The notes beneath the pieces are model-generated. The model saw only the letters and a program-made list of their open reading frames with translations, was not told where the DNA came from and searched no databases. From positions 434,001 to 498,000 of the forward strand of contig NZ_JAGGJA010000001.1 of assembly GCF_026229185.1 (NCBI RefSeq): 64,000 nt of DNA. The letters run 5' to 3'. The stretch is from Fodinibius salsisoli (GTDB lineage Bacteria > Bacteroidota > Rhodothermia > Balneolales > Balneolaceae). Shown piece after piece: positions 1 to 64,000 of this stretch. The position numbers and the translations under genes were made by a program. How positions within the stretch are numbered: position 1 is the stretch's first letter; every line of letters starts with the position of its first letter.

Positions 1-255
1 GCGGAAGAAACACAACTCAGTAAATACCAGCTAATACGTCTATTCCGGAAAGAGCAAGATACTACTCCATGGAAATTTCTGATTGCCAAGAGAATTGAAA
101 AAGTAAAGGAGCTCCTGAAAGAGGGAATGTCCCCTGGACAAGCTGCTGTTGAGGCCGGCTTTTACGATCAGAGTCACTTAAATAAGACCTTTCGGGAAAA
201 AGTAGGACAGACGCCTAAAGAATACCAGGAGCAAAATTTTAAAAATCGAAATTAA
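1..255 (+). CDS. AraC-family transcriptional regulator, C-terminal part
   Basis: The window opens inside a reading frame of 84 codons that ends at TAA 253-255. It matches the second half of an AraC/XylS DNA-binding domain: a helix with KRIEKVKELLKEG, then the second helix-turn-helix with AGFYDQSHLNKTFREKVGQTP, a typical AraC signature. The effector-binding N-terminus lies outside the window, so neither the signal nor the true start can be judged. It runs in the same direction as the ClpP-like gene 134 bp downstream, but nothing shows that they are linked. Confidence 0.85.
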   Translation, partial: AEETQLSKYQLIRLFRKEQDTTPWKFLIAKRIEKVKELLKEGMSPGQAAVEAGFYDQSHLNKTFREKVGQTPKEYQEQNFKNRN

Positions 256-389
256 ACTGAAATTCCTGAATATGAATGGTGCTTAAGTTTTTGGAGCCTG
301 ACTTTTTCTTTTTTCTGCAATATTTTACAATACGTTCATTGAAAGATATTATAAGCTTGTATTCCATCTCGTTAATAAAACCTTAAACT

Positions 390-959
390 ATGGAACAAGA
401 AAAAAAGAACCGCCTTCATAAATCAGTAACCGAACGACTCTTTAAGTCTCGCATTGTCATTATCAACGGGGAAATTACTCAAGAACTGGTGGGCCGAGTG
501 GCCGGAGAGTTATTAGCCCTGGCATCAGAATCCGATGAGCCCATCACGTTGTTTATTCATTCACAGGGTGGCCACGTGGATTCCGGACATGCTATTTATG
601 ATGCTATTCGCTTCATTGATGCACGGGTCCGGATGGTTGGCAACGGATGGGTAGCCAGCGCCGGAGCTTTAATCTATGTGTCCGTTCCGCCCGAAGATCG
701 CTACTGCCTGCCCAACACCCGCTTTTTACTACATCAACCGAGCGGAGGTGTGCAGGGTAGTGGAAGCGATATCGCTATTGAAGCAGAAGAAATCGTCAAA
801 ATGCGTCAACGGTTGAATGAAATTCTTGCGGAAGCAACAGGCCAACCTCTCGAAAAAGTACAGGACGATACCCAGAGAAACTTCTGGCTCACTGCAGAAG
901 AGGCCAAAGAATACGGATTGGTGGGCTCCATTGTTGAACATATCTCAGAGGTAAAATAG
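390..959 (+). CDS. ClpP-family protease subunit, Asn in place of catalytic Asp
   Basis: This 189-residue protein has the whole ClpP fold. Ser90 lies in GWVASAGA, His115 in FLLHQPSGG, and the C-terminal LTAEEAKEYGLV block is present. The Ser-His and His-Asp spacings (25 and 49) equal those of E. coli ClpP, but the third triad position, 164, is Asn (TQRNFW) instead of Asp. The oligomer-sensor motif SPGG reads SQGG. ClpP normally forms a 14-subunit chamber fed by ClpX or ClpA/C. Listeria ClpP1 also carries Asn here and depends on a partner ClpP, so this is probably a second, regulatory or weakly active paralogue. No clpX or trigger factor gene is adjacent. It starts at ATG 390 without a strong ribosome site. 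Confidence 0.88.
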   Translation: MEQEKKNRLHKSVTERLFKSRIVIINGEITQELVGRVAGELLALASESDEPITLFIHSQGGHVDSGHAIYDAIRFIDARVRMVGNGWVASAGALIYVSVPPEDRYCLPNTRFLLHQPSGGVQGSGSDIAIEAEEIVKMRQRLNEILAEATGQPLEKVQDDTQRNFWLTAEEAKEYGLVGSIVEHISEVK

Positions 960-1171
960 ACTAGTAACACCAATCGTTTTAACTGAAGTTGGGGTCCCTC
1001 CAACGATAAAAATTAATAAGCTAAGCCAACAGTTTTGAGATACCTTTGGTGCCTGGCGTTTTCAACGCATTGTAAAGCGGGTGGACCTAACTTGTAATGA
1101 TTCGGAAAGTAAAATCGTCCTTAGAAATCGCTGGATAAATTTTCCAAATTTTAGGCTTTCAATTGTTGAAT

Positions 1172-1205
1172 AATTCTTTTAGAATAGTTGTGTTTTAAAA
1201 GAATT
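1172..1205. promoter_or_regulatory. 10-bp dyad upstream of the lipoprotein gene
   Basis: The arms AATTCTTTTA (1172-1181) and TAAAAGAATT (1196-1205) are perfect inverted repeats 14 bp apart. They end 26 bp before the ATG at 1232. They could be an operator or a 5' leader hairpin of the small lipoprotein gene. The AT-rich composition lowers confidence. The rest of the gap 960-1231 shows only a weak GTTGG/CCAAC hairpin (988-1004) after the ClpP-like gene. Confidence 0.4.
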
Positions 1206-1231
1206 TATTTTAAGTAATAATTGTAAAGTTT

Positions 1232-1663
1232 ATGAGTAAGGGCTCTGCTTGCCTTGGCATATGTAGTATCTTATTGGGTATCTTAGCTTTGGCAGGATGT
1301 GAGGTCACAGATGTACCGGAAGGAGGACCTCTGAACGTCAGTTTTAAAGTGGAAAAAAGTAATTATGAGATTGGTTCTTCCATTAAAACCATACTCAAGA
1401 ATGGCTCGGGGCTACGGATTACCTATAATCCCTGCTCCTCCACGCTAGTTCATAAAAATGAAGAAAGCTGGCAAGAAATGGACTCCTTTTTACTTTGTAC
1501 CTATGATCTAAAAAGTCTTGCTCCCGGTGACTCAGCTTCGTATCATATCGATCTAACGGACAACATGAACTTGCCAGAAGGCGTTTATAAAGTCAGAACC
1601 AACATAGAGGCCCAAGAAGAAAAAACGATTGCCACCCAATCTTTTAAGGTTACCGTTAATTAA
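1232..1663 (+). CDS. small lipoprotein with an Ig-like (BsuPI-type) domain
   Basis: The 143-residue product begins with a lipoprotein signal: a hydrophobic stretch ending in the lipobox LAGC, with Cys at residue 23, so it is probably membrane-anchored and faces the periplasm or surface. The rest is beta-rich, with pattern FKVEKSNYEIGSSIKTILKN early, two Cys residues (C43 region and C60 region) and LPEGVYKVR near the end. This resembles the immunoglobulin-like fold of BsuPI-type proteinase inhibitor domains. The function is unknown. Its last 8 bp overlap the end of the convergent NTF2-like gene. Confidence 0.7.
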   Translation: MSKGSACLGICSILLGILALAGCEVTDVPEGGPLNVSFKVEKSNYEIGSSIKTILKNGSGLRITYNPCSSTLVHKNEESWQEMDSFLLCTYDLKSLAPGDSASYHIDLTDNMNLPEGVYKVRTNIEAQEEKTIATQSFKVTVN

Positions 1664-2117
1664 CATTAACGGCTTGGGCCACCGCAAAACTATCTTCATA
1701 GAGCCGGTATCGGACAATTAGCCCGTTGCGCACCTCAAACTCAATGGCAAATTCGCTTTCAATAATTTGTCCTGTATCATTGACACGCGACTTTAAAGAT
1801 CCCAGAGCTACGGCTTGTTCGTCATCCACCAGGGTTGAACGGACCGAAAAGTCAATGGGTTCGATCTTCGTACGCAGATCACGAATAAAATTTGTGACCC
1901 CAACCCGTCCTTTGCGACGCCCAACCCAAGGCACATCCTCTGTATTTCCGGGAATATAAAAATCTACACTCTTGCTGAACAAGGATGCAATGGATGCGGG
2001 ATCTATGTTCGACCGTACAGCTTCCAGGTAAAGATTAACGACATTTTCTGTTACTTCAGTTTTTGTTTTTTGCTGCGAACTCTGCAATGAAGAATGAGGA
2101 TATTGCTGGTTAATCAT
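1656..2117 (-). CDS. NTF2/SnoaL-like protein, distal gene of the efflux operon
   Basis: This 153-residue protein has the SnoaL-like cone fold pattern: an N-terminal helix with VVNLYLEAVRSN, the segment IASLFSKSVDFYIPG, then strands and the closing EFAIEFEVRNGLIVRYRLYEDSFAV. Such domains bind small hydrophobic ligands or act as isomerases or hydrolases; no catalytic set can be assigned here. It lies 43 bp after a second copy (2161-2640) on the same strand, at the far end of the RND efflux operon. A role in handling the pumped compound is possible but only inferred from position. The 3' end overlaps the convergent lipoprotein gene by 8 bp. Confidence 0.75.
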   Translation of the reverse strand: MINQQYPHSSLQSSQQKTKTEVTENVVNLYLEAVRSNIDPASIASLFSKSVDFYIPGNTEDVPWVGRRKGRVGVTNFIRDLRTKIEPIDFSVRSTLVDDEQAVALGSLKSRVNDTGQIIESEFAIEFEVRNGLIVRYRLYEDSFAVAQAVNVN

Positions 2118-2160
2118 ATTAGACAGAAAAGTTTAAATACTGATGACATTTAATTTCTAC

Positions 2161-2640
2161 TCAGTTGGATATATTCGCATATTTTTGCTCTTCAGGCTTA
2201 TCTTCCAAGCGAGTAATATCGTTCTTGTAGATCCGGAAGCGCGTTATTTCTCCATTATGAACCGTAAACTGGAAAGAAAACTCCTCATAAATAGCCTCAC
2301 CCGTTTTGCGTTGTCGGGCTGTCAGCTTTGCTAATACAACGGCTTCTTCGCCATCTATATCCATGGATTTAATATTAAAGAAAATAGATTTCATCTTAAT
2401 TTTTAGCTCCTGGACACAGTTTATCACTTTTTTATATCCGTCAGTCATAGCATTTGTCGGCTTATCATGGTCGGGTGAATAAAAGTTGACGTCCTTGCTA
2501 AACAATGAAGCGATGGTATCCGACTCAGCACCTGTATTCATCGCTTCAAAGTATTTTTCGATTACATAACGCGTTACATCGCTGGTTACTTTACGAATAA
2601 ATGCTTTTTTAAACTCGTCAGTATAATTTTGAGCCTTCAT
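2161..2640 (-). CDS. NTF2/SnoaL-like protein in the efflux operon
   Basis: This 159-residue relative of the downstream gene shares the same landmarks: YFEAMNTGAESDTIASLFSK near the N-terminus, DVNFYSPDHDKP, then EEAVVLAKLTAR and a C-terminal EEFSFQFTVHNGEITRFRIY. It lies only 26 bp after the outer-membrane factor gene on the same strand, so co-transcription with the pump is likely. There is no signal peptide, so it acts in the cytoplasm. The tandem copies look like an old duplication that has since diverged. The substrate is unknown. Confidence 0.72.
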   Translation of the reverse strand: MKAQNYTDEFKKAFIRKVTSDVTRYVIEKYFEAMNTGAESDTIASLFSKDVNFYSPDHDKPTNAMTDGYKKVINCVQELKIKMKSIFFNIKSMDIDGEEAVVLAKLTARQRKTGEAIYEEFSFQFTVHNGEITRFRIYKNDITRLEDKPEEQKYANISN

Positions 2641-2666
2641 AACATCACCATCTTAAGATATTTTCG

Positions 2667-4124
2667 TTACTGCTTCTTAACATTTTGCTGGTCCGCATAC
2701 TGTTGATTACTTACCTGCCATCCTCCGCCTAACGAGCGGTAAATCCGAATCAAATCGGTGGCTACTTGAATCTCGCTAATGGCCAGCTGATCCTGGGCCT
2801 GCAACAATTGGCGTTCGGCATCCAGTACATCCAGGAAGCTGTCGATGCCCGCCTCATATCGCTGACGGGCGAGCTCGGCCGCTTTGGCACTGGATCGGGC
2901 TGCAGTAGTCAACCGGCGGCGCCGTTCTTCTTCCCGGCTGAAATCAGACATCGCAGTGGATACCTCCTCCAATGCCTGCAATATTACCTGCCTGTACGTG
3001 GCTAAGCGTGCTTCGGTTTCAGCGTCAGCCGCATCCACACGAGCATCAACCCGACCCAGGTCGAAAGCCGACCAACTAATAGAGGGACCCACTGCCGCGC
3101 TTAAGGCTCCGCCCGAGAAGAGGTCCCCGAACGTGGTAGCGATAAACCCGAGGTTCCCCAAAATACTTACGCGGGGAAAATAGTCAGCAGCCTGTACGTT
3201 ATAACGGGCTACGGAAGCGGCCAGCTGTCGCTCCGCCTCCCTGATATCCGGGCGCCGCCGCAACATCTGTTCGGGCTTACCCACCGCAACCGACAGTGGA
3301 ATGGAAGGCAGGGGTTGCTCTTCTTCCAACCAGCCATGTAATGTTGATGGAGCTTGCCCGGTAAGTACGCTCAGGCGGTTCATCACCTCTTGAACCTGCG
3401 CCTTGAGCGGTGGTATCGTGGATTTTGTGAGTTCCAGTTGTGCACGCGAGCGTGACACATCCAGCTCGGAACCACTGCCGTTTGTTTCAAGCTGCTTGCT
3501 CAATTCATAGGTCTCCTGCTGATTTTCAACATTTTGTTGGGCGACATCCAGCCGATGCTGGGCACCCCGCAATTGCATATAATTTAAAGCCACTTCAGAA
3601 GCTACGCTCACATAAGCTCCCCGCAGTTGAGCAGCACTCGCCTGATAAGTGGCTTTAGCTGCTTTTTTACGCTGGGAGACTCGTCCAAATAAATCCAGTT
3701 CCCAGGAAGCACTCAGACCGACGTCATACGTTTCAATGTTACGATCGGCGATTGGGACGCCGGATTTCTCGCTTTGCCGCTGCCAGCTATATCCACCTTC
3801 GGCCTGCACAATCGGAAACAGCTCAAAACCTTTTTCACGGAGCTGGGCCCGGGTCTGGCGCACATTGGCCACGGCCACGGCAATATTCAGGTTGTGATTG
3901 AGTGCCTGACTCACGAGTGAGTCCAACGTTTCATCCTCAAACCGGCTCCACCAGTCCTCTACCGGCTCGGCCACTTCAAATCGCTTGCTTTGCTCCAGCT
4001 CATACCGCTGCTGATCCGTCATCGAGGATGACGAAGGCTCTTGATAATTCCGCACGCTGCAAGAAGCTAAAAATATAGCAGCAGTGAGGATTAATACGAT
4101 GTTACTGTTTTTGATTCGATACAT
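2667..4124 (-). CDS. RND efflux outer membrane lipoprotein (OprM/NodT type)
   Basis: The 485-residue protein carries a lipobox (FLASCSV, Cys near 22) and the two repeated outer-membrane-efflux-protein halves typical of OprM/TolC. The first half contains WWSRFEDETLDSLVSQAL and SWELDLFGRVSQRKKAA; the second contains RRRPDIREAERQLAASVARY and RYEAGIDSFLDVLDAERQLL. It forms the trimeric outer-membrane duct of the pump. It follows the inner-membrane RND gene by only 5 bp, so the three pump genes form one operon. The length is normal for the family. Confidence 0.95.
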   Translation of the reverse strand: MYRIKNSNIVLILTAAIFLASCSVRNYQEPSSSSMTDQQRYELEQSKRFEVAEPVEDWWSRFEDETLDSLVSQALNHNLNIAVAVANVRQTRAQLREKGFELFPIVQAEGGYSWQRQSEKSGVPIADRNIETYDVGLSASWELDLFGRVSQRKKAAKATYQASAAQLRGAYVSVASEVALNYMQLRGAQHRLDVAQQNVENQQETYELSKQLETNGSGSELDVSRSRAQLELTKSTIPPLKAQVQEVMNRLSVLTGQAPSTLHGWLEEEQPLPSIPLSVAVGKPEQMLRRRPDIREAERQLAASVARYNVQAADYFPRVSILGNLGFIATTFGDLFSGGALSAAVGPSISWSAFDLGRVDARVDAADAETEARLATYRQVILQALEEVSTAMSDFSREEERRRRLTTAARSSAKAAELARQRYEAGIDSFLDVLDAERQLLQAQDQLAISEIQVATDLIRIYRSLGGGWQVSNQQYADQQNVKKQ

Positions 4125-4129
4125 ATCAA

Positions 4130-7100
4130 TTATTCTTCTGAAGTTGATGATTCAATAGCAGGGGTTGGAGGCCGGGTATTACGCTGATCTTTGGCCAAAC
4201 TTCGCACCACCACATAGAAAACGGGGGTCAGAAATAAGCCCAGTAGTGTAACGCCCAACATACCGGCAAACTCGGTCAGGCCAATGGCAAATCGCATCTC
4301 CGATCCCGCGCCGGTAGATATCAGCAGAGGAATCATGCCAAGGATAAACGCAAAGGCGGTCATCAGGATGGGACGCAGGCGAATCTTAGCGGCCTGCACG
4401 GCAGCTTCCCATCGACCTACCTGCTGATTTTCTTCAATCTGTTTGGCAAATTCAACAATCAGAATCGCATTTTTACTGGCCAGTCCTACCAGCACAACCA
4501 AACCGATTTGTGTGAGCACATTCACATCCTGTCCCATCAGTCCCAGCCCAATAGCAGCCGAGAGCACACACATCGGGACGATGAGAACGATGGCCAGCGG
4601 CAGCAGCCAGCTTTCGTACTGAGCTGACAAGATCAGGAAGGCAAATACGACAGCCAGAATAAATACCAGGATCGCCATATTGCCAACCTGTTTTTCCTGG
4701 TAGGCCAGCTCCGTCCACTCATAGCTGATACCTTGCGGAAGGGTCTCGGCAGCAAGTTTCTCCATCTGGTCCAAGGCTTCGCCGGTACTGTAACCAGGCG
4801 CAGCTTCGCCACTCAGGGCTGCTGCAGGGAATAAGTTAAACCTGGGAACCCGCGGCGCGCCTGTAGTTTGATCTACATCCGAGACCGAGCCCAGGGGAAC
4901 CATCCCACCCTGATCGTTGCGAACCCTCAGGTTAAGCAGGTCGGATGGTGTACTTCGATACGACGCATCCGCCTGTGCCGTAACCTGATAGGTGCGCCCC
5001 AAGTAGTTAAAGTCATTGACGTACGAAGATCCGACCATTAAATTCAGGGTTTGAAAAAGATCAGAAACATTCACGCCCAGTCGTTCGGCACGCTCTCGAT
5101 CCACATCCAAAAATATTTTGGGAGTATTGGTGCCAAAGGTTCTGAAAGCATTGACGATAGCCGGATCCTGGTTGGCCGCCATTGCCAGTTTTTTCGTGGC
5201 TTCATCCAATGCCTTCGAGCCAACACCTGACCGGTCCTGGACCATCATTTTAAAGCCGCCGGCATTCCCAATACCCTGCACCGGTGGAGGTGGAATGACA
5301 AACACATTGGCCTCCTGGATTTGCGCGGCGGTCTGGTTCAACTGGCCGAGTAAAGGACCAAATCCAATGCCATGCTCCTCTCGATAAGAAAAATCTTCGA
5401 GCGGGAGGAAGATCACCGCTTCGTTTGGAGCATTGGTAAATGTGGCCCCGGATAAGCCGGTAAAGGCAATGGTGTTCTCTACCCCCTCAATGTCTAAAAA
5501 CTTGTCGGTCGCCTGTTGTACCACCGCATCGGTACGATCCAGAGAAGCCCCCGGCGGAAGCTGCACAACCGTAATAAAATACCCCTGATCCTGGGGAGGG
5601 ATAAATCCACCGGGCAGCCGGTTGAAGAGGAAAAAGGCCAGCCCAATCAATACCAGGTAGACCAGCAAGACCGATCGCTCCCGTCGGACGCCCTTCTCAA
5701 CGACCGATGCATATTTCCCGGAGAGCCGGTCCATAAGGCTGTTGAACTTTCCAAACAGGTAGTCTACGGGTTTAAGCAGTCCTGAGCGCTTAACGTTCGA
5801 CTCGTCTTTCAAAATCAGGGCACTTAAAGCCGGGGTGAGCGTCAGTGAAACCACCAGCGACCACAGCGTAGCCGTGGAAATCGTCAGGGCAAACTGGCGA
5901 AAAAACTGTCCGGAGATGCCCTCTAAGAAGGCCGTGGGAATAAACACACCCGCCAACACCAATACCATGGAGACCAGCGCCGCGCCGACTTCATCCATCG
6001 TTTTGTGGACCGCCTCCCGCGGGCTCATGCCTTCCTCGATATTGCGGGCAGCGTCTTCGACCACGACAATGGCATCATCCACCACAATACCGATAGCCAG
6101 CACGAGACCAAACAGCGTCAGGTTATTGAGCGAGAAGCCCAGCAAATTCATGATGGCAAAGGTCCCGATCAGCGAGATAGGGATAGCCAGGATGGGGATG
6201 ATAGATGCCCGGAACGACTGCAAAAACAAAACGATGACGATAACCACCAAGATGATTGCTTCGATAATCGTGCGGTACACTTCATTCAAAGATTGCTCTA
6301 CGTATTCGGTCGGATTGTACAATACCTTGTATTCCAGTCCGGCTGGAAAATCTTCCGAAAATTCCTCCATTCTCGCCAACACCTCATCTGCGGCTTCAAT
6401 GGCGTTGGAACCGGGGCGCTGAAAGACACCCAGGGCTACTCCTGGATTCTTGCCCAGATAGCTGCGGGTAGTGTACGATTGGGCGCCGAGCTCAACCCGG
6501 GCGATGTCTTCCAACCGGACAATTCGCCCGTTTTCTTCTTTAACAATAACCTGCTCAAATTCCTCTTTTGATTCCAGTCGCCCTTGCGTCTGCACATTAA
6601 TCCGGAAGGCTCCACCCTCCGCATTATTGGGCTCCTGGTTGAGGTTACCACTCGCTACCTGCACATTTTGAGCACGCAGAGCTCCCAACACATCACCGGA
6701 AGTAATATTCAGTGTCGTCATACGATCGGGATCAACCCATACACGCATGGCATACTCGCTACCCCCGAAGACCATCACATTACCAACGCCGTCGATACGA
6801 GACAGCTGGTCGCGGATGCGGAGGGTGGCATAATTTGAGATGTACAACTGGTCGTAACTCTTATCCGGTGACAGCAAATTTACCACCATCAAAAAGTTGG
6901 GCGAATTTTTTAAAGTAGTCACGCCCAGCTGGCGTGTCTGCTGTGGCAGTCGGGGCTCAGCGCGGGCTACCCGGTTTTGAACCTGTACCTGGGCATCATC
7001 AATATCGGTGCCCAGTTCAAAGGTTACGGTAATGGTCAGATTTCCATCATCCGTTGCCTGAGACTGCATGTAAATCATATTTTCCACCCCGTTGATCTCC

Positions 7101-7306
7101 TGCTCCAGGGGCGTAGCAACGACTTCTGAAACGGTCTTTGCGCTGGCACCCGGCAGAGAGGCTCGTATCTCAATTGTGGGGGGAACGATATCCGGATATT
7201 GATTGACCGGCAGTGAAAAATAAGATAATGTTCCGATAATGATTATGACCAGCGAAAGTACGGTGGCAAGAATCGGGCGATCTGTAAAAATATGCGGAAG
7301 TTTCAT
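4130..7306 (-). CDS. RND efflux transporter, AcrB/MexB-like (HAE1) permease
   Basis: This 1058-residue protein is a proton-driven multidrug exporter of the inner membrane. It has 12 predicted membrane helices and two large periplasmic loops. It opens with the family start MKLPHIFTDRPILATVLSL. The proton-relay Asp pair is present in GIVVDDAIVVVEDAARNI (helix 4) and the relay Lys in GLASKNAILIVEFAKQ (helix 10). The substrate loops look intact. Its first 4 bp overlap the end of the adaptor gene (ATGA), showing tight coupling. The substrate cannot be read from sequence; HAE1 pumps take amphiphilic drugs, bile salts or solvents. Confidence 0.97.
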   Translation of the reverse strand: MKLPHIFTDRPILATVLSLVIIIIGTLSYFSLPVNQYPDIVPPTIEIRASLPGASAKTVSEVVATPLEQEINGVENMIYMQSQATDDGNLTITVTFELGTDIDDAQVQVQNRVARAEPRLPQQTRQLGVTTLKNSPNFLMVVNLLSPDKSYDQLYISNYATLRIRDQLSRIDGVGNVMVFGGSEYAMRVWVDPDRMTTLNITSGDVLGALRAQNVQVASGNLNQEPNNAEGGAFRINVQTQGRLESKEEFEQVIVKEENGRIVRLEDIARVELGAQSYTTRSYLGKNPGVALGVFQRPGSNAIEAADEVLARMEEFSEDFPAGLEYKVLYNPTEYVEQSLNEVYRTIIEAIILVVIVIVLFLQSFRASIIPILAIPISLIGTFAIMNLLGFSLNNLTLFGLVLAIGIVVDDAIVVVEDAARNIEEGMSPREAVHKTMDEVGAALVSMVLVLAGVFIPTAFLEGISGQFFRQFALTISTATLWSLVVSLTLTPALSALILKDESNVKRSGLLKPVDYLFGKFNSLMDRLSGKYASVVEKGVRRERSVLLVYLVLIGLAFFLFNRLPGGFIPPQDQGYFITVVQLPPGASLDRTDAVVQQATDKFLDIEGVENTIAFTGLSGATFTNAPNEAVIFLPLEDFSYREEHGIGFGPLLGQLNQTAAQIQEANVFVIPPPPVQGIGNAGGFKMMVQDRSGVGSKALDEATKKLAMAANQDPAIVNAFRTFGTNTPKIFLDVDRERAERLGVNVSDLFQTLNLMVGSSYVNDFNYLGRTYQVTAQADASYRSTPSDLLNLRVRNDQGGMVPLGSVSDVDQTTGAPRVPRFNLFPAAALSGEAAPGYSTGEALDQMEKLAAETLPQGISYEWTELAYQEKQVGNMAILVFILAVVFAFLILSAQYESWLLPLAIVLIVPMCVLSAAIGLGLMGQDVNVLTQIGLVVLVGLASKNAILIVEFAKQIEENQQVGRWEAAVQAAKIRLRPILMTAFAFILGMIPLLISTGAGSEMRFAIGLTEFAGMLGVTLLGLFLTPVFYVVVRSLAKDQRNTRPPTPAIESSTSEE

Positions 7307-8481
7307 CGTTGTTGATCCTCTGCAACAAGTGCAATTTCATCTTGATTAATATTCACTGTTTGTCCCGGGCGCACTTTACTTGCTCCGTTGATAATGACAC
7401 GATCGGCTTTGGTAAGACCCCGTTCTATAATCCTCAGATTATTATGCAGCGAACCGGTTTCCACAACTTTGCGGCTTACCTTGCTGCTGTCATCAACCGT
7501 AAGCACAAAGCGCTGCGACTGATCGCTGGCAATAGCCTTGTCAGGGACCAGCAACTCGCGGTGCCGGCCCGTCGCCGAAAAACGGGCCTTGGCAAACATT
7601 CCGGGCGTCAACTGTAAGCTATCATTGGGAAAGATCGCCCGTACCAGAAGCGTTCCGGTGCTTTGATCAATTTCATTGTCGATAAAGTCTATCTTTCCCT
7701 GATGGGTGAATTGCTCTTCGCCCAGTAGTTTGGCCTGCATCCACTGACCACTATCCTGAATAGTCGCCAGATTACTTTTAAATGATTGATTTTTCATATA
7801 AGAAATCAGCTTATTTTCACTGGTTTCGAAAGTGAAGTAAATGGGGTCAAAAGAGACAATCCTTGTAAGCAACGTAGCCGAGGAAAGTCCTCCGCTCACG
7901 AGATTACCCACACTGACAAAGTTCTCACTTATTCTGCCGGAAACGGGCGCTTTGACTTCCGTAAACTCAAGGTCGAGCTCGGCAGAATGAACCGAAGCCT
8001 CGGCCGAAGAAACGGCAGACTGGGCCGACAGAAACTCTTGGTTTCTACGGTCAATCAATTCCTGAGAAACCGCACCGCTTGCCCGGAGGTTCTGGGCTCG
8101 CTCCAATTCTTTCTGGGCAAGCTCCAGTCGTGTCTGGGCGCTTTCAAGATCGGCTTGCGCCTGCTCCAGCGCAATTTTGTACGGACGTTGGTCGATGACA
8201 AAAAGTACATCACCTTTTTCTATCAGCTGACCATCCTCAAATTTTATCTCTTCCAGATATCCATCGACCCGGGCACGAACTTCAACACGTTCAACCGCCC
8301 GAAAACGGCCGGTGAATTCATCATACTGTGTCACAGCTTCCTCCAGCGGAGCACTAACGGTTACCGTGGGTGGAGGAGGAGTGGCCTGCTGTCCTTCTGA
8401 ACTGCTACAGCTGTTCGCCATGACAACAATTGCCACTCCAACAAGAACAAATTGTAATTTGGATAAGATTGAATTTTTCAT
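7303..8481 (-). CDS. RND efflux periplasmic adaptor (MFP) lipoprotein
   Basis: This membrane-fusion protein bridges pump and duct. I chose ATG 8481 (MKNSILSKLQ) because it gives a proper lipoprotein signal with a Cys in VVMANSCSSS; the frame runs open for 20 codons further upstream without a signal sequence. The product is about 392 residues. It shows the lipoyl/barrel-sandwich halves (RVEVRARVDGYLEEIKFEDG and APVSGRISENFVSVGNLV) flanking a long coiled-coil hairpin rich in Ala, Gln and Glu, then the beta-barrel with LTPGMFAKARF. It is the first pump gene after the MarR gene. Confidence 0.95.
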   Translation of the reverse strand: MKNSILSKLQFVLVGVAIVVMANSCSSSEGQQATPPPPTVTVSAPLEEAVTQYDEFTGRFRAVERVEVRARVDGYLEEIKFEDGQLIEKGDVLFVIDQRPYKIALEQAQADLESAQTRLELAQKELERAQNLRASGAVSQELIDRRNQEFLSAQSAVSSAEASVHSAELDLEFTEVKAPVSGRISENFVSVGNLVSGGLSSATLLTRIVSFDPIYFTFETSENKLISYMKNQSFKSNLATIQDSGQWMQAKLLGEEQFTHQGKIDFIDNEIDQSTGTLLVRAIFPNDSLQLTPGMFAKARFSATGRHRELLVPDKAIASDQSQRFVLTVDDSSKVSRKVVETGSLHNNLRIIERGLTKADRVIINGASKVRPGQTVNINQDEIALVAEDQQR

Positions 8482-8858
8482 AGTGAAACTCTCTGTTGAT
8501 GTTTTTCTGCTGTAAAACGGCATGAGCTTTAAGATTATCAATTAAAAAAGTGTGCAGGCAACAAACTATTGCCGCCAATTATGTGTTCGAACAATATATG
8601 TTGCAACAAACTTTGTTTCAACACATAATTATTTTTTATGTCTATTGGGGTCATTGTAAAAATTGATGAAGGGCTATTTTGTCCAGTTCGTGACTTCTAT
8701 TTTTGTATTAACCTATCCTTAAAAAAGTGAAGAGCACTCTCTCGGTTAATACAGCGGTTGGTTAACTACTCTACAAAATTTATCGACTGGATCTCACAGG
8801 AAGGAAAGGGAAGAAAGAATGGATAAACAAAATTAAAAACTGTGGAAACCTGAACCTT
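8482..8858. promoter_or_regulatory. promoter/operator region between MarR gene and RND operon
   Basis: This 377-bp stretch has no gene and is rich in dyads. The arms AATTATGTGTT (8577-8587) and AACACATAATT (8620-8630) are perfect 11-bp inverted repeats. Inside them lies the 8-bp palindrome GTTGCAAC (8600-8607). A second dyad, GGCAA (8557-8561) with TTGCC (8569-8573), lies nearer the adaptor gene. MarR dimers usually bind such TTGC/GCAA dyads, so this is the expected control region of the pump. I could not place a -10/-35 or -7/-33 pair with confidence. Nothing is recognised in 8640-8858. Confidence 0.6.
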
Positions 8859-9341
8859 TTAAGCTGATTTTTCAAGTGCTTTACTTCGGGTCATCTCTTT
8901 ACTTATTTTTTTGCAGAAATCAGACATAATATCACACTCTTCTTCGGTAAAAAGTTGCCCCATACGTTCCAGGTAACCAATATAAGCTTCACGTGCTTTG
9001 TCAAAGATAGCGATACCTTTATCAGTAATTTTGGCAATTGAAACGCGGGCATCTTTTTCGCAACGGTAGCGGGTTACATATCCTTCATCTTCCAGGCGGT
9101 CAATCAGGCGGGTTACATCAGGACAGGTATCCACCAGGCCGTCGATAATTTCTCCTCTGGAGCGACCTTCCGGATGGGCTTCTTTCAGGATATACAAGAC
9201 GCCCAGTTGTGATCGGCTGATCCCAAAATCGGAGGAGATGGAATCCAGATCATGCCGAATAGAACAAGCTGCCTCCAATAAATTATGGATGGTTTCTCGT
9301 TCTACCTTGGTCGATTCGCTATTTTTTATAAATTGCCCCAT
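8859..9341 (-). CDS. MarR-family transcriptional regulator
   Basis: This 160-residue protein has the winged-helix layout of MarR: a helical N-terminus for dimer formation, HTH segment FGISRSQLGVLYILKEAHPEGRSRGEIIDGL near residues 40-70, then CPDVTRLIDRLEDEGYVTRYRCEKDARVSIAKIT, which is the recognition helix plus wing. ATG 9341 is preferred; a GTG lies two codons upstream. The gene points toward the RND operon on the same strand with a dyad-filled gap between, which suggests that it represses the pump and responds to a small phenolic or drug-like ligand. That is inferred from family and context. Confidence 0.92.
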   Translation of the reverse strand: MGQFIKNSESTKVERETIHNLLEAACSIRHDLDSISSDFGISRSQLGVLYILKEAHPEGRSRGEIIDGLVDTCPDVTRLIDRLEDEGYVTRYRCEKDARVSIAKITDKGIAIFDKAREAYIGYLERMGQLFTEEECDIMSDFCKKISKEMTRSKALEKSA

Positions 9342-9532
9342 ATGCACTGAGTCTGTTTAGAATAAATACTACTTAATATTAAACTATTTTTCAATGCTAA
9401 TCATTTCGTCACTTACGCTGGATTCGTTAAACGCCATTTAAGCGATAAATATTGCTTTCAACGTATCCAAAGCCGGTTAATACCCTATTTTGCCTTCATC
9501 ATCATAAACCACAATCGTAGTATCTCCTAGGA

Positions 9533-10441
9533 CTATTCTTCAAAACGATCGTAAATCTGCTGCTGTTTTTCTTTTAATAACTGGGTAAAGTGTCGGATAT
9601 ATGACGGAGTGTGCTGATCTTTCAGTGTAGCGATTTTCCACTTTCGTAAAAGTCCTTGTCTTGTCAATGGCAGGTAGCTTAATGCTGTGTGGTTCAGGTG
9701 ATTACTGGCCATCCAGTAGGGCATAACGGTGACACCAAGATCGGCCCGTACCATCTCCAAAGCGGCTCCGGTCAGCTGTACATAAGTAATATTTGCAGGC
9801 GTGATATTATATCTTTTTAGAACTTTCTGGTTCAGCGTACTGGACTCAAAATTTTTGGAGTGGGTGATCAGCGTCTCCTCTTTAAAATCGCTGGGAAGAA
9901 CGACCTCCTTCTCACTGAACGGGTGATCGGCATTAAAAATAGTGACCAACTCATCATCCAGTAGCTTTGTATACCGGATATTCGAATCTTTAACCGCCTC
10001 ATGCACCAGTGCCACATCCAGTTCTCCTTCCAAAAGATTTTTTATCGTTGACGTATCACTGTCCGTCTTAATTTCTATCTCTACTTTGGGATACCGCTTA
10101 TTAAACGCCTTAATGATGGGTGGCAGCCAGTGATAGGAGGTATAACATTCGGTGCTCAGGCGAATCAAACCCGATTCTCCATCCATCAGTTGAGCAATTT
10201 CTCTTCTCGTTTTGCTGAGTTCATCCAGAATTTTTCGGGCAGATTCCAGTACCTTTTCCCCGGCCTGTGTCAATACAAGCTTCTTGTTAATCCGATTGAA
10301 AACCGATGCGCCCAACTCTTCTTCCAGCTTTCGCAACTGGTGGCTGAGCGCAGATTGTGACAGATGCAGTTGCTCTGCTGCACCGGTAAGGCTTCCTTCC
10401 TCGGAAACAGCTTTGACTAATTTTAGGTGGCGTAACTCCAT
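9533..10441 (-). CDS. LysR-family transcriptional regulator
   Basis: This 302-residue protein has the LysR N-terminal winged HTH (HLKLVKAVSEEGSLTGAAEQLHLSQSALSHQLRKLEEELG at residues 4-43), the linker helix, and a periplasmic-binding-protein-like effector domain from about residue 90 (GLIRLSTECYTSYHWLP). The N-terminal part and CYTSYHWLP resemble MetR-type regulators, but no methionine pathway gene is nearby. It is divergent from the MdaB-like gene at 10812, which LysR regulators usually control. The ligand is unknown. Confidence 0.92.
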   Translation of the reverse strand: MELRHLKLVKAVSEEGSLTGAAEQLHLSQSALSHQLRKLEEELGASVFNRINKKLVLTQAGEKVLESARKILDELSKTRREIAQLMDGESGLIRLSTECYTSYHWLPPIIKAFNKRYPKVEIEIKTDSDTSTIKNLLEGELDVALVHEAVKDSNIRYTKLLDDELVTIFNADHPFSEKEVVLPSDFKEETLITHSKNFESSTLNQKVLKRYNITPANITYVQLTGAALEMVRADLGVTVMPYWMASNHLNHTALSYLPLTRQGLLRKWKIATLKDQHTPSYIRHFTQLLKEKQQQIYDRFEE

Positions 10442-10811
10442 GAGTTCAACATTTGATCGCTTACCTATTAATTATTTTCAACCAAAATATAAAAACAATT
10501 CATTTTATTCATACATATGCGACTGATATCATGTTATCAGAAACAAAACCGATTGCCGGGTGACACTCTGGCAAAAATGAAATCGTCGTTACAATGCCAA
10601 AATTCAACAACTCTGATAACCGAACAGAAGCTGCTGAAGTAAAGATTAACAACAGAGAGAAAGCTCCTAATAGCGATAACGCCGCTAACTGCAAGTCGTT
10701 ATCGGATGGTTGCTCAATAACTAAATTACCAGTGTTCTCTTATGAAAGCTTAGCCCGATTGAAGTAGTGCATAACAGACAGCTATAATCCTAAAATTTAC
10801 CTAAAACACCC
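10442..10811. promoter_or_regulatory. divergent LysR / mdaB control region
   Basis: This 370-bp gap holds two clear dyads. CTGATA (10523-10528) pairs with TATCAG (10535-10540). CGATAACG (10674-10681) pairs with CGTTATCG (10697-10704), with 15 bp between the arms. The words CTGATA and GATAAC recur across the gap. LysR proteins bind such interrupted dyads (T-N11-A type), so these are candidate regulatory sites. A 61-codon open frame on the minus strand here (10509-10694) lacks any support as a gene. Confidence 0.45.
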
Positions 10812-11423
10812 ATGGAAAACGTTTTTATCATCAATGGAGGGCAAAAATTTGCTCATGCCAAAGGAAAATTCAATCGGACAATTACAGATGTTACAGCCTC
10901 ATTTTTTACCGAAATTGAAGGCTGTAACGTCATTGTCACTCATACCGACGAGCCCTATGACCCGGAGGACGAAGTCGACAAATTTATTGATGCTGATATC
11001 ATCATCTACCACACGCCCATTTATTGGTTTCAACTTCCTCACGGACTTAAAAAATATTTTGATGTGGTATTCCGCGAGGGGCACTACAACGGCATCTGGA
11101 CCAACGATGGGCGTTCGTCAAAAAATCCAGAGATCAATTACGGCACAGGCGGACTTTTAACGGATAAAAAATACATGCTCACCACCAGCTGGAATGCCCC
11201 GAAAGGCGCCTTCACCATTCCCGACGAATTTTTTATGCAAAAAGGTGTGGATGAAGGTCCGATGTTTGGATTTCATCGAATGAACGCTTACCTCGGTATG
11301 GAAAAATTGGAAAGTTTCCACTTTCATGACATTGTTAAAAATGGGGAGATGGAAACCTTTAAAAAAGAATACAAAATCCATCTAAAACATACCTTTGCTG
11401 CCCAACATGCCGCAATTAGTTAG
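10812..11423 (+). CDS. mdaB: NAD(P)H quinone oxidoreductase, MdaB-like
   Basis: This 203-residue flavodoxin-fold protein aligns by eye along its whole length with E. coli MdaB: FIINGGQKFAHAKGKFN at the FAD-phosphate loop, then HTPIYWFQLPHGLKKYFDVVF, NYGTGGLLTDKKYMLTTSWN and a C-terminal GPMFGFHRMNAYLGMEKL. MdaB reduces quinones by two electrons using NADPH and protects against quinone and oxidative stress. It is divergent from a LysR gene, a common arrangement for inducible quinone reductases. The end overlaps the convergent broken AraC gene by 8 bp. Confidence 0.92.
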   Translation: MENVFIINGGQKFAHAKGKFNRTITDVTASFFTEIEGCNVIVTHTDEPYDPEDEVDKFIDADIIIYHTPIYWFQLPHGLKKYFDVVFREGHYNGIWTNDGRSSKNPEINYGTGGLLTDKKYMLTTSWNAPKGAFTIPDEFFMQKGVDEGPMFGFHRMNAYLGMEKLESFHFHDIVKNGEMETFKKEYKIHLKHTFAAQHAAIS

Positions 11424-12273
11424 TCGCGTTAGCCCCAGATAATTGCATCCGGTAATCGGTAGGACTTTCTCCGCTATACTTTTTAAAAAACTTGTTCAAA
11501 TGACTCGCATCGAAAAAGCCAAAATCCATTGCAATTTCATTGATGGAGTCTTGGCTATAGCGGAGCCGCTGTTCAATTAATTTGTACCGATATTCACCAA
11601 TATAATCACTCAGGGTTGTGCCAACATTTCGCTTAAAATACGATCCGATATAGTTTTGGGATAAATAAAATTGATTGGCCATATTTTCTGTATTCAAAGC
11701 ATCAGGATCATGAATATTGCATTCTATGTAGTACAGTATAGATTCTATTTTTGAGGTATCATCCTCCCCAGAAATTTTATGAGGCCGTGATTGATTGCGC
11801 TTGATCAGCGTCAGTATCACTGAGAATAGTTGAAAAATGGTTTCTTTATACCGCTTTGCAGACCGGCGACATTCCATGGATATCATCTCCATTAGCTTAC
11901 GGGTCATCGCTATGTCCTCGGCAGAATTAATGAGGCTCCCGTGGGATATTTGTGACTTTCGAAGAAGCAGGTCTATCTCTCGATTCCAGTGTTCGGGCAC
12001 CTGAAATGTATTGTTGGAAACATATAGCTGTGTGAACTTGAAGTAGATAAAACGCGTGGTTTAATCGACTTTAAACTCATGAAAATCTTCTGGCCGGAGC
12101 AAGAAAAGATCTCCACTCGTATAATCCATTTTATGCTCATCAACAATATGCTTTCCGCTCCCATACATGATGAAGATAATTTCAAAATGGTTATGCCGGT
12201 GTTTCGGGTGATCCCAGTTATCCGTCTCAAAATCTTCAATGATGAAAGGATCAAACTGTACGTATCGCTTCAT
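11416..12273 (-). pseudogene. AraC-family regulator interrupted by one in-frame stop
   Basis: Read from ATG 12273, the first 70 codons encode an AraC-type cupin domain (MKRYVQFDPFIIEDFETD, HPKHRHNHFEIIFI, GDLFLLRPEDFHEFKVD). A TAA at 12061-12063 stops it. The same frame then continues without shift as TTRFIYFKFTQLYV and on to a full AraC DNA-binding domain (MANQFYLSQNYIGSYFKR, FGFFDASHLNKFFKKYSGES). Removing that one codon gives a normal 285-residue AraC protein that aligns with the intact relative at 17677-18513. The stop is one base from Glu, Gln or Lys codons. It is therefore a recent nonsense mutation, a read-through stop, or a base-call error. The gene is divergent from the aldo/keto reductase. 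Confidence 0.88.
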
Positions 12274-12401
12274 TTTGCTGTCTATTTACAAAAGGATATC
12301 AAAATTATACAACGGTCGGCATTTCCTCGCGCCGTTTATTGAGGTACGACACTGCGTGGTGACAGTTTTAATCAGAATCTGCAAACAAAACTTACATAAA
12401 A

Positions 12402-13460
12402 ATGGATTCACAATCTGACAACAATATGGAGTATCGAAATCTTGGCGCGTCGGGACTGAAAGTGCCTGCCCTGAGCTTTGGAGCCGGAACCTTTGGCGGA
12501 CGGGGACCGCTGTTCAGTCACTGGGGCGATACTACTGTAGCCGAAGCACGCAAGTTAATCGACATCTGCCTGGAGGCGGGTGTAAATTTATTTGATACGG
12601 CGGACGTCTATTCTAATGGGGCTTCAGAAGAAATCCTGGGCCAAGCTCTTAAAGGGCGACGCGATCAACTCATGATCTCCACCAAAACAACCCTGCCCAT
12701 GAGTGAAGGTCCCAATGATGCCGGGCCCTCACGATCTCGTTTGCTCCGAGCCGTAGATGCTTCCCTGAGTCGCCTCCAAACCGACTACATCGATCTGCTA
12801 CAGATCCACGCTTTTGATGCAAAAACCCCGATCAAAGAAGTCCTTGCCACGCTTGATGGTCTGATTCGCGCCGGCAAAGTGCGCTATGTGGGTGTCTCTA
12901 ACTTCTCGGGCTGGCAGCTGATGAAATCACTTGCCATCTCAGAGAAGTACGGTTACCCGCGCTATGTTGTCAACCAAAGCTATTACTCACTTGTGGGACG
13001 AGATTATGAGTGGGAACTCATGCCGCTGGGCCAAGATCAAGGTGTTGGCGCGATGGTCTGGAGTCCGCTGGGCTGGGGACGTCTGACCGGTAAAATCCGC
13101 CGCGACCAGCCGCTACCTGAAAAAAGCCGCCTGCATAAGACTGCCGATGCCGGGCCCCCTGTCGATGAGGAGTTATTGTATGATGTGGTTGATGTTATGG
13201 ATGAAATTGCGGAAGAGACGGGCAAGTCGATTCCGCAAATTGCCATCAACTGGTTACTTCAACGACCCACGGTTTCATCAATAATTATCGGTGCCCGAAA
13301 TGAAAAACAGCTGCGAGATAATCTCGGGGCAGTCGGCTGGAATCTTACTTCCGACCAGGTATCCCGGCTGGATAAAGTCAGCAAGAAAACAGCCGCTTAT
13401 CCCTACTGGCCCTACCGGCGACAGGAAGGATTTAGGCAGCTTAATCCGCCGTTAGTCTAA
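12402..13460 (+). CDS. aldo/keto reductase family oxidoreductase
   Basis: This 352-residue TIM-barrel enzyme reduces aldehydes or ketones with NADPH. The family motifs are present: NLGASGLKVPALSFGAGTFGG at the N-terminus, GVNLFDTADVYSNGASEEILGQAL with the catalytic Asp and Tyr, LMISTKTTLP with the catalytic Lys, DYIDLLQIHAFD with the His, and the cofactor loop PTVSSIIIGARNEKQLRDN. It resembles the YajO/YhdN-like group. A second ATG at 12426 (MEYRNLGASG) matches the usual family start better; neither has a clear ribosome site. It heads a run of redox genes on the plus strand. Confidence 0.93.
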   Translation: MDSQSDNNMEYRNLGASGLKVPALSFGAGTFGGRGPLFSHWGDTTVAEARKLIDICLEAGVNLFDTADVYSNGASEEILGQALKGRRDQLMISTKTTLPMSEGPNDAGPSRSRLLRAVDASLSRLQTDYIDLLQIHAFDAKTPIKEVLATLDGLIRAGKVRYVGVSNFSGWQLMKSLAISEKYGYPRYVVNQSYYSLVGRDYEWELMPLGQDQGVGAMVWSPLGWGRLTGKIRRDQPLPEKSRLHKTADAGPPVDEELLYDVVDVMDEIAEETGKSIPQIAINWLLQRPTVSSIIIGARNEKQLRDNLGAVGWNLTSDQVSRLDKVSKKTAAYPYWPYRRQEGFRQLNPPLV

Positions 13461-13494
13461 CCTCCCATCAAAATTCAATAAAATCATTTATCCT

Positions 13495-13710
13495 ATGAGT
13501 AGCGATTCCAATATTCTATTTACTTCTCATTCATTAGGACCTTACGAAACAAAAAACCGAATTGTGATGCCGCCCATGACTCGTTCTCGGGCAGGCAAAG
13601 GCAATATCCCAACTGATCTGATGGCTCGTTATTATCAACAGCGAGCAGATGCCGGTCTGGTTATAACCGAAGGTACACAAATCAGTCATAGGCTTGCTTT
13701 TTGGGTATAG
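13495..13710 (+). pseudogene. old-yellow-enzyme family alkene reductase, truncated remnant
   Basis: This 71-codon frame begins as a normal NADH:flavin oxidoreductase of the NemA/OYE type: LGPYETKNRIVMPPMTRSRA, then LMARYYQQRADAGLVITEGT, which carry the FMN-binding strand ends. After EGTQIS the protein leaves the family sequence (HRLAFWV) and stops. About 290 residues of the usual ~360 are missing, including the catalytic Tyr and most of the barrel. I see no trace of the rest in the 122 bp that follow, so a 3' deletion is likely. It lies 34 bp after the aldo/keto reductase gene. Confidence 0.85.
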
Positions 13711-13832
13711 CATTCATTGAATTTATGTTCAGCTACCCCAATAAACCGCCATTTCTTACCAAATGTTAAAAGAAAAGACTGCTCTGGTCTTTATCTTGGT
13801 AGTGTCATTTTAATTCTAAGCTAACCAACACT

Positions 13833-14864
13833 ATGGAAGGTAAACCAAACAAAGTGCTCCTCACCGGGGTTACCGGATTCTTGGGATCACACACGACTAT
13901 TCAACTGCTGGAAAAAGGATATGAAGTCACCGGCACACTGCGAAGTATGGACCGGGCGAAAAGTATCAAAAAGATAATCGGCCGGCATACTTCGCATATG
14001 GACCGTTTGCATTTCGCCAAAGCCGATCTGACAGATGACCAGGTTTGGGATACGCTAATGCCCGGCATGGATTTCGTTCAACATATCGCCTCTCCTTTTC
14101 CACGAGAGCTCCCGGACCACGAAGACGACCTGATCATCCCGGCCAAAAACGGTGCCCTAAATGTACTCAAAGCCGCGGCGGACCATAATGTAAAAAGAGT
14201 GGTGCTCACTTCATCAATCGGTTCCATTGTTTACGGCAGGACGAACGGTAATCGTGGCGGTATGTATTCCGAATCTGACTGGACGAACATCCAAAATACA
14301 GAGGATACAACCCCTTACTTTCGCAGCAAAACCATCGCCGAAAAGGCCGCCTGGCAATTCATGGAACAAGATCGCAGTGAAATGGAACTGGCAACCGTCT
14401 GTCCGGGCGCTATACTCGGGCCGGTACTAGAGAAGGATTTCGGAACCTCAGCCAATATCATCATAAAAGTGATGGATGGCAGCATGCCTGCCCTGCCCAA
14501 CCTCGGCTTTGACATTGTGGATGTACGATCTGTTTCCGACCTGCAGATCCGGGCGATGGAACACCCTGAAGCTGCCAACGAACGCTTTATTGGCTCGGCT
14601 GGGTTTCTAAAATTAAAAGAGATAGCCGATATGCTACGGCAGGAGTATCCTGACAAAAAAATCCCAAAACGGACACTGCCTAACTTCTTAGTTCAACTGT
14701 TCTCCTATTTTGATGCTTCACTCCAGCCGGTGCTCATCGATCTGGGAGTGGAACGAAAAGTTGATCACTCGAAAGCTAAAAATTTGTTAGGTTGGGAGCC
14801 GTTACCCAACCGCAAAGCCGTACTCTCCTGTGCCAAAAGCATCAACAAGTTGGAACTGGCATAA
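13833..14864 (+). CDS. NAD(P)-dependent epimerase/reductase (dihydroflavonol-4-reductase-like SDR)
   Basis: This 343-residue extended short-chain dehydrogenase has the Rossmann motif VLLTGVTGFLGSH near residue 8, an Arg in GTLRSMDRA that favours NADP, and the catalytic YFRSK (YxxxK) near residue 167 after VVLTSSIGSI. The closest family by pattern is the dihydroflavonol-4-reductase/aldehyde reductase group that reduces carbonyls. It follows the OYE remnant and precedes a Crp-type regulator by 18 bp. The substrate is unknown. Confidence 0.9.
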   Translation: MEGKPNKVLLTGVTGFLGSHTTIQLLEKGYEVTGTLRSMDRAKSIKKIIGRHTSHMDRLHFAKADLTDDQVWDTLMPGMDFVQHIASPFPRELPDHEDDLIIPAKNGALNVLKAAADHNVKRVVLTSSIGSIVYGRTNGNRGGMYSESDWTNIQNTEDTTPYFRSKTIAEKAAWQFMEQDRSEMELATVCPGAILGPVLEKDFGTSANIIIKVMDGSMPALPNLGFDIVDVRSVSDLQIRAMEHPEAANERFIGSAGFLKLKEIADMLRQEYPDKKIPKRTLPNFLVQLFSYFDASLQPVLIDLGVERKVDHSKAKNLLGWEPLPNRKAVLSCAKSINKLELA

Positions 14865-14882
14865 ATCTTATTGCTAATAACT

Positions 14883-15452
14883 ATGGAAAACCTGATTAAC
14901 GCCCTGAGCTTTGGAGGCATTCTATCTGATGGAGCGCTGGAATATGTAGCGGGATTCTTTGAAGCCAAGATCTACAATCCGGGCGATCATTTCCTGTCCA
15001 TCGGCAAGAGGTCCAACCGTATTGGTTTTGTGGATGAAGGAATTTTTCGGGCCTATACCGTTGGGGGTGATGTGGAGGAAGCAACGAAATACTTTATTCG
15101 AAAAAACCAGTTTGCTGTAGAAATCGAAAGTTTTTACGAGAATGAACCCAGCAGTTCCGCCATCCAGGCTGTGACGCAAAGCAAGACCTTGGTTATTCAG
15201 CGCAGAACCTGGCACAGGCTCTGTGAGGAAGTCCCAAAGCTTTACATTCTCACTAAAAGTTTAACCGAGGCGGCGCTCCTTAACAAAATAAAGGATAATG
15301 AATTCCTGCATTTTGGCTCTGCCAAAGATAAATACCTCGAATTCATAAACAGATATCCCAATCTGGCTGTGAAAGTCCCTCAGCAATACATCGCTTCCTA
15401 CCTGCAAATTACCCCGCAATCCCTCAGCAGAATACGTCGGGAATTAGCATGA
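14883..15452 (+). CDS. Crp/Fnr-family transcriptional regulator
   Basis: This protein of 189 residues has a cyclic-nucleotide-binding-like cupin domain (FFEAKIYNPGDHFLSIGKRSNRIGFVDEGIFRAYTVGGDVEEATKYF spans its core) and a short C-terminal helix-turn-helix ending in VPQQYIASYLQITPQSLSRIRREL. This compact form is common in Bacteroidota. It lacks Fnr-type iron-sulfur cysteines, and no cAMP-binding Arg set is obvious, so the signal is unknown. I chose ATG 14883; an ATG four codons earlier is nearly inside the stop of the previous gene. It is likely the last gene of the redox run. Confidence 0.88.
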   Translation: MENLINALSFGGILSDGALEYVAGFFEAKIYNPGDHFLSIGKRSNRIGFVDEGIFRAYTVGGDVEEATKYFIRKNQFAVEIESFYENEPSSSAIQAVTQSKTLVIQRRTWHRLCEEVPKLYILTKSLTEAALLNKIKDNEFLHFGSAKDKYLEFINRYPNLAVKVPQQYIASYLQITPQSLSRIRRELA

Positions 15453-15597
15453 GGCTTATAACTGCTTATCTATCCACTGATTCTTCGAGCGCTGTCGTCC
15501 ATTTACAAAGAAACTATAATATTTCATACCGTTCTTGCCCGGTATTTCATCAGTAACCCTTTAATGATCAGGCTACAGATAGTCAATTAAGATGCAC

Positions 15598-16362
15598 TTA
15601 TAGCCGCTCCACGGCCCATAAAATACCATTTGAAACCATGTTTAAAAATTCTTCCTGCCGGTATATCTCGTTATGATGTCCCAATGTAGTGGCAAAAACT
15701 CGTGTTTGTGTACTATCAACTTCGTGGGTCCAGGTAACGGGTTGATAGGTTCCTGTTTCTTCGCCATAAGCTCGCGCCAGCAGGGTGATATCTCCCCATA
15801 TTTTCTCGGCAATAAAAACTTCATCCTCCGGGATAGCAAACGTTTTGGGCAGGCCTTTCATAATGGGATGGTCGGGAGCCATATTTTCAATCTCCGGTCT
15901 ACTTTCATCTTCCGAAACCATCGATTGGTAGCCCATAAACGTAAACCAGGGATCGGCAGGCTGGGCATAGCGGTAACTCTGGATTGCTGCGTGAACAAGC
16001 ACCGCTGGCGTACCCCTGTGCTCTTCAACGAACCGAGCCAGAAAATCGCCATCCCGCATACGGGCAAAGCCTGTGTTATGGACTACTACGTCGTATTGAT
16101 CCGCCCAATTGGCCTGCTCGAATATTGATACTTTATGCGCAGGACTTCCCTCACCTTCATGGATAACCGTCCATTCGATCTGGCTGCCCAGCCGCTTTTT
16201 GATGCCTTCTGTGAGTAGTTTTTCCTGGGCTTCATAATCATGCCAGCCACCACCTGTAATAAGTAGCGCTTTTATCGGAGAGTCCTGACTATTCGCTGAA
16301 GGTGCTGTTGCCATTAAAAAAAACAGTACCAGCAAAGACAAAAGAAGAGAGCTGTTATTCAT
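15598..16362 (-). CDS. secreted ThuA-like domain protein
   Basis: This 254-residue protein has a Sec signal peptide (hydrophobic LLLSLLVLFFLMATAPSANSQ) and then a ThuA/class I glutamine-amidotransferase-like fold: IKALLITGGGWHDYEAQ, DVVVHNTGFARM, GTPAVLVHAAIQSY, and near the end TRVFATTLGHHNEIY. ThuA-like proteins take part in sugar (trehalose and similar) metabolism, often next to dehydrogenases; the exact reaction is poorly known. No sugar operon surrounds it here. It is a single gene with gaps of 145 and 264 bp on either side, in which I see no clear features. Confidence 0.88.
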   Translation of the reverse strand: MNNSSLLLSLLVLFFLMATAPSANSQDSPIKALLITGGGWHDYEAQEKLLTEGIKKRLGSQIEWTVIHEGEGSPAHKVSIFEQANWADQYDVVVHNTGFARMRDGDFLARFVEEHRGTPAVLVHAAIQSYRYAQPADPWFTFMGYQSMVSEDESRPEIENMAPDHPIMKGLPKTFAIPEDEVFIAEKIWGDITLLARAYGEETGTYQPVTWTHEVDSTQTRVFATTLGHHNEIYRQEEFLNMVSNGILWAVERL

Positions 16363-16626
16363 TTCTACTAAAAGTGTTTCTATACAAGTGGTTATACATG
16401 TTTATGTAATAGAAGGGGTGATAGCCTTCCACTTAATCTACGATGATTCGGGCAAAATTCAATCATTTTTAATTGTGATAATATACCATTTATAGGTTTG
16501 TTTGAAATAGTAAAAGATTAAATGGTGAATAAAAATTAAATTCTGAACTTAGCCCTTAATTGCTTGAGAAGTGATGAGGGATCAAAGAAGGTATCAACTG
16601 TTTAACTCCTTAGGCTACAGCATGTT

Positions 16627-17562
16627 TCATTTAAATTTTCTCGGATTATGTTTCTGTTTGTAAGAGCCCTCCTCAATATCGTCCAAGATAGAACGGTGTT
16701 TGGGATTCCAACCCAGCAATTTTCGTGCCTTATCGGCATTGATCCGACTGTTGGCTCCAAAAGCAAAATGGGCGGCTTCAGGCCCCCATCGATCGATAGC
16801 CTCATCAATGGAAATAGACGTGGTTTCATCGCCCAAATCCAACATACGGCCAATAGCTTGGGCAATATCTTTGAGGGATGCTTCTCCATTCTCAGCATAA
16901 AAGAATGATCCAGCCGGTGCTTGCTCCATGGCCAACAAATAAAGATCGACCAGATCATCGATATGCACATGCGACCACCTGTTTGCTCCTTTGCCAATGT
17001 GAGCACCCTGCTGCTTTTCTTTGGCTAACTCAATCAGCCAGGGCACCTGTATGCTTTCTTTTTTAATACCCAGTCCTTGGCCATAAATCATAGGTGGACA
17101 TATTGCAATTGGCCGCATCCCCCTTGCTGCATAGGATAGCACCGACCGGTTGATAGCGACGCGCCCTTTTTTCTCAATAGCCGGCGAAAGGGGCATATCC
17201 TCATGGTATTCAATATCAGATTTTTCGCCACGGCTCCTGGATCCCACCAAGCTTGAGCCTGTAGTGTGGATTAAGGTTTTTTCTGTCCCTCTCAGGGCTT
17301 CCAAAATCGTTGCTACAACAAACGGGTTGTCAGCATCCGCGGCATTCACGACGGCATCGAGATTTTGGACCTGCTTCCGTATCGTTTCAACTTCATTAAT
17401 TGAGCCTGTTACCGCATTTATTCCTTGTTTTTCAACCGCTGGAACATCGTCAGCGGATCGTACTAAGCCGGTTATCTTATATCCATTTTCGAGCAGCCGG
17501 TGAGCAATAGATCCACCGATATACCCGGTTACGCCGGTGACAAAAATATCTTTAATATCCAT
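16627..17562 (-). CDS. NAD-dependent epimerase/dehydratase family protein (atypical SDR)
   Basis: This 311-residue protein has the Rossmann glycine motif FVTGVTGYIGGSIAH at the N-terminus and Arg in GLVRSADD. The usual YxxxK catalytic pair is missing: where it should lie the sequence reads KKGRVAINRSVLSYAARG. That places it with the atypical SDRs that bind NAD(P)H but often act as regulators or non-canonical reductases. The later segment WSHVHIDDLVDLYLLAME and C-terminal NADKARKLLGWNP are typical of the family. A perfect 13-bp dyad lies 3 bp before its start codon. It follows an AraC gene on the same strand. Confidence 0.88.
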   Translation of the reverse strand: MDIKDIFVTGVTGYIGGSIAHRLLENGYKITGLVRSADDVPAVEKQGINAVTGSINEVETIRKQVQNLDAVVNAADADNPFVVATILEALRGTEKTLIHTTGSSLVGSRSRGEKSDIEYHEDMPLSPAIEKKGRVAINRSVLSYAARGMRPIAICPPMIYGQGLGIKKESIQVPWLIELAKEKQQGAHIGKGANRWSHVHIDDLVDLYLLAMEQAPAGSFFYAENGEASLKDIAQAIGRMLDLGDETTSISIDEAIDRWGPEAAHFAFGANSRINADKARKLLGWNPKHRSILDDIEEGSYKQKHNPRKFK

Positions 17563-17565
17563 AAT

Positions 17566-17607
17566 CTGATAGTTTTGAGTTCATTATCATTTGTTCAAAA
17601 CTATCAG
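17566..17607 (-). promoter_or_regulatory. 13-bp perfect dyad abutting the epimerase start codon
   Basis: The arms CTGATAGTTTTGA (17566-17578) and TCAAAACTATCAG (17595-17607) are perfect inverted repeats with 16 bp between. The near arm ends only 3 bp before the start codon (17560-17562, minus strand), and no ribosome-binding site is visible between. As DNA it could be an operator; as RNA it is a stable 5' leader hairpin next to the start codon. Its T-run is not placed like a terminator. Confidence 0.65.
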
Positions 17608-17676
17608 CTGACGCTGAAGGCTGCGTAGTAATTTTGGGGGTAGTTATGGTAAAAAAACAGGCGATCAGGATTGGGC

Positions 17677-18513
17677 CTAAACAATTTCTGAGGGAAGCCT
17701 GTCTTGGTATTTCTGGAATGTCTTATTCAAGTGACTGACATCTGTAAAACCAAGTTGAGCGGCTATTTCAGAGATTGTCAGATTCGTATATTTGAGCTTT
17801 GATTCAGCCAACTTCAGTTTATAAGTAAGCACATATTGTTTAAAAGACGTGCCAAAATTCTTCCTGAAATATTCACTGAAGTAATTGGGAGAGATAGCAA
17901 ACTGCTCTGACAAATGAGTTACCGACATTTTATCGGAATCCAAAATGTGATAGTTAATATAATTCAACAAATCTGTGCTTTTGTCGCTCTTTTCTTGTGC
18001 CTGTTGATTGGTCGACTGCTCATTCAAAATATTTCTTGCCACAATATTCAACAACGTAAATAGCAGTGCTTTTAAATTTAGGCTCGAAAACTTTCCTGAA
18101 CGGTCTTCTTCATCCAAAATTACATCAAACAGGCTCTGGATTGTATCCCTATCTTTATCAATGGTGATGATATTTGGTTTCTGGTGATGATTCCCTGACA
18201 AGATGAATTCAATATTGCTGAACCATTCCGTTATTTCGAGTACGTCTTGACGATTTTTATCAAAAAAAGCTTTCTGGAGTTTTATGAAGTGGAGTACTGA
18301 ATACTCATTAAGCGTAATGGCATTTTTCTCACTTGGTAAATGCAGGAATAGATCTCCGGCCTCAAAAGGAATGGAATAATTGCCAACGGTTCTGCTGCCA
18401 CTGCCAGTCTCTACAAAAACGAGCTCAAAAAAAGCATTAGACTGCGGCGGACATTCGATATAGTCCGTCTTATAACTTTCGATCTTTACCGGCTGGAATA
18501 TGACTCTCTTCAT
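17677..18513 (-). CDS. AraC-family transcriptional regulator
   Basis: This 278-residue protein has an N-terminal cupin-like ligand domain (MKRVIFQPVKIESYKTDYIE, FELVFVETGSGSRTV, AGDLFLHLPSEKN) and a C-terminal AraC double HTH (LSEQFAISPNYFSEYFRKNFGTSF and AAQLGFTDVSHLNKTFQKYQ). It lies 25 bp after an ArsR-type gene and 114 bp before the atypical epimerase, all on the minus strand, so the three may form one transcription unit. It is an intact relative of the broken AraC gene at 11416-12273. The ligand is unknown. Confidence 0.92.
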   Translation of the reverse strand: MKRVIFQPVKIESYKTDYIECPPQSNAFFELVFVETGSGSRTVGNYSIPFEAGDLFLHLPSEKNAITLNEYSVLHFIKLQKAFFDKNRQDVLEITEWFSNIEFILSGNHHQKPNIITIDKDRDTIQSLFDVILDEEDRSGKFSSLNLKALLFTLLNIVARNILNEQSTNQQAQEKSDKSTDLLNYINYHILDSDKMSVTHLSEQFAISPNYFSEYFRKNFGTSFKQYVLTYKLKLAESKLKYTNLTISEIAAQLGFTDVSHLNKTFQKYQDRLPSEIV

Positions 18514-18538
18514 CCGGAAACACTAAAAGTTGGGATTT

Positions 18539-18841
18539 CTACTCTATCGCTTTAATGACCGAATCCAACAAGTCTGGAAACCGCTTGTCAAGCTCTTCAC
18601 TCCTCAATGAAGCAAAGCGCTGCTTTCCTTCAGCACACATCATAATGATGCCGGATTCGCGTAATATTTTGAGGTGATAGGATTTTGTAGAGGTCGCCAC
18701 ATCTACCTTAATTTCTCCGCAACTTTGGTCAGGCTGGGCGGCCAAACTTTTCACGATCTCCAATCGAACGGGATCACTCAATGCATAGAGCACCGAAGCG
18801 AGGGTGACGGTATCGATATTTGGATGTACTAATTTTCTCAT
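18539..18841 (-). CDS. ArsR-family winged-helix regulator
   Basis: This 100-residue protein is a small winged-helix repressor: VLYALSDPVRLEIVKSLAAQ, then the recognition helix region VDVATSTKSYHLKILRESGI and a wing with GKQRFASLRSEELDKRFP. It lacks the ELCVCDL-type metal site of true arsenic sensors, so it probably belongs to the DUF/solvent or redox-responsive members. It is divergent from the NTF2-like/SDR pair at 18957 and upstream of the AraC gene, so the 115 bp between may be a shared control region; no strong dyad is visible there. Confidence 0.9.
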   Translation of the reverse strand: MRKLVHPNIDTVTLASVLYALSDPVRLEIVKSLAAQPDQSCGEIKVDVATSTKSYHLKILRESGIIMMCAEGKQRFASLRSEELDKRFPDLLDSVIKAIE

Positions 18842-18956
18842 AACCCTTAAAATAAGATTTTGGCTCTTTATCTTCTAATATTTTATATTTCGACAAACGT
18901 AAAACTATAAAAATAAATACCGTCTTAATTTTAATTCAATAAATTTCCCCATCATT

Positions 18957-19340
18957 ATGCTTAACCAAGAACTTGTTGACGCAGTTAAAAAACTCATACA
19001 AAATGCAACGCGTTATAACATTGAAGCGCTAGATGCCATCTATCATGACGACCTGCGCATAGCAAAAATGGAGTCGAATCAAGAAATACGTGTCATGGAT
19101 AAGGGCGAAAACATCGCATTGTTTAAATCCAAAAAAGAAGCGGGCGATGATCCTCTGAGCACCGAATCTACCTTCCGGTATGCTCATGCCTCGGGGCCCG
19201 TGGGACATGTGGCGGTGGAGCGCCGAATGAAGCTCCATGACCAAGAAGAGCACTTGTTGTTTAATCTTGTCCTGCGAAAGGTTGATGAGGAGTGGAAAAT
19301 TGTTAGTGAGTTTGCAATCCCACTAGACAGTGAAGGATAA
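18957..19340 (+). CDS. NTF2-like (SnoaL/DUF4440-type) protein
   Basis: This 127-residue protein follows the NTF2-like plan: helix ELVDAVKKLIQNATRYNIEALDAIYHDD, strands with LRIAKMESN and RVMDKGENIALF, and a closing LVLRKVDEEWKIVSEFAIP. Catalytic residues cannot be assigned. It sits 41 bp ahead of an SDR gene on the same strand and is divergent from an ArsR gene. It is the third free-standing NTF2-like gene in the window; a fourth such domain is fused to the sigma factor at 20378. Function is unknown. Confidence 0.78.
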   Translation: MLNQELVDAVKKLIQNATRYNIEALDAIYHDDLRIAKMESNQEIRVMDKGENIALFKSKKEAGDDPLSTESTFRYAHASGPVGHVAVERRMKLHDQEEHLLFNLVLRKVDEEWKIVSEFAIPLDSEG

Positions 19341-19381
19341 AGCATATCATCTCATAAAATAATGAACACCGAAAATCTCTT

Positions 19382-20146
19382 ATGAAGGATCAATCAGTAG
19401 ATTTCAAAAATAAAGTCATCATTATAACCGGAGGCAGCTCTGGCATCGGCCAGGCTGCTGCCTTTCAGTTCGCTGATCAAGGAGCCAAGGTACTTATCAC
19501 CGGCCGACGGCCCGGTCCGCTTGAGGAAACGGCCAGTCAACATCAAAATATTAAAAGCTTGCAAGCAGATGCGGGCAACCCTGAAGATACTCCGAAAACA
19601 ATTAAGCGAGCCGTTGAACTTTGGGATCGGATAGATGTACTGGTCAACAATGCCGGAGCAGGCTTTCCTATGTCTCTTGAAGAATCTACAGCGGATGACG
19701 TCAACGACATTTTTACCACAAACGTAACTGGTCCTACTCTTTTGGCCAAAGAAGCGCTTCCCCACCTTAAAATAAGTGAAGGGAGCATCATCAATATATC
19801 CAGTACATTTGGGCATAAAGCAAGTGCGGGGATAGGTCATTATGCGGCGAGTAAGGCCGCCCTTGAGCACCTGACCCGCTGCTGGGCTTTAGAATTAGCC
19901 CCCGAAAATATACGGGTCAACACCATTGCACCGGGGCCGACCGAGACCGCTGCACTGGAGCAAATGATGGGGCTTTCAAAAAAAGAAGCCGAAGCTGTAA
20001 AAGAACAAGAGCGCAACACAATTCCACTGGGACGGCGTGGTAATCCGGAGGAGGTAGCCCACTGGATTCTTTCTCTGGCTAACCCTGCTTCATCCTGGAT
20101 TACCGGACAAACTATTACCGTAGACGGCGGTTTTGATATAGCCTGA
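19382..20146 (+). CDS. short-chain dehydrogenase/reductase (classical SDR)
   Basis: This 254-residue enzyme has every classical SDR motif: cofactor loop IITGGSSGIGQAAA (residues 13-26), Arg pair in ITGRRPG suggesting NADP, NNAGAG in strand 4, the catalytic Ser in INISSTFG, and YAASK (YxxxK) near residue 159, then PGPTET. The C-terminal ASSWITGQTITVDGGFDIA is also typical. It reduces or oxidises an alcohol/carbonyl of unknown identity. It is probably co-transcribed with the NTF2-like gene in front. Confidence 0.93.
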   Translation: MKDQSVDFKNKVIIITGGSSGIGQAAAFQFADQGAKVLITGRRPGPLEETASQHQNIKSLQADAGNPEDTPKTIKRAVELWDRIDVLVNNAGAGFPMSLEESTADDVNDIFTTNVTGPTLLAKEALPHLKISEGSIINISSTFGHKASAGIGHYAASKAALEHLTRCWALELAPENIRVNTIAPGPTETAALEQMMGLSKKEAEAVKEQERNTIPLGRRGNPEEVAHWILSLANPASSWITGQTITVDGGFDIA

Positions 20147-20310
20147 ATCTATAATCTCTTCCATCTTTTGAATTGAGGCAAAGACCTGATTATAGAAACT
20201 TACTAAATGATTGAAAGCGAATAATCCTTGCAAACAATTTGGCCGCATGTTATTCAAACTGGTCGGGCCGAATAGATAACAGCTTTACTTTTTAGAGATG
20301 CACACTTTAA

Positions 20311-20340
20311 TGTCACGTTTTAGGCTTTGGGATTGTCTTA
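20311..20340 (+). promoter_or_regulatory. ECF41-type promoter in front of the sigma gene
   Basis: TGTCACGTTTT, 12 bp, then TGTCTTA ends 37 bp before the sigma factor start. The same two blocks with the same 12-bp spacing lie before the AhpD-like gene at 21232-21261. TGTCAC as -35 and a GTC element as -10 resemble the promoters known for ECF41 sigma factors. The sigma gene is therefore probably autoregulated. The only other bases kept in the spacer are a few Gs and a T. Confidence 0.8.
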
Positions 20341-20377
20341 TTATATAGAGCTCTCTTTTTAAATAACTGTTTCCAAG

Positions 20378-21220
20378 ATGGAGAATTATCAGAATGTATT
20401 ATTTCCCTACGCTTATAATATTCTCGGATCCCGGACCCTCGCTCAGGATGCTATCCAAGAGGTTATGGCGAAGTATTTTTCCGGATCTACTTCGGAAGTG
20501 AATAATCCCGAAGCTTATCTGAAACGGGCCGTCATCAATCAATCCATTAATCTTAAGAAGAAAAACCAAAAAACGATTTCTTCTGAGGAGGTGTGGCTGC
20601 CCGAGCCGGTGGCAACGGATCATACCGACAAAAATATTATCCAGGAGAACATTCTTTCTTACTCTCTGCTGTTTTTGCTGGAGCAGCTGAATCCCAAAGA
20701 GCGCGCCGTGTTTATCCTCAAAGAGGCTTTTGCCTACAAGCATAAAGAGATTGCAGAAGTGCTTTCCTGTTCCGTGCCCTATTCGAGGAAGCTGTTGAGC
20801 CGGGCACGGTCGAAGGTCCGGGGTGCCGATCAAAGTTCTGCCACAATCCCCCAAGCCGATGCTCCTGCAGTACAGATTGATAAATATCTCACAGCTATTC
20901 GAAATCGCGATCTGGAGACGTTGCAATCGCTGCTTTCCGAAGATGTGGCGCTTTATGCAGATGGGGGTGAAGCGGTAAAAGTGGTACAACATATCTGCAA
21001 TGGCAGACCAGATGTTTCGGACCTGTTGATGTATGTCTACCAAAAATTCCAGCAGTCACAGATTGTTCAATCAGCTATCGTCAATCACCAGCCGGCCTTG
21101 CTCTTTTATGAAGATCAGCTGCTCAAAGCTTGCCAGGTCTATCATTTTGATAGGAACGGTCAACGGATTAAGCGTATCTGTAATATTTTGGATCCGGAAA
21201 AATTAAAAAATATCGATTAG
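20378..21220 (+). CDS. ECF41-type sigma factor with C-terminal SnoaL-like domain
   Basis: This 280-residue protein joins an ECF sigma (region 2 around residues 5-60 with AQDAIQEVMAKYF; region 4 around 105-148 with YKHKEIAEVLSCSVPYSRKLL) to an NTF2/SnoaL-like C-terminus from about residue 165. Two ECF41 hallmarks are visible: the linker WLPEP (73-77) and a DGG motif (DGGE, 195-198). In ECF41 proteins the C-terminal domain replaces an anti-sigma factor and tunes activity. The genomic partner is usually a carboxymuconolactone decarboxylase, oxidoreductase or epimerase; an AhpD-like gene of that type follows at 21301 with a matching promoter. Confidence 0.92.
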   Translation: MENYQNVLFPYAYNILGSRTLAQDAIQEVMAKYFSGSTSEVNNPEAYLKRAVINQSINLKKKNQKTISSEEVWLPEPVATDHTDKNIIQENILSYSLLFLLEQLNPKERAVFILKEAFAYKHKEIAEVLSCSVPYSRKLLSRARSKVRGADQSSATIPQADAPAVQIDKYLTAIRNRDLETLQSLLSEDVALYADGGEAVKVVQHICNGRPDVSDLLMYVYQKFQQSQIVQSAIVNHQPALLFYEDQLLKACQVYHFDRNGQRIKRICNILDPEKLKNID

Positions 21221-21231
21221 TTCTGGTTTGC

Positions 21232-21261
21232 TGTCACGTTTTGAGGAGCTGGGTTGTCTTA
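21232..21261 (+). promoter_or_regulatory. ECF41-type promoter in front of the AhpD-like gene
   Basis: TGTCACGTTTT and TGTCTTA are spaced exactly as in the copy before the sigma gene (23 bp from start to start of the blocks). It ends 39 bp before ATG 21301, almost the same distance as the first copy to its gene. This match also supports 21301 as the true start of the downstream gene. Confidence 0.8.
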
Positions 21262-21300
21262 ATAGTAGAAGTCAATCATAAACCTTCAAAACACAATACA

Positions 21301-21762
21301 ATGGACGAACGAATTTCATATCAGGATCTCAATCCCAATCTTTTGAATAGTGTTAATCGGGTTAACCAGTACCTGGCACAATCAGATTTGGATCCCAAAC
21401 TAAGAGAATTGATAAATTATCGTGTTTCGCAAATCAATGGCTGCGCTTTTTGCTTGGATATGCATCACAAGGAACTCATACATATGGGAGAAGAGGAGTT
21501 ACGGTTACACTCGTTACCAGCCTGGCAGGAATGCCCATTTTACACCAGGAAAGAAAAAGCAGCCCTGGCTTTTGCAGAAGCCGTTACCAATGCCAATAAG
21601 ATGGATGTTGGTGACAATATCTACGATCAACTGAAGGAGTTTTTCTCCGAATCTGAAATTGCGGACCTGACGCTGGCTGTTACCCAAATTAACGTCTGGA
21701 ACCGGGTTAACAAGGTATTCCGGCCCACGCCCGGTAATTACGAAGTAGGGCAGTTTGGATAA
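21301..21762 (+). CDS. AhpD-like carboxymuconolactone decarboxylase family protein
   Basis: This protein of 153 residues has the AhpD redox motif INGCAFCLDMHHKE with Cys48, Cys51 and His55, which act as a thioredoxin-like peroxidase centre in AhpD. The flanking pattern (LDPKLRELINYRVSQ before, LPAWQECPFYTRKEKAALAFAEAVT after) is typical of the YciW/alkylhydroperoxidase group. It probably removes a peroxide or electrophile, but the substrate is unknown. ATG 21301 is chosen over an upstream TTG because that lies within the ECF41-type promoter. It is the predicted target of the neighbouring sigma factor. Confidence 0.92.
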   Translation: MDERISYQDLNPNLLNSVNRVNQYLAQSDLDPKLRELINYRVSQINGCAFCLDMHHKELIHMGEEELRLHSLPAWQECPFYTRKEKAALAFAEAVTNANKMDVGDNIYDQLKEFFSESEIADLTLAVTQINVWNRVNKVFRPTPGNYEVGQFG

Positions 21763-21975
21763 TCAGCGGGTCTTGTTAGATCGGTTCTATTCAGCTGATC
21801 CACTTAACTTTTCATGAACTTCAGGCCTGTCAAAAAATTTGGCAGGCTTGATTTTTAATATAAAAGACAGTACCAACCATAGTTAGTCCCTCCGTTGAAT
21901 GTGTATTAAAATATACTGAACTTGCTTTACCTAATAGAGGATTTTGCAAAACCCTCCAATATCAAATTAATCGTT

Positions 21976-22338
21976 ATGAGACCTAACCATGTAGGAAGTG
22001 TTATTTGGATCATCGGAATTGGTTTGCTTTTCCAGGCCTGCTCTCTATTTGGCACCGATGCTTCAGGAGATATTCTTTCCGATCAGGCCGGAACGCTATT
22101 GTGGAGTGGCTCTCCCGCTGCTGATGGAGCTGGCATGTTATTTAAGACAGAAGATGAAACATACTACGGAGTGCCCGGCACCCGGGAAGACTATGCTGAC
22201 TATTTTCCTGAAAATAAAAATCAGATTCAAATTATAGCCGATATTAAGCGTACCGGTGAGAAAACCGTGAGGGGCTGGGGCGTGGAGTATCCTGAGATTA
22301 AAATATTAAGAATAAAAGGGTTACAGGATCCCGAATAA
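21976..22338 (+). CDS. small lipoprotein of unknown function
   Basis: ATG 21976 gives a 120-residue protein with a lipoprotein signal: hydrophobic SVIWIIGIGLLFQAC, Cys at about residue 22. An in-frame TTG 18 codons upstream would put charged residues before it and is less likely. The mature part is acidic and beta-rich (GTLLWSGSPAADGAGMLFKTEDETYYGVPG) and ends with a strand-rich IQIIADIKRTGEKTVRGWGVEYPEIKILRI. I do not recognise a family. It sits alone between the AhpD-like gene and a DHFR-like gene. Confidence 0.7.
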   Translation: MRPNHVGSVIWIIGIGLLFQACSLFGTDASGDILSDQAGTLLWSGSPAADGAGMLFKTEDETYYGVPGTREDYADYFPENKNQIQIIADIKRTGEKTVRGWGVEYPEIKILRIKGLQDPE

Positions 22339-22382
22339 TGGAATAGCTAAACAATTACACAATAAAGAGTAAAAGATAACGG

Positions 22383-22943
22383 ATGAAGACGCAATATTTT
22401 ACCGCTACAACCGTGAATGGCTACATCGCAGACGATAATCATTCACTTGACTGGCTTTTCCAGTTTGAGAAAATAGAAAGTATGGAAGGCCAATATCCCC
22501 AATTCATTAGCCAAGTAGGTGCTATTGCCATGGGCTCTACGACCTATGAATGGATACTGGAATATGAAAACCTGTCAGAAAATCCGGATAAATGGCCCTA
22601 CGATATGCCCACGTGGGTCTTTAGTCGGCGTAATTTGCCTGCTGTTGAGGGAGCAGATATCCGTTTTGTCCAGGGCGAGGTTGCACCCGTCCATGAAAAA
22701 ATGGTGGAAGAAGCTGACGGAAAGAATGTCTGGCTCGTCGGTGGCGGTGATTTGGTCGGACAGTTTCATGATCAAGCCCTGCTCGACGAGATTATCCTCA
22801 GCGTGGCCCCTGTTATGCTTGACACAGGAGCCCCGTTATTGCCGCGCGAGATCACCACGCCACCTCTGAAATTAGTAGATGTACAAAAGCATGGCGATGT
22901 GTTTGCGGTTTTAACATATAAAGTGCAAAAAAAGCCCAAGTGA
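22383..22943 (+). CDS. dihydrofolate reductase family protein (RibD C-terminal-like)
   Basis: This 186-residue protein has the DHFR/RibD-C fold: KTQYFTATTVNGYIADDNHSLDWL at the N-terminus, AIAMGSTTYEWIL in place of the DHFR GRKT segment, and VWLVGGGDLVGQF for the NADPH-binding glycines, then LLDEIILSVAPVMLDTGAPLLP. Members reduce pteridine-like or other small carbonyl compounds; few have a known substrate. It is not a housekeeping folA, which has a different active-site Asp/Glu pattern. It follows the lipoprotein by 44 bp. Confidence 0.88.
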   Translation: MKTQYFTATTVNGYIADDNHSLDWLFQFEKIESMEGQYPQFISQVGAIAMGSTTYEWILEYENLSENPDKWPYDMPTWVFSRRNLPAVEGADIRFVQGEVAPVHEKMVEEADGKNVWLVGGGDLVGQFHDQALLDEIILSVAPVMLDTGAPLLPREITTPPLKLVDVQKHGDVFAVLTYKVQKKPK

Positions 22944-23041
22944 TAGGCATCCTGCCAAAGTGTTTTTTAACTCATGTAGTGATAGGTAAGAAACACATTT
23001 TCATGTCACCTATATGTAGATCGAAATTTATATTGTTCATC

Positions 23042-23482
23042 TCAAGGCTTGTACTCTTTACGATAGTCTGCTCTTCTCTCCTTGATGATATAGACTAAAA
23101 GAATGTTTGACCACCTTTCCTCATCCATATTCTGTAACAAGGTATGGAGGATGTTGCGTGGCTCATAAAACATTTCGCCCTGGCTAAACACCTCAGCCGG
23201 CCTGCCTTTCAACTTTATTTTTACACTGCCCTGCAGCACGTAGCCAAAGAGTTCCGCATCATGCCGGTGCGAGACGGTGTCTGTAAAAGCCGGCGGTACT
23301 TTAAGTATCTTACTGAACATTTCATATCCTTCAAGTTCGGGATCAGCAAGTGCCTGCCTCAAAACGGGAATATCTCCCAGCTTTTGATCGGATGATTGAG
23401 CGTTGCAGGAATCTGCAGTTAAGGTATCCAGGAAAATGACTGTAAATAATAGTAATAACAAAAAACGAGTATGTGCTCTCAT
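23042..23482 (-). CDS. secreted cupin-domain protein
   Basis: This 146-residue protein starts with a Sec signal peptide (LLLLLFTVIFLDTLTADSCNAQ) and then one cupin barrel. Metal ligands are seen in the first motif SHRHDAELFGYVLQGSVKI (two His, Glu region) and the second motif EPRNILHTLLQN (His). Cupins of this size bind a metal and act as isomerases, dioxygenases or binding proteins; which applies here is open. It lies 35 bp downstream of the AhpD-like gene at 23518-23952 on the same strand, so the two may be co-transcribed from the MocR-controlled region. Confidence 0.82.
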   Translation of the reverse strand: MRAHTRFLLLLLFTVIFLDTLTADSCNAQSSDQKLGDIPVLRQALADPELEGYEMFSKILKVPPAFTDTVSHRHDAELFGYVLQGSVKIKLKGRPAEVFSQGEMFYEPRNILHTLLQNMDEERWSNILLVYIIKERRADYRKEYKP

Positions 23483-23517
23483 AAACTCAGAGAATCTTTT
23501 TACCGGTGGATGGTTTT

Positions 23518-23952
23518 CTAATCTTCTTCTGGCATCAGGTGAGAAGAAATAGCAATACGATTCCAGCTGTTAATCGTATTTGTTATAAAAACGACTTGTG
23601 CAAATCCCCGCTCTCCCAACAGAGCTATGGCTTCTTCATACACCTCATCCGGCATACCTCCATTGGAAATATTCGTGACTTCTTCGGTTACTTTCAGCGC
23701 AATTTCTTCCTGCTCAGTAAAAAAAGGCGTCTCCCACCAGGCGCTGAGAGCATAGAGTCGCTGTTCGGTTTCTCCCAGCTCACGGGCGTCTTTGGTGTGC
23801 ATATTGATACAATATCCACATCCGTTGATCTGCGATGCACGTATTTTGATTAGTTCCTTAAGCTTGGGATCAAGGTCAAATGCCTTTAACTGCTTTTCTG
23901 CTTCCGACATGGCCTCGTAAACCCGGGGTTCTGCTTCTTTAAAAAGACTCAT
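23518..23952 (-). CDS. AhpD-like carboxymuconolactone decarboxylase family protein
   Basis: ATG 23952 gives a 144-residue protein; the frame is open further upstream but that part runs into the regulatory repeats and the divergent gene. The redox centre INGCGYCINMHTKDA carries Cys45, Cys48 and His52, like AhpD. It resembles the AhpD-like gene at 21301 but has a different promoter. It is divergent from a MocR regulator at 24049, a pairing often seen in Bacteroidota, and is probably its main target. It may detoxify peroxides or carbonyls; the substrate is unknown. Confidence 0.92.
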   Translation of the reverse strand: MSLFKEAEPRVYEAMSEAEKQLKAFDLDPKLKELIKIRASQINGCGYCINMHTKDARELGETEQRLYALSAWWETPFFTEQEEIALKVTEEVTNISNGGMPDEVYEEAIALLGERGFAQVVFITNTINSWNRIAISSHLMPEED

Positions 23953-24002
23953 TTCGTCTGTTGTTTTGATGCGTGGTTGATTTGCTTGAGTATATCCATT
24001 TG

Positions 24003-24030
24003 TTGGACTATCATGGTAGACCAGTATACA
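24003..24030 (+). promoter_or_regulatory. candidate promoter of the MocR gene
   Basis: TTGGAC (24003-24008) and TATACA (24025-24030) are 16 bp apart, close to a sigma-70 pattern. Transcription from here would leave a very short leader before ATG 24049. The first of two MocR-type direct repeats overlaps the -10 box, so the regulator could repress its own gene. Confidence 0.4.
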
Positions 24031-24050
24031 TAAAACAGATAGACCAGTAT
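24017..24050. promoter_or_regulatory. two direct repeats, probable MocR operator
   Basis: The 11-bp word TAGACCAGTAT occurs twice without mismatch, at 24017-24027 and 24040-24050, a 23-bp step (about two helix turns). The second copy overlaps the ATG of the MocR gene. MocR/GabR/PdxR proteins bind paired direct repeats of similar size, so this is the likely binding site shared with the divergent AhpD-like gene. Confidence 0.75.
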
Positions 24051-25521
24051 GATTCCATTGAAGGAGCTGATTACTATTGACAAGACAGCTAATACCGCTG
24101 TTTACCTGCAGATATCGAATGCCGTGATTCACCATATCCGCAATGGGCGGTTGCGAAAGGGCGTCAAGCTGCCGGGCTCCCGGAAGTTGGCAAAGTCATT
24201 AAACATTCATCGCAACACGTTGCTCGCGGCTTATGATGAGCTGGAGGCCCAGGGATGGATAGAAATTGTTCCGCGCAAAGGGACGTTTGTAGCGCGGAAT
24301 CTGCCGGACCTTCAGCCACGGGGACACGGTCATAAACCCACTACAGAAACGTATCCTGAGGAAACAGCTTTTGCTATTGATGAAGAGCAGTTAATTCGGT
24401 TTCCTGTTTCAAACTCAAAACAACCTAACCCAAAGTTAGTCATCGATGATGGTTTTCCCGATATTCGAGAAGCACCGATGGAGGAATTTACCCGCGAACT
24501 GCGAAGCCTTTCAAGGCGTAAGGTCTATCGCAAATATTATCAGTATCAGGATGCTAAGGGCATTGCTTATCTCCGAGAAGTATTAGCGGCCCATTTGAAC
24601 GATACCAGAGGTCTTCCCATTTCTGCTGATAATATCATAATTACCACCGGCGCAAGTATGGGGATTTACTTAGCAGCACGACTGCTGCTCCGCCCGGGAG
24701 ATAATGTTATCGTCAGTGATCCTTGTTTTTGGGGCGCTACCCACATCCTACAGCAAACGAATGCCCACATCAATAGAGTGCCGGTTGATAGTTCAGGTAT
24801 GGATATTGACGCGGTAGAACAGCTCTGTGAAGAAAAAGAGATTCGACTGCTGTATGTTATCCCACATCATCAACATCCTACTACCGTTACATTACCTCCT
24901 CATCGAAGAATCCGGCTTTTAGAGCTGGCTGCCAAATATAAGTTTGCCATCATCGAGGATGATTATGATTACAGTTTTCATTATGCTAGTGCCCCTGTCT
25001 TGCCAATGGCCAGTCTCGATCAACACGGAAATGTTATTTACATCGGAACGCTGAGCAAAACCTTGGTACCCTCAATACGGATAGGGTTTATCGTTGCCCC
25101 ACAAAATTTAACGGAAGCTGTCTCTCACCTTAGGAGATCGGTTGACTGGCAGGGAGATAGTATGAAAGAGAGAGCTGTTGCCCGACTGTACGATAATGGA
25201 ACAATGGAGCGACATATCAAAAAAATGGTTCGACTCTACCGAAAACGCCGCGATCATTTCTGTGGATTTCTTCAAGAAAAAGTCGGAGATCGTGTGTTGT
25301 TTAAAAAACCGGACGGTGGCATGTCGGTGTGGGCAACTTTTAAAAATACGGACCTCGCTATTGTTGAAAAAAATGCCCGCCATAAGGGGTTAAAAATCAA
25401 TAATTGTAGAATGTATAATAAAGAATCTACTTATCAATCTATTCGGTTGGGCTTTGCCTCTCTCAATATCGAGGAGCAGAAACAAGCAGTTGACATATTA
25501 TCAACAGCAGTGCAGGAATGA
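24049..25521 (+). CDS. MocR-family PLP-dependent transcriptional regulator
   Basis: This 490-residue protein fuses a GntR-type winged helix (residues about 15-80; NGRLRKGVKLPGSRKLAKSLNIHRNTLLAAYDELEAQGW) to an inactive or partly active aminotransferase fold I domain. The PLP Lys is in YIGTLSKTLVPSIRIGF, and the cofactor-binding IIEDDYDYSFHY and TTGASMGIYLAARLL segments are intact. MocR proteins sense PLP or an amino compound and often control vitamin B6, GABA or detox genes. Here the divergent target is an AhpD-like gene and two 11-bp direct repeats lie in between. Confidence 0.94.
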   Translation: MIPLKELITIDKTANTAVYLQISNAVIHHIRNGRLRKGVKLPGSRKLAKSLNIHRNTLLAAYDELEAQGWIEIVPRKGTFVARNLPDLQPRGHGHKPTTETYPEETAFAIDEEQLIRFPVSNSKQPNPKLVIDDGFPDIREAPMEEFTRELRSLSRRKVYRKYYQYQDAKGIAYLREVLAAHLNDTRGLPISADNIIITTGASMGIYLAARLLLRPGDNVIVSDPCFWGATHILQQTNAHINRVPVDSSGMDIDAVEQLCEEKEIRLLYVIPHHQHPTTVTLPPHRRIRLLELAAKYKFAIIEDDYDYSFHYASAPVLPMASLDQHGNVIYIGTLSKTLVPSIRIGFIVAPQNLTEAVSHLRRSVDWQGDSMKERAVARLYDNGTMERHIKKMVRLYRKRRDHFCGFLQEKVGDRVLFKKPDGGMSVWATFKNTDLAIVEKNARHKGLKINNCRMYNKESTYQSIRLGFASLNIEEQKQAVDILSTAVQE

Positions 25522-25548
25522 TATTTTCTAAATGTTTTTCAAAGAAAA

Positions 25549-25563
25549 TCACCATATTGGTGA
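25549..25563. terminator. small hairpin between convergent genes
   Basis: TCACCA-TAT-TGGTGA is a perfect 6-bp hairpin located in the 54 bp between the convergent MocR and TauE/SafE genes. There is no clear T-run, so termination is only suggested by position. Confidence 0.3.
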
Positions 25564-25575
25564 ATTGCCGATACT

Positions 25576-26328
25576 TTAAATATTCATATAAATGATATAG
25601 CCGCCCATTACGATCAAGAAGCCGGCAAAGCCTTTTTTAAGCTTTTCGTTAGAAAGCCTCGAGCCCATACTTTTCCCAACAAGGGTTCCCACAGCGCCAA
25701 TGAGGCTAAATATGGTAACCAGGTGCCAGTTGACAGTGAGGTGTAGTTCGGCAAGGACATCCATGTAGCTGAAAAAACCGCTGAAGCTTTTAAGCGTAAT
25801 GATGATAAGGCTGGTGCCTATCGCCAAGTTCATCGGTAGTCCACCCAAAAGTACCAGCGCCGGAACAATTAAAAAGCCGCCCCCCACTCCAACGAGACCT
25901 GTTAAGATGCCAACAGCGACTCCTTCGAGCACAATTTTCCACCATGCATGGGGAGAGATTTCAGTATCAAGGGTCTGCTTGTTATTACGGAGCATCATAA
26001 AAGCAGCTGCTACCATGACGGTTGCAAAAAGCATCAGCTGGAAGGTACCAGAAACATAACCGGCGATGATGGCCCCGGCATATGTCCCGGCCATACCCGG
26101 CAAGCCGAAAAGAATGACACTACGCCAATGTACCTGCTTCTTTAAGGCATAAGGGATAAATCCAGCTAAGCTAATGGCACCTACAATGCCCAGAGATTCA
26201 GCAATGGCCACTTTTTCCTGCTCTCCTGCTAAATAAATAAGCACGGGGACTGTCAAGATAGATCCACCAGATCCCAGCAAGCCAAGCGAAAGACCAACCA
26301 ATAGAGCACCAATCCAAGATAGAATCAT
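25576..26328 (-). CDS. sulfite exporter TauE/SafE family membrane protein
   Basis: This 250-residue protein has about eight membrane helices and the internal glycine-rich repeats of the family: GALLVGLSLGLLGSGGSILTVPVLIYLAG in the first half and VAVGILTGLVGVGGGFLIVPALVLLGG in the second. TauE/SafE proteins export sulfite or sulfoacetate, or move other sulfur anions. It is the last gene of the sulfur operon, 82 bp after the CstB-like gene. Export of sulfite made by the persulfide dioxygenase is a reasonable job for it. Confidence 0.93.
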   Translation of the reverse strand: MILSWIGALLVGLSLGLLGSGGSILTVPVLIYLAGEQEKVAIAESLGIVGAISLAGFIPYALKKQVHWRSVILFGLPGMAGTYAGAIIAGYVSGTFQLMLFATVMVAAAFMMLRNNKQTLDTEISPHAWWKIVLEGVAVGILTGLVGVGGGFLIVPALVLLGGLPMNLAIGTSLIIITLKSFSGFFSYMDVLAELHLTVNWHLVTIFSLIGAVGTLVGKSMGSRLSNEKLKKGFAGFLIVMGGYIIYMNI

Positions 26329-26410
26329 AGCTTTCCACCTCTCAGTTCAGCCCATGATACCCTGGCCTTGCACAGGCGTCTTAACCAGTATGTTCTGCAG
26401 GTTAACATTA

Positions 26411-27802
26411 TTACTGTTTAACCCTTTCCTTCCAATTAGAAAATAGATCGTCTATCCACTTTACCTTAAACCCATGGCGGGCAAGCAGTGCGGTGGCATA
26501 GGAGGCCCGCTGACCACTGCCGCAGTGTACAAGCAGCTCTTTGTCTTTGGGTAAATCATCCAGATGAGCGGCCAGCCGGGTGTGAGCAATATTAAGCGAA
26601 CCGGGCACATGTCCACTGGCGTATTCGGTGGCTTTGCGTACATCCAGCACTTGCACATCATCCCGATGACGCTCTTCTTCCACATCAGCAAAGGTGAGTG
26701 ACTGGGTTTGTTCCAACTCAATATCTGCTCCTTGCAGCTCTTCGGGCGTGCAGTAGCCTTTAATATTATCCAGCCCAACGCGGATTAAATCACGAACGGC
26801 TTCTTCCAGTTTTTCTTCCTCAATAATGAGATATATGTCGCGGTCTGCATCCACATAGGAGCCGGCGATGGTATTGAAGTTGTCATCCAGCGTAGTGAGC
26901 AGAGAGCCGGGTACATGTCCTTCGCTAAAGGTATGCCTATCACGGGCATCGAGTATTTCTCCGTCTTGCTTCATAAGCTGAGCGACACTTACTTTGGCGG
27001 GCTGAGGAAGTGATGCCAGCACGGCCGGACCTTCTTTATTAACTTTTTTCATGTGCCCGAAGTAAAGCGGAGGTTCCGGCTGGCCATCCAAAATGAAGTC
27101 TACAAATTCATTTTCACTGGTTGCAGCGTGGAAAGCAGGGCTGAAGCGCACTTCATAACCCACGGTAGATTCGGGTACGGCACCCAGTGCTTTACCGCAA
27201 GCACTTCCGGATCCGTGGGCGGGCCATACCTGCAGATAATCCGGTAGCTTCTTAAAGTCATCAACGGATTGATAGAGCGTTTTTGCGGCCGGCTTCATCG
27301 CTCCCTTTTGGCCGGCGGCCGTCTCCAGCAGGTCGGGGCGCCCTACATCACCGACAAAAACAAAATCGCCGGTTAGAATACCCATGGGTTCGTCTGTGGC
27401 AGCCCCATCGGTAACTAAGAAGCTGATGGATTCGGGGGTGTGACCGGGCGTATATACAACTTCAAAGCCTATATTTCCGATACTAAAGGTATCCCCATCT
27501 GTAACCAGCCGGTTGGGATAATCGCTGTTTGTAAGCCACTCATATTTCCAGTCTGCATCTCCTTCATCCGAAGCATATACCTTGACACCATCCTCTGCAA
27601 AAGCGCGCAGTCCAGAAATATAGTCGGCATGGATATGCGTATCGGCTGCTGCGGTGATGGTCAGCCCTTCCTCTTTGGCCAGCTCGTAATACTGATCAAT
27701 ATCACGTAAAGGGTCGATCACTATCGCTTCTCCTGTAGCCTGACAGCCAATCAGGTAAGCGTACTGTGCTAATTTGGGATCAAATAGTTGTTTAAAATAC
27801 AT
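26411..27802 (-). CDS. CstB-like persulfide dioxygenase-rhodanese fusion
   Basis: This 463-residue protein has a metallo-beta-lactamase domain (about 1-250; THIHADYISG with His56, His58 and Asp60, then YTPGHTPES and GDFVFVGDVGRPDL) followed by two rhodanese domains. The first (about 265-355) has no active-site Cys; the second (about 370-463) has Cys427 in LLVHCGSGQRAS. This order, MBL then inactive then active rhodanese, is that of S. aureus CstB, which oxidises persulfides to thiosulfate via sulfite. It probably clears sulfane sulfur in the cytoplasm. It lies between two YeeE-type genes and a TauE/SafE gene. Confidence 0.93.
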   Translation of the reverse strand: MYFKQLFDPKLAQYAYLIGCQATGEAIVIDPLRDIDQYYELAKEEGLTITAAADTHIHADYISGLRAFAEDGVKVYASDEGDADWKYEWLTNSDYPNRLVTDGDTFSIGNIGFEVVYTPGHTPESISFLVTDGAATDEPMGILTGDFVFVGDVGRPDLLETAAGQKGAMKPAAKTLYQSVDDFKKLPDYLQVWPAHGSGSACGKALGAVPESTVGYEVRFSPAFHAATSENEFVDFILDGQPEPPLYFGHMKKVNKEGPAVLASLPQPAKVSVAQLMKQDGEILDARDRHTFSEGHVPGSLLTTLDDNFNTIAGSYVDADRDIYLIIEEEKLEEAVRDLIRVGLDNIKGYCTPEELQGADIELEQTQSLTFADVEEERHRDDVQVLDVRKATEYASGHVPGSLNIAHTRLAAHLDDLPKDKELLVHCGSGQRASYATALLARHGFKVKWIDDLFSNWKERVKQ

Positions 27803-27831
27803 TAGAATCTATCGTGGTCTTATTTTCGTTT

Positions 27832-28248
27832 TTAGTGAGGCAAATAGGGTCGTAGCGCTCCATAGACCCAGGTTCCTAAAATAGCTGTTGCAATTGGAAC
27901 TAAGATAATGCCGTATCCGGCACCGGCCAGCGTAAAAAGGGGGCCAGGACAGGCTCCGGTAAGTGCCCAGCCAAACCCAAAGATCGTTCCGCCGACCAGG
28001 TAACGTGTTATCTGTTGAGAATCTTTAGGAGGTATAGAAATGTCATTTCCCTCCTGATCTTTAAGTTGAAATTTATTGATTAACTGAATAGCAATCATCG
28101 CTATTACTATGGCCAATCCGATGATGCCGTACATATGAAAAGCATCAAAGCGAAACATCTCCTGGATTCGAAACCAAGATATCACTTCCGATTTTACGAG
28201 TACAAATCCGAAAAAAACGCCTGATAACAGATATTTAAAATACTTCAT
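27832..28248 (-). CDS. YeeE/YedE-like sulfur transporter half (DUF6691 type)
   Basis: This 138-residue membrane protein has four predicted helices and the motif GWALTGACPGPLFTLAGAG, whose Cys is the sulfur-relay residue in YeeE-type thiosulfate channels. An N-terminal half-domain follows the same pattern as the longer neighbour at 28275. Two such short genes in tandem usually replace the single two-domain YeeE. It lies 26 bp after the first half gene and 29 bp before the CstB-like gene. Confidence 0.9.
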   Translation of the reverse strand: MKYFKYLLSGVFFGFVLVKSEVISWFRIQEMFRFDAFHMYGIIGLAIVIAMIAIQLINKFQLKDQEGNDISIPPKDSQQITRYLVGGTIFGFGWALTGACPGPLFTLAGAGYGIILVPIATAILGTWVYGALRPYLPH

Positions 28249-28274
28249 AGCAATAAAGGGCCTTTATAGTAAAG

Positions 28275-28835
28275 TTAGAGTATCAGTGGATAGATAAAAT
28301 AGGTGATGATCAGTCCCCCGATGAAGAAACCTACAACGGCCAGCAGGGAAGCAAGCTGAAGGTTTGCCAATCCACTAATGGCATGGCCGGAAGTACATCC
28401 ACCCGCATAACGAGCTCCAAAGCCCACAAAAAAGCCACCCACTGCCATCATTATAAAGCCAGGCAAGGTGGACAAACTCTGCCAGTTAAAAAATTCTTCG
28501 GGCATCATCCCGGAAAAATTGGTGATACCTAAGGCTTGCAAATCATTTACCGTCTGCGCTGATAAGGCAATGGGGTCTGGATTGCTGAAAAGCCATCCTC
28601 CCAAGAAGCCACCCAAGACTGTACCGGCAATAAAAACAAGGTTCCACCCTCCGGCTTTTTTCCAGTCGTACTGAAAGAATGTAATATTTCCTGGGAAACA
28701 GGCTGCACAGGTGTGCCGAAGATTGGAGGATACACCAAACTGCTTGCCTCCAACTAATAAAAGTATAGGCACGATAAGCCCAATCATAGGACCCGCTACA
28801 TACCAAGGCCACGGCTGCTGTAAGAAGTCTATCAT
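28275..28835 (-). CDS. YeeE/YedE-family thiosulfate/sulfur transporter half
   Basis: This 186-residue membrane protein has about five helices and the relay motif FGARYAGGCTSGHAISGLANLQ near its end; an additional Cys pair lies in RHTCAACFPGN. YeeE-type channels bring thiosulfate or similar sulfur anions into the cell through stacked Cys residues. It is the first gene of the sulfur operon, and an ACTTGT/ACAAGT palindrome lies 63 bp upstream of its start. It works with the DUF6691-type half gene that follows. Confidence 0.92.
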   Translation of the reverse strand: MIDFLQQPWPWYVAGPMIGLIVPILLLVGGKQFGVSSNLRHTCAACFPGNITFFQYDWKKAGGWNLVFIAGTVLGGFLGGWLFSNPDPIALSAQTVNDLQALGITNFSGMMPEEFFNWQSLSTLPGFIMMAVGGFFVGFGARYAGGCTSGHAISGLANLQLASLLAVVGFFIGGLIITYFIYPLIL

Positions 28836-28897
28836 TTTATATGCACTTAATTAATAACTACATGTTCAACTCTGCTTTAAGATAATAGTATCAACAT

Positions 28898-28915
28898 TAC
28901 TTGTCAATACAAGTA
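28898..28915. promoter_or_regulatory. GntR operator before the sulfur operon
   Basis: TACTTGT (28898-28904) and ACAAGTA (28909-28915) are perfect 7-bp inverted arms around CAAT. The same half-site occurs in the longer palindrome at 28981. It is about 70 bp upstream of the first sulfur gene, fitting repression by the divergent GntR protein. Confidence 0.75.
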
Positions 28916-28980
28916 GATACAAATGAATAATTTTTAATTTATCAGCCCCATAGATAGTGATTATACCAGAAAAACCTTCC

Positions 28981-29004
28981 TTATACTTGTAATTACAAGT
29001 ATAA
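28981..29004. promoter_or_regulatory. 24-bp perfect palindrome, GntR operator
   Basis: A perfect 24-bp palindrome with half-site TTATACTTGTAA reads the same on both strands. Its core ACTTGT/ACAAGT matches the site at 28898. It is centred 57 bp before the gntR start, so autorepression is likely. The two sites are 86 bp apart, centre to centre. Confidence 0.82.
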
Positions 29005-29049
29005 AATTATTATAATAACCCATCAGACAGTTCATGAATAATCCAAATA

Positions 29050-29835
29050 ATGCTGAAAGAAGGAATACCCCGACATACACAAATTAGTCAGTGGCTACGC
29101 CAACAAATTGAAGACCATAAATTTAAAGCTGATGAACAACTGCCCTCAGAGAATGAACTCTGTCAAAAATTTGAGGTGAGCCGTGTAACGGTACGCAAAG
29201 CCTTACAGACACTGGAAAATGAACAGCTTATTTATCGCTCCCAGGGATTGGGTTCATTCGTCAACGATGACCGTCCCCGACAGTCTCTCATTCAACTAAC
29301 TGATTTTGAAGAGGATATGCAGCGGGCAGGGATGGAAGCTTCATCATCGGTTATTACATTTAAGCCGGTACCAGTTGTTGAGCCAATCGCTTCGAAACTA
29401 AATATTGACCCCGACAGTACGGTTGTCCGACTGGATCGGCTTCGTTTAGGCGATGGGCAACCAATCGCTTTTGATATTACATGGCTGCCGATGTTTTACG
29501 GTCAGCTTATTGAAGGGTATGAACTGGACAAAGAAACTATTTACGATATCCTGGAACGTGATTACGAAATCCCAGTCGATAAGGGATATTACCGCATTGA
29601 GGCAGAAAGTGCCGATGCGTACCTGGCAAATCATTTACAAGTAGAAGAGCAGGCGGCCTTGCTGCTGATTGATCGTCTTTCACTGACCGTAGGAGAGAAG
29701 CCAGTCTATTATCAAAAGAGGTATTATCGGAGCGATCGAATTGTCTATGAGTTAATGGCTGAGCGTAATCGGGACTCCAAAGGGGGGGAGGGCAATATGC
29801 CGCTCCGGGAATTTCTGCCGGTCGTTAAAAAGTAG
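29050..29835 (+). CDS. GntR-family (HutC-type) regulator
   Basis: This 261-residue protein has a GntR winged helix (residues 8-72; DEQLPSENELCQKFEVSRVTVRKALQTLENEQ) and a UTRA ligand domain (about 95-240, with FDITWLPMFYGQLIEG and ILERDYEIPVDKGYYRIEAE). The HutC group usually senses small acids, sugars or amino acids. It is divergent from the sulfur operon with two matching ACTTGT palindromes between, so it probably controls persulfide/thiosulfate genes, a task more often done by CsoR/CstR, ArsR-like or sigma-54 regulators. The ligand is unknown. Confidence 0.92.
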   Translation: MLKEGIPRHTQISQWLRQQIEDHKFKADEQLPSENELCQKFEVSRVTVRKALQTLENEQLIYRSQGLGSFVNDDRPRQSLIQLTDFEEDMQRAGMEASSSVITFKPVPVVEPIASKLNIDPDSTVVRLDRLRLGDGQPIAFDITWLPMFYGQLIEGYELDKETIYDILERDYEIPVDKGYYRIEAESADAYLANHLQVEEQAALLLIDRLSLTVGEKPVYYQKRYYRSDRIVYELMAERNRDSKGGEGNMPLREFLPVVKK

Positions 29836-29868
29836 GCTTGTTTCGTATAGAATGAAGCAAATAAAAGT

Positions 29869-29898
29869 AAAAAAGGGCGTGTAAAAACGCCCTTTTTT
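29869..29898. terminator. bidirectional intrinsic terminator
   Basis: AAAAAAGGGCGT pairs perfectly with ACGCCCTTTTTT around a 6-base loop (GTAAAA), giving a 12-bp stem with A/T tails on both sides. It lies between the convergent GntR and baeRF-like genes and can serve both. Confidence 0.9.
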
Positions 29899-29907
29899 AT
29901 GCACTGT

Positions 29908-31047
29908 CTAAGCATATCTAAAAATGGCTGCAATCGGTGCCTTATTGGGCATTTCATCCCGATCCAGGGCATACACCGTACCACTTTGGGTAAGTGTTTT
30001 AATGGCCGCCATATTGATAAGGTCATGCTCTCCATTTTTAGACTGTTTGCTGTGGTGTACCACATCTCGTTCCTGGTCGAACCATCCCCAGCTGTGTTCA
30101 CCGATGGGTACAAAGAGCGACTCGATCTTTCCATAATAAGCCGCTTCCACAATCTGAGTCAAATTGTCTGATTGCTTGTCAGAGCCCGATAGATCAGCAA
30201 ACCGATCCATATCCTTATACATATCTTGCAAGAAGTATGATTTGATGATCTCCCAGCCTTCATCTTTGAGTTCTTCATTACTTTTGGGATCAGGATTCCC
30301 CGAGCTGGTTTGATCCAGCAGTCGGCTGTAGTGACTAACCTTCCGGTATTCAGCTACTGCTTCGGTTATCCCGGCGAGAATAAGTGGGTCGTTTCGTTTG
30401 CGCATAATGGTAGTGACCTCATTTTCTATCGTTTTTAAATAGTTAATGATCACCTCGGTATCGGTATCTTCAGAACCGCCCTGCCCGTGAAAAATGGCTC
30501 TGTTACTGCTACCTTGCCCGGAATGATGCTGCAGGTGCCCTTGGAAAACATCAAACTTTTGAAACTCCTTCAGGCTGACGGGGGCCTCATCAAGGGTGAT
30601 TTCCTCGACCGAACCGCGAGTGCACTTAAGCAAACGGACGTTCTTTTGGCTCAAGGTAAGCATGCAGAACGTGCCCTCCAACGAAATCATAGGGACAAGC
30701 GGTGTAATCAAAAAGTGATCACTGACCATGACCCGTTCTTTAAAGTTGTGGGGAATGCGATAGTAATTGAAGCTCTCATCACTGATAAATAAAGCCAACC
30801 CTTTATCATTGTGCTGCCAAAACATCGGCTGTTCTAATAACTTCCGGGGCTCTGTTAATATCCTGTTAATCCGCTTTTCGGATACCTCCCGCTCTTTAAG
30901 CTGGCTTTCAGCATCACTTAGCAGATTCTTTAATCGGATCGGATCTTGCTGTACCTCTTCACCCATCTTATGGGTAGGTAAAAAAATTGAAATACATATA
31001 TCATATTGTTGCTTGGCAAGGTCGAGGATATTATCACGCGTAATCAT
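29908..31047 (-). CDS. baeRF-like protein (bacterial archaeo-eukaryotic release factor relative)
   Basis: This 379-residue protein follows the pattern of the bacterial baeRF families: an N-terminal SIFLPTHKMGEEVQQDPIRLKNLL, a middle NDKGLALFISDESFNYYRIP, a long central helix region, and the C-terminal eL30-like part with IVEAAYYGKIESLFVPIGEHSWGWFD and NMAAIKTLTQSGTVYALDRDEMPNKAPIAAIFRY. Such proteins resemble eRF1 domains 2/3 and are proposed to act at ribosomes under stress or attack; experimental data are scarce. Which numbered subfamily it is I cannot tell. It is divergent from the Nramp relative. Confidence 0.82.
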   Translation of the reverse strand: MITRDNILDLAKQQYDICISIFLPTHKMGEEVQQDPIRLKNLLSDAESQLKEREVSEKRINRILTEPRKLLEQPMFWQHNDKGLALFISDESFNYYRIPHNFKERVMVSDHFLITPLVPMISLEGTFCMLTLSQKNVRLLKCTRGSVEEITLDEAPVSLKEFQKFDVFQGHLQHHSGQGSSNRAIFHGQGGSEDTDTEVIINYLKTIENEVTTIMRKRNDPLILAGITEAVAEYRKVSHYSRLLDQTSSGNPDPKSNEELKDEGWEIIKSYFLQDMYKDMDRFADLSGSDKQSDNLTQIVEAAYYGKIESLFVPIGEHSWGWFDQERDVVHHSKQSKNGEHDLINMAAIKTLTQSGTVYALDRDEMPNKAPIAAIFRYA

Positions 31048-31216
31048 AGGAACCTCCAGTTATTAGTATTGTTACTTAATCGATAATTAATAAACAATGA
31101 ATCTAAAGACAAGATTCAAATGCATTAATTTTAACCGCCCCTTAACGGGGTTGTATTTATATTGATTATGAAATTTGGTATATAGTTCCATCATAAAATT
31201 TAATGAACGGCTACAG

Positions 31217-32500
31217 ATGGGTAAACAAGGAAAAAAATCAGCAAATATAAACTGGCAGGGAGTAAAACAAAGTTTAGGGCCTGGACTTTTGATGGCTGCC
31301 GCCGCTATCGGGGTGTCCCACCTGGTACAATCAACCCGGGCCGGCGCCACTTATGGCTTTGCCATGATCTGGGCTGTAGCACTGGCTAACATTTTTAAAT
31401 ATCCGTTCCTGGAATATGGCCCCCGCTACGCCATTGCCACCGGCGAAAGTATGATCGAAGGCTATAAACGCCTGGGCAATTGGGCTATCGGTATTTTTGC
31501 GGTATTCACAATTGGTACCATGTTCATTATTCAGGCTGCCGTTACGGTCGTCAGTGCCAGCCTCGCCGTAGAACTGACGGGAATAGCGCTATCCCCGCTT
31601 AGCTGGAGCATCATTTTGTTAGCTATCTGTGTAACATTGCTTATGTCTGGGCAGTATTCGGTGTTGGATGGAGCCATAAAGCTCATCATGGTTGTATTGG
31701 CTGTCTCAACCGTTATTGCCGTTGGGGCCGCCCTTCTTAAAGGCGGTCAACAAACGACCGTCAACTTCTATCCGGATATTTGGGATTTTGCAGGTCTCTC
31801 TTTTCTTATTGCACTGATGGGATGGATGCCCATCCCGATTGACGCCGCTGCCTGGCATTCGCTCTGGTCCTTGGAACGTGAAAAACAGACCCAGTACAAA
31901 CCGAAGCTTAGAGAAAGCCTGCTGGATTTTAATATTGGATATATTGGAGCTGCCTTCTTAGCGCTTTGCTTCCTTATGCTTGGCGCCCTGGTCATGTTTG
32001 GATCCGGGGAAGAGTATGCCAGCAGTGGGGCTGCGTTTTCGGCCCAGCTGATTAGCTTATTTACGGATAATCTGGGCAACTGGTCTTACCCGATTATCAC
32101 CATCTGTGCATTTACAACCATGTTTAGTACCACCCTCACGGTCACGGATGCTTATCCCCGGGTCTGTCGTAGGATCCTTAACGTTACAAGACCGGATTTG
32201 TTAGAGAGCGATGATAACCTCCCGGTCTATCGGTTTCTACTCATTACCATTTCTTTGTTATCGGTTGGCGTGCTTTACTTTTTAGGCGAATATTTTACCC
32301 TGCTCATTGACTTAGCTACGACCATATCTTTTTTAGTTGCTCCCATACTGGCCTACATTAATTATCGTCTGGTCATGGCTGATCACGTGCCTAAATCCTG
32401 CCGACCGGCTCCATGGTTACGGTGGCTCAGCTGGGGTGGACTCATCTTCTTGACTGGTTTTGCCTTATTATACCTTTACTGGCAAATACAGTTTGGGTAA
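31217..32500 (+). CDS. Nramp-superfamily transporter with altered metal-site motifs
   Basis: ATG 31217 gives a 427-residue protein with about 11 helices and the Nramp/APC layout. In helix 1 the canonical DPGN is GVSH (residues 32-35, in AIGVSHLVQSTRAGATYG). In helix 6 the MPHN motif is replaced by MPIPIDAAAWHS (about 204-215). The residues that bind Mn2+ or Fe2+ in classical Nramp are thus absent. It belongs to a divergent branch whose substrate I cannot name. A CCCC/GGGG mini-hairpin (31138-31150) lies in its 5' region; I see no manganese riboswitch. Confidence 0.88.
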   Translation: MGKQGKKSANINWQGVKQSLGPGLLMAAAAIGVSHLVQSTRAGATYGFAMIWAVALANIFKYPFLEYGPRYAIATGESMIEGYKRLGNWAIGIFAVFTIGTMFIIQAAVTVVSASLAVELTGIALSPLSWSIILLAICVTLLMSGQYSVLDGAIKLIMVVLAVSTVIAVGAALLKGGQQTTVNFYPDIWDFAGLSFLIALMGWMPIPIDAAAWHSLWSLEREKQTQYKPKLRESLLDFNIGYIGAAFLALCFLMLGALVMFGSGEEYASSGAAFSAQLISLFTDNLGNWSYPIITICAFTTMFSTTLTVTDAYPRVCRRILNVTRPDLLESDDNLPVYRFLLITISLLSVGVLYFLGEYFTLLIDLATTISFLVAPILAYINYRLVMADHVPKSCRPAPWLRWLSWGGLIFLTGFALLYLYWQIQFG

Positions 32501-32552
32501 CTTGCTTAGCTAAGCAATAGTTGAAGATAAGCGGAATTTATCGTATCACATT

Positions 32553-33095
32553 ATGCCAAAATATATAGCCTTATTACGCGGGATCAATGTCGGCGGCCAC
32601 CGAAAAGTTAAGATGAAAGCCCTTCGGGCACTTTTTGGGTCTATGGGGTTTAAAAATGTAGCCACCTATATTCAGAGCGGAAATGTGGTCTTTGATGCTC
32701 CGAAAACGGAGGTAAATAGATTGAGCAATACCATCAAACAGCAGATTGAGGACCAGTTTGGATATGATGTGCCGGTTATTGTACGAACCGCTGCCAATCT
32801 GGAAAAAGTGTTGAAAAATATGCCCTTTGAAAAACAAGAGGGCTGGAAACGATATATTACCTTTCTTTCTGAGGAACCGGACGAGTCGCATAAACAAAAG
32901 TTGGAGGCCCAATCCAGCAACATTGAGATTTTTAAATTAGGTAATAAAGTGGTCTATGCGCAGGTTGATAAACAAACCAGTGCAAAACCAAAGTTTTCAA
33001 GCAACTTTATCCAACAACAGCTTAACATACCCGCAACTAATCGCAACCTTAGGACGATTAACAAAATTTTGGACTTAGCTTTTGCCGACTCTTAG
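32553..33095 (+). CDS. DUF1697 family protein
   Basis: This 180-residue protein matches the DUF1697 pattern from its first residues: YIALLRGINVGGHRKVKMKALRALFGSMGFKNVATYIQSGNVVFDAP, then the C-terminal KFSSNFIQQQLNIPATNRNLRTINKIL. The family is cytoplasmic, widespread and without a known function. It lies 52 bp after the Nramp-like gene on the same strand and may share its transcript. Confidence 0.93.
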   Translation: MPKYIALLRGINVGGHRKVKMKALRALFGSMGFKNVATYIQSGNVVFDAPKTEVNRLSNTIKQQIEDQFGYDVPVIVRTAANLEKVLKNMPFEKQEGWKRYITFLSEEPDESHKQKLEAQSSNIEIFKLGNKVVYAQVDKQTSAKPKFSSNFIQQQLNIPATNRNLRTINKILDLAFADS

Positions 33096-33355
33096 AAGGC
33101 ACATTCTAAATTTTTTTGAGGAAAGAAAACCAACTGTAATCCTTAACCTTAGAGGGGCAATGCTAAATTTGGCTTCACAACAGTGAACAAAATCCCTCCC
33201 TGTAGTCCTTTCCCGTCAAACAGTTTATAGATCTGAGAAATAAAAGGAGAAAGCTTCCAAATGAAGCAAATCGAAAGAAAAAAGTATTTTATTTGATAAT
33301 TGAAATTAAATGGCCTATCATTAGCGCCTTAACAAAATTGTTGTAGAACAACTTT
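33096..33355. other. gene-free stretch before the mini-ORF
   Basis: No gene is supported here. The DNA is AT-rich, with a GTTGT/ACAAC mini-dyad ending just before ATG 33356. An 11-codon frame with AGGAG in front (ATG near 33260) is too short to call. The promoter of the SusC operon could lie here or in the 70 bp after the hairpin at 33494. Confidence 0.4.
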
Positions 33356-33478
33356 ATGACTTCCAGAAACTATCAAATCAACATGTGTATTATGCCCTTT
33401 GGCATGCTTATGTCTATGTGTAGCATGATGATGACATACACCGGTTGGGATGATAGTGGATCCATGAAAGCAACGTAA
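33356..33478 (+). CDS. candidate 40-codon Met-rich mini-protein or leader peptide
   Basis: ATG 33356 to TAA 33476-33478 encodes 40 residues with ten Met and two Cys; the middle MCIMPFGMLMSMCSMMM is hydrophobic enough for a short membrane helix, and the end is polar (TGWDDSGSMKAT). Sixteen bases after the stop begins a 15-bp terminator-like hairpin, and the SusC gene starts 70 bp beyond that. The layout resembles a leader peptide with attenuator, or a short membrane protein gene. There is no clear ribosome-binding site, so translation is uncertain. Confidence 0.4.
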   Translation: MTSRNYQINMCIMPFGMLMSMCSMMMTYTGWDDSGSMKAT

Positions 33479-33493
33479 CGTTTTAAGAACGTC

Positions 33494-33532
33494 AAAAAAG
33501 CCCACTCATCTCGCAGGTGAGTGGGCTTTTTT
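33494..33532. terminator. strong intrinsic terminator or attenuator before SusC
   Basis: AAAAAAGCCCACTCA pairs perfectly with TGAGTGGGCTTTTTT around a 9-base loop, a 15-bp stem with a T-run. It could end the mini-ORF or DUF1697 transcript, or act as an attenuator inside the SusC leader, because only 70 bp remain to ATG 33603. No competing antiterminator stem is obvious. Confidence 0.88.
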
Positions 33533-33602
33533 ATTGCCCTCTCTCCTGCGAATGTTTGGGACAAACCTTATCACAAACCCAACATCAAATCAGCTTAACA
33601 TA

Positions 33603-36600
33603 ATGAAACATAAGTTACTCTTAGCAACGCTCGGGATTTTCCTGGCCTCGGCATACAGCGTCCTGGCTCAGGGTACCATTTCGGGTACCGTAATCGAAAA
33701 TAGTACCGGAGATCCACTGCCGGGCGTAAATGTGGTGATAGAAGGCACAACAAAGGGCGCCGCAACAAGTGTAGACGGGGCATACCAGATTTCTAACCTC
33801 GAAGCAGGCACCTATACCTTATCTGCCCAGTTCATTGGATTTAAAAAACAATCCAAAGAAGTGACACTGGCTGCTGACGAGTCCATTACCCTGGACTTCC
33901 AGCTTAGAATCAGTTCCGTTAACCTGGATGAAGTAGTCGTAACTGGTGCCGGGGGGCCGGTAGAGGTACGGAAATTGGGGAGCTCTATTGGAAGCGTCAG
34001 CGCTGAGGATCTTGATGCCGCACCGACCCAAAGTTTTTCGGATGTCATACAGGGACGTATTCCCGGGCTGGTTGGCCTGCCCTCCAGTGGAGTTACCGGT
34101 GAAGGCTCTCGTATCAGGATCCGAGGGTCATCCAGCTTATCCCAAAGCAATGAGCCTATTGTACTCATCGACGGCGTTCGTGTAGATCGCGGCGGTGGAT
34201 TTGGCGGATCGGTAAGTGCCGGCGGCGGTGCTTCACCATCCCGACTTGATGACCTGAATCCCGATGCCATTGACCGGGTGGAAGTGCTCAAAGGAGCAGC
34301 CGCAGCCACGCTTTATGGTACAGAGGCTTCGAATGGAGTCATCCAGGTGTTTACCAAAAAAGGACAGGTGAGTGAGCCGAAATTCAACTTCGAAATTTCG
34401 CAGGGGACGATCAACTACCCCAAGACCATCCCGGACAACACCGGTTTTGCCCGAACTACTGCCCAGACCGACACCATGAGCAAATACATTGGTGGAAATA
34501 TCAGCCCTTACCAGCTGGTGCGCGAAGATTATGTACAACGGCTCTTTGAGACCGGCATTACCCAAGAATATTCCGGATCTGTAAGCGGAGGAACCGAGGG
34601 CATTACCTATTTTGTAAACGGACGATGGTCAGGGGAAGACGGACCTATCGGGGGACAAAACCTGGTCTTTCCACAAGGCGCGGGCCCCCAGGCAGAAGAT
34701 GTGCTTAACAAGGGACAGGCATCGGCAAATCTGAATATCTTTCCGACGGATAACCTTCAGCTCCGTGTTGTGACCGGCTACACGGCCTCCAATTTCAAAA
34801 CATTCCAGACCGGTAATAATAACTACGGAGTAACGTCAGGTGCGATGCACGGGAAACCGGAGCTGGTTGGCTATAACAATCGTTCAGGAGCTTCTTATTC
34901 CGCTACCGTTGAGGAGCGCCTGCAGCAGTCCGTCAGTCAGGAAGTGCAGCACTTTAACGGCAGCGTGGGTGTGAATTACCGTCCCCTCAATAACCTGACA
35001 CTGGACGGCACCTTCGGCGTGGATTATACCAGCCAGTTTAGTGAGTCAACACGCCCTTTTGGATGGAATATTAATGACTACGCCAGTATAGAGAGCGAAG
35101 GGGCACGTCGTACCTCCGACCGCTCTAATTTTAACCTCACGGTGGATGTCAAAGCTACACTTAAAAATCAGCTAAGTGATCGACTTGAGTCGACCCTGAT
35201 TGGAGGTTTTCAGGTGTTTAACCAGCAGAACCTGATCCGCAGCGCTGAAGGCGTTGATTTTCCCGGTCCGGGACTAAACGTAAGTGGCGCTGCAGCCAAC
35301 CAAAGCATTACCGAGCAATATGTAGAGGAATCCCAGGCCGGTATTTTCCTGCAGGAGCAAGTCGGCTTTGATGATTACATTTTTGCCACCATTGGTGGAC
35401 GTTATGATACGCACAGCGCCTTCGGAACGGAATTTAGCGGAGTATTTTATCCTAAAGTTTCACTCTCAGTCGTTCCATCGGATGCCCCTTTCTGGAATAG
35501 TCCCGGACCGATATCCTCCCTGCGTTTACGGGCAGCAGTAGGGCAATCCGGCCTGCAACCCGGCGCTTTTGACGCCTTGACGACTTATACTTCACTCACC
35601 TCGGCCAACGGCCCTGGTATTGTTCCGGAAAACCTGGGCAACCCGGACCTCAAGCCCGAGATATCCACCGAATATGAAGTTGGACTGGATGTAGGATTGT
35701 TCAGCGAGCGATATACGCTGGAAGCCACCTATTGGGATCGCACCGTCCGTGATGCATTAGTCCAGCGACAATTCCCGGTAAGCGGCGGCTTTCTGCAAAC
35801 CCAGCTTGACAACATTGGGGAACTGAAAGGGCGAGGCCTCGAACTGAACCTCGAAGCACAACTGGTAGAAAATGATAACTGGTCAGTACGTGCTTTTTCC
35901 GGAGCAGCCTACCTGTGGGAACAAGTCCGTTCGCTCGGAGGCGCACCGCCGATTAAAGTGGGTGGCACTTATCCACGATATCGTCAGTTCCTCAAAGAAG
36001 GCTATGCCCCAGCCACTAACTTCGGAGCTAAACTTCCAAGCGTGCCTGAAGGCTTTCTGCCGCTAGACAAAAGAGGTCTGCTTCAGGCGCTCAATAGAGA
36101 TGCTTCCGGTGTTGAATCAGGCCAGCCTGCTGAGCGCGCCCTGGTGTTAGACTACCTCAATACCCTCACGCCCGGGACCGCTCGCCTCGAAGAGCTGAAC
36201 AACTACGTGTTATTGGCAGATGAAAATGGCAATGGAGATCCACTGGACCATCACTTAGGCAAACCAACGCCCGACTGGCAAGGCTCCTTCGGAGGCTCCA
36301 TCAACTTTAAAAACTTCCGTCTGTATACGTTGTTTGAGTATAAGACCGGAAACTTTTACGTCAATAATCTCACCGATGGATTTCGTCAGCGTAGTGCAGG
36401 CATTGGTCGCAACACGCCTGAAGCTGCAAGAGTAGAACGTGACTATATAACCGGAGGCGTTAACGAAAGTTATACTCCCAAAAATGATAGTGAAGTCAGG
36501 TTAGCAGCCGCTCGCAAGTGGGTCTATGACCTGTTGGCGCTCGATCCTTTTGCCGGACTCAATGTCATCCAGAAAGCAGATTTTCTGCGATGGAGAGAGT

Positions 36601-36842
36601 TGAGCCTGACCTACCAAGTACCACAGACTGTCGTTGATCGCATTGGCGTACGTGACCTTTCCTTCTCCATTTCCGGCCGAAATCTAAAGCTTTGGTCCGC
36701 CTACCCAGGTATTGACCCCGAAGTAAACGCCGTGGGTCGGGGTGGTGGTAGCGAGCTGGAGAACAACTTTTTGCTGGGTACGGATACCTGGAATATGCCA
36801 ATTCCACGTCGAGTGCTCTTCACACTCAAGCTCGGTTTATAG
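33603..36842 (+). CDS. SusC/RagA-family TonB-linked outer membrane protein
   Basis: ATG 33603 gives 1079 residues with a Sec signal peptide (LLLATLGIFLASAYSVLAQ). Next come a carboxypeptidase-regulatory-like domain (about 24-105; GTVIENSTGDPLPGVNVVIEGT), the TonB plug (about 110-235; IRIRGSSSLSQSNEPIVLIDGVR and IDRVEVLKGAAAATLYG), and a 22-strand barrel ending in VLFTLKLGL with a terminal aromatic-poor strand. It imports large solutes with its SusD lid using TonB energy. The two M14 peptidases that follow point to peptides, not glycans, as cargo. The frame is open upstream to a TTG inside the hairpin, which is not a credible start. Confidence 0.95.
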   Translation: MKHKLLLATLGIFLASAYSVLAQGTISGTVIENSTGDPLPGVNVVIEGTTKGAATSVDGAYQISNLEAGTYTLSAQFIGFKKQSKEVTLAADESITLDFQLRISSVNLDEVVVTGAGGPVEVRKLGSSIGSVSAEDLDAAPTQSFSDVIQGRIPGLVGLPSSGVTGEGSRIRIRGSSSLSQSNEPIVLIDGVRVDRGGGFGGSVSAGGGASPSRLDDLNPDAIDRVEVLKGAAAATLYGTEASNGVIQVFTKKGQVSEPKFNFEISQGTINYPKTIPDNTGFARTTAQTDTMSKYIGGNISPYQLVREDYVQRLFETGITQEYSGSVSGGTEGITYFVNGRWSGEDGPIGGQNLVFPQGAGPQAEDVLNKGQASANLNIFPTDNLQLRVVTGYTASNFKTFQTGNNNYGVTSGAMHGKPELVGYNNRSGASYSATVEERLQQSVSQEVQHFNGSVGVNYRPLNNLTLDGTFGVDYTSQFSESTRPFGWNINDYASIESEGARRTSDRSNFNLTVDVKATLKNQLSDRLESTLIGGFQVFNQQNLIRSAEGVDFPGPGLNVSGAAANQSITEQYVEESQAGIFLQEQVGFDDYIFATIGGRYDTHSAFGTEFSGVFYPKVSLSVVPSDAPFWNSPGPISSLRLRAAVGQSGLQPGAFDALTTYTSLTSANGPGIVPENLGNPDLKPEISTEYEVGLDVGLFSERYTLEATYWDRTVRDALVQRQFPVSGGFLQTQLDNIGELKGRGLELNLEAQLVENDNWSVRAFSGAAYLWEQVRSLGGAPPIKVGGTYPRYRQFLKEGYAPATNFGAKLPSVPEGFLPLDKRGLLQALNRDASGVESGQPAERALVLDYLNTLTPGTARLEELNNYVLLADENGNGDPLDHHLGKPTPDWQGSFGGSINFKNFRLYTLFEYKTGNFYVNNLTDGFRQRSAGIGRNTPEAARVERDYITGGVNESYTPKNDSEVRLAAARKWVYDLLALDPFAGLNVIQKADFLRWRELSLTYQVPQTVVDRIGVRDLSFSISGRNLKLWSAYPGIDPEVNAVGRGGGSELENNFLLGTDTWNMPIPRRVLFTLKLGL

Positions 36843-36877
36843 CAGTAAGCATTTTAAATATTCAATAACACACTACT

Positions 36878-38179
36878 ATGTTTTTCACGAACACTATTTT
36901 TAAACAAATCTGGATAGGAGCACTTTCCCTGCTATTCATAACTGCAGGATGCGATGTTCTAAAAGTAAATAATCCCAATAGCCTGGTAGAAGAAGATCTT
37001 GGTAACCCTGCTGCCGCACCAGCTATAGCGAATGGGGCAGAGGCAACTCTGACTGAAGCATTGGGCAATTTGCTCGCTCCCTATTCTACGGCTACCGATG
37101 AGTTAACCTGGATCGGTACCCGCGATGCCTGGCAAGATCTGGATCAGGGCGAGCTGGAGAATCCGCTCAACGAGTTTTCGGATGGTGCTTTCAACGCAAT
37201 CAGCGAGTCGCGATGGACCGCCGACAATGCCATCAGCCGGTTGGAAGGTTTTCGAGAGGAAGGCACCCTGGAACAAGCCCAACCCCTCGTACGAAGCTAT
37301 CTTTATGGAGCTGTTAACTATCTGGCCATTGCCGCTTCATTTAACAATGTAGTCATCGGTGACCGGCAGGAAGCGGTGCCTCCCGTGGGCGAAGAAAATA
37401 TGGCTACGCTTTACGACACAGCTATCAGCTATCTTGACCAAGGTCTTGAACTCTCATCATCAGGATCCGAATGGGAAGTACGCTTACTTGCCGTTCGCGC
37501 CCGGGCATACTTTGAGCAAGCGCTCTGGAACAAGCTCAACCCCGATGTAGCAACAGGGGATCCACTGGTGCAAAGTACAGAAGCCGTCAATGATGCAAAA
37601 GCAGCCCTGGCTCTTGCCGAAAATGGAACCGACTGGAACTATCAGCTGGAAGTTACCTCCGAGACGCCCAGTAATAATATGGCTTTCCAGGTGAATGAGC
37701 GATTGGAGTTACGTATCGGCAATACCTTTGTGACCCCCACTGAAGATAACACCAAGGCCGAAAGCGTTTCGCTGGAGGATCCCATCGACGAGGTACCGGC
37801 ACCCTACCTGGTGAATCGTATAAATACCTTTGTAGAGGCCAATGAATATGCGGATATTACCATCGCTTCGGTCAGAGAGCTTCACCTGATTATTGCCGAG
37901 GACGCTCTGGCACGCGACGATGAAGAGGCCTTCCAAACTGCTATCAATAACCTGCGTTCGCTGGATGGTCTCTCCGCTTATGAAAATCAGCTGCCAGCCG
38001 TAGATCTCTTAAAACATGAACGGCAAGTGAACCTGTTTTTACAGGGAAGAAGACTGGCGGATCTCTATCGCTTTGAGGAATCTTCTACGGAATGGCTTCT
38101 CAGCCGGGTAGAGGCCGGAAACTTCTTTCCTATTACCATTACAGAAATCAGGGCGAATCCAAATATTACACTCGATTAA
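36878..38179 (+). CDS. RagB/SusD-family nutrient-binding lipoprotein
   Basis: This 433-residue protein has a lipoprotein signal (ALSLLFITAGC) and the alpha-helical SusD pattern: VNNPNSLVEEDLGNPAAAPAIANGA near the start, helix-rich TPR-like middle, and LKHERQVNLFLQGRRLADLYRF near the end, as usual for SusD proteins. It sits on the SusC barrel and closes like a lid over the ligand. It follows the SusC gene by 35 bp in the same operon. The length is somewhat below the 500-600 of glycan SusDs, as in peptide or RagB-type members. Confidence 0.93.
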   Translation: MFFTNTIFKQIWIGALSLLFITAGCDVLKVNNPNSLVEEDLGNPAAAPAIANGAEATLTEALGNLLAPYSTATDELTWIGTRDAWQDLDQGELENPLNEFSDGAFNAISESRWTADNAISRLEGFREEGTLEQAQPLVRSYLYGAVNYLAIAASFNNVVIGDRQEAVPPVGEENMATLYDTAISYLDQGLELSSSGSEWEVRLLAVRARAYFEQALWNKLNPDVATGDPLVQSTEAVNDAKAALALAENGTDWNYQLEVTSETPSNNMAFQVNERLELRIGNTFVTPTEDNTKAESVSLEDPIDEVPAPYLVNRINTFVEANEYADITIASVRELHLIIAEDALARDDEEAFQTAINNLRSLDGLSAYENQLPAVDLLKHERQVNLFLQGRRLADLYRFEESSTEWLLSRVEAGNFFPITITEIRANPNITLD

Positions 38180-38256
38180 TTTATTCAAGAGGGCTTTGCA
38201 AAGTCCGGATAATGACAAACAAGAATAACCAATTAGTTAATTAACCTCTTTATACC

Positions 38257-40857
38257 ATGAAGAAATCAATTCCACAAAAAGTCTGGCAGGCTGTTGTCGC
38301 CCTTGCCATTGCTGCGCTGGTGCTACCGACCTGGGGGGTGGCTCAAAACAGCTACTATTTTCCAGATACCAACGAAGCTTCATTTGACGAAGAAATTCCC
38401 TCTCCGCAAGAATTTCTGGGATATGAGATTGGTACCCATTATACGCGGCATGATCGTATCGTCGCCTACTTTAAGAAGCTGGCCGAAACTTCAGACAAAG
38501 CTACCTTCCAGCAAATCGGTGAAACCTACGAAAAACGTCCCCAGGTTGTTTTGACGGTCACTGCTCCAGAAAATCATGACAACCTTGAGCAGATTTGGCA
38601 AGAGCACCTCACCCTCACTGATCCGGATGCGCCCCTACTGGATCCGGACCAAGGCAAGTCGGTCGTCGCATTGGACTACAGCGTCCACGGCGATGAGACA
38701 TCCAGTGGCGAGGCGGCCCTGCTGACCGCTTATTACCTGATAGCCAACACGGATCAGGAAACGCAAACCTTCCTGGACGAAAGTGTGGTCCTTATCGATC
38801 CCGCCCAAAATCCGGATGGGCGTGACCGTGCGGCCCACTGGCATAACAGCTACAAGTCTTTCCCCCCGGTTGCGGATCCTGCCGATGCCGAGCATAATCA
38901 AGGCTGGCCTCGCGGACGAACCAATCATTTTCTGCATGACCTGAACCGCGATTGGTTTGCTATCACGCAGCAAGAGAGCGCCAATAGAATAGCATTCTTC
39001 CACCAGTGGTATCCAAATGTGCAGATCGACTTTCACGAGATGGGAACCAACAGCACCTATTATTTAGAGCCTACGCAGCCAGTACGAACCTGGAACCCTA
39101 TTATCCCGGAAGAGCAGTACACCGTCATGAATCCACTGCTGGCTGAATACCAGACTGAGGCCCTGAATAATCTTGGAGCGTTGTATTGGACTAAAGAGAT
39201 TTTTGATAACATTTCGCCGATCTATGGCTCTACCTATCCCGATATACAGGGCGGGGTGGGCGTAACCTTCGAAGTGGGAAGCTCGCGGGGACTGGTCCAG
39301 GAAAGTGACGCCGGCAATGTTACCTTCGGATCAACTATCCGCAAGCACCTGCATACGGGCATTGCGACGGTCCGTGCCGCTGTTAATGAGAAACAGAAAC
39401 TATTTGAGTATCAGAAAGAGTTTTTCCAGTCGGCCCTGGATGAAGCCGACGATCAGCCGGTAGAAGCCTATCAGTTTGGGGACGCTGAGGATCCCTCTCT
39501 GACGCATAAATTCCTTGATCTATTACTGAAGCATCAGCTGGAAGTTTATGAAGTGACTGAAGATGTGGAGCGCAACGACAAACAGTTTGCTGCCGGCAAA
39601 AGCTATATTGTTCCTACCGACCAGAAGCATTATCGGGTCATTCACGATATCTTCGAGGCCAATACCTCCTTTCCAGACAGTGTATTTTACGACATCACCG
39701 GATGGTCACTGGTACACGGCTATGGTATCCAGTATGATGAGTGGGAAGGCGGTGGATATGGAGATATCCAGGGCACGCAGGTAACTGAACTCCCCAAGCG
39801 TGAGGGCAACATTAAAGGTGGAGCCTCAGATTATGCCTATGTATTCAAATGGTCCGATTACAATGCCTCACCAGCGCTTTACGACCTGCTATCTGATGAA
39901 ATAAGAGCACGTGTAGCCCACAAACCGTTTACCATAAATACAGCCGAAGGCCAGGAATCTTTCAGCTATGGATCGATTGTCATAGCTACGCATGACCAAA
40001 ATATTTCCTCTTCTAAATTATATGATAAGCTTCAGAAAGTGGCCAGAGAGCATAAGGTTACCGTCTACAGCGTTGACTCAGGCATGACGCCATCCGGTAC
40101 CGACCTGGGAAGCACCAACAACCAGGTTGTTGAAAAACCTGAAACGGCTCTTGTTATCGGATCCGGTGTAAGCAGCTACGAGGCGGGGGAAGCCTGGTTT
40201 CTGCTAAACAAACACGCCGGCATCGGAACGACGAAAATCCGCAAACGCCAGCTACCACAAACCGACCTCAGCCGCTACAACTCGCTTATACTGGTGGATG
40301 GCAATTACAATGACTGGCAGGAGTCCACGGTGGATAAGATTAAAACCTGGGTTCGCGCCGGTGGGGTACTTATCACGGATGAAGACGCCTCGCGCTGGGC
40401 CATTCAGCAGGAAGTTGTAAGTGAAGACCTGTTGAAAACGTATGAAGACACCACCGAGACGAAGCCTCGTTATGACTACGAAGAGCAAAGCGACCGCTGG
40501 AGAGCCAGTACCATTCCGGGAACTATTTTGGAGGCCGATATCGATCCCTCAAACCCCATTGCCTTTGGCGTCAACGACCGTCGCCAGCTTTTTATTAAGG
40601 ATAACAACCTGTTTTTGAAGCCGAGTAAAAACCCCTATTCGACCATCGCCAAATATAGCGAAGACCCTTTTGTCGGTGGACACATCAGCGATGAAAACCT
40701 GGATAAGGTCCGAGGTACGGCAAGCATTATTGCTAAAGGCGAGGGCAATGGTACGGTCATCCTGTTTGCTGAAAATCCCAACTTTCGCAGTTATTGGCAT
40801 ACCACCAGCCGCCTCTTTCTGAATGCTGTCTTCTTTGGACAAAACCTTCGACTATAG
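38257..40857 (+). CDS. secreted M14-family zinc carboxypeptidase
   Basis: This 866-residue protein has a Sec signal peptide (VALAIAALVLPTWGVAQ). The M14 zinc ligands are His144 and Glu147 (SVHGDETSSGEA) and His260 (IDFHEMGTNSTYY), and the catalytic Glu339 is in VGVTFEVGSSRG. The C-terminal half (about 600-866) is an amidotransferase-like fold that includes SYEAGEAWFLLNKHAG and VRAGGVLITDEDASRWA. It removes C-terminal residues from peptides in the periplasm or at the surface. It is third in the SusC-SusD operon and followed by a terminator. Confidence 0.93.
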   Translation: MKKSIPQKVWQAVVALAIAALVLPTWGVAQNSYYFPDTNEASFDEEIPSPQEFLGYEIGTHYTRHDRIVAYFKKLAETSDKATFQQIGETYEKRPQVVLTVTAPENHDNLEQIWQEHLTLTDPDAPLLDPDQGKSVVALDYSVHGDETSSGEAALLTAYYLIANTDQETQTFLDESVVLIDPAQNPDGRDRAAHWHNSYKSFPPVADPADAEHNQGWPRGRTNHFLHDLNRDWFAITQQESANRIAFFHQWYPNVQIDFHEMGTNSTYYLEPTQPVRTWNPIIPEEQYTVMNPLLAEYQTEALNNLGALYWTKEIFDNISPIYGSTYPDIQGGVGVTFEVGSSRGLVQESDAGNVTFGSTIRKHLHTGIATVRAAVNEKQKLFEYQKEFFQSALDEADDQPVEAYQFGDAEDPSLTHKFLDLLLKHQLEVYEVTEDVERNDKQFAAGKSYIVPTDQKHYRVIHDIFEANTSFPDSVFYDITGWSLVHGYGIQYDEWEGGGYGDIQGTQVTELPKREGNIKGGASDYAYVFKWSDYNASPALYDLLSDEIRARVAHKPFTINTAEGQESFSYGSIVIATHDQNISSSKLYDKLQKVAREHKVTVYSVDSGMTPSGTDLGSTNNQVVEKPETALVIGSGVSSYEAGEAWFLLNKHAGIGTTKIRKRQLPQTDLSRYNSLILVDGNYNDWQESTVDKIKTWVRAGGVLITDEDASRWAIQQEVVSEDLLKTYEDTTETKPRYDYEEQSDRWRASTIPGTILEADIDPSNPIAFGVNDRRQLFIKDNNLFLKPSKNPYSTIAKYSEDPFVGGHISDENLDKVRGTASIIAKGEGNGTVILFAENPNFRSYWHTTSRLFLNAVFFGQNLRL

Positions 40858-40910
40858 CCGGAAGCGTCTTTAGCAGTTATCTACTGATCAAAGGATCAGC
40901 TAAAAAATGG

Positions 40911-40948
40911 AGCCGCATGTCATTTTAACAATGGTGTGCGGCTTTTTT
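40911..40948 (+). terminator. intrinsic terminator after the first M14 gene
   Basis: AGCCGCA (40911-40917) pairs with TGCGGCT (40937-40943), with further CAT/ATG pairing inside, followed by a run of six T. It ends the SusC-SusD-M14 transcript, at least in part. Confidence 0.85.
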
Positions 40949-41076
40949 AAATGGTTCATACACTGAAGCTTATTCAAAAGCATTTTTTAAAGATCTTTTG
41001 CATTTCTTCTCTTTACACTTAGGTATCTCCTGCTATTTTAGAAGTAGGTATATTTTTAACTAACTGCTATCTATCT

Positions 41077-43671
41077 ATGTCATTGCGATTGCTCTTTATT
41101 CTTTTGTCTGTTACGATGCTCTTTGGAAATATCAGAGCTCAAAATCCAGCTGATGCGGAGGCCTCCCTGGATTATTACCTCCCTCAGAATGTCTCTTATA
41201 ATGAAACTATCCCCACCCCTAAAGAAGTATTGGGAACGGCACCCGGCAAATGGCATGTACGTCATGATCAGCTGGTACGCTATATGTATGCCTTGGCCGA
41301 GGCTTCTGATCGCGTGACGCTGCATGAATTCGGCAAAACGTATGAAAATCGCCCGCTGCTTTACCTCACCATTACCTCCCCAGGCAACCAAAGCAATATC
41401 GAGCAAATTCGCGAAGATCACCTTGCCCTGACTGATCCTGAACAGTCGTCCGGGCTTGACATCGCAGATATGCCCGTCGTACTTTATATGGGCTACAGTA
41501 TCCATGGGGATGAATCAAGTGGATCCAATGCCTCCATGCTGGTGGCTTATCATCTGGCGGCAGCACAGGGTAGTGAAATTCAGCAGCAGCTGGAAAATAG
41601 TGTCATTCTGCTGGATCCGAGTTTAAATCCCGATGGGCTCAACCGCTTTGCCAGTTGGGCAAACACCCATAAAAGCAAAAACCTGGTAGCCGACCCTAAC
41701 AGCATGGAGCTCAATCAGCGGTGGCCCAGTGGCCGAACGAATCACTACTGGTTCGATCTTAATCGCGACTGGATGCTGGTACAGCATCCAACGAGCCAGG
41801 GGCGAATTGATAACTTCCACCACTGGAAGCCAAACATCCTTACCGATCACCATGAGATGGGTACCGATGCCACCTTTTTCTTTCAGCCCGGCATTCAGTC
41901 GAGAACCCATCCCATTACACCGGATAAAAATCAAAGCCTCACAAAATCAATTGCCGAATATCATGCCGAAAAACTGGATGATCAGCAACGGTTGTACTAT
42001 TCAGAGGAGAGTTTCGATGACTTCTATTATGGCAAAGGTTCCACCTATCCGGATGTAAATGGAGGGATCGGTATTCTGTTTGAGCAAGCCAGTTCCCGCG
42101 GGCACGCCCAGGAAAGCATCCACGGGATATTAAAATTCCCTTTCACTATAAAAAACCAGTTTCTGAGCTCTCTTTCGACCCTCGAAGCCGCCCAGGATCT
42201 ACGAACCGATATCCTCAATTACCAGCGTAGCTTTTTCATAGATAGCAAAGAGGCCGGAGCGGATGCTTCAATCAATGCCTATGTGTTTGGCACGCCTTAC
42301 GATAAAGCCCGCACCCATCATTTTTTAGAAATGCTTAAGCGCCACCGGGTCGAGGTATATAAATTGTCTGAAAACCTGGAAGCCGACGACGAATCCTTTG
42401 AGGCGGGCTCTGCTTATGTGGTACCCACCAACCAGAAACAATACAAATTTGTAAAAGCACTCTTTGAACGCCGTACCTCTTTTACCGATAGCCTATTTTA
42501 CGACGTATCCACCTGGACGATGCCCTACGCTTTTAACCTGCCATTTGCCGAAATTGAAGGGGCAGTGACTATGGGAGAGGAGGTTGAAGGGGTTCCACCC
42601 TTGCCAGAAGGAGAGGTGATTGGCGGCAAGAGCAACTACGCTTACATTTTTGAGTGGGATGAATATTACGCCCCGCGTGCACTTTATCGCCTCTTAAAGG
42701 AAGGAGTGCGGGCCAAAGTTACTGCTAAACCTTTTGAAATGCAGACCCCCAGTGGATCAAAGAAATTTGATTATGGTTCCGTTATGGTACCGCTGGGTCC
42801 GCAATCCACGGGCCAGGCTGATATTCATCAGCTTATTCAAGAAGCCGCTGAAAAGGATGGGCTCACCATCTATGCCGTTGGAAGTGGCCTGACATCCAGT
42901 GGGTTAGACCTGGGAAGCCGTAACTTTGAAAACCTCGAACTGCCCGTTGTCGCTATTCTTTCCGGAGAGGGCAGTAGTAGCTACGAAGTGGGCGAGGCCT
43001 GGCACCTATTGGACCAGCGCTATAATATGCAAGCCACCCTGTTTCCCCAGGATCGTATTGGGTATGCCGACCTGGATCGCTACAACGTTATCGTGATGGT
43101 AAACGGAAGCTATGGAGATCTTTCTGAAGGTGGGGTCGAAAGCTTAAAGCGGTGGGTACGCAATGGCGGTACCTTGATTACTACAAAATACGCCAACCGC
43201 TGGGCCAAGCAGCAGGAGCTGGCCAACATCCAGTTTAAAGAAGAAGAGCAGGATACCACCGAAGTTATGCCCAAGCCGTATGCCGATATGGACAATAGCC
43301 GTGGGGCACAGTATATCGGGGGCTCAATTTTTCATACTAAATTGGACCTGACCCATCCCCTCGGATATGGCTATAACGATGACGACCTGACGGTCTTCAG
43401 AAACAGTACGCTTTTCTTAGAAAAGGCGGATAATCCTTATGCAACACCACTTTATTATACTGAAGAACCCTTGGCCAGCGGTTATATTTCGGAGGAAAAC
43501 CTGGAACAACTGGAAAATACAGCCGCTATTATTGTCAGCGATGTTGGCCGTGGACGTGTTATTTCCATGGTTGACAATCCCAACTTCCGAGCCTTTTGGT
43601 TTGGAACCAACAAACTGTTTATGAACGCCATTTTCTTCGGTCAGACTATCGACGGCAGCTCAGGAAATTAG
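41077..43671 (+). CDS. secreted M14-family zinc carboxypeptidase, paralogue
   Basis: This 864-residue protein parallels its neighbour along the whole length. Zinc ligands are His143, Glu146 (SIHGDESSGSNA) and His259 (DHHEMGTDATFF); the catalytic Glu336 is in IGILFEQASSRG. A signal peptide (LLFILLSVTMLFGNIRAQ) is present, and the C-terminal half has SYEVGEAWHLLDQRYN and VRNGGTLITTKYANRWA. It is a tandem duplicate that has diverged, so it may cut different peptides. A terminator lies before it, so it probably has its own promoter in 40949-41076, which I could not define. Confidence 0.93.
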   Translation: MSLRLLFILLSVTMLFGNIRAQNPADAEASLDYYLPQNVSYNETIPTPKEVLGTAPGKWHVRHDQLVRYMYALAEASDRVTLHEFGKTYENRPLLYLTITSPGNQSNIEQIREDHLALTDPEQSSGLDIADMPVVLYMGYSIHGDESSGSNASMLVAYHLAAAQGSEIQQQLENSVILLDPSLNPDGLNRFASWANTHKSKNLVADPNSMELNQRWPSGRTNHYWFDLNRDWMLVQHPTSQGRIDNFHHWKPNILTDHHEMGTDATFFFQPGIQSRTHPITPDKNQSLTKSIAEYHAEKLDDQQRLYYSEESFDDFYYGKGSTYPDVNGGIGILFEQASSRGHAQESIHGILKFPFTIKNQFLSSLSTLEAAQDLRTDILNYQRSFFIDSKEAGADASINAYVFGTPYDKARTHHFLEMLKRHRVEVYKLSENLEADDESFEAGSAYVVPTNQKQYKFVKALFERRTSFTDSLFYDVSTWTMPYAFNLPFAEIEGAVTMGEEVEGVPPLPEGEVIGGKSNYAYIFEWDEYYAPRALYRLLKEGVRAKVTAKPFEMQTPSGSKKFDYGSVMVPLGPQSTGQADIHQLIQEAAEKDGLTIYAVGSGLTSSGLDLGSRNFENLELPVVAILSGEGSSSYEVGEAWHLLDQRYNMQATLFPQDRIGYADLDRYNVIVMVNGSYGDLSEGGVESLKRWVRNGGTLITTKYANRWAKQQELANIQFKEEEQDTTEVMPKPYADMDNSRGAQYIGGSIFHTKLDLTHPLGYGYNDDDLTVFRNSTLFLEKADNPYATPLYYTEEPLASGYISEENLEQLENTAAIIVSDVGRGRVISMVDNPNFRAFWFGTNKLFMNAIFFGQTIDGSSGN

Positions 43672-43694
43672 CATTTTATTATTGGCAAATATAC

Positions 43695-43736
43695 ATACTA
43701 ATGGAGTCCACCTCGCGGTGGCCTCCATTTTAGTAT
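43695..43736 (+). terminator. long hairpin after the second M14 gene
   Basis: ATACTAATGGAG, CCACC, loop, GGTGG and CTCCATTTTAGTAT form a long stem with small bulges, 24 bp after the gene. A T-rich right arm suggests termination, though the T-run is short. It could end transcripts from either side. Confidence 0.7.
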
Positions 43737-43788
43737 AAAGACAACACGTTGTGCGGTTGAACAAACATGTAAAACAGGATATGATCTC

Positions 43789-43870
43789 TCATCGGGCGAC
43801 TGGGGTTGTCGTCCGATGAATAGATCAAGGGCCCCTTACACTCATCCGAGGTCAACCCCAGAATTCGGAT
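43789..43870. ncRNA. candidate paired hairpins with complementary loops
   Basis: Hairpin 1: TCATCGG, CGAC (43789-43800), loop TGGGGTT (43801-43807), then GTCG and CCGATGA (43808-43819). Hairpin 2: ATCCGA (43844-43849) with TCGGAT (43865-43870), whose loop contains AACCCCA (43854-43860). The two loops are perfectly complementary over 7 bases, and CTGGGGTTG versus CAACCCCAG over 9. This would allow a kissing-loop or switch between alternative folds. No known RNA class is recognised, and the strand is unclear. Confidence 0.4.
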
Positions 43871-43977
43871 AAGAAGACCGCTTTTAGGATAATCATATGC
43901 CATGACCCTTGTTAAAAGCAACCGCATAACGCTTTAAAGACAATGTGAAGTGTAGCTTATACTTTTTATTTACTGGT

Positions 43978-44003
43978 TGTTTTAAGCGTGGATGCTTAAA
44001 ACA
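43978..44003. repeat. 10-bp perfect inverted repeat
   Basis: TGTTTTAAGC (43978-43987) and GCTTAAAACA (43994-44003) are perfect arms with a 6-base spacer. Direct words CGCATAAC and GGCATAAC flank it. The gap 43871-44099 has nothing else that I can name. The arms lack a T-run for a terminator. Confidence 0.5.
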
Positions 44004-44099
44004 GCGAACGGCATAACAAGTAATGGGGACAGCATGGAAGCTATCTTACTTTTTTAGAACGTCTGTGGATTTTAACCATACCAATATCTCCGCTACTCA

Positions 44100-44807
44100 T
44101 TACTTTATAGCCCCAAAAGCGGCAAAACAGCTATTTTTGTGCAAGACCTCTACCGTTTTAAATCCAACAGATTGCAACAGATTAAGCTGAAACATCAGGG
44201 GTTTGGGAGAATCTTCTTTGTCGATATAGGCAAAAACCTTATCTCGGTAGGCCTCGTCTTCTAAATCAACTAAATATGCTCCGTACCGCTCCCACATATG
44301 TTGATGAACCTCGGGACTGCTATGCTGTATCAGGTCAGATATCCACAGGGAACCACCCGGTTTTAAGCTTTTATAGAGCTTCCGAAACACCTGTTCCCAC
44401 TCCTCGTCACTGCGAAGGTGGTGGAGCACGGCCGCTGCCATAATGATATCAAAAGAGGCTTCTTCAAAGTTGCATTCCCGAATATCCGACTGGATGGTAT
44501 GGATCGTTCCGGATGTTGCAGGGGCTATTCGCTCTTCTGCTCGTTCAAGCATTGGCTGGCTCAGATCAACAAGCGTTGCGTTTACTTCTGGAAGCTTTCC
44601 CAGCAGTTGCAACGTATAATTTCCCGCGCCGCACCCGACGTCTAGGACATCTGTAGCCTTGGGGTTAACTTGAGCAGCAGCTTCGGTAATCAAGTCCAAC
44701 ACCAGGGGAGCGTCAATGGTAGCTGACTGTCCCGTCGCAAGGTTAGAAAACCTTTCTACATCATTATCAAAGCGCTGGCGAATTTCGTCAACCGAGGATT
44801 TTCCCAT
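44100..44807 (-). CDS. class I SAM-dependent methyltransferase
   Basis: This 235-residue protein has the SAM-binding Rossmann motif VLDVGCGAGNYTLQLL near residue 60, acidic NATLVDLS as motif II, and DIIMAAAVLHHLRSDEEWEQVFRKLYKSLKPGG for the later motifs. It is of the UbiE/Tam-like small-molecule type; the acceptor is unknown. It lies 82 bp downstream of metK, on the same strand, so its cofactor supplier is next door; whether they share a transcript is open. Confidence 0.93.
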   Translation of the reverse strand: MGKSSVDEIRQRFDNDVERFSNLATGQSATIDAPLVLDLITEAAAQVNPKATDVLDVGCGAGNYTLQLLGKLPEVNATLVDLSQPMLERAEERIAPATSGTIHTIQSDIRECNFEEASFDIIMAAAVLHHLRSDEEWEQVFRKLYKSLKPGGSLWISDLIQHSSPEVHQHMWERYGAYLVDLEDEAYRDKVFAYIDKEDSPKPLMFQLNLLQSVGFKTVEVLHKNSCFAAFGAIK

Positions 44808-44888
44808 ATTGTTTTCTTTTGGTATCCAAACCTAAAGGTAGGCTTGAAATACTGTTTTCCACTTCACGTCGCCTTTGACTCTGCTACA

Positions 44889-46037
44889 CTACAAAGCATT
44901 GGCAATTTCATCCGTAAAGTCCAGCTGTTCCCAGGGAAACTCTATGCGGCCAAAGTGGCCATAAGCAGCAGTAGCCTGATAAATCGGCCGTTTAAGGTCA
45001 AAACGTTCAATAATTCCTGCTGGGGTCAAGTCGAAGGTATTTTTTACTGCCTTAGCTAACTCAACATCCTTAACATCGGACGTTCCATAAGTTTGTACGT
45101 TTACCGACACCGGCTCCGGAATACCAATGGCATAGGCCAGCTGTACAAGGCATTCATCAGCTAAATCGGCTCCGACAATATTTTTTGCAATATGTCGAGC
45201 AGCATAAGCAGCACTCCGATCTACCTTTGATGGATCTTTACCAGAAAATGCACCGCCACCGTGACCACCATAACCGCCATAGGTGTCAACAATAATCTTT
45301 CGTCCCGTTAGGCCCGTATCACTATGTGGCCCTCCAATAACGAACTTACCGGTTGGGTTAACGTGAAAAATAGTTTCATCGTCAATCAGCTTTTCACTAA
45401 CCACCTGTGGGATCAGGTGCTTCATCAGGTCGCTCTTTATCTGCTTCTGGTCTATTCCGTCCTCATGCTGGGTAGAAATAACAATGGTATCGATACGCTC
45501 GGGGTAGCCATCTTCGCCATACTGAACCGTTACCTGACTTTTACTATCCGGACCGAGGTAGGGAAGCAGGTTGGTTTCCTTGCGGATATAGGCCAGCTTT
45601 CTGAGTAAATCGTGTGAATACTGCAGCGACATCGGCATATACGTTTCCGTCTCCTTATTCGCATAGCCGAACATCATGCCTTGGTCACCGGCTCCCATCT
45701 TTTTGTCGCTTCCCTCATCAACACCTTGAGCGATATCCGGACTTTGCTGGTGAATGGTCGTCAATACACCACACGAGTCAGCGTCAAACTGATACGAATT
45801 TTTAGTATAGCCAATATCCCGGATTACCTCTCGGGCAATCTCCTGGACATCAACATAGGCATCCGTGGTTACCTCGCCCGAGATTACTGCAAGTCCGGTC
45901 GTAACGAGTGTTTCCACAGCAACTCTTGATTCCGGATCCTGTTCGAGCATGGCATCTAAAATAGCATCAGAAATTTGGTCGGCTACCTTGTCCGGATGTC
46001 CTTCTGATACCGATTCTGAAGTAAATAGTTTTTTCAT
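44889..46037 (-). CDS. metK: S-adenosylmethionine synthase
   Basis: This 382-residue enzyme makes S-adenosylmethionine from ATP and methionine. It has the start [25 protein letters not shown] with the His of the active site, the ATP loop [12 protein letters not shown], the phosphate loop [22 protein letters not shown], and the C-terminal [12 protein letters not shown]. The length is normal. It is next to ruvB and a methyltransferase on the same strand. No SAM riboswitch is recognised in the 121 bp before it. Confidence 0.97.
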
Positions 46038-46158
46038 CAGTACTAAAAATTCGTGAAAAGTAATTGAATAATCTAAAGCCTTGAAGCTACAAAAAACTGC
46101 TTAATATTGCAGGTTATATCCCAGTGATTTTTATGGGCCAAATGTGCGGTCAGGCCCC

Positions 46159-47154
46159 TTATTCATCGTTGGGTTTGACGCCTAAATAACGAAATGCTTT
46201 CTTAGTAGCTATACGTCCTTTAGGCGTTCGCTGCAAAAACCCTTCCTTGATCAGATATGGTTCGTAAACCTCCTCAATAGTGCCCTTATCCTCGCCGACG
46301 GCAACGCCGAGGGTTCCCAGCCCAACCGGTCCGCCTTCATAGTTTTCAATAATGGCTTTCAGGATACGAATATCCATCTCGTCAAAGCCATTCTGGTCTA
46401 CATCCAGGGCATTAAGGGCGGTATCAGCGATCTCATCCGTGATGGTATTCATCTCCTGGACCTGCGCAAAGTCACGCGTTCGCCGCAGCAGCTTATTGAC
46501 GATACGGGGTGTCCCCCGGCTTCGGCGGGCAATTTCGTGAGCGCCTTTGTCAGTGATGCCCATATCCAGGATGGCAGCCGTTCGTAAGGCAATTCGTTGC
46601 AACAGTTCTACACTGTAGTAATCCAGGCGCATGTCGATACCAAACCGGGCGCGCAGTGGCGCCGTAAGCAGCCCCTTTCGGGTAGTGGCCCCCACCAGGG
46701 TAAAATGGTTAAGTTCTATCTGGATACTGCGCGCATTAGGACCGGAGTCAATGACAATATCAAGCTGATAATCTTCCATCGCCGAATACAGGTATTCCTC
46801 AACAACGGGATTTAGGCGATGGATTTCATCAATAAAGAGCACATCGCCGTCTTCCAGATTGGTAAGCATCCCCGCAAGGTCGCCCGGTTTTTCAAGTACA
46901 GGGCCCGTACTTGGTTTGATCTGAACCCCCATCTCATTGGCAATGATGTGGGCCAGGGTTGTTTTACCCAGCCCTGGAGGTCCCGACAAAATAACGTGAT
47001 CAAGCGCCTCTTGCCGTTTCTGTGCCGCTTTAATAAATATTGAAAGGTTCTTAATGACCTTTTCCTGTCCAATAAATTCTTGAATACGATTCGGACGCAG
47101 TGACTGCTCGTACACTCTGTCACTATCTTCGGCATCTAAAAGGGGATTTTGCAC
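46159..47154 (-). CDS. ruvB: Holliday junction branch migration helicase RuvB
   Basis: This 331-residue AAA+ ATPase drives branch migration with RuvA. It has [18 protein letters not shown], Walker [13 protein letters not shown], Walker [13 protein letters not shown], sensor 1 GATTRKGLL with RARFGI, and the winged-helix end [24 protein letters not shown]. The start is GTG 47154. No ruvA or ruvC is adjacent, as in many Bacteroidota. Confidence 0.97.
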
Positions 47155-47284
47155 AATGGCTGAGTTAATCAGTTAACAAATCAATAAACGACGGATAAAA
47201 TTAACTCATTATTTACAAACATTCGAAGCCTAAAATTACGTTCTCTTGTATAACTGCTAAACCCTGCTACTGAATAGCCACATT

Positions 47285-48082
47285 TCAGAAGTCGTATTCT
47301 CTTTCAGGATTTCCCAGCTTTTCATCCAGCTTCTTCAACAAATCGATAGCGGGCTTGTAATAAATGCCCTCTATAGAATAGACTTGCTCTATGGCGGTAT
47401 GAGCTTGGTTCAGGCTGTCCGTATTTATATAGGCGTTGCCTAGATACCAATATCCTTTTTCCAGGATAAAGGCTTTCGGCTCAGCTTTACGAGTCACTTG
47501 CTTAAAAGAAGCAATAGCCCCCTCAAAGCTACGGTCATTAAACTGAATAATGCCCTTATTCATATGGGCTTGTACAGCAGCTGGTTGTTCCGGATGCTCC
47601 ATGATAATCATATCATAAAACTTCACCGCTCCAGAAATATCTCCCGAAATTGCAGCCTTGAAACCAAGATTAAGCAAAGAATCACTGGGACTCTGCTGTT
47701 GCTGAACAGAACGCAGTGTAGGAGCCGATGCAAGATTCTCAGACAGGTTGATATCCTTAAGAGCCAATTCATTCAGTGACTGCTCCGTGTTGAGCTCTAA
47801 GACATTAATTGCAACAGCCACAATAACAACGGCTGCAACAGCCACCACCCACTTCCATGAGTTTTGCAGTGTATGAATCACTGCATGGCGATTTTTATCA
47901 TCTTGTTGTGGCTGTCCAACATCTTCTTGAAGAATCGACTGCACACCTATTTCAGTGTTCAACAGTTCAATATATTCGGGATTTTCAAATAAATTCTCCC
48001 ACAATTCCTGAGCCTCTTGATCATCCAAATGCCCTTTAATATAGGCATCTATTTGTTTTTCTAATTCTTTATTGCGTACCAT
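47285..48082 (-). CDS. membrane TPR protein, probable anti-sigma partner
   Basis: This 265-residue protein begins with a short helical domain (ELEKQIDAYIKGHLDDQEAQELWENLFENPEYIELL) like anti-sigma N-termini in Bacteroidota, then one membrane helix (about 77-97; WVVAVAAVVIVAVAINVL), then a periplasmic part with TPR-like repeats (AAVQAHMNKGIIQFNDRSFEGAIASFKQV and GYWYLGNAYINTDSLNQAHTAIEQV). It lies 101 bp after an ECF sigma gene on the same strand. Sequestering that sigma at the membrane is a reasonable role but is inferred. No zinc-anti-sigma HxxxCxxC motif is present. Confidence 0.78.
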   Translation of the reverse strand: MVRNKELEKQIDAYIKGHLDDQEAQELWENLFENPEYIELLNTEIGVQSILQEDVGQPQQDDKNRHAVIHTLQNSWKWVVAVAAVVIVAVAINVLELNTEQSLNELALKDINLSENLASAPTLRSVQQQQSPSDSLLNLGFKAAISGDISGAVKFYDMIIMEHPEQPAAVQAHMNKGIIQFNDRSFEGAIASFKQVTRKAEPKAFILEKGYWYLGNAYINTDSLNQAHTAIEQVYSIEGIYYKPAIDLLKKLDEKLGNPEREYDF

Positions 48083-48183
48083 ATGTGCTTATTTTTTTAT
48101 AAAAAGTGGTCATCCTCGCTTTTAAAGCATGATTTTGATGATGTCCTCTATAAGTAAGACCGTTTTCAAGGCAAATCCTTACA

Positions 48184-48729
48184 TTATAATTTACTTTTTT
48201 TTTGATAGCACTTATTTAATCTCTTTATAAGCCGGTGCTTGCGGGTCCAGGCGCTGCTAACGCTGATCTCAAATTTTTCAGCTACTCTATTGGTATGGGC
48301 ATCCGGGTGGTCAAACCAAAACTGCATAAACTGCTGATGCTTCTTTTTTAATTGCTGCAGGCACAGCCTCAGTAAACGCATTTGCTCCTTATTTAATAAC
48401 GCCTGCAACTGATTGGGACCTTGCTCCTGATGCTTTGATATATCAGTCGCCGAAATTTTTTTCTGCTTTTTTAGATACTTAAGATACCTATTTTTGCATA
48501 TTGACAGCATATACTTAATAACCTGTTGGGGCTCCCTCAATTCATCTTCCTCGATGGTTTCGATTGCTATGATCAAAGAATCTTGTGCTATATCTTTGGC
48601 ATCGGCCTCGCCGGCATTCATATGGATGCAAAGAAAAGCAATAAGACGGGGACGAATTAAATCAATAAGTTTATTAATTTTACGGGTATCGTTATTATTG
48701 ATAGCCGTCACCAATTCCGAATAATCCAT
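48184..48729 (-). CDS. ECF-type RNA polymerase sigma factor
   Basis: This 181-residue sigma-70-like factor has region 2 (about 20-90; AKDIAQDSLIIAIETIEE) and region 4 (about 125-175; FWFDHPDAHTNRVAEKFEISVSSAWTRKHRLIKRL). Region 4 is diverged, with HPDAHT before the HTH. It is divergent from scpA and upstream of the membrane TPR gene. Its targets are unknown; the secreted CHAT proteins about 5 kb away are candidates because sigma, membrane TPR and CHAT genes often cluster in Bacteroidota. No autoregulatory promoter motif was identified. Confidence 0.88.
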   Translation of the reverse strand: MDYSELVTAINNNDTRKINKLIDLIRPRLIAFLCIHMNAGEADAKDIAQDSLIIAIETIEEDELREPQQVIKYMLSICKNRYLKYLKKQKKISATDISKHQEQGPNQLQALLNKEQMRLLRLCLQQLKKKHQQFMQFWFDHPDAHTNRVAEKFEISVSSAWTRKHRLIKRLNKCYQKKSKL

Positions 48730-48896
48730 GTAGTCAAAAAATAGGCGGTAATAAGGTAGAAATAAAAAGTTCAGCTTAAGATAATAAAAACAAGCTGCCT
48801 TAATTTTAAAAATTTTGGTAGTATTAACCGGAAATATTTCCTTTTTTCATGGTGTATCGGTACAATAAGCCGTCAAACCACTTCTAATTATTGATT

Positions 48897-49640
48897 ATGT
48901 ATCGTGTTCAGCTCAAAAATTTTGAAGGTCCTTTAGACCTACTACTCTTTTTCATAAAGAGAGATGAACTTGATATATATGATATCCCCATCTCCTACAT
49001 CACCAACCAGTTTCTGGAATATATTAGCCTGATGGAAGAGCTGGATCTGGATGTAGCCAGCGAATTTATCCTGATGGCCAGCATGCTGATGTCGATTAAA
49101 GCCAAAATGATGCTCCCGCAGGAAGATTCCGGCGAAGAGCTGGACGAGCATGATCCCCGCTATGAACTTGTCCAACAGCTGCTGGAGTACAAGCGCTATA
49201 AAGAGATGGCGGAAAAAATGGAATCAATTGAAGAAGAGGCCCAGAAAAAGCACTACCGTGGCTACCTCGAAGCCGACCAGGTCGAAAAACAAGCCAGCGG
49301 AGAAGCCCTGAAGGATGTAACCATGTTCGACCTGATGGCAGCCTTTAAAAAGGTGCTGACGGATATCAAAAAACAGAATACGGTTCATCACGTAGAGAAG
49401 GTACAGCATACCATTGAGGAGCAGACAGAATATGTGCTTGATCTCCTGCAAAACCGGGGACGTACCGCATTCAGAAAAATGTGCCTGGAACTTCAGAGTC
49501 GAACTAAAATCGTGGTCACCTTTTTGGCTATTTTGGAAATGCTGAAAGAGCGCCAAATCAATTTATATGTTGAAAACGACGATCCTACCGATTTCTTTCT
49601 CGACCTTAAACCCGTGGATGAAATTATTAGCTCCAACTGA
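48897..49640 (+). CDS. scpA: segregation and condensation protein A
   Basis: This 247-residue kleisin binds SMC and ScpB for chromosome compaction. Family motifs are YRVQLKNFEGPLDLLLFFIKRDELDIYDIPISYITNQFLEYI, ASEFILMASMLMSIKAKMMLP, and a C-terminal winged-helix part with VVTFLAILEMLKERQINLYVE. ATG 48897 is chosen; a TTG two codons earlier is unnecessary. scpB is not in the window. It is followed by an M28 peptidase gene on the same strand after 38 bp. Confidence 0.96.
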   Translation: MYRVQLKNFEGPLDLLLFFIKRDELDIYDIPISYITNQFLEYISLMEELDLDVASEFILMASMLMSIKAKMMLPQEDSGEELDEHDPRYELVQQLLEYKRYKEMAEKMESIEEEAQKKHYRGYLEADQVEKQASGEALKDVTMFDLMAAFKKVLTDIKKQNTVHHVEKVQHTIEEQTEYVLDLLQNRGRTAFRKMCLELQSRTKIVVTFLAILEMLKERQINLYVENDDPTDFFLDLKPVDEIISSN

Positions 49641-49678
49641 TTTCCCCTAATAGTACTTTTAATTCCAATATATCCTAT

Positions 49679-51382
49679 ATGAAAATGAAGATACGGATCA
49701 TAGTCGTTGGTCTCTTGTTAAGTGCCCTTGGTACTGGCTGCAGTCCCACCGAATCCACCCAACAACAAGAGCCCACGCCCTCTACCGACACTGATGCGCT
49801 CATTACCTATCAAGACGAAATAACCGTCGATTTTATGCGACCGCGCCTAACAGCATTCGCCGCGGATTCTATGGAAGGACGTGAAACCGGCATGCCCGGC
49901 CAAAAAAAAGCGGCGGAGTATCTGTCTGGCCAGTATCGCCAATTGGGATTACAACCGGCCGGTGATGACGGAACCTATTTACAGAAATTCTCCCTTAATG
50001 CTAGCCGTAGGGACAGCGTTGTTTTTAAGACCTTTGCTACAAAAGAAGGCCAAAAAGAATTGATTAGCCACTCGGTGGCCAGCGCCAACTCCTCGGCAGA
50101 ATATATCCGATCATTCGGAGGGACCGACTCCCTGTCAGGAGATATTGTATTTGCAGGTTTTGGCATTAACGATCCGGACCGGGGAGTTAACCATTTAGAA
50201 GGAGCCAACCTACAGGGCAAATGGGTGTTGGTCTTTCAACAAATTCCCCATACTGCTAATGGAGACACCTTAGTTGATCCGGAGATTGGCAATCGGGCTC
50301 GCTTCAACGCCATCTTCAGCCAGGGAGCAGAAGGGATTTTACTTATTCCGGATATGGACCGCGAAGCCTTTCAACAGTCGGCAACGGGCCAACGAGGTGA
50401 GTTCGGCACGCCTTCCAACATGCGACTGGCCTATCGCGAAGGTGACTCCGGCGGATTCAGCAAAGGATATAATATTTTAAGTCCGGCAATGGCAGCCCAA
50501 TTGCTGCACCTGGATAGTGAAGACGCCTTGAACTCACACCGGGATACCTTGATTGCAAATATTTCGGATTTCACCCCTAAAGAGCTTGAATTTGCGCTCA
50601 CCCAGATTCCCTATTCATCCGAAACCGAAATTCAAACAGAGAATGTGCTGGCCTTACTGGAGGGGGGCGACCCACAGCTTAAAGACGAAATTATCGTCAT
50701 GACGTCTCACTACGATCATGTCGGTATTGGCGAACCCGATTCTACCGGCGATCGCATCTATAACGGCGCGGATGACGACGGCAGCGGTACCATTGGCCTG
50801 GTCAACGTCGCCAAGGCATTCAGCGAGGCTGCTGAAAACGGCGTTCGACCGAAGCGAAGCATCCTGTTTCTAAATGTTAGTGGTGAAGAAAAAGGACTGC
50901 TCGGCTCTCGCTACTATTCCGATCATCCCGTATTTCCGATCAACAAAACCATTGCCAACCTGAATACGGATATGATTGGCCGCATCGATAAAGAGCATGA
51001 ACAGGAGGGCGTTGAAGATTATGCCTATATCATCGGGAGCGAAATTATTTCTTCCGACCTGGATAGCCTGATCAAAGAGGCTAACAGCCGATCCGGACAG
51101 ATTGCACTCGATAAAAAATATAATGACCTGCAGGACCCCAACCAGTTTTACCGGCGCAGTGACCACTGGAATTTTGGCCGGCTGGGCATTCCTTTTGCCT
51201 TCTTCTTTACGGGCATTCACGAAGACTACCACAGGCCTTCGGATGAAGTCCACAAAATACGCTTCGAGAAAATGGCCAAAATAGTTCGAACCATGTACAC
51301 ATCAGCGGTGCTGCTGGCCAACACGGAAGAGCCCCCGGCCGTAGATAACCAGGAGTTTATTGAAATCACGAAAGGAGATTAG
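49679..51382 (+). CDS. M28-family zinc aminopeptidase, lipoprotein
   Basis: This 567-residue protein has a lipobox (LSALGTGCSP, Cys about 21), a PA-type inserted domain (VFAGFGINDPDRGVNHLEGANLQGKWVLVF) and an M28 catalytic domain. The zinc and catalytic residues can be followed in MTSHYDHVGIG, NGADDDGSGTIG, VSGEEKGLLGS, LNTDMIGRID and TGIHEDYHRPSDE. It cleaves N-terminal residues from peptides outside the cytoplasm. It may work with the M14 enzymes 6 kb upstream, but that is only an association by function. Confidence 0.95.
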   Translation: MKMKIRIIVVGLLLSALGTGCSPTESTQQQEPTPSTDTDALITYQDEITVDFMRPRLTAFAADSMEGRETGMPGQKKAAEYLSGQYRQLGLQPAGDDGTYLQKFSLNASRRDSVVFKTFATKEGQKELISHSVASANSSAEYIRSFGGTDSLSGDIVFAGFGINDPDRGVNHLEGANLQGKWVLVFQQIPHTANGDTLVDPEIGNRARFNAIFSQGAEGILLIPDMDREAFQQSATGQRGEFGTPSNMRLAYREGDSGGFSKGYNILSPAMAAQLLHLDSEDALNSHRDTLIANISDFTPKELEFALTQIPYSSETEIQTENVLALLEGGDPQLKDEIIVMTSHYDHVGIGEPDSTGDRIYNGADDDGSGTIGLVNVAKAFSEAAENGVRPKRSILFLNVSGEEKGLLGSRYYSDHPVFPINKTIANLNTDMIGRIDKEHEQEGVEDYAYIIGSEIISSDLDSLIKEANSRSGQIALDKKYNDLQDPNQFYRRSDHWNFGRLGIPFAFFFTGIHEDYHRPSDEVHKIRFEKMAKIVRTMYTSAVLLANTEEPPAVDNQEFIEITKGD

Positions 51383-51493
51383 CGTATATGGGTATAGGGG
51401 AAACAAGATTTTAAGGGAGTTATGTATGATGAGGCACGAGCGGACGCTCGCGCCATTGTGTGGTTTATTTCCTTTATACCCTTATTTCCCCTT

Positions 51494-52663
51494 TCACTTA
51501 AGCCCGTCATACAGCGTTTCCAGCAATTTTTCTGTGGGATCGTAGCTGTGGTGCCAATACATTACGCCGCCCAACTCTTTCTCTTTAATATAATCTGCCT
51601 TATGCTTTAATGATTCAGGATCTTCATATGTTACCATAATCTGCTTATCCGGATTCCACAAATAGGGGGCCTTGGCGCCCTCATCCCAATACCGGCTAAA
51701 GCCATTTTTATTGATAAATTCGGCTTGTAGTTTTTCGTAGGAAATAAATTGGTAAAATTCCTCAAAAGGCTGGTAGAGTCCATTATTTTCTGGATGTACG
51801 CCCGACCAGCTGCGCCCATAAAAGGCCGCTCCCAAGACGACTTTATTTGCCGGAATTCCGGCATCCAGGTGGCGCTGGATTGCGGCTGTTGTAGTTCGGG
51901 TCGGGGCATCCGGCGAGGACTGATACAGCCCGGTATGGTGGCCGGTGGTCTCAGACCCGACGGTAAACATATCGTAGCTCATCACGTTGACGAAGTCCAG
52001 GTATTGGTGCACCTCACCCATCTCGGTATGATCAAAAAATGACTGATTATCGTTACTGGCAATCGTAAGCAGATAACGACCATCGCCGGAGAGTCCGCGC
52101 TCGTTACTCAGGCTATCCAAATGTGTGCGGAGGGATTTCATCATCAGCGTAAAGTTCTGCTTGTCCTCGGGCCGGTATTTGATCCCCGGTCCCGGCTGAC
52201 CCGGAAACTCCCAATCGATATCGATGCCATCCAGACCATACGTTTTGATAAGCTCGAGCGCGCTCTCCGAAAAAATATCGCGCGATTCTTTAGTCAGGGC
52301 TGCATCCGAAAAACCGTCAGCACCCCATCCGCCCACAGAAACCAAAAGCTTTAAATCAGGATTTTTTGCCTTCAGCTTTTGCAGCCGGGCTAATCGCTGA
52401 GCTGCTTCGAGCTCATTGCGGAAATAGATTTCCCCATCTTCATTAACATGAGCAAATGAGTAGTTGATATGGGTCAGCATATCGACGCCCATATTCCAGC
52501 TGTTTTTACTGCCATCGGCGTAAGCAATAATGCGATAGGAAGGGGACTCCGATGCACTGGTCTGCTGTGCAATTCCAGAGCCAACAGACAGAAATAGCAA
52601 CAGCAAAGCGGTTATAGCGAACTGAATGAGTTGCCTGGCAGAGGAAAAAATCGAGTAAATCAT
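51494..52663 (-). CDS. GH18-family glycosidase (chitinase-like)
   Basis: This 389-residue protein has a signal peptide (ALLLLFLSVGSGIAQQ) and a GH18 barrel. The catalytic DxxDxDxE motif is YGLDGIDIDWEFPG with Glu152 as the acid. Other family segments are KLLVSVGGWGADGFSD, VNVMSYDMF, and the C-terminal LGGVMYWHHSYDP. It hydrolyses beta-1,4-linked N-acetylglucosamine polymers such as chitin or related glycans; the exact substrate is open. It is encoded alone, next to a repeat-rich gap. Confidence 0.94.
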   Translation of the reverse strand: MIYSIFSSARQLIQFAITALLLLFLSVGSGIAQQTSASESPSYRIIAYADGSKNSWNMGVDMLTHINYSFAHVNEDGEIYFRNELEAAQRLARLQKLKAKNPDLKLLVSVGGWGADGFSDAALTKESRDIFSESALELIKTYGLDGIDIDWEFPGQPGPGIKYRPEDKQNFTLMMKSLRTHLDSLSNERGLSGDGRYLLTIASNDNQSFFDHTEMGEVHQYLDFVNVMSYDMFTVGSETTGHHTGLYQSSPDAPTRTTTAAIQRHLDAGIPANKVVLGAAFYGRSWSGVHPENNGLYQPFEEFYQFISYEKLQAEFINKNGFSRYWDEGAKAPYLWNPDKQIMVTYEDPESLKHKADYIKEKELGGVMYWHHSYDPTEKLLETLYDGLK

Positions 52664-53253
52664 GGCTCTAAAATTTGGTTAAAATGGTAATACTATTTTA
52701 CAAATATTTTTCTTTTGTTCGCAGGCCTTGGACGTAAAAAAATGTTATTGTAAATAGGTTGGGGGTTATAAGTTACAGGTTGAAAACTCATAGACTCATC
52801 GGATGAGTAACAAGAGCTCTTATTCGGTGCTAAGCTAAATCACTCATCCGATGAGTGATTACCAGCCTACTTCCCACTTGAGACTCCTCGCTGCGCTTGA
52901 AGTGACAACCCGGGTTCCCGTTTACTTGGTCCCGACACTTCGGAATTTGCTCATTCAAAAAAGTAATAGACATACGGCATTGTTTTAAAATAGAGCAATA
53001 GTTCTCTATCATCTTTTGGCCATCCCAAAAATGGAACACGTAATGTTTTTATTTTTTCGCCTTTTGTCTTGGCACAACCCCGAAAGTTTTCGGGACCAGC
53101 AGAGCTGGAAGAAAAGCCAAGAAGAATTTAACTCCTCGGTGCTAACAGATTTCATTGCCGCTGATAACGGTTTGCAGGCAGCCCCTGGTCAGACAGAAAT
53201 TCTTCCGGTGGGAGGGCGTCCCTTTGACACGTTTTTAGAAAGGCCTATAAACT
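52664..53253. other. repeat-rich gene-free stretch
   Basis: About 590 bp with no supportable gene. It holds the palindrome pair at 52794-52860, the 10-bp palindrome AAGAGCTCTT (52812-52821), CACTT/AAGTG arms around a GAGACTCCTCGCTGCGC word (52875-52904), and CCCGAAA/TTTCGGG (53079-53094). The mix resembles fragments of dispersed intergenic repeats. A 79-codon frame (53016-53255) crosses these repeats and is not taken as a gene. Confidence 0.6.
52794..52860. repeat. pair of related palindromes, possible operators
   Basis: ACTCATC-G-GATGAGT (52794-52808) and its reverse complement ACTCATC-C-GATGAGT (52842-52856) are palindromes with one central base, 48 bp apart; the second is longer, with arms AATCACTCATC/GATGAGTGATT (52838-52860). 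They lie 130-200 bp upstream of the GH18 start. They could bind a dimeric regulator or belong to a dispersed repeat. The words CTCATCGG and CTCATCCG recur in the hairpins at 43789 and 43841. Confidence 0.6.
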
Positions 53254-53277
53254 AAAAAATAAGACGTCTGCCGTCTT
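53254..53277 (-). terminator. intrinsic terminator after the first CHAT gene
   Basis: On the minus strand AAGACG, five bases, CGTCTT form a 6-bp hairpin followed by ATTTTTT (53254-53277 as read on plus). It starts 13 bp after the stop codon of the TPR-CHAT gene. Confidence 0.65.
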
Positions 53278-53290
53278 TCACTTGTCTCTT

Positions 53291-56209
53291 TCACCTTCCC
53301 ACTACAATAAATGGCGCCCAGTAAACCGGATGATTAAACAAGGGGTGATTGATCATCTGTAGTTTAGCCTGGCGCATAGCCGTTGCTTTCTCTCCAAAAG
53401 GAATAGAAGTATCCCAGCCGACCCATCGGAGCGTCGCATCAACCCATCCCTCTTCGCCTTTGCCTTCGATAAGTGCCTTATAAAATTCATTCATCAGCGA
53501 AGCTGTTGAGCGGTCATACACACTCCACAAGCTCACCACCACGGTAGAAGCGCCCGCATAAAAGAAAGAACGCTGCATACCCAGCATGCCTTCTCCCCGG
53601 ACCACTTTCCCCAAGCCCGTATTACAGGCACTGAGTACCACCATATCCGAACTCATGTTGAGCCCAAAAATTTCCGAACTGCGCAGCATCCCATCCTCCC
53701 TGGAGGAAGCCGTAATATCTCCTTCTGTTGATAGGGCCAGCCCACTGCGCCCCGGGCGCTCCTCGTCGATGACCCCGTGCGTGGCCATATGCACATACTG
53801 ATACCGACTCTGCTGCAGCAAATTCTTAAACGCCTGTTCCGAAACCTGTTCATCTTTCAGCATGGACACCTGCTGAAAGTGGGAGGCGATGGAATCGACC
53901 TCAATAAGCGTGGAAGGCAAGGCTGAAAGACGGCTCGAACTTAAAGCACTTCCGCCATCTGATGATTGCGATCCTGCTACAGCCAATAGTTCTTTGCGAT
54001 TTTTGGTCGATGCCTCTTCCAGAAGCTCCAGGCTCGTTAAGGAAGGCTCGTATTTTATTTTAAAGTTTTCAATCAGGTACCGATCATCCTGCAAAAGCGC
54101 CTCAAACGGGAGATAAGCCAGCGCGCCGTCCGGAACGATGATCAGGTTTTCGTATTCTTTGAGTGATTGCTCGAAGGGGGCAATGAGAATTTCATACAAT
54201 TCACCGGACTGCGATTGCAGCTGTGTCTTATCGGCATTGGCTAATATTCCGTCTCTGAATGCCGTTACCCGGGCCGTAAGCGCACTGTCTAAGGACTGAT
54301 TAGCCGGATACGAAAACTGCTCTACCCGCACCTCATCCTGACCGATAAGAAACAGGATCAACTCGTTGCCCGCTACCGCATACTCGAGTACGGCCGTCTG
54401 ATCATCGGTGAGGCTTTGGGCCCGCTGCAGGGCGATAGGTTCCGGGAGATCCAGCTTCTGCAACACCGGGTACTCTTCCTTTAATCGGTTTTCATAGGCC
54501 GCATAATTAAGCTCTGTGGTACGTATCTGCTCGCTGATTCGAGCCTGTTGCTGCGCGTCTGGCGCCCGCTCCAGTTGGGTGTAGAGGCTGTCGATCCTGT
54601 TCTGTTTTTCGTTGCGTTGGATGCGGACCTCCTCGGGCAGCTGCTGCTCAATATTCTGGGTAGCTTTGGCCAGGTCATCACTGAAGGAGCGCGCCTTGGC
54701 CTGTTCAACCAGGGTAAAAGCCCGCGGCGTGTCTTGGGTATAATTGAGCACCCAGGAGGCCAGCTCGGTATAAAAGTCAGAATGTTTTTTAAAATAGCCG
54801 GTTTTCAGATTAGAGACGGCGCCCGCCTTGCCTCGCCCTTCCTCAATGATATCAACGGCTTTCTGCCCGTACACCACCGCGCTATCGGAATTGAGCTTGT
54901 GGTACTGCCGGGCCAGCTGCTTAAGGATCCCCAGCCGGTTGTTTCTAGGCAAATAGGTACTGTAGGCATACGCTTTTTTGTAATGCGTTAAGGCAGATTC
55001 ATCCTTCCCTTCCGCCGCATTTATTTCGCCCAAATAAGCCGAAGCATTTTCCCGTATCTCATAACTCTCCGTTGAATCGCCTATGGACTTAATCTGGCTG
55101 GCATAGACTCGGGCCTGCTCAAATTTTTGCTCCTCCAGCGCCAGCTCCACCATGGTGTTGAGCGAAGAAGCAATGTCGTACGGGTTGCCCACTTCTTTTC
55201 GCAACGCCAGAGCCTTCTTAAAATAAGTGGCGGCCTCTTGGGTCTGGCCCTGCTCCCAAAGCAGTTTCCCCAGGTTTTTGGTCGTCGTAGCGATCGATTG
55301 CGGCCCCGCCACTTTCTCTTTCATTGCTAAACTTTGCCGGTAATAATCCTTCGCCTTTTCATATTCTCCCAAGGTTTTATAAAGAAGCCCGATGTTGTTC
55401 AGTACAAGACCTATTCTCTGTGGGACACCAGCCTGCTGACTATACTTTAAGCTTTTTTGATAGGCAGTCAATGCTTGACTATAATTTCCCAATTCTCTTT
55501 GTATGCTTGCTATAGTTCCATAGCTCACCGACATCATAAAAACGTTATTTAGTTCTTTACGAATGCCGATACTTTTTGTGTAATACTCCAACGCCTTTTC
55601 GTAAAGAGAAAGGGCTTTATAAATACTCCCAATATTATTTAAAGTAATTGCAATGCTTTTCTTATTACCTAATCCTTGAAAATAAAGAAGTGCTTTTTGG
55701 CTATACTCCAATGCCTTACCTAAATTTCCCTTTTTGTTGAACACGCTTCCCAAATTATCATAGACTACTCCAATCAGTAAGCTATCGCCCGATTGCTCTG
55801 CCAAAGGCATTGATTTTTGATAAAAAGATAATGCTTCATCTGTTTTTCCAATTCTGCTGGAAGACCAGCCCATACTATTGTACAGATCACCCCGGTTGTA
55901 GGCATCATTGGCCGGATGATCGACATTAAGGAGCATTTTATAGAGGGTCATCGCCTCCTCATTTTTCGAGCGATAGACCATTGCGCTGGCATATTCCTTG
56001 CCCGCCTCCAGCCATGAGGTAGTATCCTGAAAGTTCCGGTAGATCTGGTAGGCCTCCCGGTAATAAAACTCGGCCTGCTCCATGTTGCCGCCCTGGTCAT
56101 ACTGCTTGCCCTGCTGCAGCAATGAGTCGGCTAACTGTACGCTTTGTCCCCACAAAGCAAGCGGCAGCCCCAAAAGCATCCCAAAGAAGAGTAGCCACCG
56201 TTTATTCAT
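53291..56209 (-). CDS. secreted TPR-CHAT caspase-like protease 1
   Basis: ATG 56209 gives 972 residues: a signal peptide (WLLFFGMLLGLPLALWGQS), then about nine 40-residue TPRs (residues about 90-420, e.g. DNLGSVFNKKGNLGKALEYSQKAL), a helical linker, and a C-terminal CHAT domain. The catalytic dyad is His811 in HMATHGVIDE and Cys862 in VLSACNTGLG. A GTG seven codons upstream is less likely. CHAT domains are caspase/separase-like Cys proteases, often activated through TPRs. Export means it should act in the periplasm or on the surface. Substrates are unknown; a 33-codon gene lies between it and the second copy. Confidence 0.93.
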   Translation of the reverse strand: MNKRWLLFFGMLLGLPLALWGQSVQLADSLLQQGKQYDQGGNMEQAEFYYREAYQIYRNFQDTTSWLEAGKEYASAMVYRSKNEEAMTLYKMLLNVDHPANDAYNRGDLYNSMGWSSSRIGKTDEALSFYQKSMPLAEQSGDSLLIGVVYDNLGSVFNKKGNLGKALEYSQKALLYFQGLGNKKSIAITLNNIGSIYKALSLYEKALEYYTKSIGIRKELNNVFMMSVSYGTIASIQRELGNYSQALTAYQKSLKYSQQAGVPQRIGLVLNNIGLLYKTLGEYEKAKDYYRQSLAMKEKVAGPQSIATTTKNLGKLLWEQGQTQEAATYFKKALALRKEVGNPYDIASSLNTMVELALEEQKFEQARVYASQIKSIGDSTESYEIRENASAYLGEINAAEGKDESALTHYKKAYAYSTYLPRNNRLGILKQLARQYHKLNSDSAVVYGQKAVDIIEEGRGKAGAVSNLKTGYFKKHSDFYTELASWVLNYTQDTPRAFTLVEQAKARSFSDDLAKATQNIEQQLPEEVRIQRNEKQNRIDSLYTQLERAPDAQQQARISEQIRTTELNYAAYENRLKEEYPVLQKLDLPEPIALQRAQSLTDDQTAVLEYAVAGNELILFLIGQDEVRVEQFSYPANQSLDSALTARVTAFRDGILANADKTQLQSQSGELYEILIAPFEQSLKEYENLIIVPDGALAYLPFEALLQDDRYLIENFKIKYEPSLTSLELLEEASTKNRKELLAVAGSQSSDGGSALSSSRLSALPSTLIEVDSIASHFQQVSMLKDEQVSEQAFKNLLQQSRYQYVHMATHGVIDEERPGRSGLALSTEGDITASSREDGMLRSSEIFGLNMSSDMVVLSACNTGLGKVVRGEGMLGMQRSFFYAGASTVVVSLWSVYDRSTASLMNEFYKALIEGKGEEGWVDATLRWVGWDTSIPFGEKATAMRQAKLQMINHPLFNHPVYWAPFIVVGR

Positions 56210-56352
56210 GATATTTATTTTAAAGCCCACCGATTGAAATAATTCCCTGCTTTATTTTTTAAAGTACACTAGTAATCCAAGCTGTTTTAAGAGGACTTTA
56301 AAACCAACTGTTTACTCTTCAACTACATTCGCCCCTATAAAAATTGGGTCTC

Positions 56353-56400
56353 ACTGCACTCAGCCTGACGTCATATTGAGCGCAGTCCCGATCAGTCGGG
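56353..56400. repeat. dispersed palindromic repeat fragment
   Basis: ACTGCACTCA (56353-56362) pairs with TGAGCGCAGT (56377-56386) with one mismatch, and CCCGA-TCAG-TCGGG (56387-56400) follows directly. Such GTCA-TTGAGCGCAGTC blocks resemble short intergenic repeats common in this group. The rest of 56210-56592 has no gene; a GTACT/AGTAC mini-dyad lies before the mini-gene. Confidence 0.6.
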
Positions 56401-56592
56401 AAAATATGTACCAGTATTTCAAAGCCCCCTAAAACCTTTGCTATAAGGCCCATCACATTAAAATATAAAATAGAAGTATCCTAACCATTTAAAAACTGGC
56501 ATTTGTACCAAAATTATGACACTTTATTATGGTGCTCAGTTTGAAATGGGGTACTTATAGTACAAATAACACTCAACAAATCAGGAGATATT

Positions 56593-56694
56593 ATGTTAGA
56601 ACCTTTAGATAGTTCCACCTTATTAGCTTTTTCAGCTATACCGGACCAAGAAGAGACCAAGAATGACGATGACGACGATAGCCGGTCAACTTAA
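56593..56694 (+). CDS. 33-residue mini-protein between the two CHAT genes
   Basis: ATG 56593 to TAA 56692-56694 encodes 33 residues: MLEPLDSSTLLAFSAIPDQE, then a short linker and an acidic tail of five Asp ending SRST. An AGGAG ribosome site (56583-56587) is 5 bases before the ATG, and a textbook terminator follows 39 bp after the stop, so this is a complete small transcription unit. It runs opposite to both flanking CHAT genes. There is no signal peptide. It could be a substrate, inhibitor or signal for the CHAT proteases, or an unrelated small protein; no family is recognised. Confidence 0.62.
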   Translation: MLEPLDSSTLLAFSAIPDQEETKNDDDDDSRST

Positions 56695-56733
56695 TTAGAT
56701 CGTTCATTGATTTAGATAACCAACTTCATTCCG

Positions 56734-56766
56734 GCCACATGTTGTCTATCAGCATGTGGCTTTTTT
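56734..56766 (+). terminator. intrinsic terminator of the mini-gene
   Basis: GCCACATG (56734-56741) pairs perfectly with CATGTGGC (56753-56760) around an 11-base loop and is followed by six T. On the minus strand there is no T-run, so it serves the plus-strand mini-gene only. Confidence 0.9.
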
Positions 56767-56789
56767 GTTGCAAGGAGCCCCTTCTCATA

Positions 56790-59700
56790 TCAGTGGCCAA
56801 TAAATATAAATGGTGCCCAATATTTGGGATGCGCATACTGAACACCCTTAATCATCTGTCTCTTAGTTCGCTGAAGCGCCAAAGGCATCCCTTCATCCTG
56901 TAAATGGTGCCGGTAAAAGTCCTCCATCAACCGGGCTGAGGAACGATCATCGACATCCCAGAGCGAAACCAACAAGTTTTGGGCACCGGCATACTGAAAG
57001 GCCCGGCTCAGGCTCATCATCCCTTCTCCCCGTGCCATCGAACCAATACCGGTTTTACAGGCACTGAGCGCTACAAGGCGGGCATCCAGCTGCAGGTTAT
57101 AAATTTCTGAAGTATATAATACGCCATCATCCTGCGGCTCCGAGGTCGAGAATAAGATGGCCGATTGCCCGGGATCTTCTTCCGACACAACAGCGTGGGT
57201 GGCCAGGTGGATATAACGATAGTTCGTAAGCGGAATATCTTTAAAAGCATTTTCAGTCGCTTCATCCTCCAGGAAAAGAGCCGGCTGGCCCTCCGGGGTC
57301 AGGAACGAATGTTCTTCCTCAAAAAGCGTTCCCAGTGTTTCCACTTCCCGTTTGCTAAGCGGCAGCGGCGACAGGGGACGATCAGAATGGGGATAACTCC
57401 GCTGCCGGCCGGCCTTCTGGTCCGGATCAAATCCGGGTGCGACCCCCAGGAAGGACCGCTGCCGTTCATCCGTCGTGGTGGCCCGGCTAACCTGGAGATA
57501 ACTGGCGGAAGGAGCGTAACTGATGGTGAAGTCCTTCACCAGGTACGGCAATTCATGAAATCGTTCGGCAGCATCCTCCGTAATTGCGTGGGTTACCAAG
57601 CTTTCAAAAGGCAAATGATGCAGTGGCCCATCCGGAATAATGGTCAGCTGGTTACCCTGTATCAAATCCCGCAGGGGATCAAATAACTGGGTATAGAGGT
57701 AATAGCTTTCCTCGACAAAGGCCTTTACTGAGTTCACTTCCCGCATCTGTTTGCGATACCGGATGATGCTTTCCTCCAGAAGAGAATCTACAGGCAGCCT
57801 TCGCAGCCGGGTCTCTTCTTCGGTCAGTACAAACGCATACAAATCATCAGAACCCCAAAAATATCGGATCATCGTTTGGTTACCGGCCAGCATCTTTCGG
57901 CGTACCTCGGCCGCACGTACTACCAGCGGCTGGTACATCAGCTCATAATAGGAGGGATAGCCTTGCTCCACCTGTTCCATATGTTGTGTGAGTGCCTGCC
58001 GGCTATGGAAAAGGGAATCCTCAAGAGATCTCCGTCGGAGCGAATCGGTCGATTGGGACGGTTCGGCCTGTACCTTCAGTTTTTCCTGTAAGGTTGTCAG
58101 CCGACTTTTAAGCTCATATTCTTGTTCAATAAGCGTATCGGGCACTCCGGCAAACTTCCGGGCCTGCAGGTGTTGTAGCTGCTCAAGCAAGAGCTGTCCA
58201 CTACTTTTCTCGGCAAAATAAAAGGCATACTCTTTATAATCGGCATTTCCGGTCTTCTGCAACAACTGGCAGGCCGTTGTAAAGCCTTGTTTATAGATCT
58301 CAGCACTGCGCTTTCGCAACTGGAGCTTCGATGTTTTGCGATGATAGGATTTTTGGAGATCGCCGACCAGCTGCGTAAGCTTCAGGTACGTTTGCATCGC
58401 CTGCTTCAGCGGAGATGTTTCACCGGATTGATCCGCATACTTTTGCAATACCCGGGCCTGCTGCTGCAGGGTCTCTACCAGTTGTGTAGGATAGAGCACC
58501 TCCTCAATCGGCAATTGTTGAGCGGCGACCTCACTGCCCGATCCTCTGATAAAAATATCCGCCGCCTGCCTGAAATATTTGAGCGCCTGCTCATAATTCC
58601 CGGCCATGCCATGGGTCTCGCCAATTTTGGTGTAGGTATCTCCGATGAAGGGATGGTCCGCCCTCAATTTATCCAAATTTATCTGCAGGTCCTGCTGGTA
58701 ATAATCGAGTGCTTTGTCATAAGATTGCTTGTTGGCGTAGGCCTGCCCCAGGTTGGCATACGTATTGGCCAGCTCCGGATGTCCCTCGGGAAAGTGATCC
58801 AAATATAAGGACTCAGCTTGTTTGTAGTGGGTGATCGCCTCATCATACTGCCCCATATCGTAATGAATAGCCCCCAGATTTTGATAGGCGATAGCAATAT
58901 CCGGATGGCCATTATCCAGCAGTTTCTTTTTAATGGCAAGTGCTTTCTTGAGGTAATCGGTAGCCTTGTCAAGTTCATCCATCTCCGAATAGACGATGCC
59001 CACGTTATTATACCCCGCAGCGACCAAGCGGTGATTTTCGCCATGGAAATCTGCTAACACCTGCGTCGCATTCTTCATATGGTCCAGCGCCCGCTGGTAA
59101 TCACCCTGATAGTAATAAGTGATGGCCATATTGTTGAAACCCTTGGCCAAGTCGGGATGAGGCCGGGGCAAAATTTCCTGATCGATCTCCAGGGACTGCC
59201 GGTAATATTCCAGGGCCGTTTCCCAGTTGCCTTGGCCCTGGTGCACCACCCCGTAACTGTTATAAATGCGGCCCAACAACCGTTTATCCTCAACTCCGTT
59301 ACGGTGATAGTATGATTCGGCTTTTCCCAACTGCTGCAGCGCCCGGTCATAATTTCCCCGGGACTGATAAACGTCGCCAATACTGGCAAGTAATCGTGTT
59401 TGCAGGTTAGGTAACCTTGCACTATCAGCAGACTTTAATCCTTTGCGATACCACTCCAGGGCCTTTTTATAGTCGGCCCGGGCCTCAGCAAGTACGCCCC
59501 TGTGATGGTAGGCTTTAACCCGGAAGGAGTGATCATTATGCCCATCCTGCTGGTGTAATACAATCGCTTCCTCCAGCAGTCGTTCGGATTCCCCGGGCTC
59601 ATCCTGACTGTATTTATTCAGGCTCAGCTTATAAATCGCCATCGCCTTTCGGTGCGAATCATCGGATGCCTCAAATTCCTTAACCGAGCGCTGAAGGTAA

Positions 59701-59858
59701 GTGTTCGAAGAGTCGTATCGGGCGGCAAAGCGAAGAGCATCTCCTTTTGCATAAGCTGGCGACGTAGATGCCTCATCTTGCCCCTGAACAGCCACAGTGA
59801 GGGCCAGAACCCCAAAAAGAGTTGTCAGTAGCCGTGTAAAAGTGTTCGTAATCTGCAC
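56790..59858 (-). CDS. secreted TPR-CHAT caspase-like protease 2
   Basis: This 1022-residue protein starts at GTG 59858 with a signal peptide (LLTTLFGVLALTVAVQGQ) and a GAGGG ribosome-like site in front. About nine TPRs follow (residues about 60-460), several of the 42-residue kinesin-light-chain type (e.g. AIAYQNLGAIHYDMGQYDEA). The CHAT domain carries His888 (HLATHAVVSE) and Cys934 (ALSACKTGIG). It resembles the first CHAT protein in layout but not closely in sequence, so the two may have different targets. It is followed, across the mini-gene, by the control region of the first. Confidence 0.93.
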   Translation of the reverse strand: MQITNTFTRLLTTLFGVLALTVAVQGQDEASTSPAYAKGDALRFAARYDSSNTYLQRSVKEFEASDDSHRKAMAIYKLSLNKYSQDEPGESERLLEEAIVLHQQDGHNDHSFRVKAYHHRGVLAEARADYKKALEWYRKGLKSADSARLPNLQTRLLASIGDVYQSRGNYDRALQQLGKAESYYHRNGVEDKRLLGRIYNSYGVVHQGQGNWETALEYYRQSLEIDQEILPRPHPDLAKGFNNMAITYYYQGDYQRALDHMKNATQVLADFHGENHRLVAAGYNNVGIVYSEMDELDKATDYLKKALAIKKKLLDNGHPDIAIAYQNLGAIHYDMGQYDEAITHYKQAESLYLDHFPEGHPELANTYANLGQAYANKQSYDKALDYYQQDLQINLDKLRADHPFIGDTYTKIGETHGMAGNYEQALKYFRQAADIFIRGSGSEVAAQQLPIEEVLYPTQLVETLQQQARVLQKYADQSGETSPLKQAMQTYLKLTQLVGDLQKSYHRKTSKLQLRKRSAEIYKQGFTTACQLLQKTGNADYKEYAFYFAEKSSGQLLLEQLQHLQARKFAGVPDTLIEQEYELKSRLTTLQEKLKVQAEPSQSTDSLRRRSLEDSLFHSRQALTQHMEQVEQGYPSYYELMYQPLVVRAAEVRRKMLAGNQTMIRYFWGSDDLYAFVLTEEETRLRRLPVDSLLEESIIRYRKQMREVNSVKAFVEESYYLYTQLFDPLRDLIQGNQLTIIPDGPLHHLPFESLVTHAITEDAAERFHELPYLVKDFTISYAPSASYLQVSRATTTDERQRSFLGVAPGFDPDQKAGRQRSYPHSDRPLSPLPLSKREVETLGTLFEEEHSFLTPEGQPALFLEDEATENAFKDIPLTNYRYIHLATHAVVSEEDPGQSAILFSTSEPQDDGVLYTSEIYNLQLDARLVALSACKTGIGSMARGEGMMSLSRAFQYAGAQNLLVSLWDVDDRSSARLMEDFYRHHLQDEGMPLALQRTKRQMIKGVQYAHPKYWAPFIFIGH

Positions 59859-59969
59859 GGGGATTGCCCTCGTTTTTGAATATGCTTGAAAAAACTACCT
59901 GATTGTCTCCATTAACAGCATCTTCTAAGAGAGGAAATAACTACGATATAAGCTACCTTCTGCTACCTG

Positions 59970-60923
59970 CTACTCCTTGAACATAGAGTTTACAAACAGC
60001 TCGCGGTCGAAGACCTGCAAGTCTTCAATTTCTTCTCCCACGCCGATGTATTTGACCGGTACATCCAGCTCGTTCGAGACGCCAATTACGATACCCCCTT
60101 TGGCTGTGCCATCCAGTTTGGTGAGTACCAACCCCGTGATATCTACAAAATCAGTAAAGGCTCTGGCCTGCTGCATCGCATTTTGTCCCGTTGAGGCATC
60201 GAGCACCAGCAGCACTTCGTGTGGGGCACCCTCTACCACCTTCCCCATTACACGCTTTATTTTTGCCAGCTCTTCCATCAGCGACTTCTTATTGTGCAAA
60301 CGTCCGGCGGTGTCTACCAACGCAATATCAGCTTGCTTGGCCTTAGCCGACTCTACGGTATCATAAGCCACAGCAGCGGGATCAGCGTTCTGCCCCTGCT
60401 GAATAATGGGCACATCTGCCCGCTCGCTCCATATTTTAAGCTGATCAACGGCAGCTGCCCGAAAGGTATCGGCGGCACCGAGCATTACGTTCTTGCCCGA
60501 CGTTTTGTACAGGTGGGCCAGCTTACCAATAGTGGTGGTCTTGCCTACGCCATTTACGCCGACGATCATCACGATATGGGGTTTCTGGGGAAATTCCGCA
60601 TCAAAATCCGCAGGTTTATCGGGAGCATGATCTTTAAGAAGGGCAATGATTTCTTCCCGCAGGATACCCTGCAGCTCACTGCTATTCAAATATTTATCCC
60701 GGGCTACCCGTGCCTCAATACGGTCAATAATTTCTACCGTTGTTTTAACCCCTACATCCGAGGTGATAAGGATCTCTTCGAGGTCGTCCAGCACGCCGGC
60801 ATCCACGGTCTTTTTACCGGCGATAGCCTTCCCGATCTTATTCATGATGCCGGACCGGCTTTTTTCTACCCCTTTCTCAACCTTTTCTTTCTTTTTGAGA
60901 CCTATTTTTTCTAAAAAACCCAT
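59970..60923 (-). CDS. ftsY: signal recognition particle receptor FtsY
   Basis: This 317-residue SRP receptor GTPase delivers ribosomes making membrane proteins. The NG domain is complete: G1 VGVNGVGKTTTIGKLA, G3 DTAGRLHNKKSLMEEL, G4 TKLDGTAKGG, and the closing PVKYIGVGEEIEDLQVFD. The acidic A domain of E. coli is replaced by a short basic start (GLKKKEKVEKGVEKSRSG), as usual in this group. It lies 111 bp before the second CHAT gene on the same strand; no functional link is implied. Confidence 0.97.
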   Translation of the reverse strand: MGFLEKIGLKKKEKVEKGVEKSRSGIMNKIGKAIAGKKTVDAGVLDDLEEILITSDVGVKTTVEIIDRIEARVARDKYLNSSELQGILREEIIALLKDHAPDKPADFDAEFPQKPHIVMIVGVNGVGKTTTIGKLAHLYKTSGKNVMLGAADTFRAAAVDQLKIWSERADVPIIQQGQNADPAAVAYDTVESAKAKQADIALVDTAGRLHNKKSLMEELAKIKRVMGKVVEGAPHEVLLVLDASTGQNAMQQARAFTDFVDITGLVLTKLDGTAKGGIVIGVSNELDVPVKYIGVGEEIEDLQVFDRELFVNSMFKE

Positions 60924-60996
60924 AATTGTTTGCTATTGATGTAGCCACGTATTCACAAAAGGTTCATGCCATAATGTTTTGGTGGCCAATAATGAT

Positions 60997-61587
60997 TCAG
61001 TTAAATGCTACGCCTTTACGAATTTCGTTGAAACGATGAAGATAATCAAAGAAGGAGAAAAACATAAGGGCCAGTGAATTGCCCATAAACAACAGGTGGG
61101 CCGGCTCAGCGTCGGGAAAGAAAAACACCGACAACCAATACAAGCCTAAGGCATTGACGCTTATTTTACCCGACATGACGGCCATGGCTACTTTGCCATG
61201 CATCTGCTGAATGTAGAGGGACCCACTTAGGATCAGCGCATCACGAACCAGTTCCACAATGAAAAACCACAGGGGAATAATACCAATATAGACGGCATAT
61301 AAAAACAGGATAAAAGCACAGAATTTGTCGGCCACCGGGTCAAGCACTTTACCCCATTCCGAAACCTGATCGGTCTGCCGGGCTATATATCCATCCAGGT
61401 AATCTGAGACAATACCATACAGAACGAGCAGGCTAATGGCCCACGTTATCTGCTGACCATTATAATAATGAAGGTAGATAATGGGGATGGCCACCAGGAT
61501 GCGTGAAAAAGAGATCAGGTTCGACCAGGTAAACAGCACCTGCCGAACGGTTACCTCTTTCTGATCTATGTTGTATGATTTTGTCAA
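60997..61587 (-). CDS. CDP-alcohol phosphatidyltransferase family protein
   Basis: This 196-residue membrane enzyme has the full signature D-x2-DG-x2-AR-x8-G-x3-D-x3-D in SDYLDGYIARQTDQ and WGKVLDPVADKF, and about five helices. It transfers a phosphatidyl group from CDP-diacylglycerol to an alcohol, such as glycerol 3-phosphate (PgsA) or inositol phosphate. The alcohol cannot be told from sequence alone. The start is TTG 61587; the frame has no ATG before the conserved region. It is divergent from the NUDIX gene and its 5' end overlaps that gene's upstream region. Confidence 0.9.
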   Translation of the reverse strand: MTKSYNIDQKEVTVRQVLFTWSNLISFSRILVAIPIIYLHYYNGQQITWAISLLVLYGIVSDYLDGYIARQTDQVSEWGKVLDPVADKFCAFILFLYAVYIGIIPLWFFIVELVRDALILSGSLYIQQMHGKVAMAVMSGKISVNALGLYWLSVFFFPDAEPAHLLFMGNSLALMFFSFFDYLHRFNEIRKGVAFN

Positions 61588-61649
61588 TGGAAACCAAATT
61601 CTTTCTTATACTTGATCTTCAGCAGCTTAAGATACGCAAAATTCTGCCC

Positions 61650-62219
61650 ATGACCGACTCTCATAAACTGATCGAACAGACCCAATCATCCGAAGAAATC
61701 TTTAACGGCCGGTTGTTGCATGTTTTCCTGGACCATGTCCGGCTGCCCGATGGATCTACTTCTACCCGTGAATGGATTAAACATCCGGGGGCTTCTGCAG
61801 TAGTGCCGGTATTTGAAAATGGCGATGTAATGCTGGTGCGGCAGTTTCGCTACCCGGTCTCTCAAATATTCCATGAGGTGCCGGCCGGCAAGATCGATCC
61901 CGATGAAAATGCAGACACCACTGCCGAGCGCGAACTCAATGAAGAAGCCGGGTTGGTTTGCCAGCAATTCCAGTATATTGGTCACTTTTACCCGGGGATC
62001 GGCTATTCGGATGAGATCATCCATATCTATGCCGCCTGGGATATCGAAGCTTTTGATCAACAAGTGGATGACGATGAGTTCCTGCTGAAGGAACGACTGC
62101 CCTTCAAAGAAGCCATAGAGATGGTCCATTCCGGCGAAATATCAGACGGCAAAACGATGGTCAGCCTGTTGCGAACGTGGCACTGGTGGCAAAAGGAGGG
62201 ACCGTTTAGTATTCAGTGA
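61650..62219 (+). CDS. NUDIX hydrolase (ADP-ribose pyrophosphatase-like)
   Basis: ATG 61650 gives 189 residues with the Nudix box GKIDPDENADTTAEREL and NEEAGL (GX5EX7REUXEEXGU). The preceding VMLVRQFRYPVSQIFHEVPAG is typical of ADP-ribose pyrophosphatases of the NudF/YffH type, which clear ADP-ribose or sugar nucleotides. An in-frame TTG 25 codons upstream would overlap the divergent gene and is not needed. It is followed by a long inverted repeat (62229-62280). Confidence 0.93.
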   Translation: MTDSHKLIEQTQSSEEIFNGRLLHVFLDHVRLPDGSTSTREWIKHPGASAVVPVFENGDVMLVRQFRYPVSQIFHEVPAGKIDPDENADTTAERELNEEAGLVCQQFQYIGHFYPGIGYSDEIIHIYAAWDIEAFDQQVDDDEFLLKERLPFKEAIEMVHSGEISDGKTMVSLLRTWHWWQKEGPFSIQ

Positions 62220-62228
62220 ACAAAGGCG

Positions 62229-62280
62229 AGACGGTAAACGTAAAATATGAGAAATAACTATCACGCCACGTTTGCCGTCT
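62229..62280. terminator. 13-bp inverted repeat between convergent genes
   Basis: AGACGGTAAACGT (62229-62241) pairs with ACGTTTGCCGTCT (62268-62280) with one G-T wobble across a 26-base loop. It lies between the convergent NUDIX gene and the acidic protein gene and touches the latter's stop codon. It lacks a clear T-run; it may be a terminator or a dispersed palindrome. Confidence 0.5.
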
Positions 62281-62581
62281 ATGAAATAATACCTTCCTCC
62301 ACGGATAGCTCATACAGGGATTTATGCAAATCAGTATCAGAAATGTCACCACGATTGATCAGCTCTTCCACCTCATCGCCCTGAAGCATCAGGATACAGC
62401 CCATTTCGTTGAGCACTTCATCAAATTTTCGGGGATCTGCATTGGATAGCTTGTCGAGATCAATACCCTCCGGATTTTTCCTCACATTCACCAGGCAGTA
62501 GAAGTTATCCTCATCGTCGTCGCCGAATCCAAATATCTCGAGTTTAGTATCGTCTTTTTCTAACATAGTACAATCTAACAT
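62279..62581 (-). CDS. small acidic protein of unknown function
   Basis: This protein of 100 residues (95 if ATG 62566 is used) is strongly acidic: LEIFGFGDDDEDNFYCLVNV at the N-terminus, then KLSNADPRKFDEVLNEMGCILMLQGDEVEELINRGDISD. It has no signal peptide or membrane helix, and I recognise no family. It lies 53 bp after an HTH gene on the same strand, so co-transcription is possible. Codon use and the clean end support it as a real gene. Confidence 0.65.
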   Translation of the reverse strand: MLDCTMLEKDDTKLEIFGFGDDDEDNFYCLVNVRKNPEGIDLDKLSNADPRKFDEVLNEMGCILMLQGDEVEELINRGDISDTDLHKSLYELSVEEGIIS

Positions 62582-62634
62582 CCGAAATTATAGTTTATCT
62601 GATAAGTAGCAGGGCAGGGCTACCATGCGGGGCG

Positions 62635-63042
62635 TTATTGATAACGCTCCAGGAAATCCCGGGCCTTGATGAGCTTAACTACTTCGTCGGTACTTTCATC
62701 GATCACTTCTACCTGGAAAAGGCTGATGATCGCCTGATTTTCAATACAGCTGATGGTCTCTTCAATGGTATCACACTCTTCCTGCTCACTCACCAAATCG
62801 TTAATACCTTTCAAAATATATCGAAAATTTTTAGGAGTATTGGACTTTTCTGACTTGCCCTCGGCCGGCGTATCGAAATATTCTCGCAGGGCCTCTTCGG
62901 TAACATACCATTTGACGCCCAGTTTCCGGGCCCGAATTTTCCCCTCCCTCAAATAGGCGCGAATCGTCATTTTGCTAAGGCCGAGTTGTTCATGGAGATC
63001 ATCAACGGAGTACAGCGTAAGATTACCAATTTTTTTAGGCAT
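62635..63042 (-). CDS. excisionase/MerR-like HTH domain protein
   Basis: ATG 63042 gives 135 residues. The N-terminal third is an excisionase-type winged HTH: LYSVDDLHEQLGLSKMTIRAYLREGKIRARKLGVKWYVTEEALREYF. The rest is acidic and helical (NDLVSEQEECDTIEETISCIENQ) with no recognised domain. It may be a small DNA-binding regulator of chromosome genes; no phage or transfer genes are nearby to suggest excision. An in-frame TTG three codons upstream is possible. Confidence 0.85.
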   Translation of the reverse strand: MPKKIGNLTLYSVDDLHEQLGLSKMTIRAYLREGKIRARKLGVKWYVTEEALREYFDTPAEGKSEKSNTPKNFRYILKGINDLVSEQEECDTIEETISCIENQAIISLFQVEVIDESTDEVVKLIKARDFLERYQ

Positions 63043-63051
63043 AATGCACAA

Positions 63052-63411
63052 ATGATAAAAATATTCGTTCTGGATTACTCAATCACACACCCACTGAAAC
63101 TAACAATAGTTGTCTATTTAATAAACATAAATTATTGATAATTATATATTACTTATAGGTTAGGCAGTCTATTCCAATTTAACTTGTTCCGTATAGGTCA
63201 ATAGCTGTATATTATAAACAGTGATTCGAAAGAAAGCTCTGCAACCGCAGGGCTTTTTGTTTTTCTCTCCCGATTTTCACCCTTTTCTCTTTCTGATTTC
63301 CTCATCTTCTCCACCCACTCCTGATCTCATATTTTTTGTTCTAAGTACGATCATTACTACATTACTGGTTGATAAGACTCTATCCCAATCTAATATCGAA
63401 AGTCACCCACC
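63052..63411. other. gene-free stretch with an intrinsic terminator
   Basis: This 360-bp gap has no gene that I can support. AGCTCTGC (63235-63242) pairs with GCAGGGCT (63247-63254) with one wobble, followed by five T, a convincing plus-strand terminator. Nothing translated precedes it on that strand, so it may end a short non-coding RNA in about 63120-63258, or transcription started in the HTH promoter region. A 94-codon frame starting at 63221 is not believable. Confidence 0.55.
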
Positions 63412-63885
63412 ATGGAACCATCTAAAACCGTTCGATCTCTTCTGCTGGAACAGCTTGAAGGCAAAAACGCCCATGTGGATTTCAATCAGGCCGTCCAGGG
63501 ATTAACGTACAAACAGTCCAGCATACAGGTCGAGGGCGTGCCGCATACGATCTGGCAGCTCATTGAACATATCCGGATCAGCCAGGATGACATCCTGGAG
63601 TTTTGTGAAACCCCCTCTTACCAAGCCCCTGACTGGCCAGATGATTACTGGCCCCAATCGGCTGCCCCAGCCAATAAAGACGAATTTGAGCAGTCGGTGC
63701 AGGCAGTACGGGATGGCATCGATGAAATGTGTTCGATGATTCGCGATACCAATAACGACCTCCAAACCTCTTTCTCCCACGGCGATGGCCAGACGCTCTT
63801 CCGCGAAGCTATGCTTATCGTCGATCATAACGCTTATCATATCGGCCAGATCGTTCTGATAAGACGGATGCTTGGCAGCTGGTAA
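63412..63885 (+). CDS. DinB-family protein
   Basis: This 157-residue protein has the four-helix DinB/YfiT-like pattern: SLLLEQLEGKNAHVDFNQAVQGL, then PHTIWQLIEHIRISQDDILEF with the first His, and ILVDHNAYHIGQIVLIRRMLG-type closing segment (IVDHNAYHIGQIVLIRR) with two His. These three His form a metal site in the family, which includes thiol transferases and stress proteins of unclear function. It is transcribed alone and followed by a small hairpin. Confidence 0.92.
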   Translation: MEPSKTVRSLLLEQLEGKNAHVDFNQAVQGLTYKQSSIQVEGVPHTIWQLIEHIRISQDDILEFCETPSYQAPDWPDDYWPQSAAPANKDEFEQSVQAVRDGIDEMCSMIRDTNNDLQTSFSHGDGQTLFREAMLIVDHNAYHIGQIVLIRRMLGSW

Positions 63886-63907
63886 GGCTTACTTCCATTA
63901 TATTTTT

Positions 63908-63929
63908 AGGAGGCTTTGAAAAACCTCCT
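63908..63929. terminator. hairpin after the DinB gene
   Basis: AGGAGG (63908-63913) pairs with CCTCCT (63924-63929), with TTT/AAA inside, 22 bp after the stop codon. The T-run lies before the hairpin on the plus strand, so it fits a minus-strand terminator better; either use is uncertain. Confidence 0.45.
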
Positions 63930-63940
63930 CAGAATAAACC

Positions 63941-64000
63941 TGTCATTGCGAGCCTGCGAAGCAATCTCCGTTTGAAAGCTTAAAATGGAGATCGCCGCGC
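63941..64000. repeat. dispersed GTCATTGCGAG palindromic repeat, cut by the window edge
   Basis: TGTCATTGCGAG...GAAGCAATCTCC (63941-63969), then GGAGATCGC (63987-63995), forms an inverted repeat with one mismatch. The block TGTCATTGCGAG-GAAGCAATCTC is a known style of short interspersed palindrome in many bacteria. Its second half lies beyond the window. Confidence 0.7.

Follow-up and report, generated by a model that had tools for sequence, protein, structure and literature searches.

A conserved gene for a small acidic protein, divergent from an exported TPR-CHAT protease gene in Fodinibius salsisoli, encodes a probable protease partner and possible inhibitor

Fodinibius salsisoli (genome of 4.85 Mb) harbours a gene for a 33-residue acidic protein located back-to-back with the gene of an exported TPR-CHAT protease, here called CHAT2. 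Judging from conservation and gene linkage, this peptide is very probably a dedicated protein partner of CHAT2. By analogy with securin and staphostatin, it may act as a substrate-mimicking inhibitor of the protease, a tentative reading to which we give somewhat less than an even chance. The window, i.e. the whole stretch of DNA analysed, comprises 64,000 nucleotides, and all positions refer to it. The genus relatives belong to Fodinibius/Aliifodinibius, within the Balneolaceae. The features of the locus are as follows:

56593..56694, plus strand: gene for the 33-aa small acidic protein, ATG start and TAA stop, product MLEPLDSSTLLAFSAIPDQEETKNDDDDDSRST; head at residues 1-16, junction P17-D18, then acidic tail
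56583..56587, plus strand: Shine-Dalgarno sequence AGGAG, 5 nt upstream of the ATG, inside the block AAAATCAGGAGATCATT-ATG
56734..56766, plus strand: intrinsic terminator, 8-bp hairpin and six T
56489..56527, plus strand: AT-rich block upstream of the peptide gene, between the divergent genes, genus-conserved in the alignment
53291..56230, minus strand: CHAT2, exported TPR-CHAT protease, divergent partner gene, His818/Cys869 intact
56790..59858, minus strand: CHAT1, second TPR-CHAT gene (1022 aa), convergent neighbour, outside the peptide-CHAT2 pair
59970..60923, minus strand: ftsY, syntenic neighbour of the CHAT locus, conserved in the family

Both genes flanking the small gene encode TPR-CHAT proteins (PF12770, E 1.5e-69 and 6e-62), lie on the minus strand and possess N-terminal signal sequences. 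The sequence-only reading had placed the small gene against both of them; it is indeed divergent from CHAT2 (53291-56230), but convergent with CHAT1 (56790-59858). The gene order in the genus is ftsY, CHAT1 where present, the peptide gene on the opposite strand, and CHAT2. Neighbours at the locus are ftsY, GH18, an M28 peptidase, scpA and the second TPR-CHAT. PADLOC gave no system-level defence match on the locus, only generic TPR models and a marginal PDC-S39 match (E 7e-4).

Other TPR-CHAT genes were also found in these genomes. CHAT1 (about 1030 aa) has been gained or lost independently in the genus, being missing in G001, G006, G007 and G011 and adjoining CHAT2 elsewhere, and is without a peptide of its own. 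A third, longer paralog (about 1075 aa), also without a peptide, is located elsewhere in most family genomes (L072, in G000 contig C42 at about 210600, and L073, L074, L075, L076 and L077). Just upstream of this paralog, G010 possesses tandem, near-identical ORFs for putative lipoproteins of 65 aa, MK[ST]LAKKLLAVTFAFALFTGCAS... (L076, 2818-3015 and 3061-3258). L080 (G013 contig C177, 13-6051) encodes a CHAT protein of 2012 aa that differs from the others and sits on a very long branch. The position of ftsY beside a TPR-CHAT gene is conserved across Balneolales families, including the f4 genomes G037, G043, G045 and G048, whose CHAT genes there have no peptide.

The 33-codon ORF with AGGAG five bases before its ATG, and the perfect 8-bp hairpin with six T, had both been described in the sequence-only reading and were recovered at the positions listed above. 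The arms of the hairpin are GCCACATG (56734-56741) and CATGTGGC (56753-56760), followed by the T run at 56761-56766. In the alignment of the genus with a relative, 10-12 of 13 sequences keep the block AAAATCAGGAGATCATT-ATG almost unchanged, and 10/13 have a counterpart of the hairpin and T run. Across the 41 peptide genes considered below, an SD-like motif is present upstream of only 24. The AT-rich block at 56489..56527 is probably a promoter region between the divergent genes; a scan for sigma-70 promoters revealed no excess above shuffled sequences.

The reading frame of the peptide is kept in 12/12 genus genomes. Between close pairs of peptide genes, substitutions fall preferentially on third codon positions, and the lengths of most indels are divisible by 3. 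Given the shortness of the gene, each coding test is modest by itself (p about 0.02-0.08 per pair), but the tests are mutually consistent. On this pattern of change, the small gene is a real, conserved and protein-coding gene with selection on its protein sequence. An RNA gene was considered and rejected, since a search of 50000-64000 against Rfam up to E=1 gave no match and the codon-position bias, together with the mostly 3-nt indels, favours coding. A leader peptide or ribosome-stalling attenuator was likewise discarded, as the gene has its own terminator, converges on CHAT1 or ftsY, and is followed by no gene on the same strand. The neighbours examined include no modification enzyme or exporter, which speaks against a RiPP precursor.

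The ortholog search identified 41 CHAT2 orthologs among 92 family genomes, and in a tree of 80 CHAT proteins these 41 form one clade with support of 100. In 41/41 orthologs, the region upstream of CHAT2 holds a divergent ORF that starts with ATG and encodes 28-49 aa with a tail rich in D, G and P; start codons outside the genus were picked by position and partly by eye. A profile built from 13 peptides (12 from the genus plus G021) detected exactly one site in each of those 13 genomes, with E values of 5e-14 to 2.5e-8 and always beside CHAT2. In the other family genomes the same profile found nothing better than E 0.07, and the best of these weak matches, in G013, is a CHAT2-linked peptide. 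A strict computed criterion was satisfied by 35/40 gaps upstream of CHAT2 vs 0/147 of the remaining gaps in these loci (47.9 kb), numbers that are descriptive, as the criterion was set after the first examples had been seen and the control gaps include orthologous copies. The ORF is present in the five strict misses (G011, G059, G062, G064 and G075), below the composition threshold.

The ORF is absent where the CHAT gene of the locus is of another type (G012, G018, G022, G029, G030 and G053), and it is retained in the genomes without CHAT1 (G001, G006, G007 and G011). CHAT genes of family f4, from the same order, are without the peptide, and no such ORF was found at about 50 TPR-CHAT loci outside Balneolales. 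A tblastn search of the peptide against plasmids gave no match, and a literature search for a small protein adjoining CHAT in this group found nothing. The sequence-only reading had suggested a dedicated partner of both proteases and proposed a check of conservation and of co-occurrence with TPR-CHAT genes. The frame is conserved and the peptide tracks CHAT2, being absent with other CHAT types; the tie to CHAT2 is therefore strongly supported (41/41, 0/147 other gaps, and 3/3 starts in the lineage described next) but the tie to CHAT1 is not. A partner of both CHATs was rejected, as the peptide stays where CHAT1 is missing and CHAT1-type genes alone have no peptide.

An independent lineage, G124, from another Balneolales family (f3), possesses three TPR-CHAT paralogs, none of them near ftsY. 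The first (L166, contig C325) has a divergent peptide, MSVIDELQMHGYAMMPDKDDDERNSDD..., and the second (L200, contig C281) has the peptide MEQDKYEYMLMALSPDQDDEQRDGDD... at 4414-4548, beyond which lies a methionine synthase gene. From an orphan peptide at 529-648 of L200, MKMNDLHYHAMLQLNPNGHDELKEEDSGDEG..., a third divergent TPR-CHAT was predicted on the left side. This was confirmed at the contig edge left of the peptide, where a signal peptide and TPR N-terminus are encoded that share 33-40% identity with the first two proteins. Thus, every testable TPR-CHAT start in G124 (3/3) has its own divergent peptide. In the same genome, L201 (contig C110) carries a TPR-CHAT without its start at a contig edge. 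Judged from these gene arrangements, the link between peptide and protease survives relocation.

These arrangements also bear on the view that the peptide is unrelated to CHAT2. On that view the short ORF, whether it encodes another small protein or acts in cis, would only share a divergent promoter region with CHAT2 and be inherited along with it through linkage. Vertical inheritance at a single syntenic ftsY locus, which accounts for most of the 41 cases, is what such a view would expect. However, G124 repeats the pairing in other genomic contexts with three paralogs, and the peptide stays with CHAT2 where CHAT1 is lacking and is missing where the CHAT genes beside ftsY are all of other types. 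The gene also has its own terminator and no downstream gene on the same strand to regulate. We regard mere co-inheritance as very improbable.

The peptides share a variable head of 8-18 residues, usually a Pro-Asp/Gly junction, and an acidic tail rich in Asp, Gly and Pro. In the 41 peptides of the family, heads carry almost no net charge, and tails contain 23% D, 25% G and 16% P (median charge -6). P[DG] occurs between residues 7 and 24 in 37/41 peptides, with AIPD, AMPD, ALPD and FNIPD as variants of the hydrophobic-Pro-Asp junction, and the head differs among genera. None of the 41 peptides seems to have a secretion signal. The median maximum hydropathy over 12 residues is -0.2 for the peptides vs 2.6 for the CHAT2 N-termini, the highest peptide being that of G001 (2.07), so that the caution raised earlier about a peptide lacking a signal sequence extends to the whole peptide family. 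None of 13 peptides searched matched Pfam or NCBIfam at E≤1; the peptides are an unannotated small-protein family covered by no existing family model.

CHAT2 is 972-979 aa long. The listed start is a GTG at 56230; with the ATG at 56209 as start, the signal peptide reads MNKRWLLFFGMLLGLPLALWGQ. The protein belongs to PF12770 with 235 bits against a curated cut-off of 24, and His818 and Cys869 are present in 41/41 orthologs. The clade-specific lysines K726, K792 and K948 were considered as a docking site for the peptide, but K726 and K792 are not shared by the G124 proteases, which also have peptides. Peptide charge and TPR charge are weakly correlated (rho -0.34, ancestry ignored). A structure model was built from 26 orthologs (pLDDT 82). 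Foldseek and VIA-align matched it to Csx29 (7y9x_B, Z 27.2, the best by Z), LGN with bound peptides (26-27), Rap-Phr (4i9c, 22.4), NprR, and separase-securin (7nj1, 22.0 over 779 residues). The modelled fold resembles receptors that bind peptides through TPRs, and TPR/caspase-fold proteases that have partners of their own, a likeness that by itself is no proof of function.

The matches to the Rap-Phr and NprR structures suit a second reading, in which the peptide would be a signalling ligand for the TPR domain of CHAT2, much as Rap/Rgg-type TPR receptors recognise leaderless or processed peptides. It would leave the cell by an unknown route and switch the periplasmic protease on or off according to population density or kinship. 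Leaderless communication peptides, as for RopB, are likewise encoded by a small gene divergent from that of a TPR receptor (PMC10518010), and the peptides are lineage-specific. However, no export signal or nearby exporter is present, the receptors known from such systems are cytosolic proteins of Firmicutes, and the long acidic tail differs from the 5-9 residue signals of those systems. We consider a signalling role improbable.

The match to Csx29 is consistent with another alternative, in which the peptide would be a dedicated CHAT2 substrate. An unknown cue would activate the protease, which would cut near the hydrophobic-Pro-Asp junction and free the head or tail as a signal, as Csx30 is cut by Csx29. 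The CHAT2 linkage data are identical for this alternative, and Csx29, the TPR-CHAT protein with the highest structural Z, is paired with a substrate of its own encoded nearby. The sites at which Craspase orthologs cut Csx30 are not conserved (A|S, L|D and M|K; PMC11106740), which fits fast-evolving peptides. Nevertheless, the 33-aa peptide is far smaller than Csx30 and lacks an effector domain, and an exported protease and a signal-less peptide would seemingly occupy different compartments. A substrate is, in our estimate, unlikely, at about one chance in four.

An inhibitor fits best because of the hydrophobic-Pro-Asp motif, the acidic low-complexity tail and the missing signal. The peptide would be a small, acidic and, as we infer, largely disordered protein, whose variable head and hydrophobic-Pro-Asp junction would bind CHAT2 in a substrate-like manner while the acidic tail would run along the TPR/CHAT surface. 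Uncleaved, it could serve as a pseudosubstrate that keeps CHAT2 inactive, as securin does with separase. Since it has no signal, it may act before or during export of CHAT2, as a cytosolic guard like the staphostatins for secreted staphopains, and export would release the active protease. Against inhibition, an exported protease and a signal-less peptide may never meet, the Pro-Asp junction does not occur in every peptide (37/41 have P[DG] close to the head), and heads vary from genus to genus.

TPR-CHAT proteins that are free-standing and exported occur commonly in bacteria, and little is known of how they are regulated, Csx29 being the best-studied bacterial TPR-CHAT. A one-to-one small partner over 41 genomes, together with an independent lineage with three pairs, offers a handle on what switches or restrains such proteases. 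The peptides also add an unannotated small-protein family of a kind that usually escapes notice, its ORFs being short and variable. In a wider and still more tentative proposal, which we give roughly one chance in three, exported TPR-CHAT proteases of Balneolales might be controlled by fast-evolving, disordered acidic mini-inhibitors encoded back-to-back, a bacterial counterpart of separase-securin outside CRISPR.

Staphostatins have no signal and guard exported cysteine proteases in the cytosol, and an adjacent dedicated small inhibitor is also found in SpeB-Spi. Similar to these systems, the locus combines an exported cysteine protease with an adjacent small gene, which in staphopain-staphostatin and SpeB-Spi encodes the dedicated inhibitor. 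In Bacteroides fragilis, C10 proteases have adjacent staphostatin-like inhibitors (PMC2873492). Staphostatins, however, are folded, lipocalin-like proteins of about 100 aa, directed against papain-fold proteases and encoded in an operon, whereas the peptide gene is divergent. With 28-49 aa, D/G/P-rich tails and no Pfam match, the peptides are not staphostatins.

TPR receptors can have as ligands leaderless peptides that are encoded divergently from them (PMC10518010). The CHAT2 locus resembles such RRNPP/Rgg-LCP systems in the short ORF beside and divergent to the TPR protein gene (41/41), the leaderless peptide and the Rap-Phr TPR fold match. Those receptors, in contrast, are cytosolic proteins of Firmicutes that act on DNA or a phosphorelay, lack a CHAT protease and sense peptides of 5-9 residues. 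With a signal peptide, a CHAT domain and no HTH domain, CHAT2 differs from a cytosolic receptor that binds DNA or acts as a phosphatase.

Csx29 has a dedicated substrate in Csx30 (PMC11106740), and the CHAT2 pair is similar to this type III-E CRISPR system in that a TPR-CHAT protease has a dedicated neighbouring partner protein. CHAT2 is exported, however, and its partner is a tiny acidic peptide, not Csx30. The neighbours examined include no Cas7-11/gRAMP, csx30 or other CRISPR gene, and the locus is therefore not a Craspase.

Separase is blocked by securin, which acts as an extended pseudosubstrate, carries a large hydrophobic residue at P1 and docks through an LPEE motif (PMC10317155, PMC12609080). 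The search of 13 peptides against Pfam and NCBIfam (E≤1) revealed no homology to securin. In contrast to separase-securin, a eukaryotic caspase-like protease with its disordered acidic inhibitor, the protease described here is bacterial and exported, the peptide measures 28-49 aa and shares no sequence homology, and inhibition is a proposal. Similar to that pair, CHAT2 combines a TPR-like part with a caspase-fold protease, and its probable partner, presumably extended, carries a hydrophobic-Pro-acidic motif, as securin carries LPEE. If the peptide is a pseudosubstrate inhibitor, the separase design of a caspase-fold/TPR protease with a disordered inhibitor would gain a bacterial parallel.
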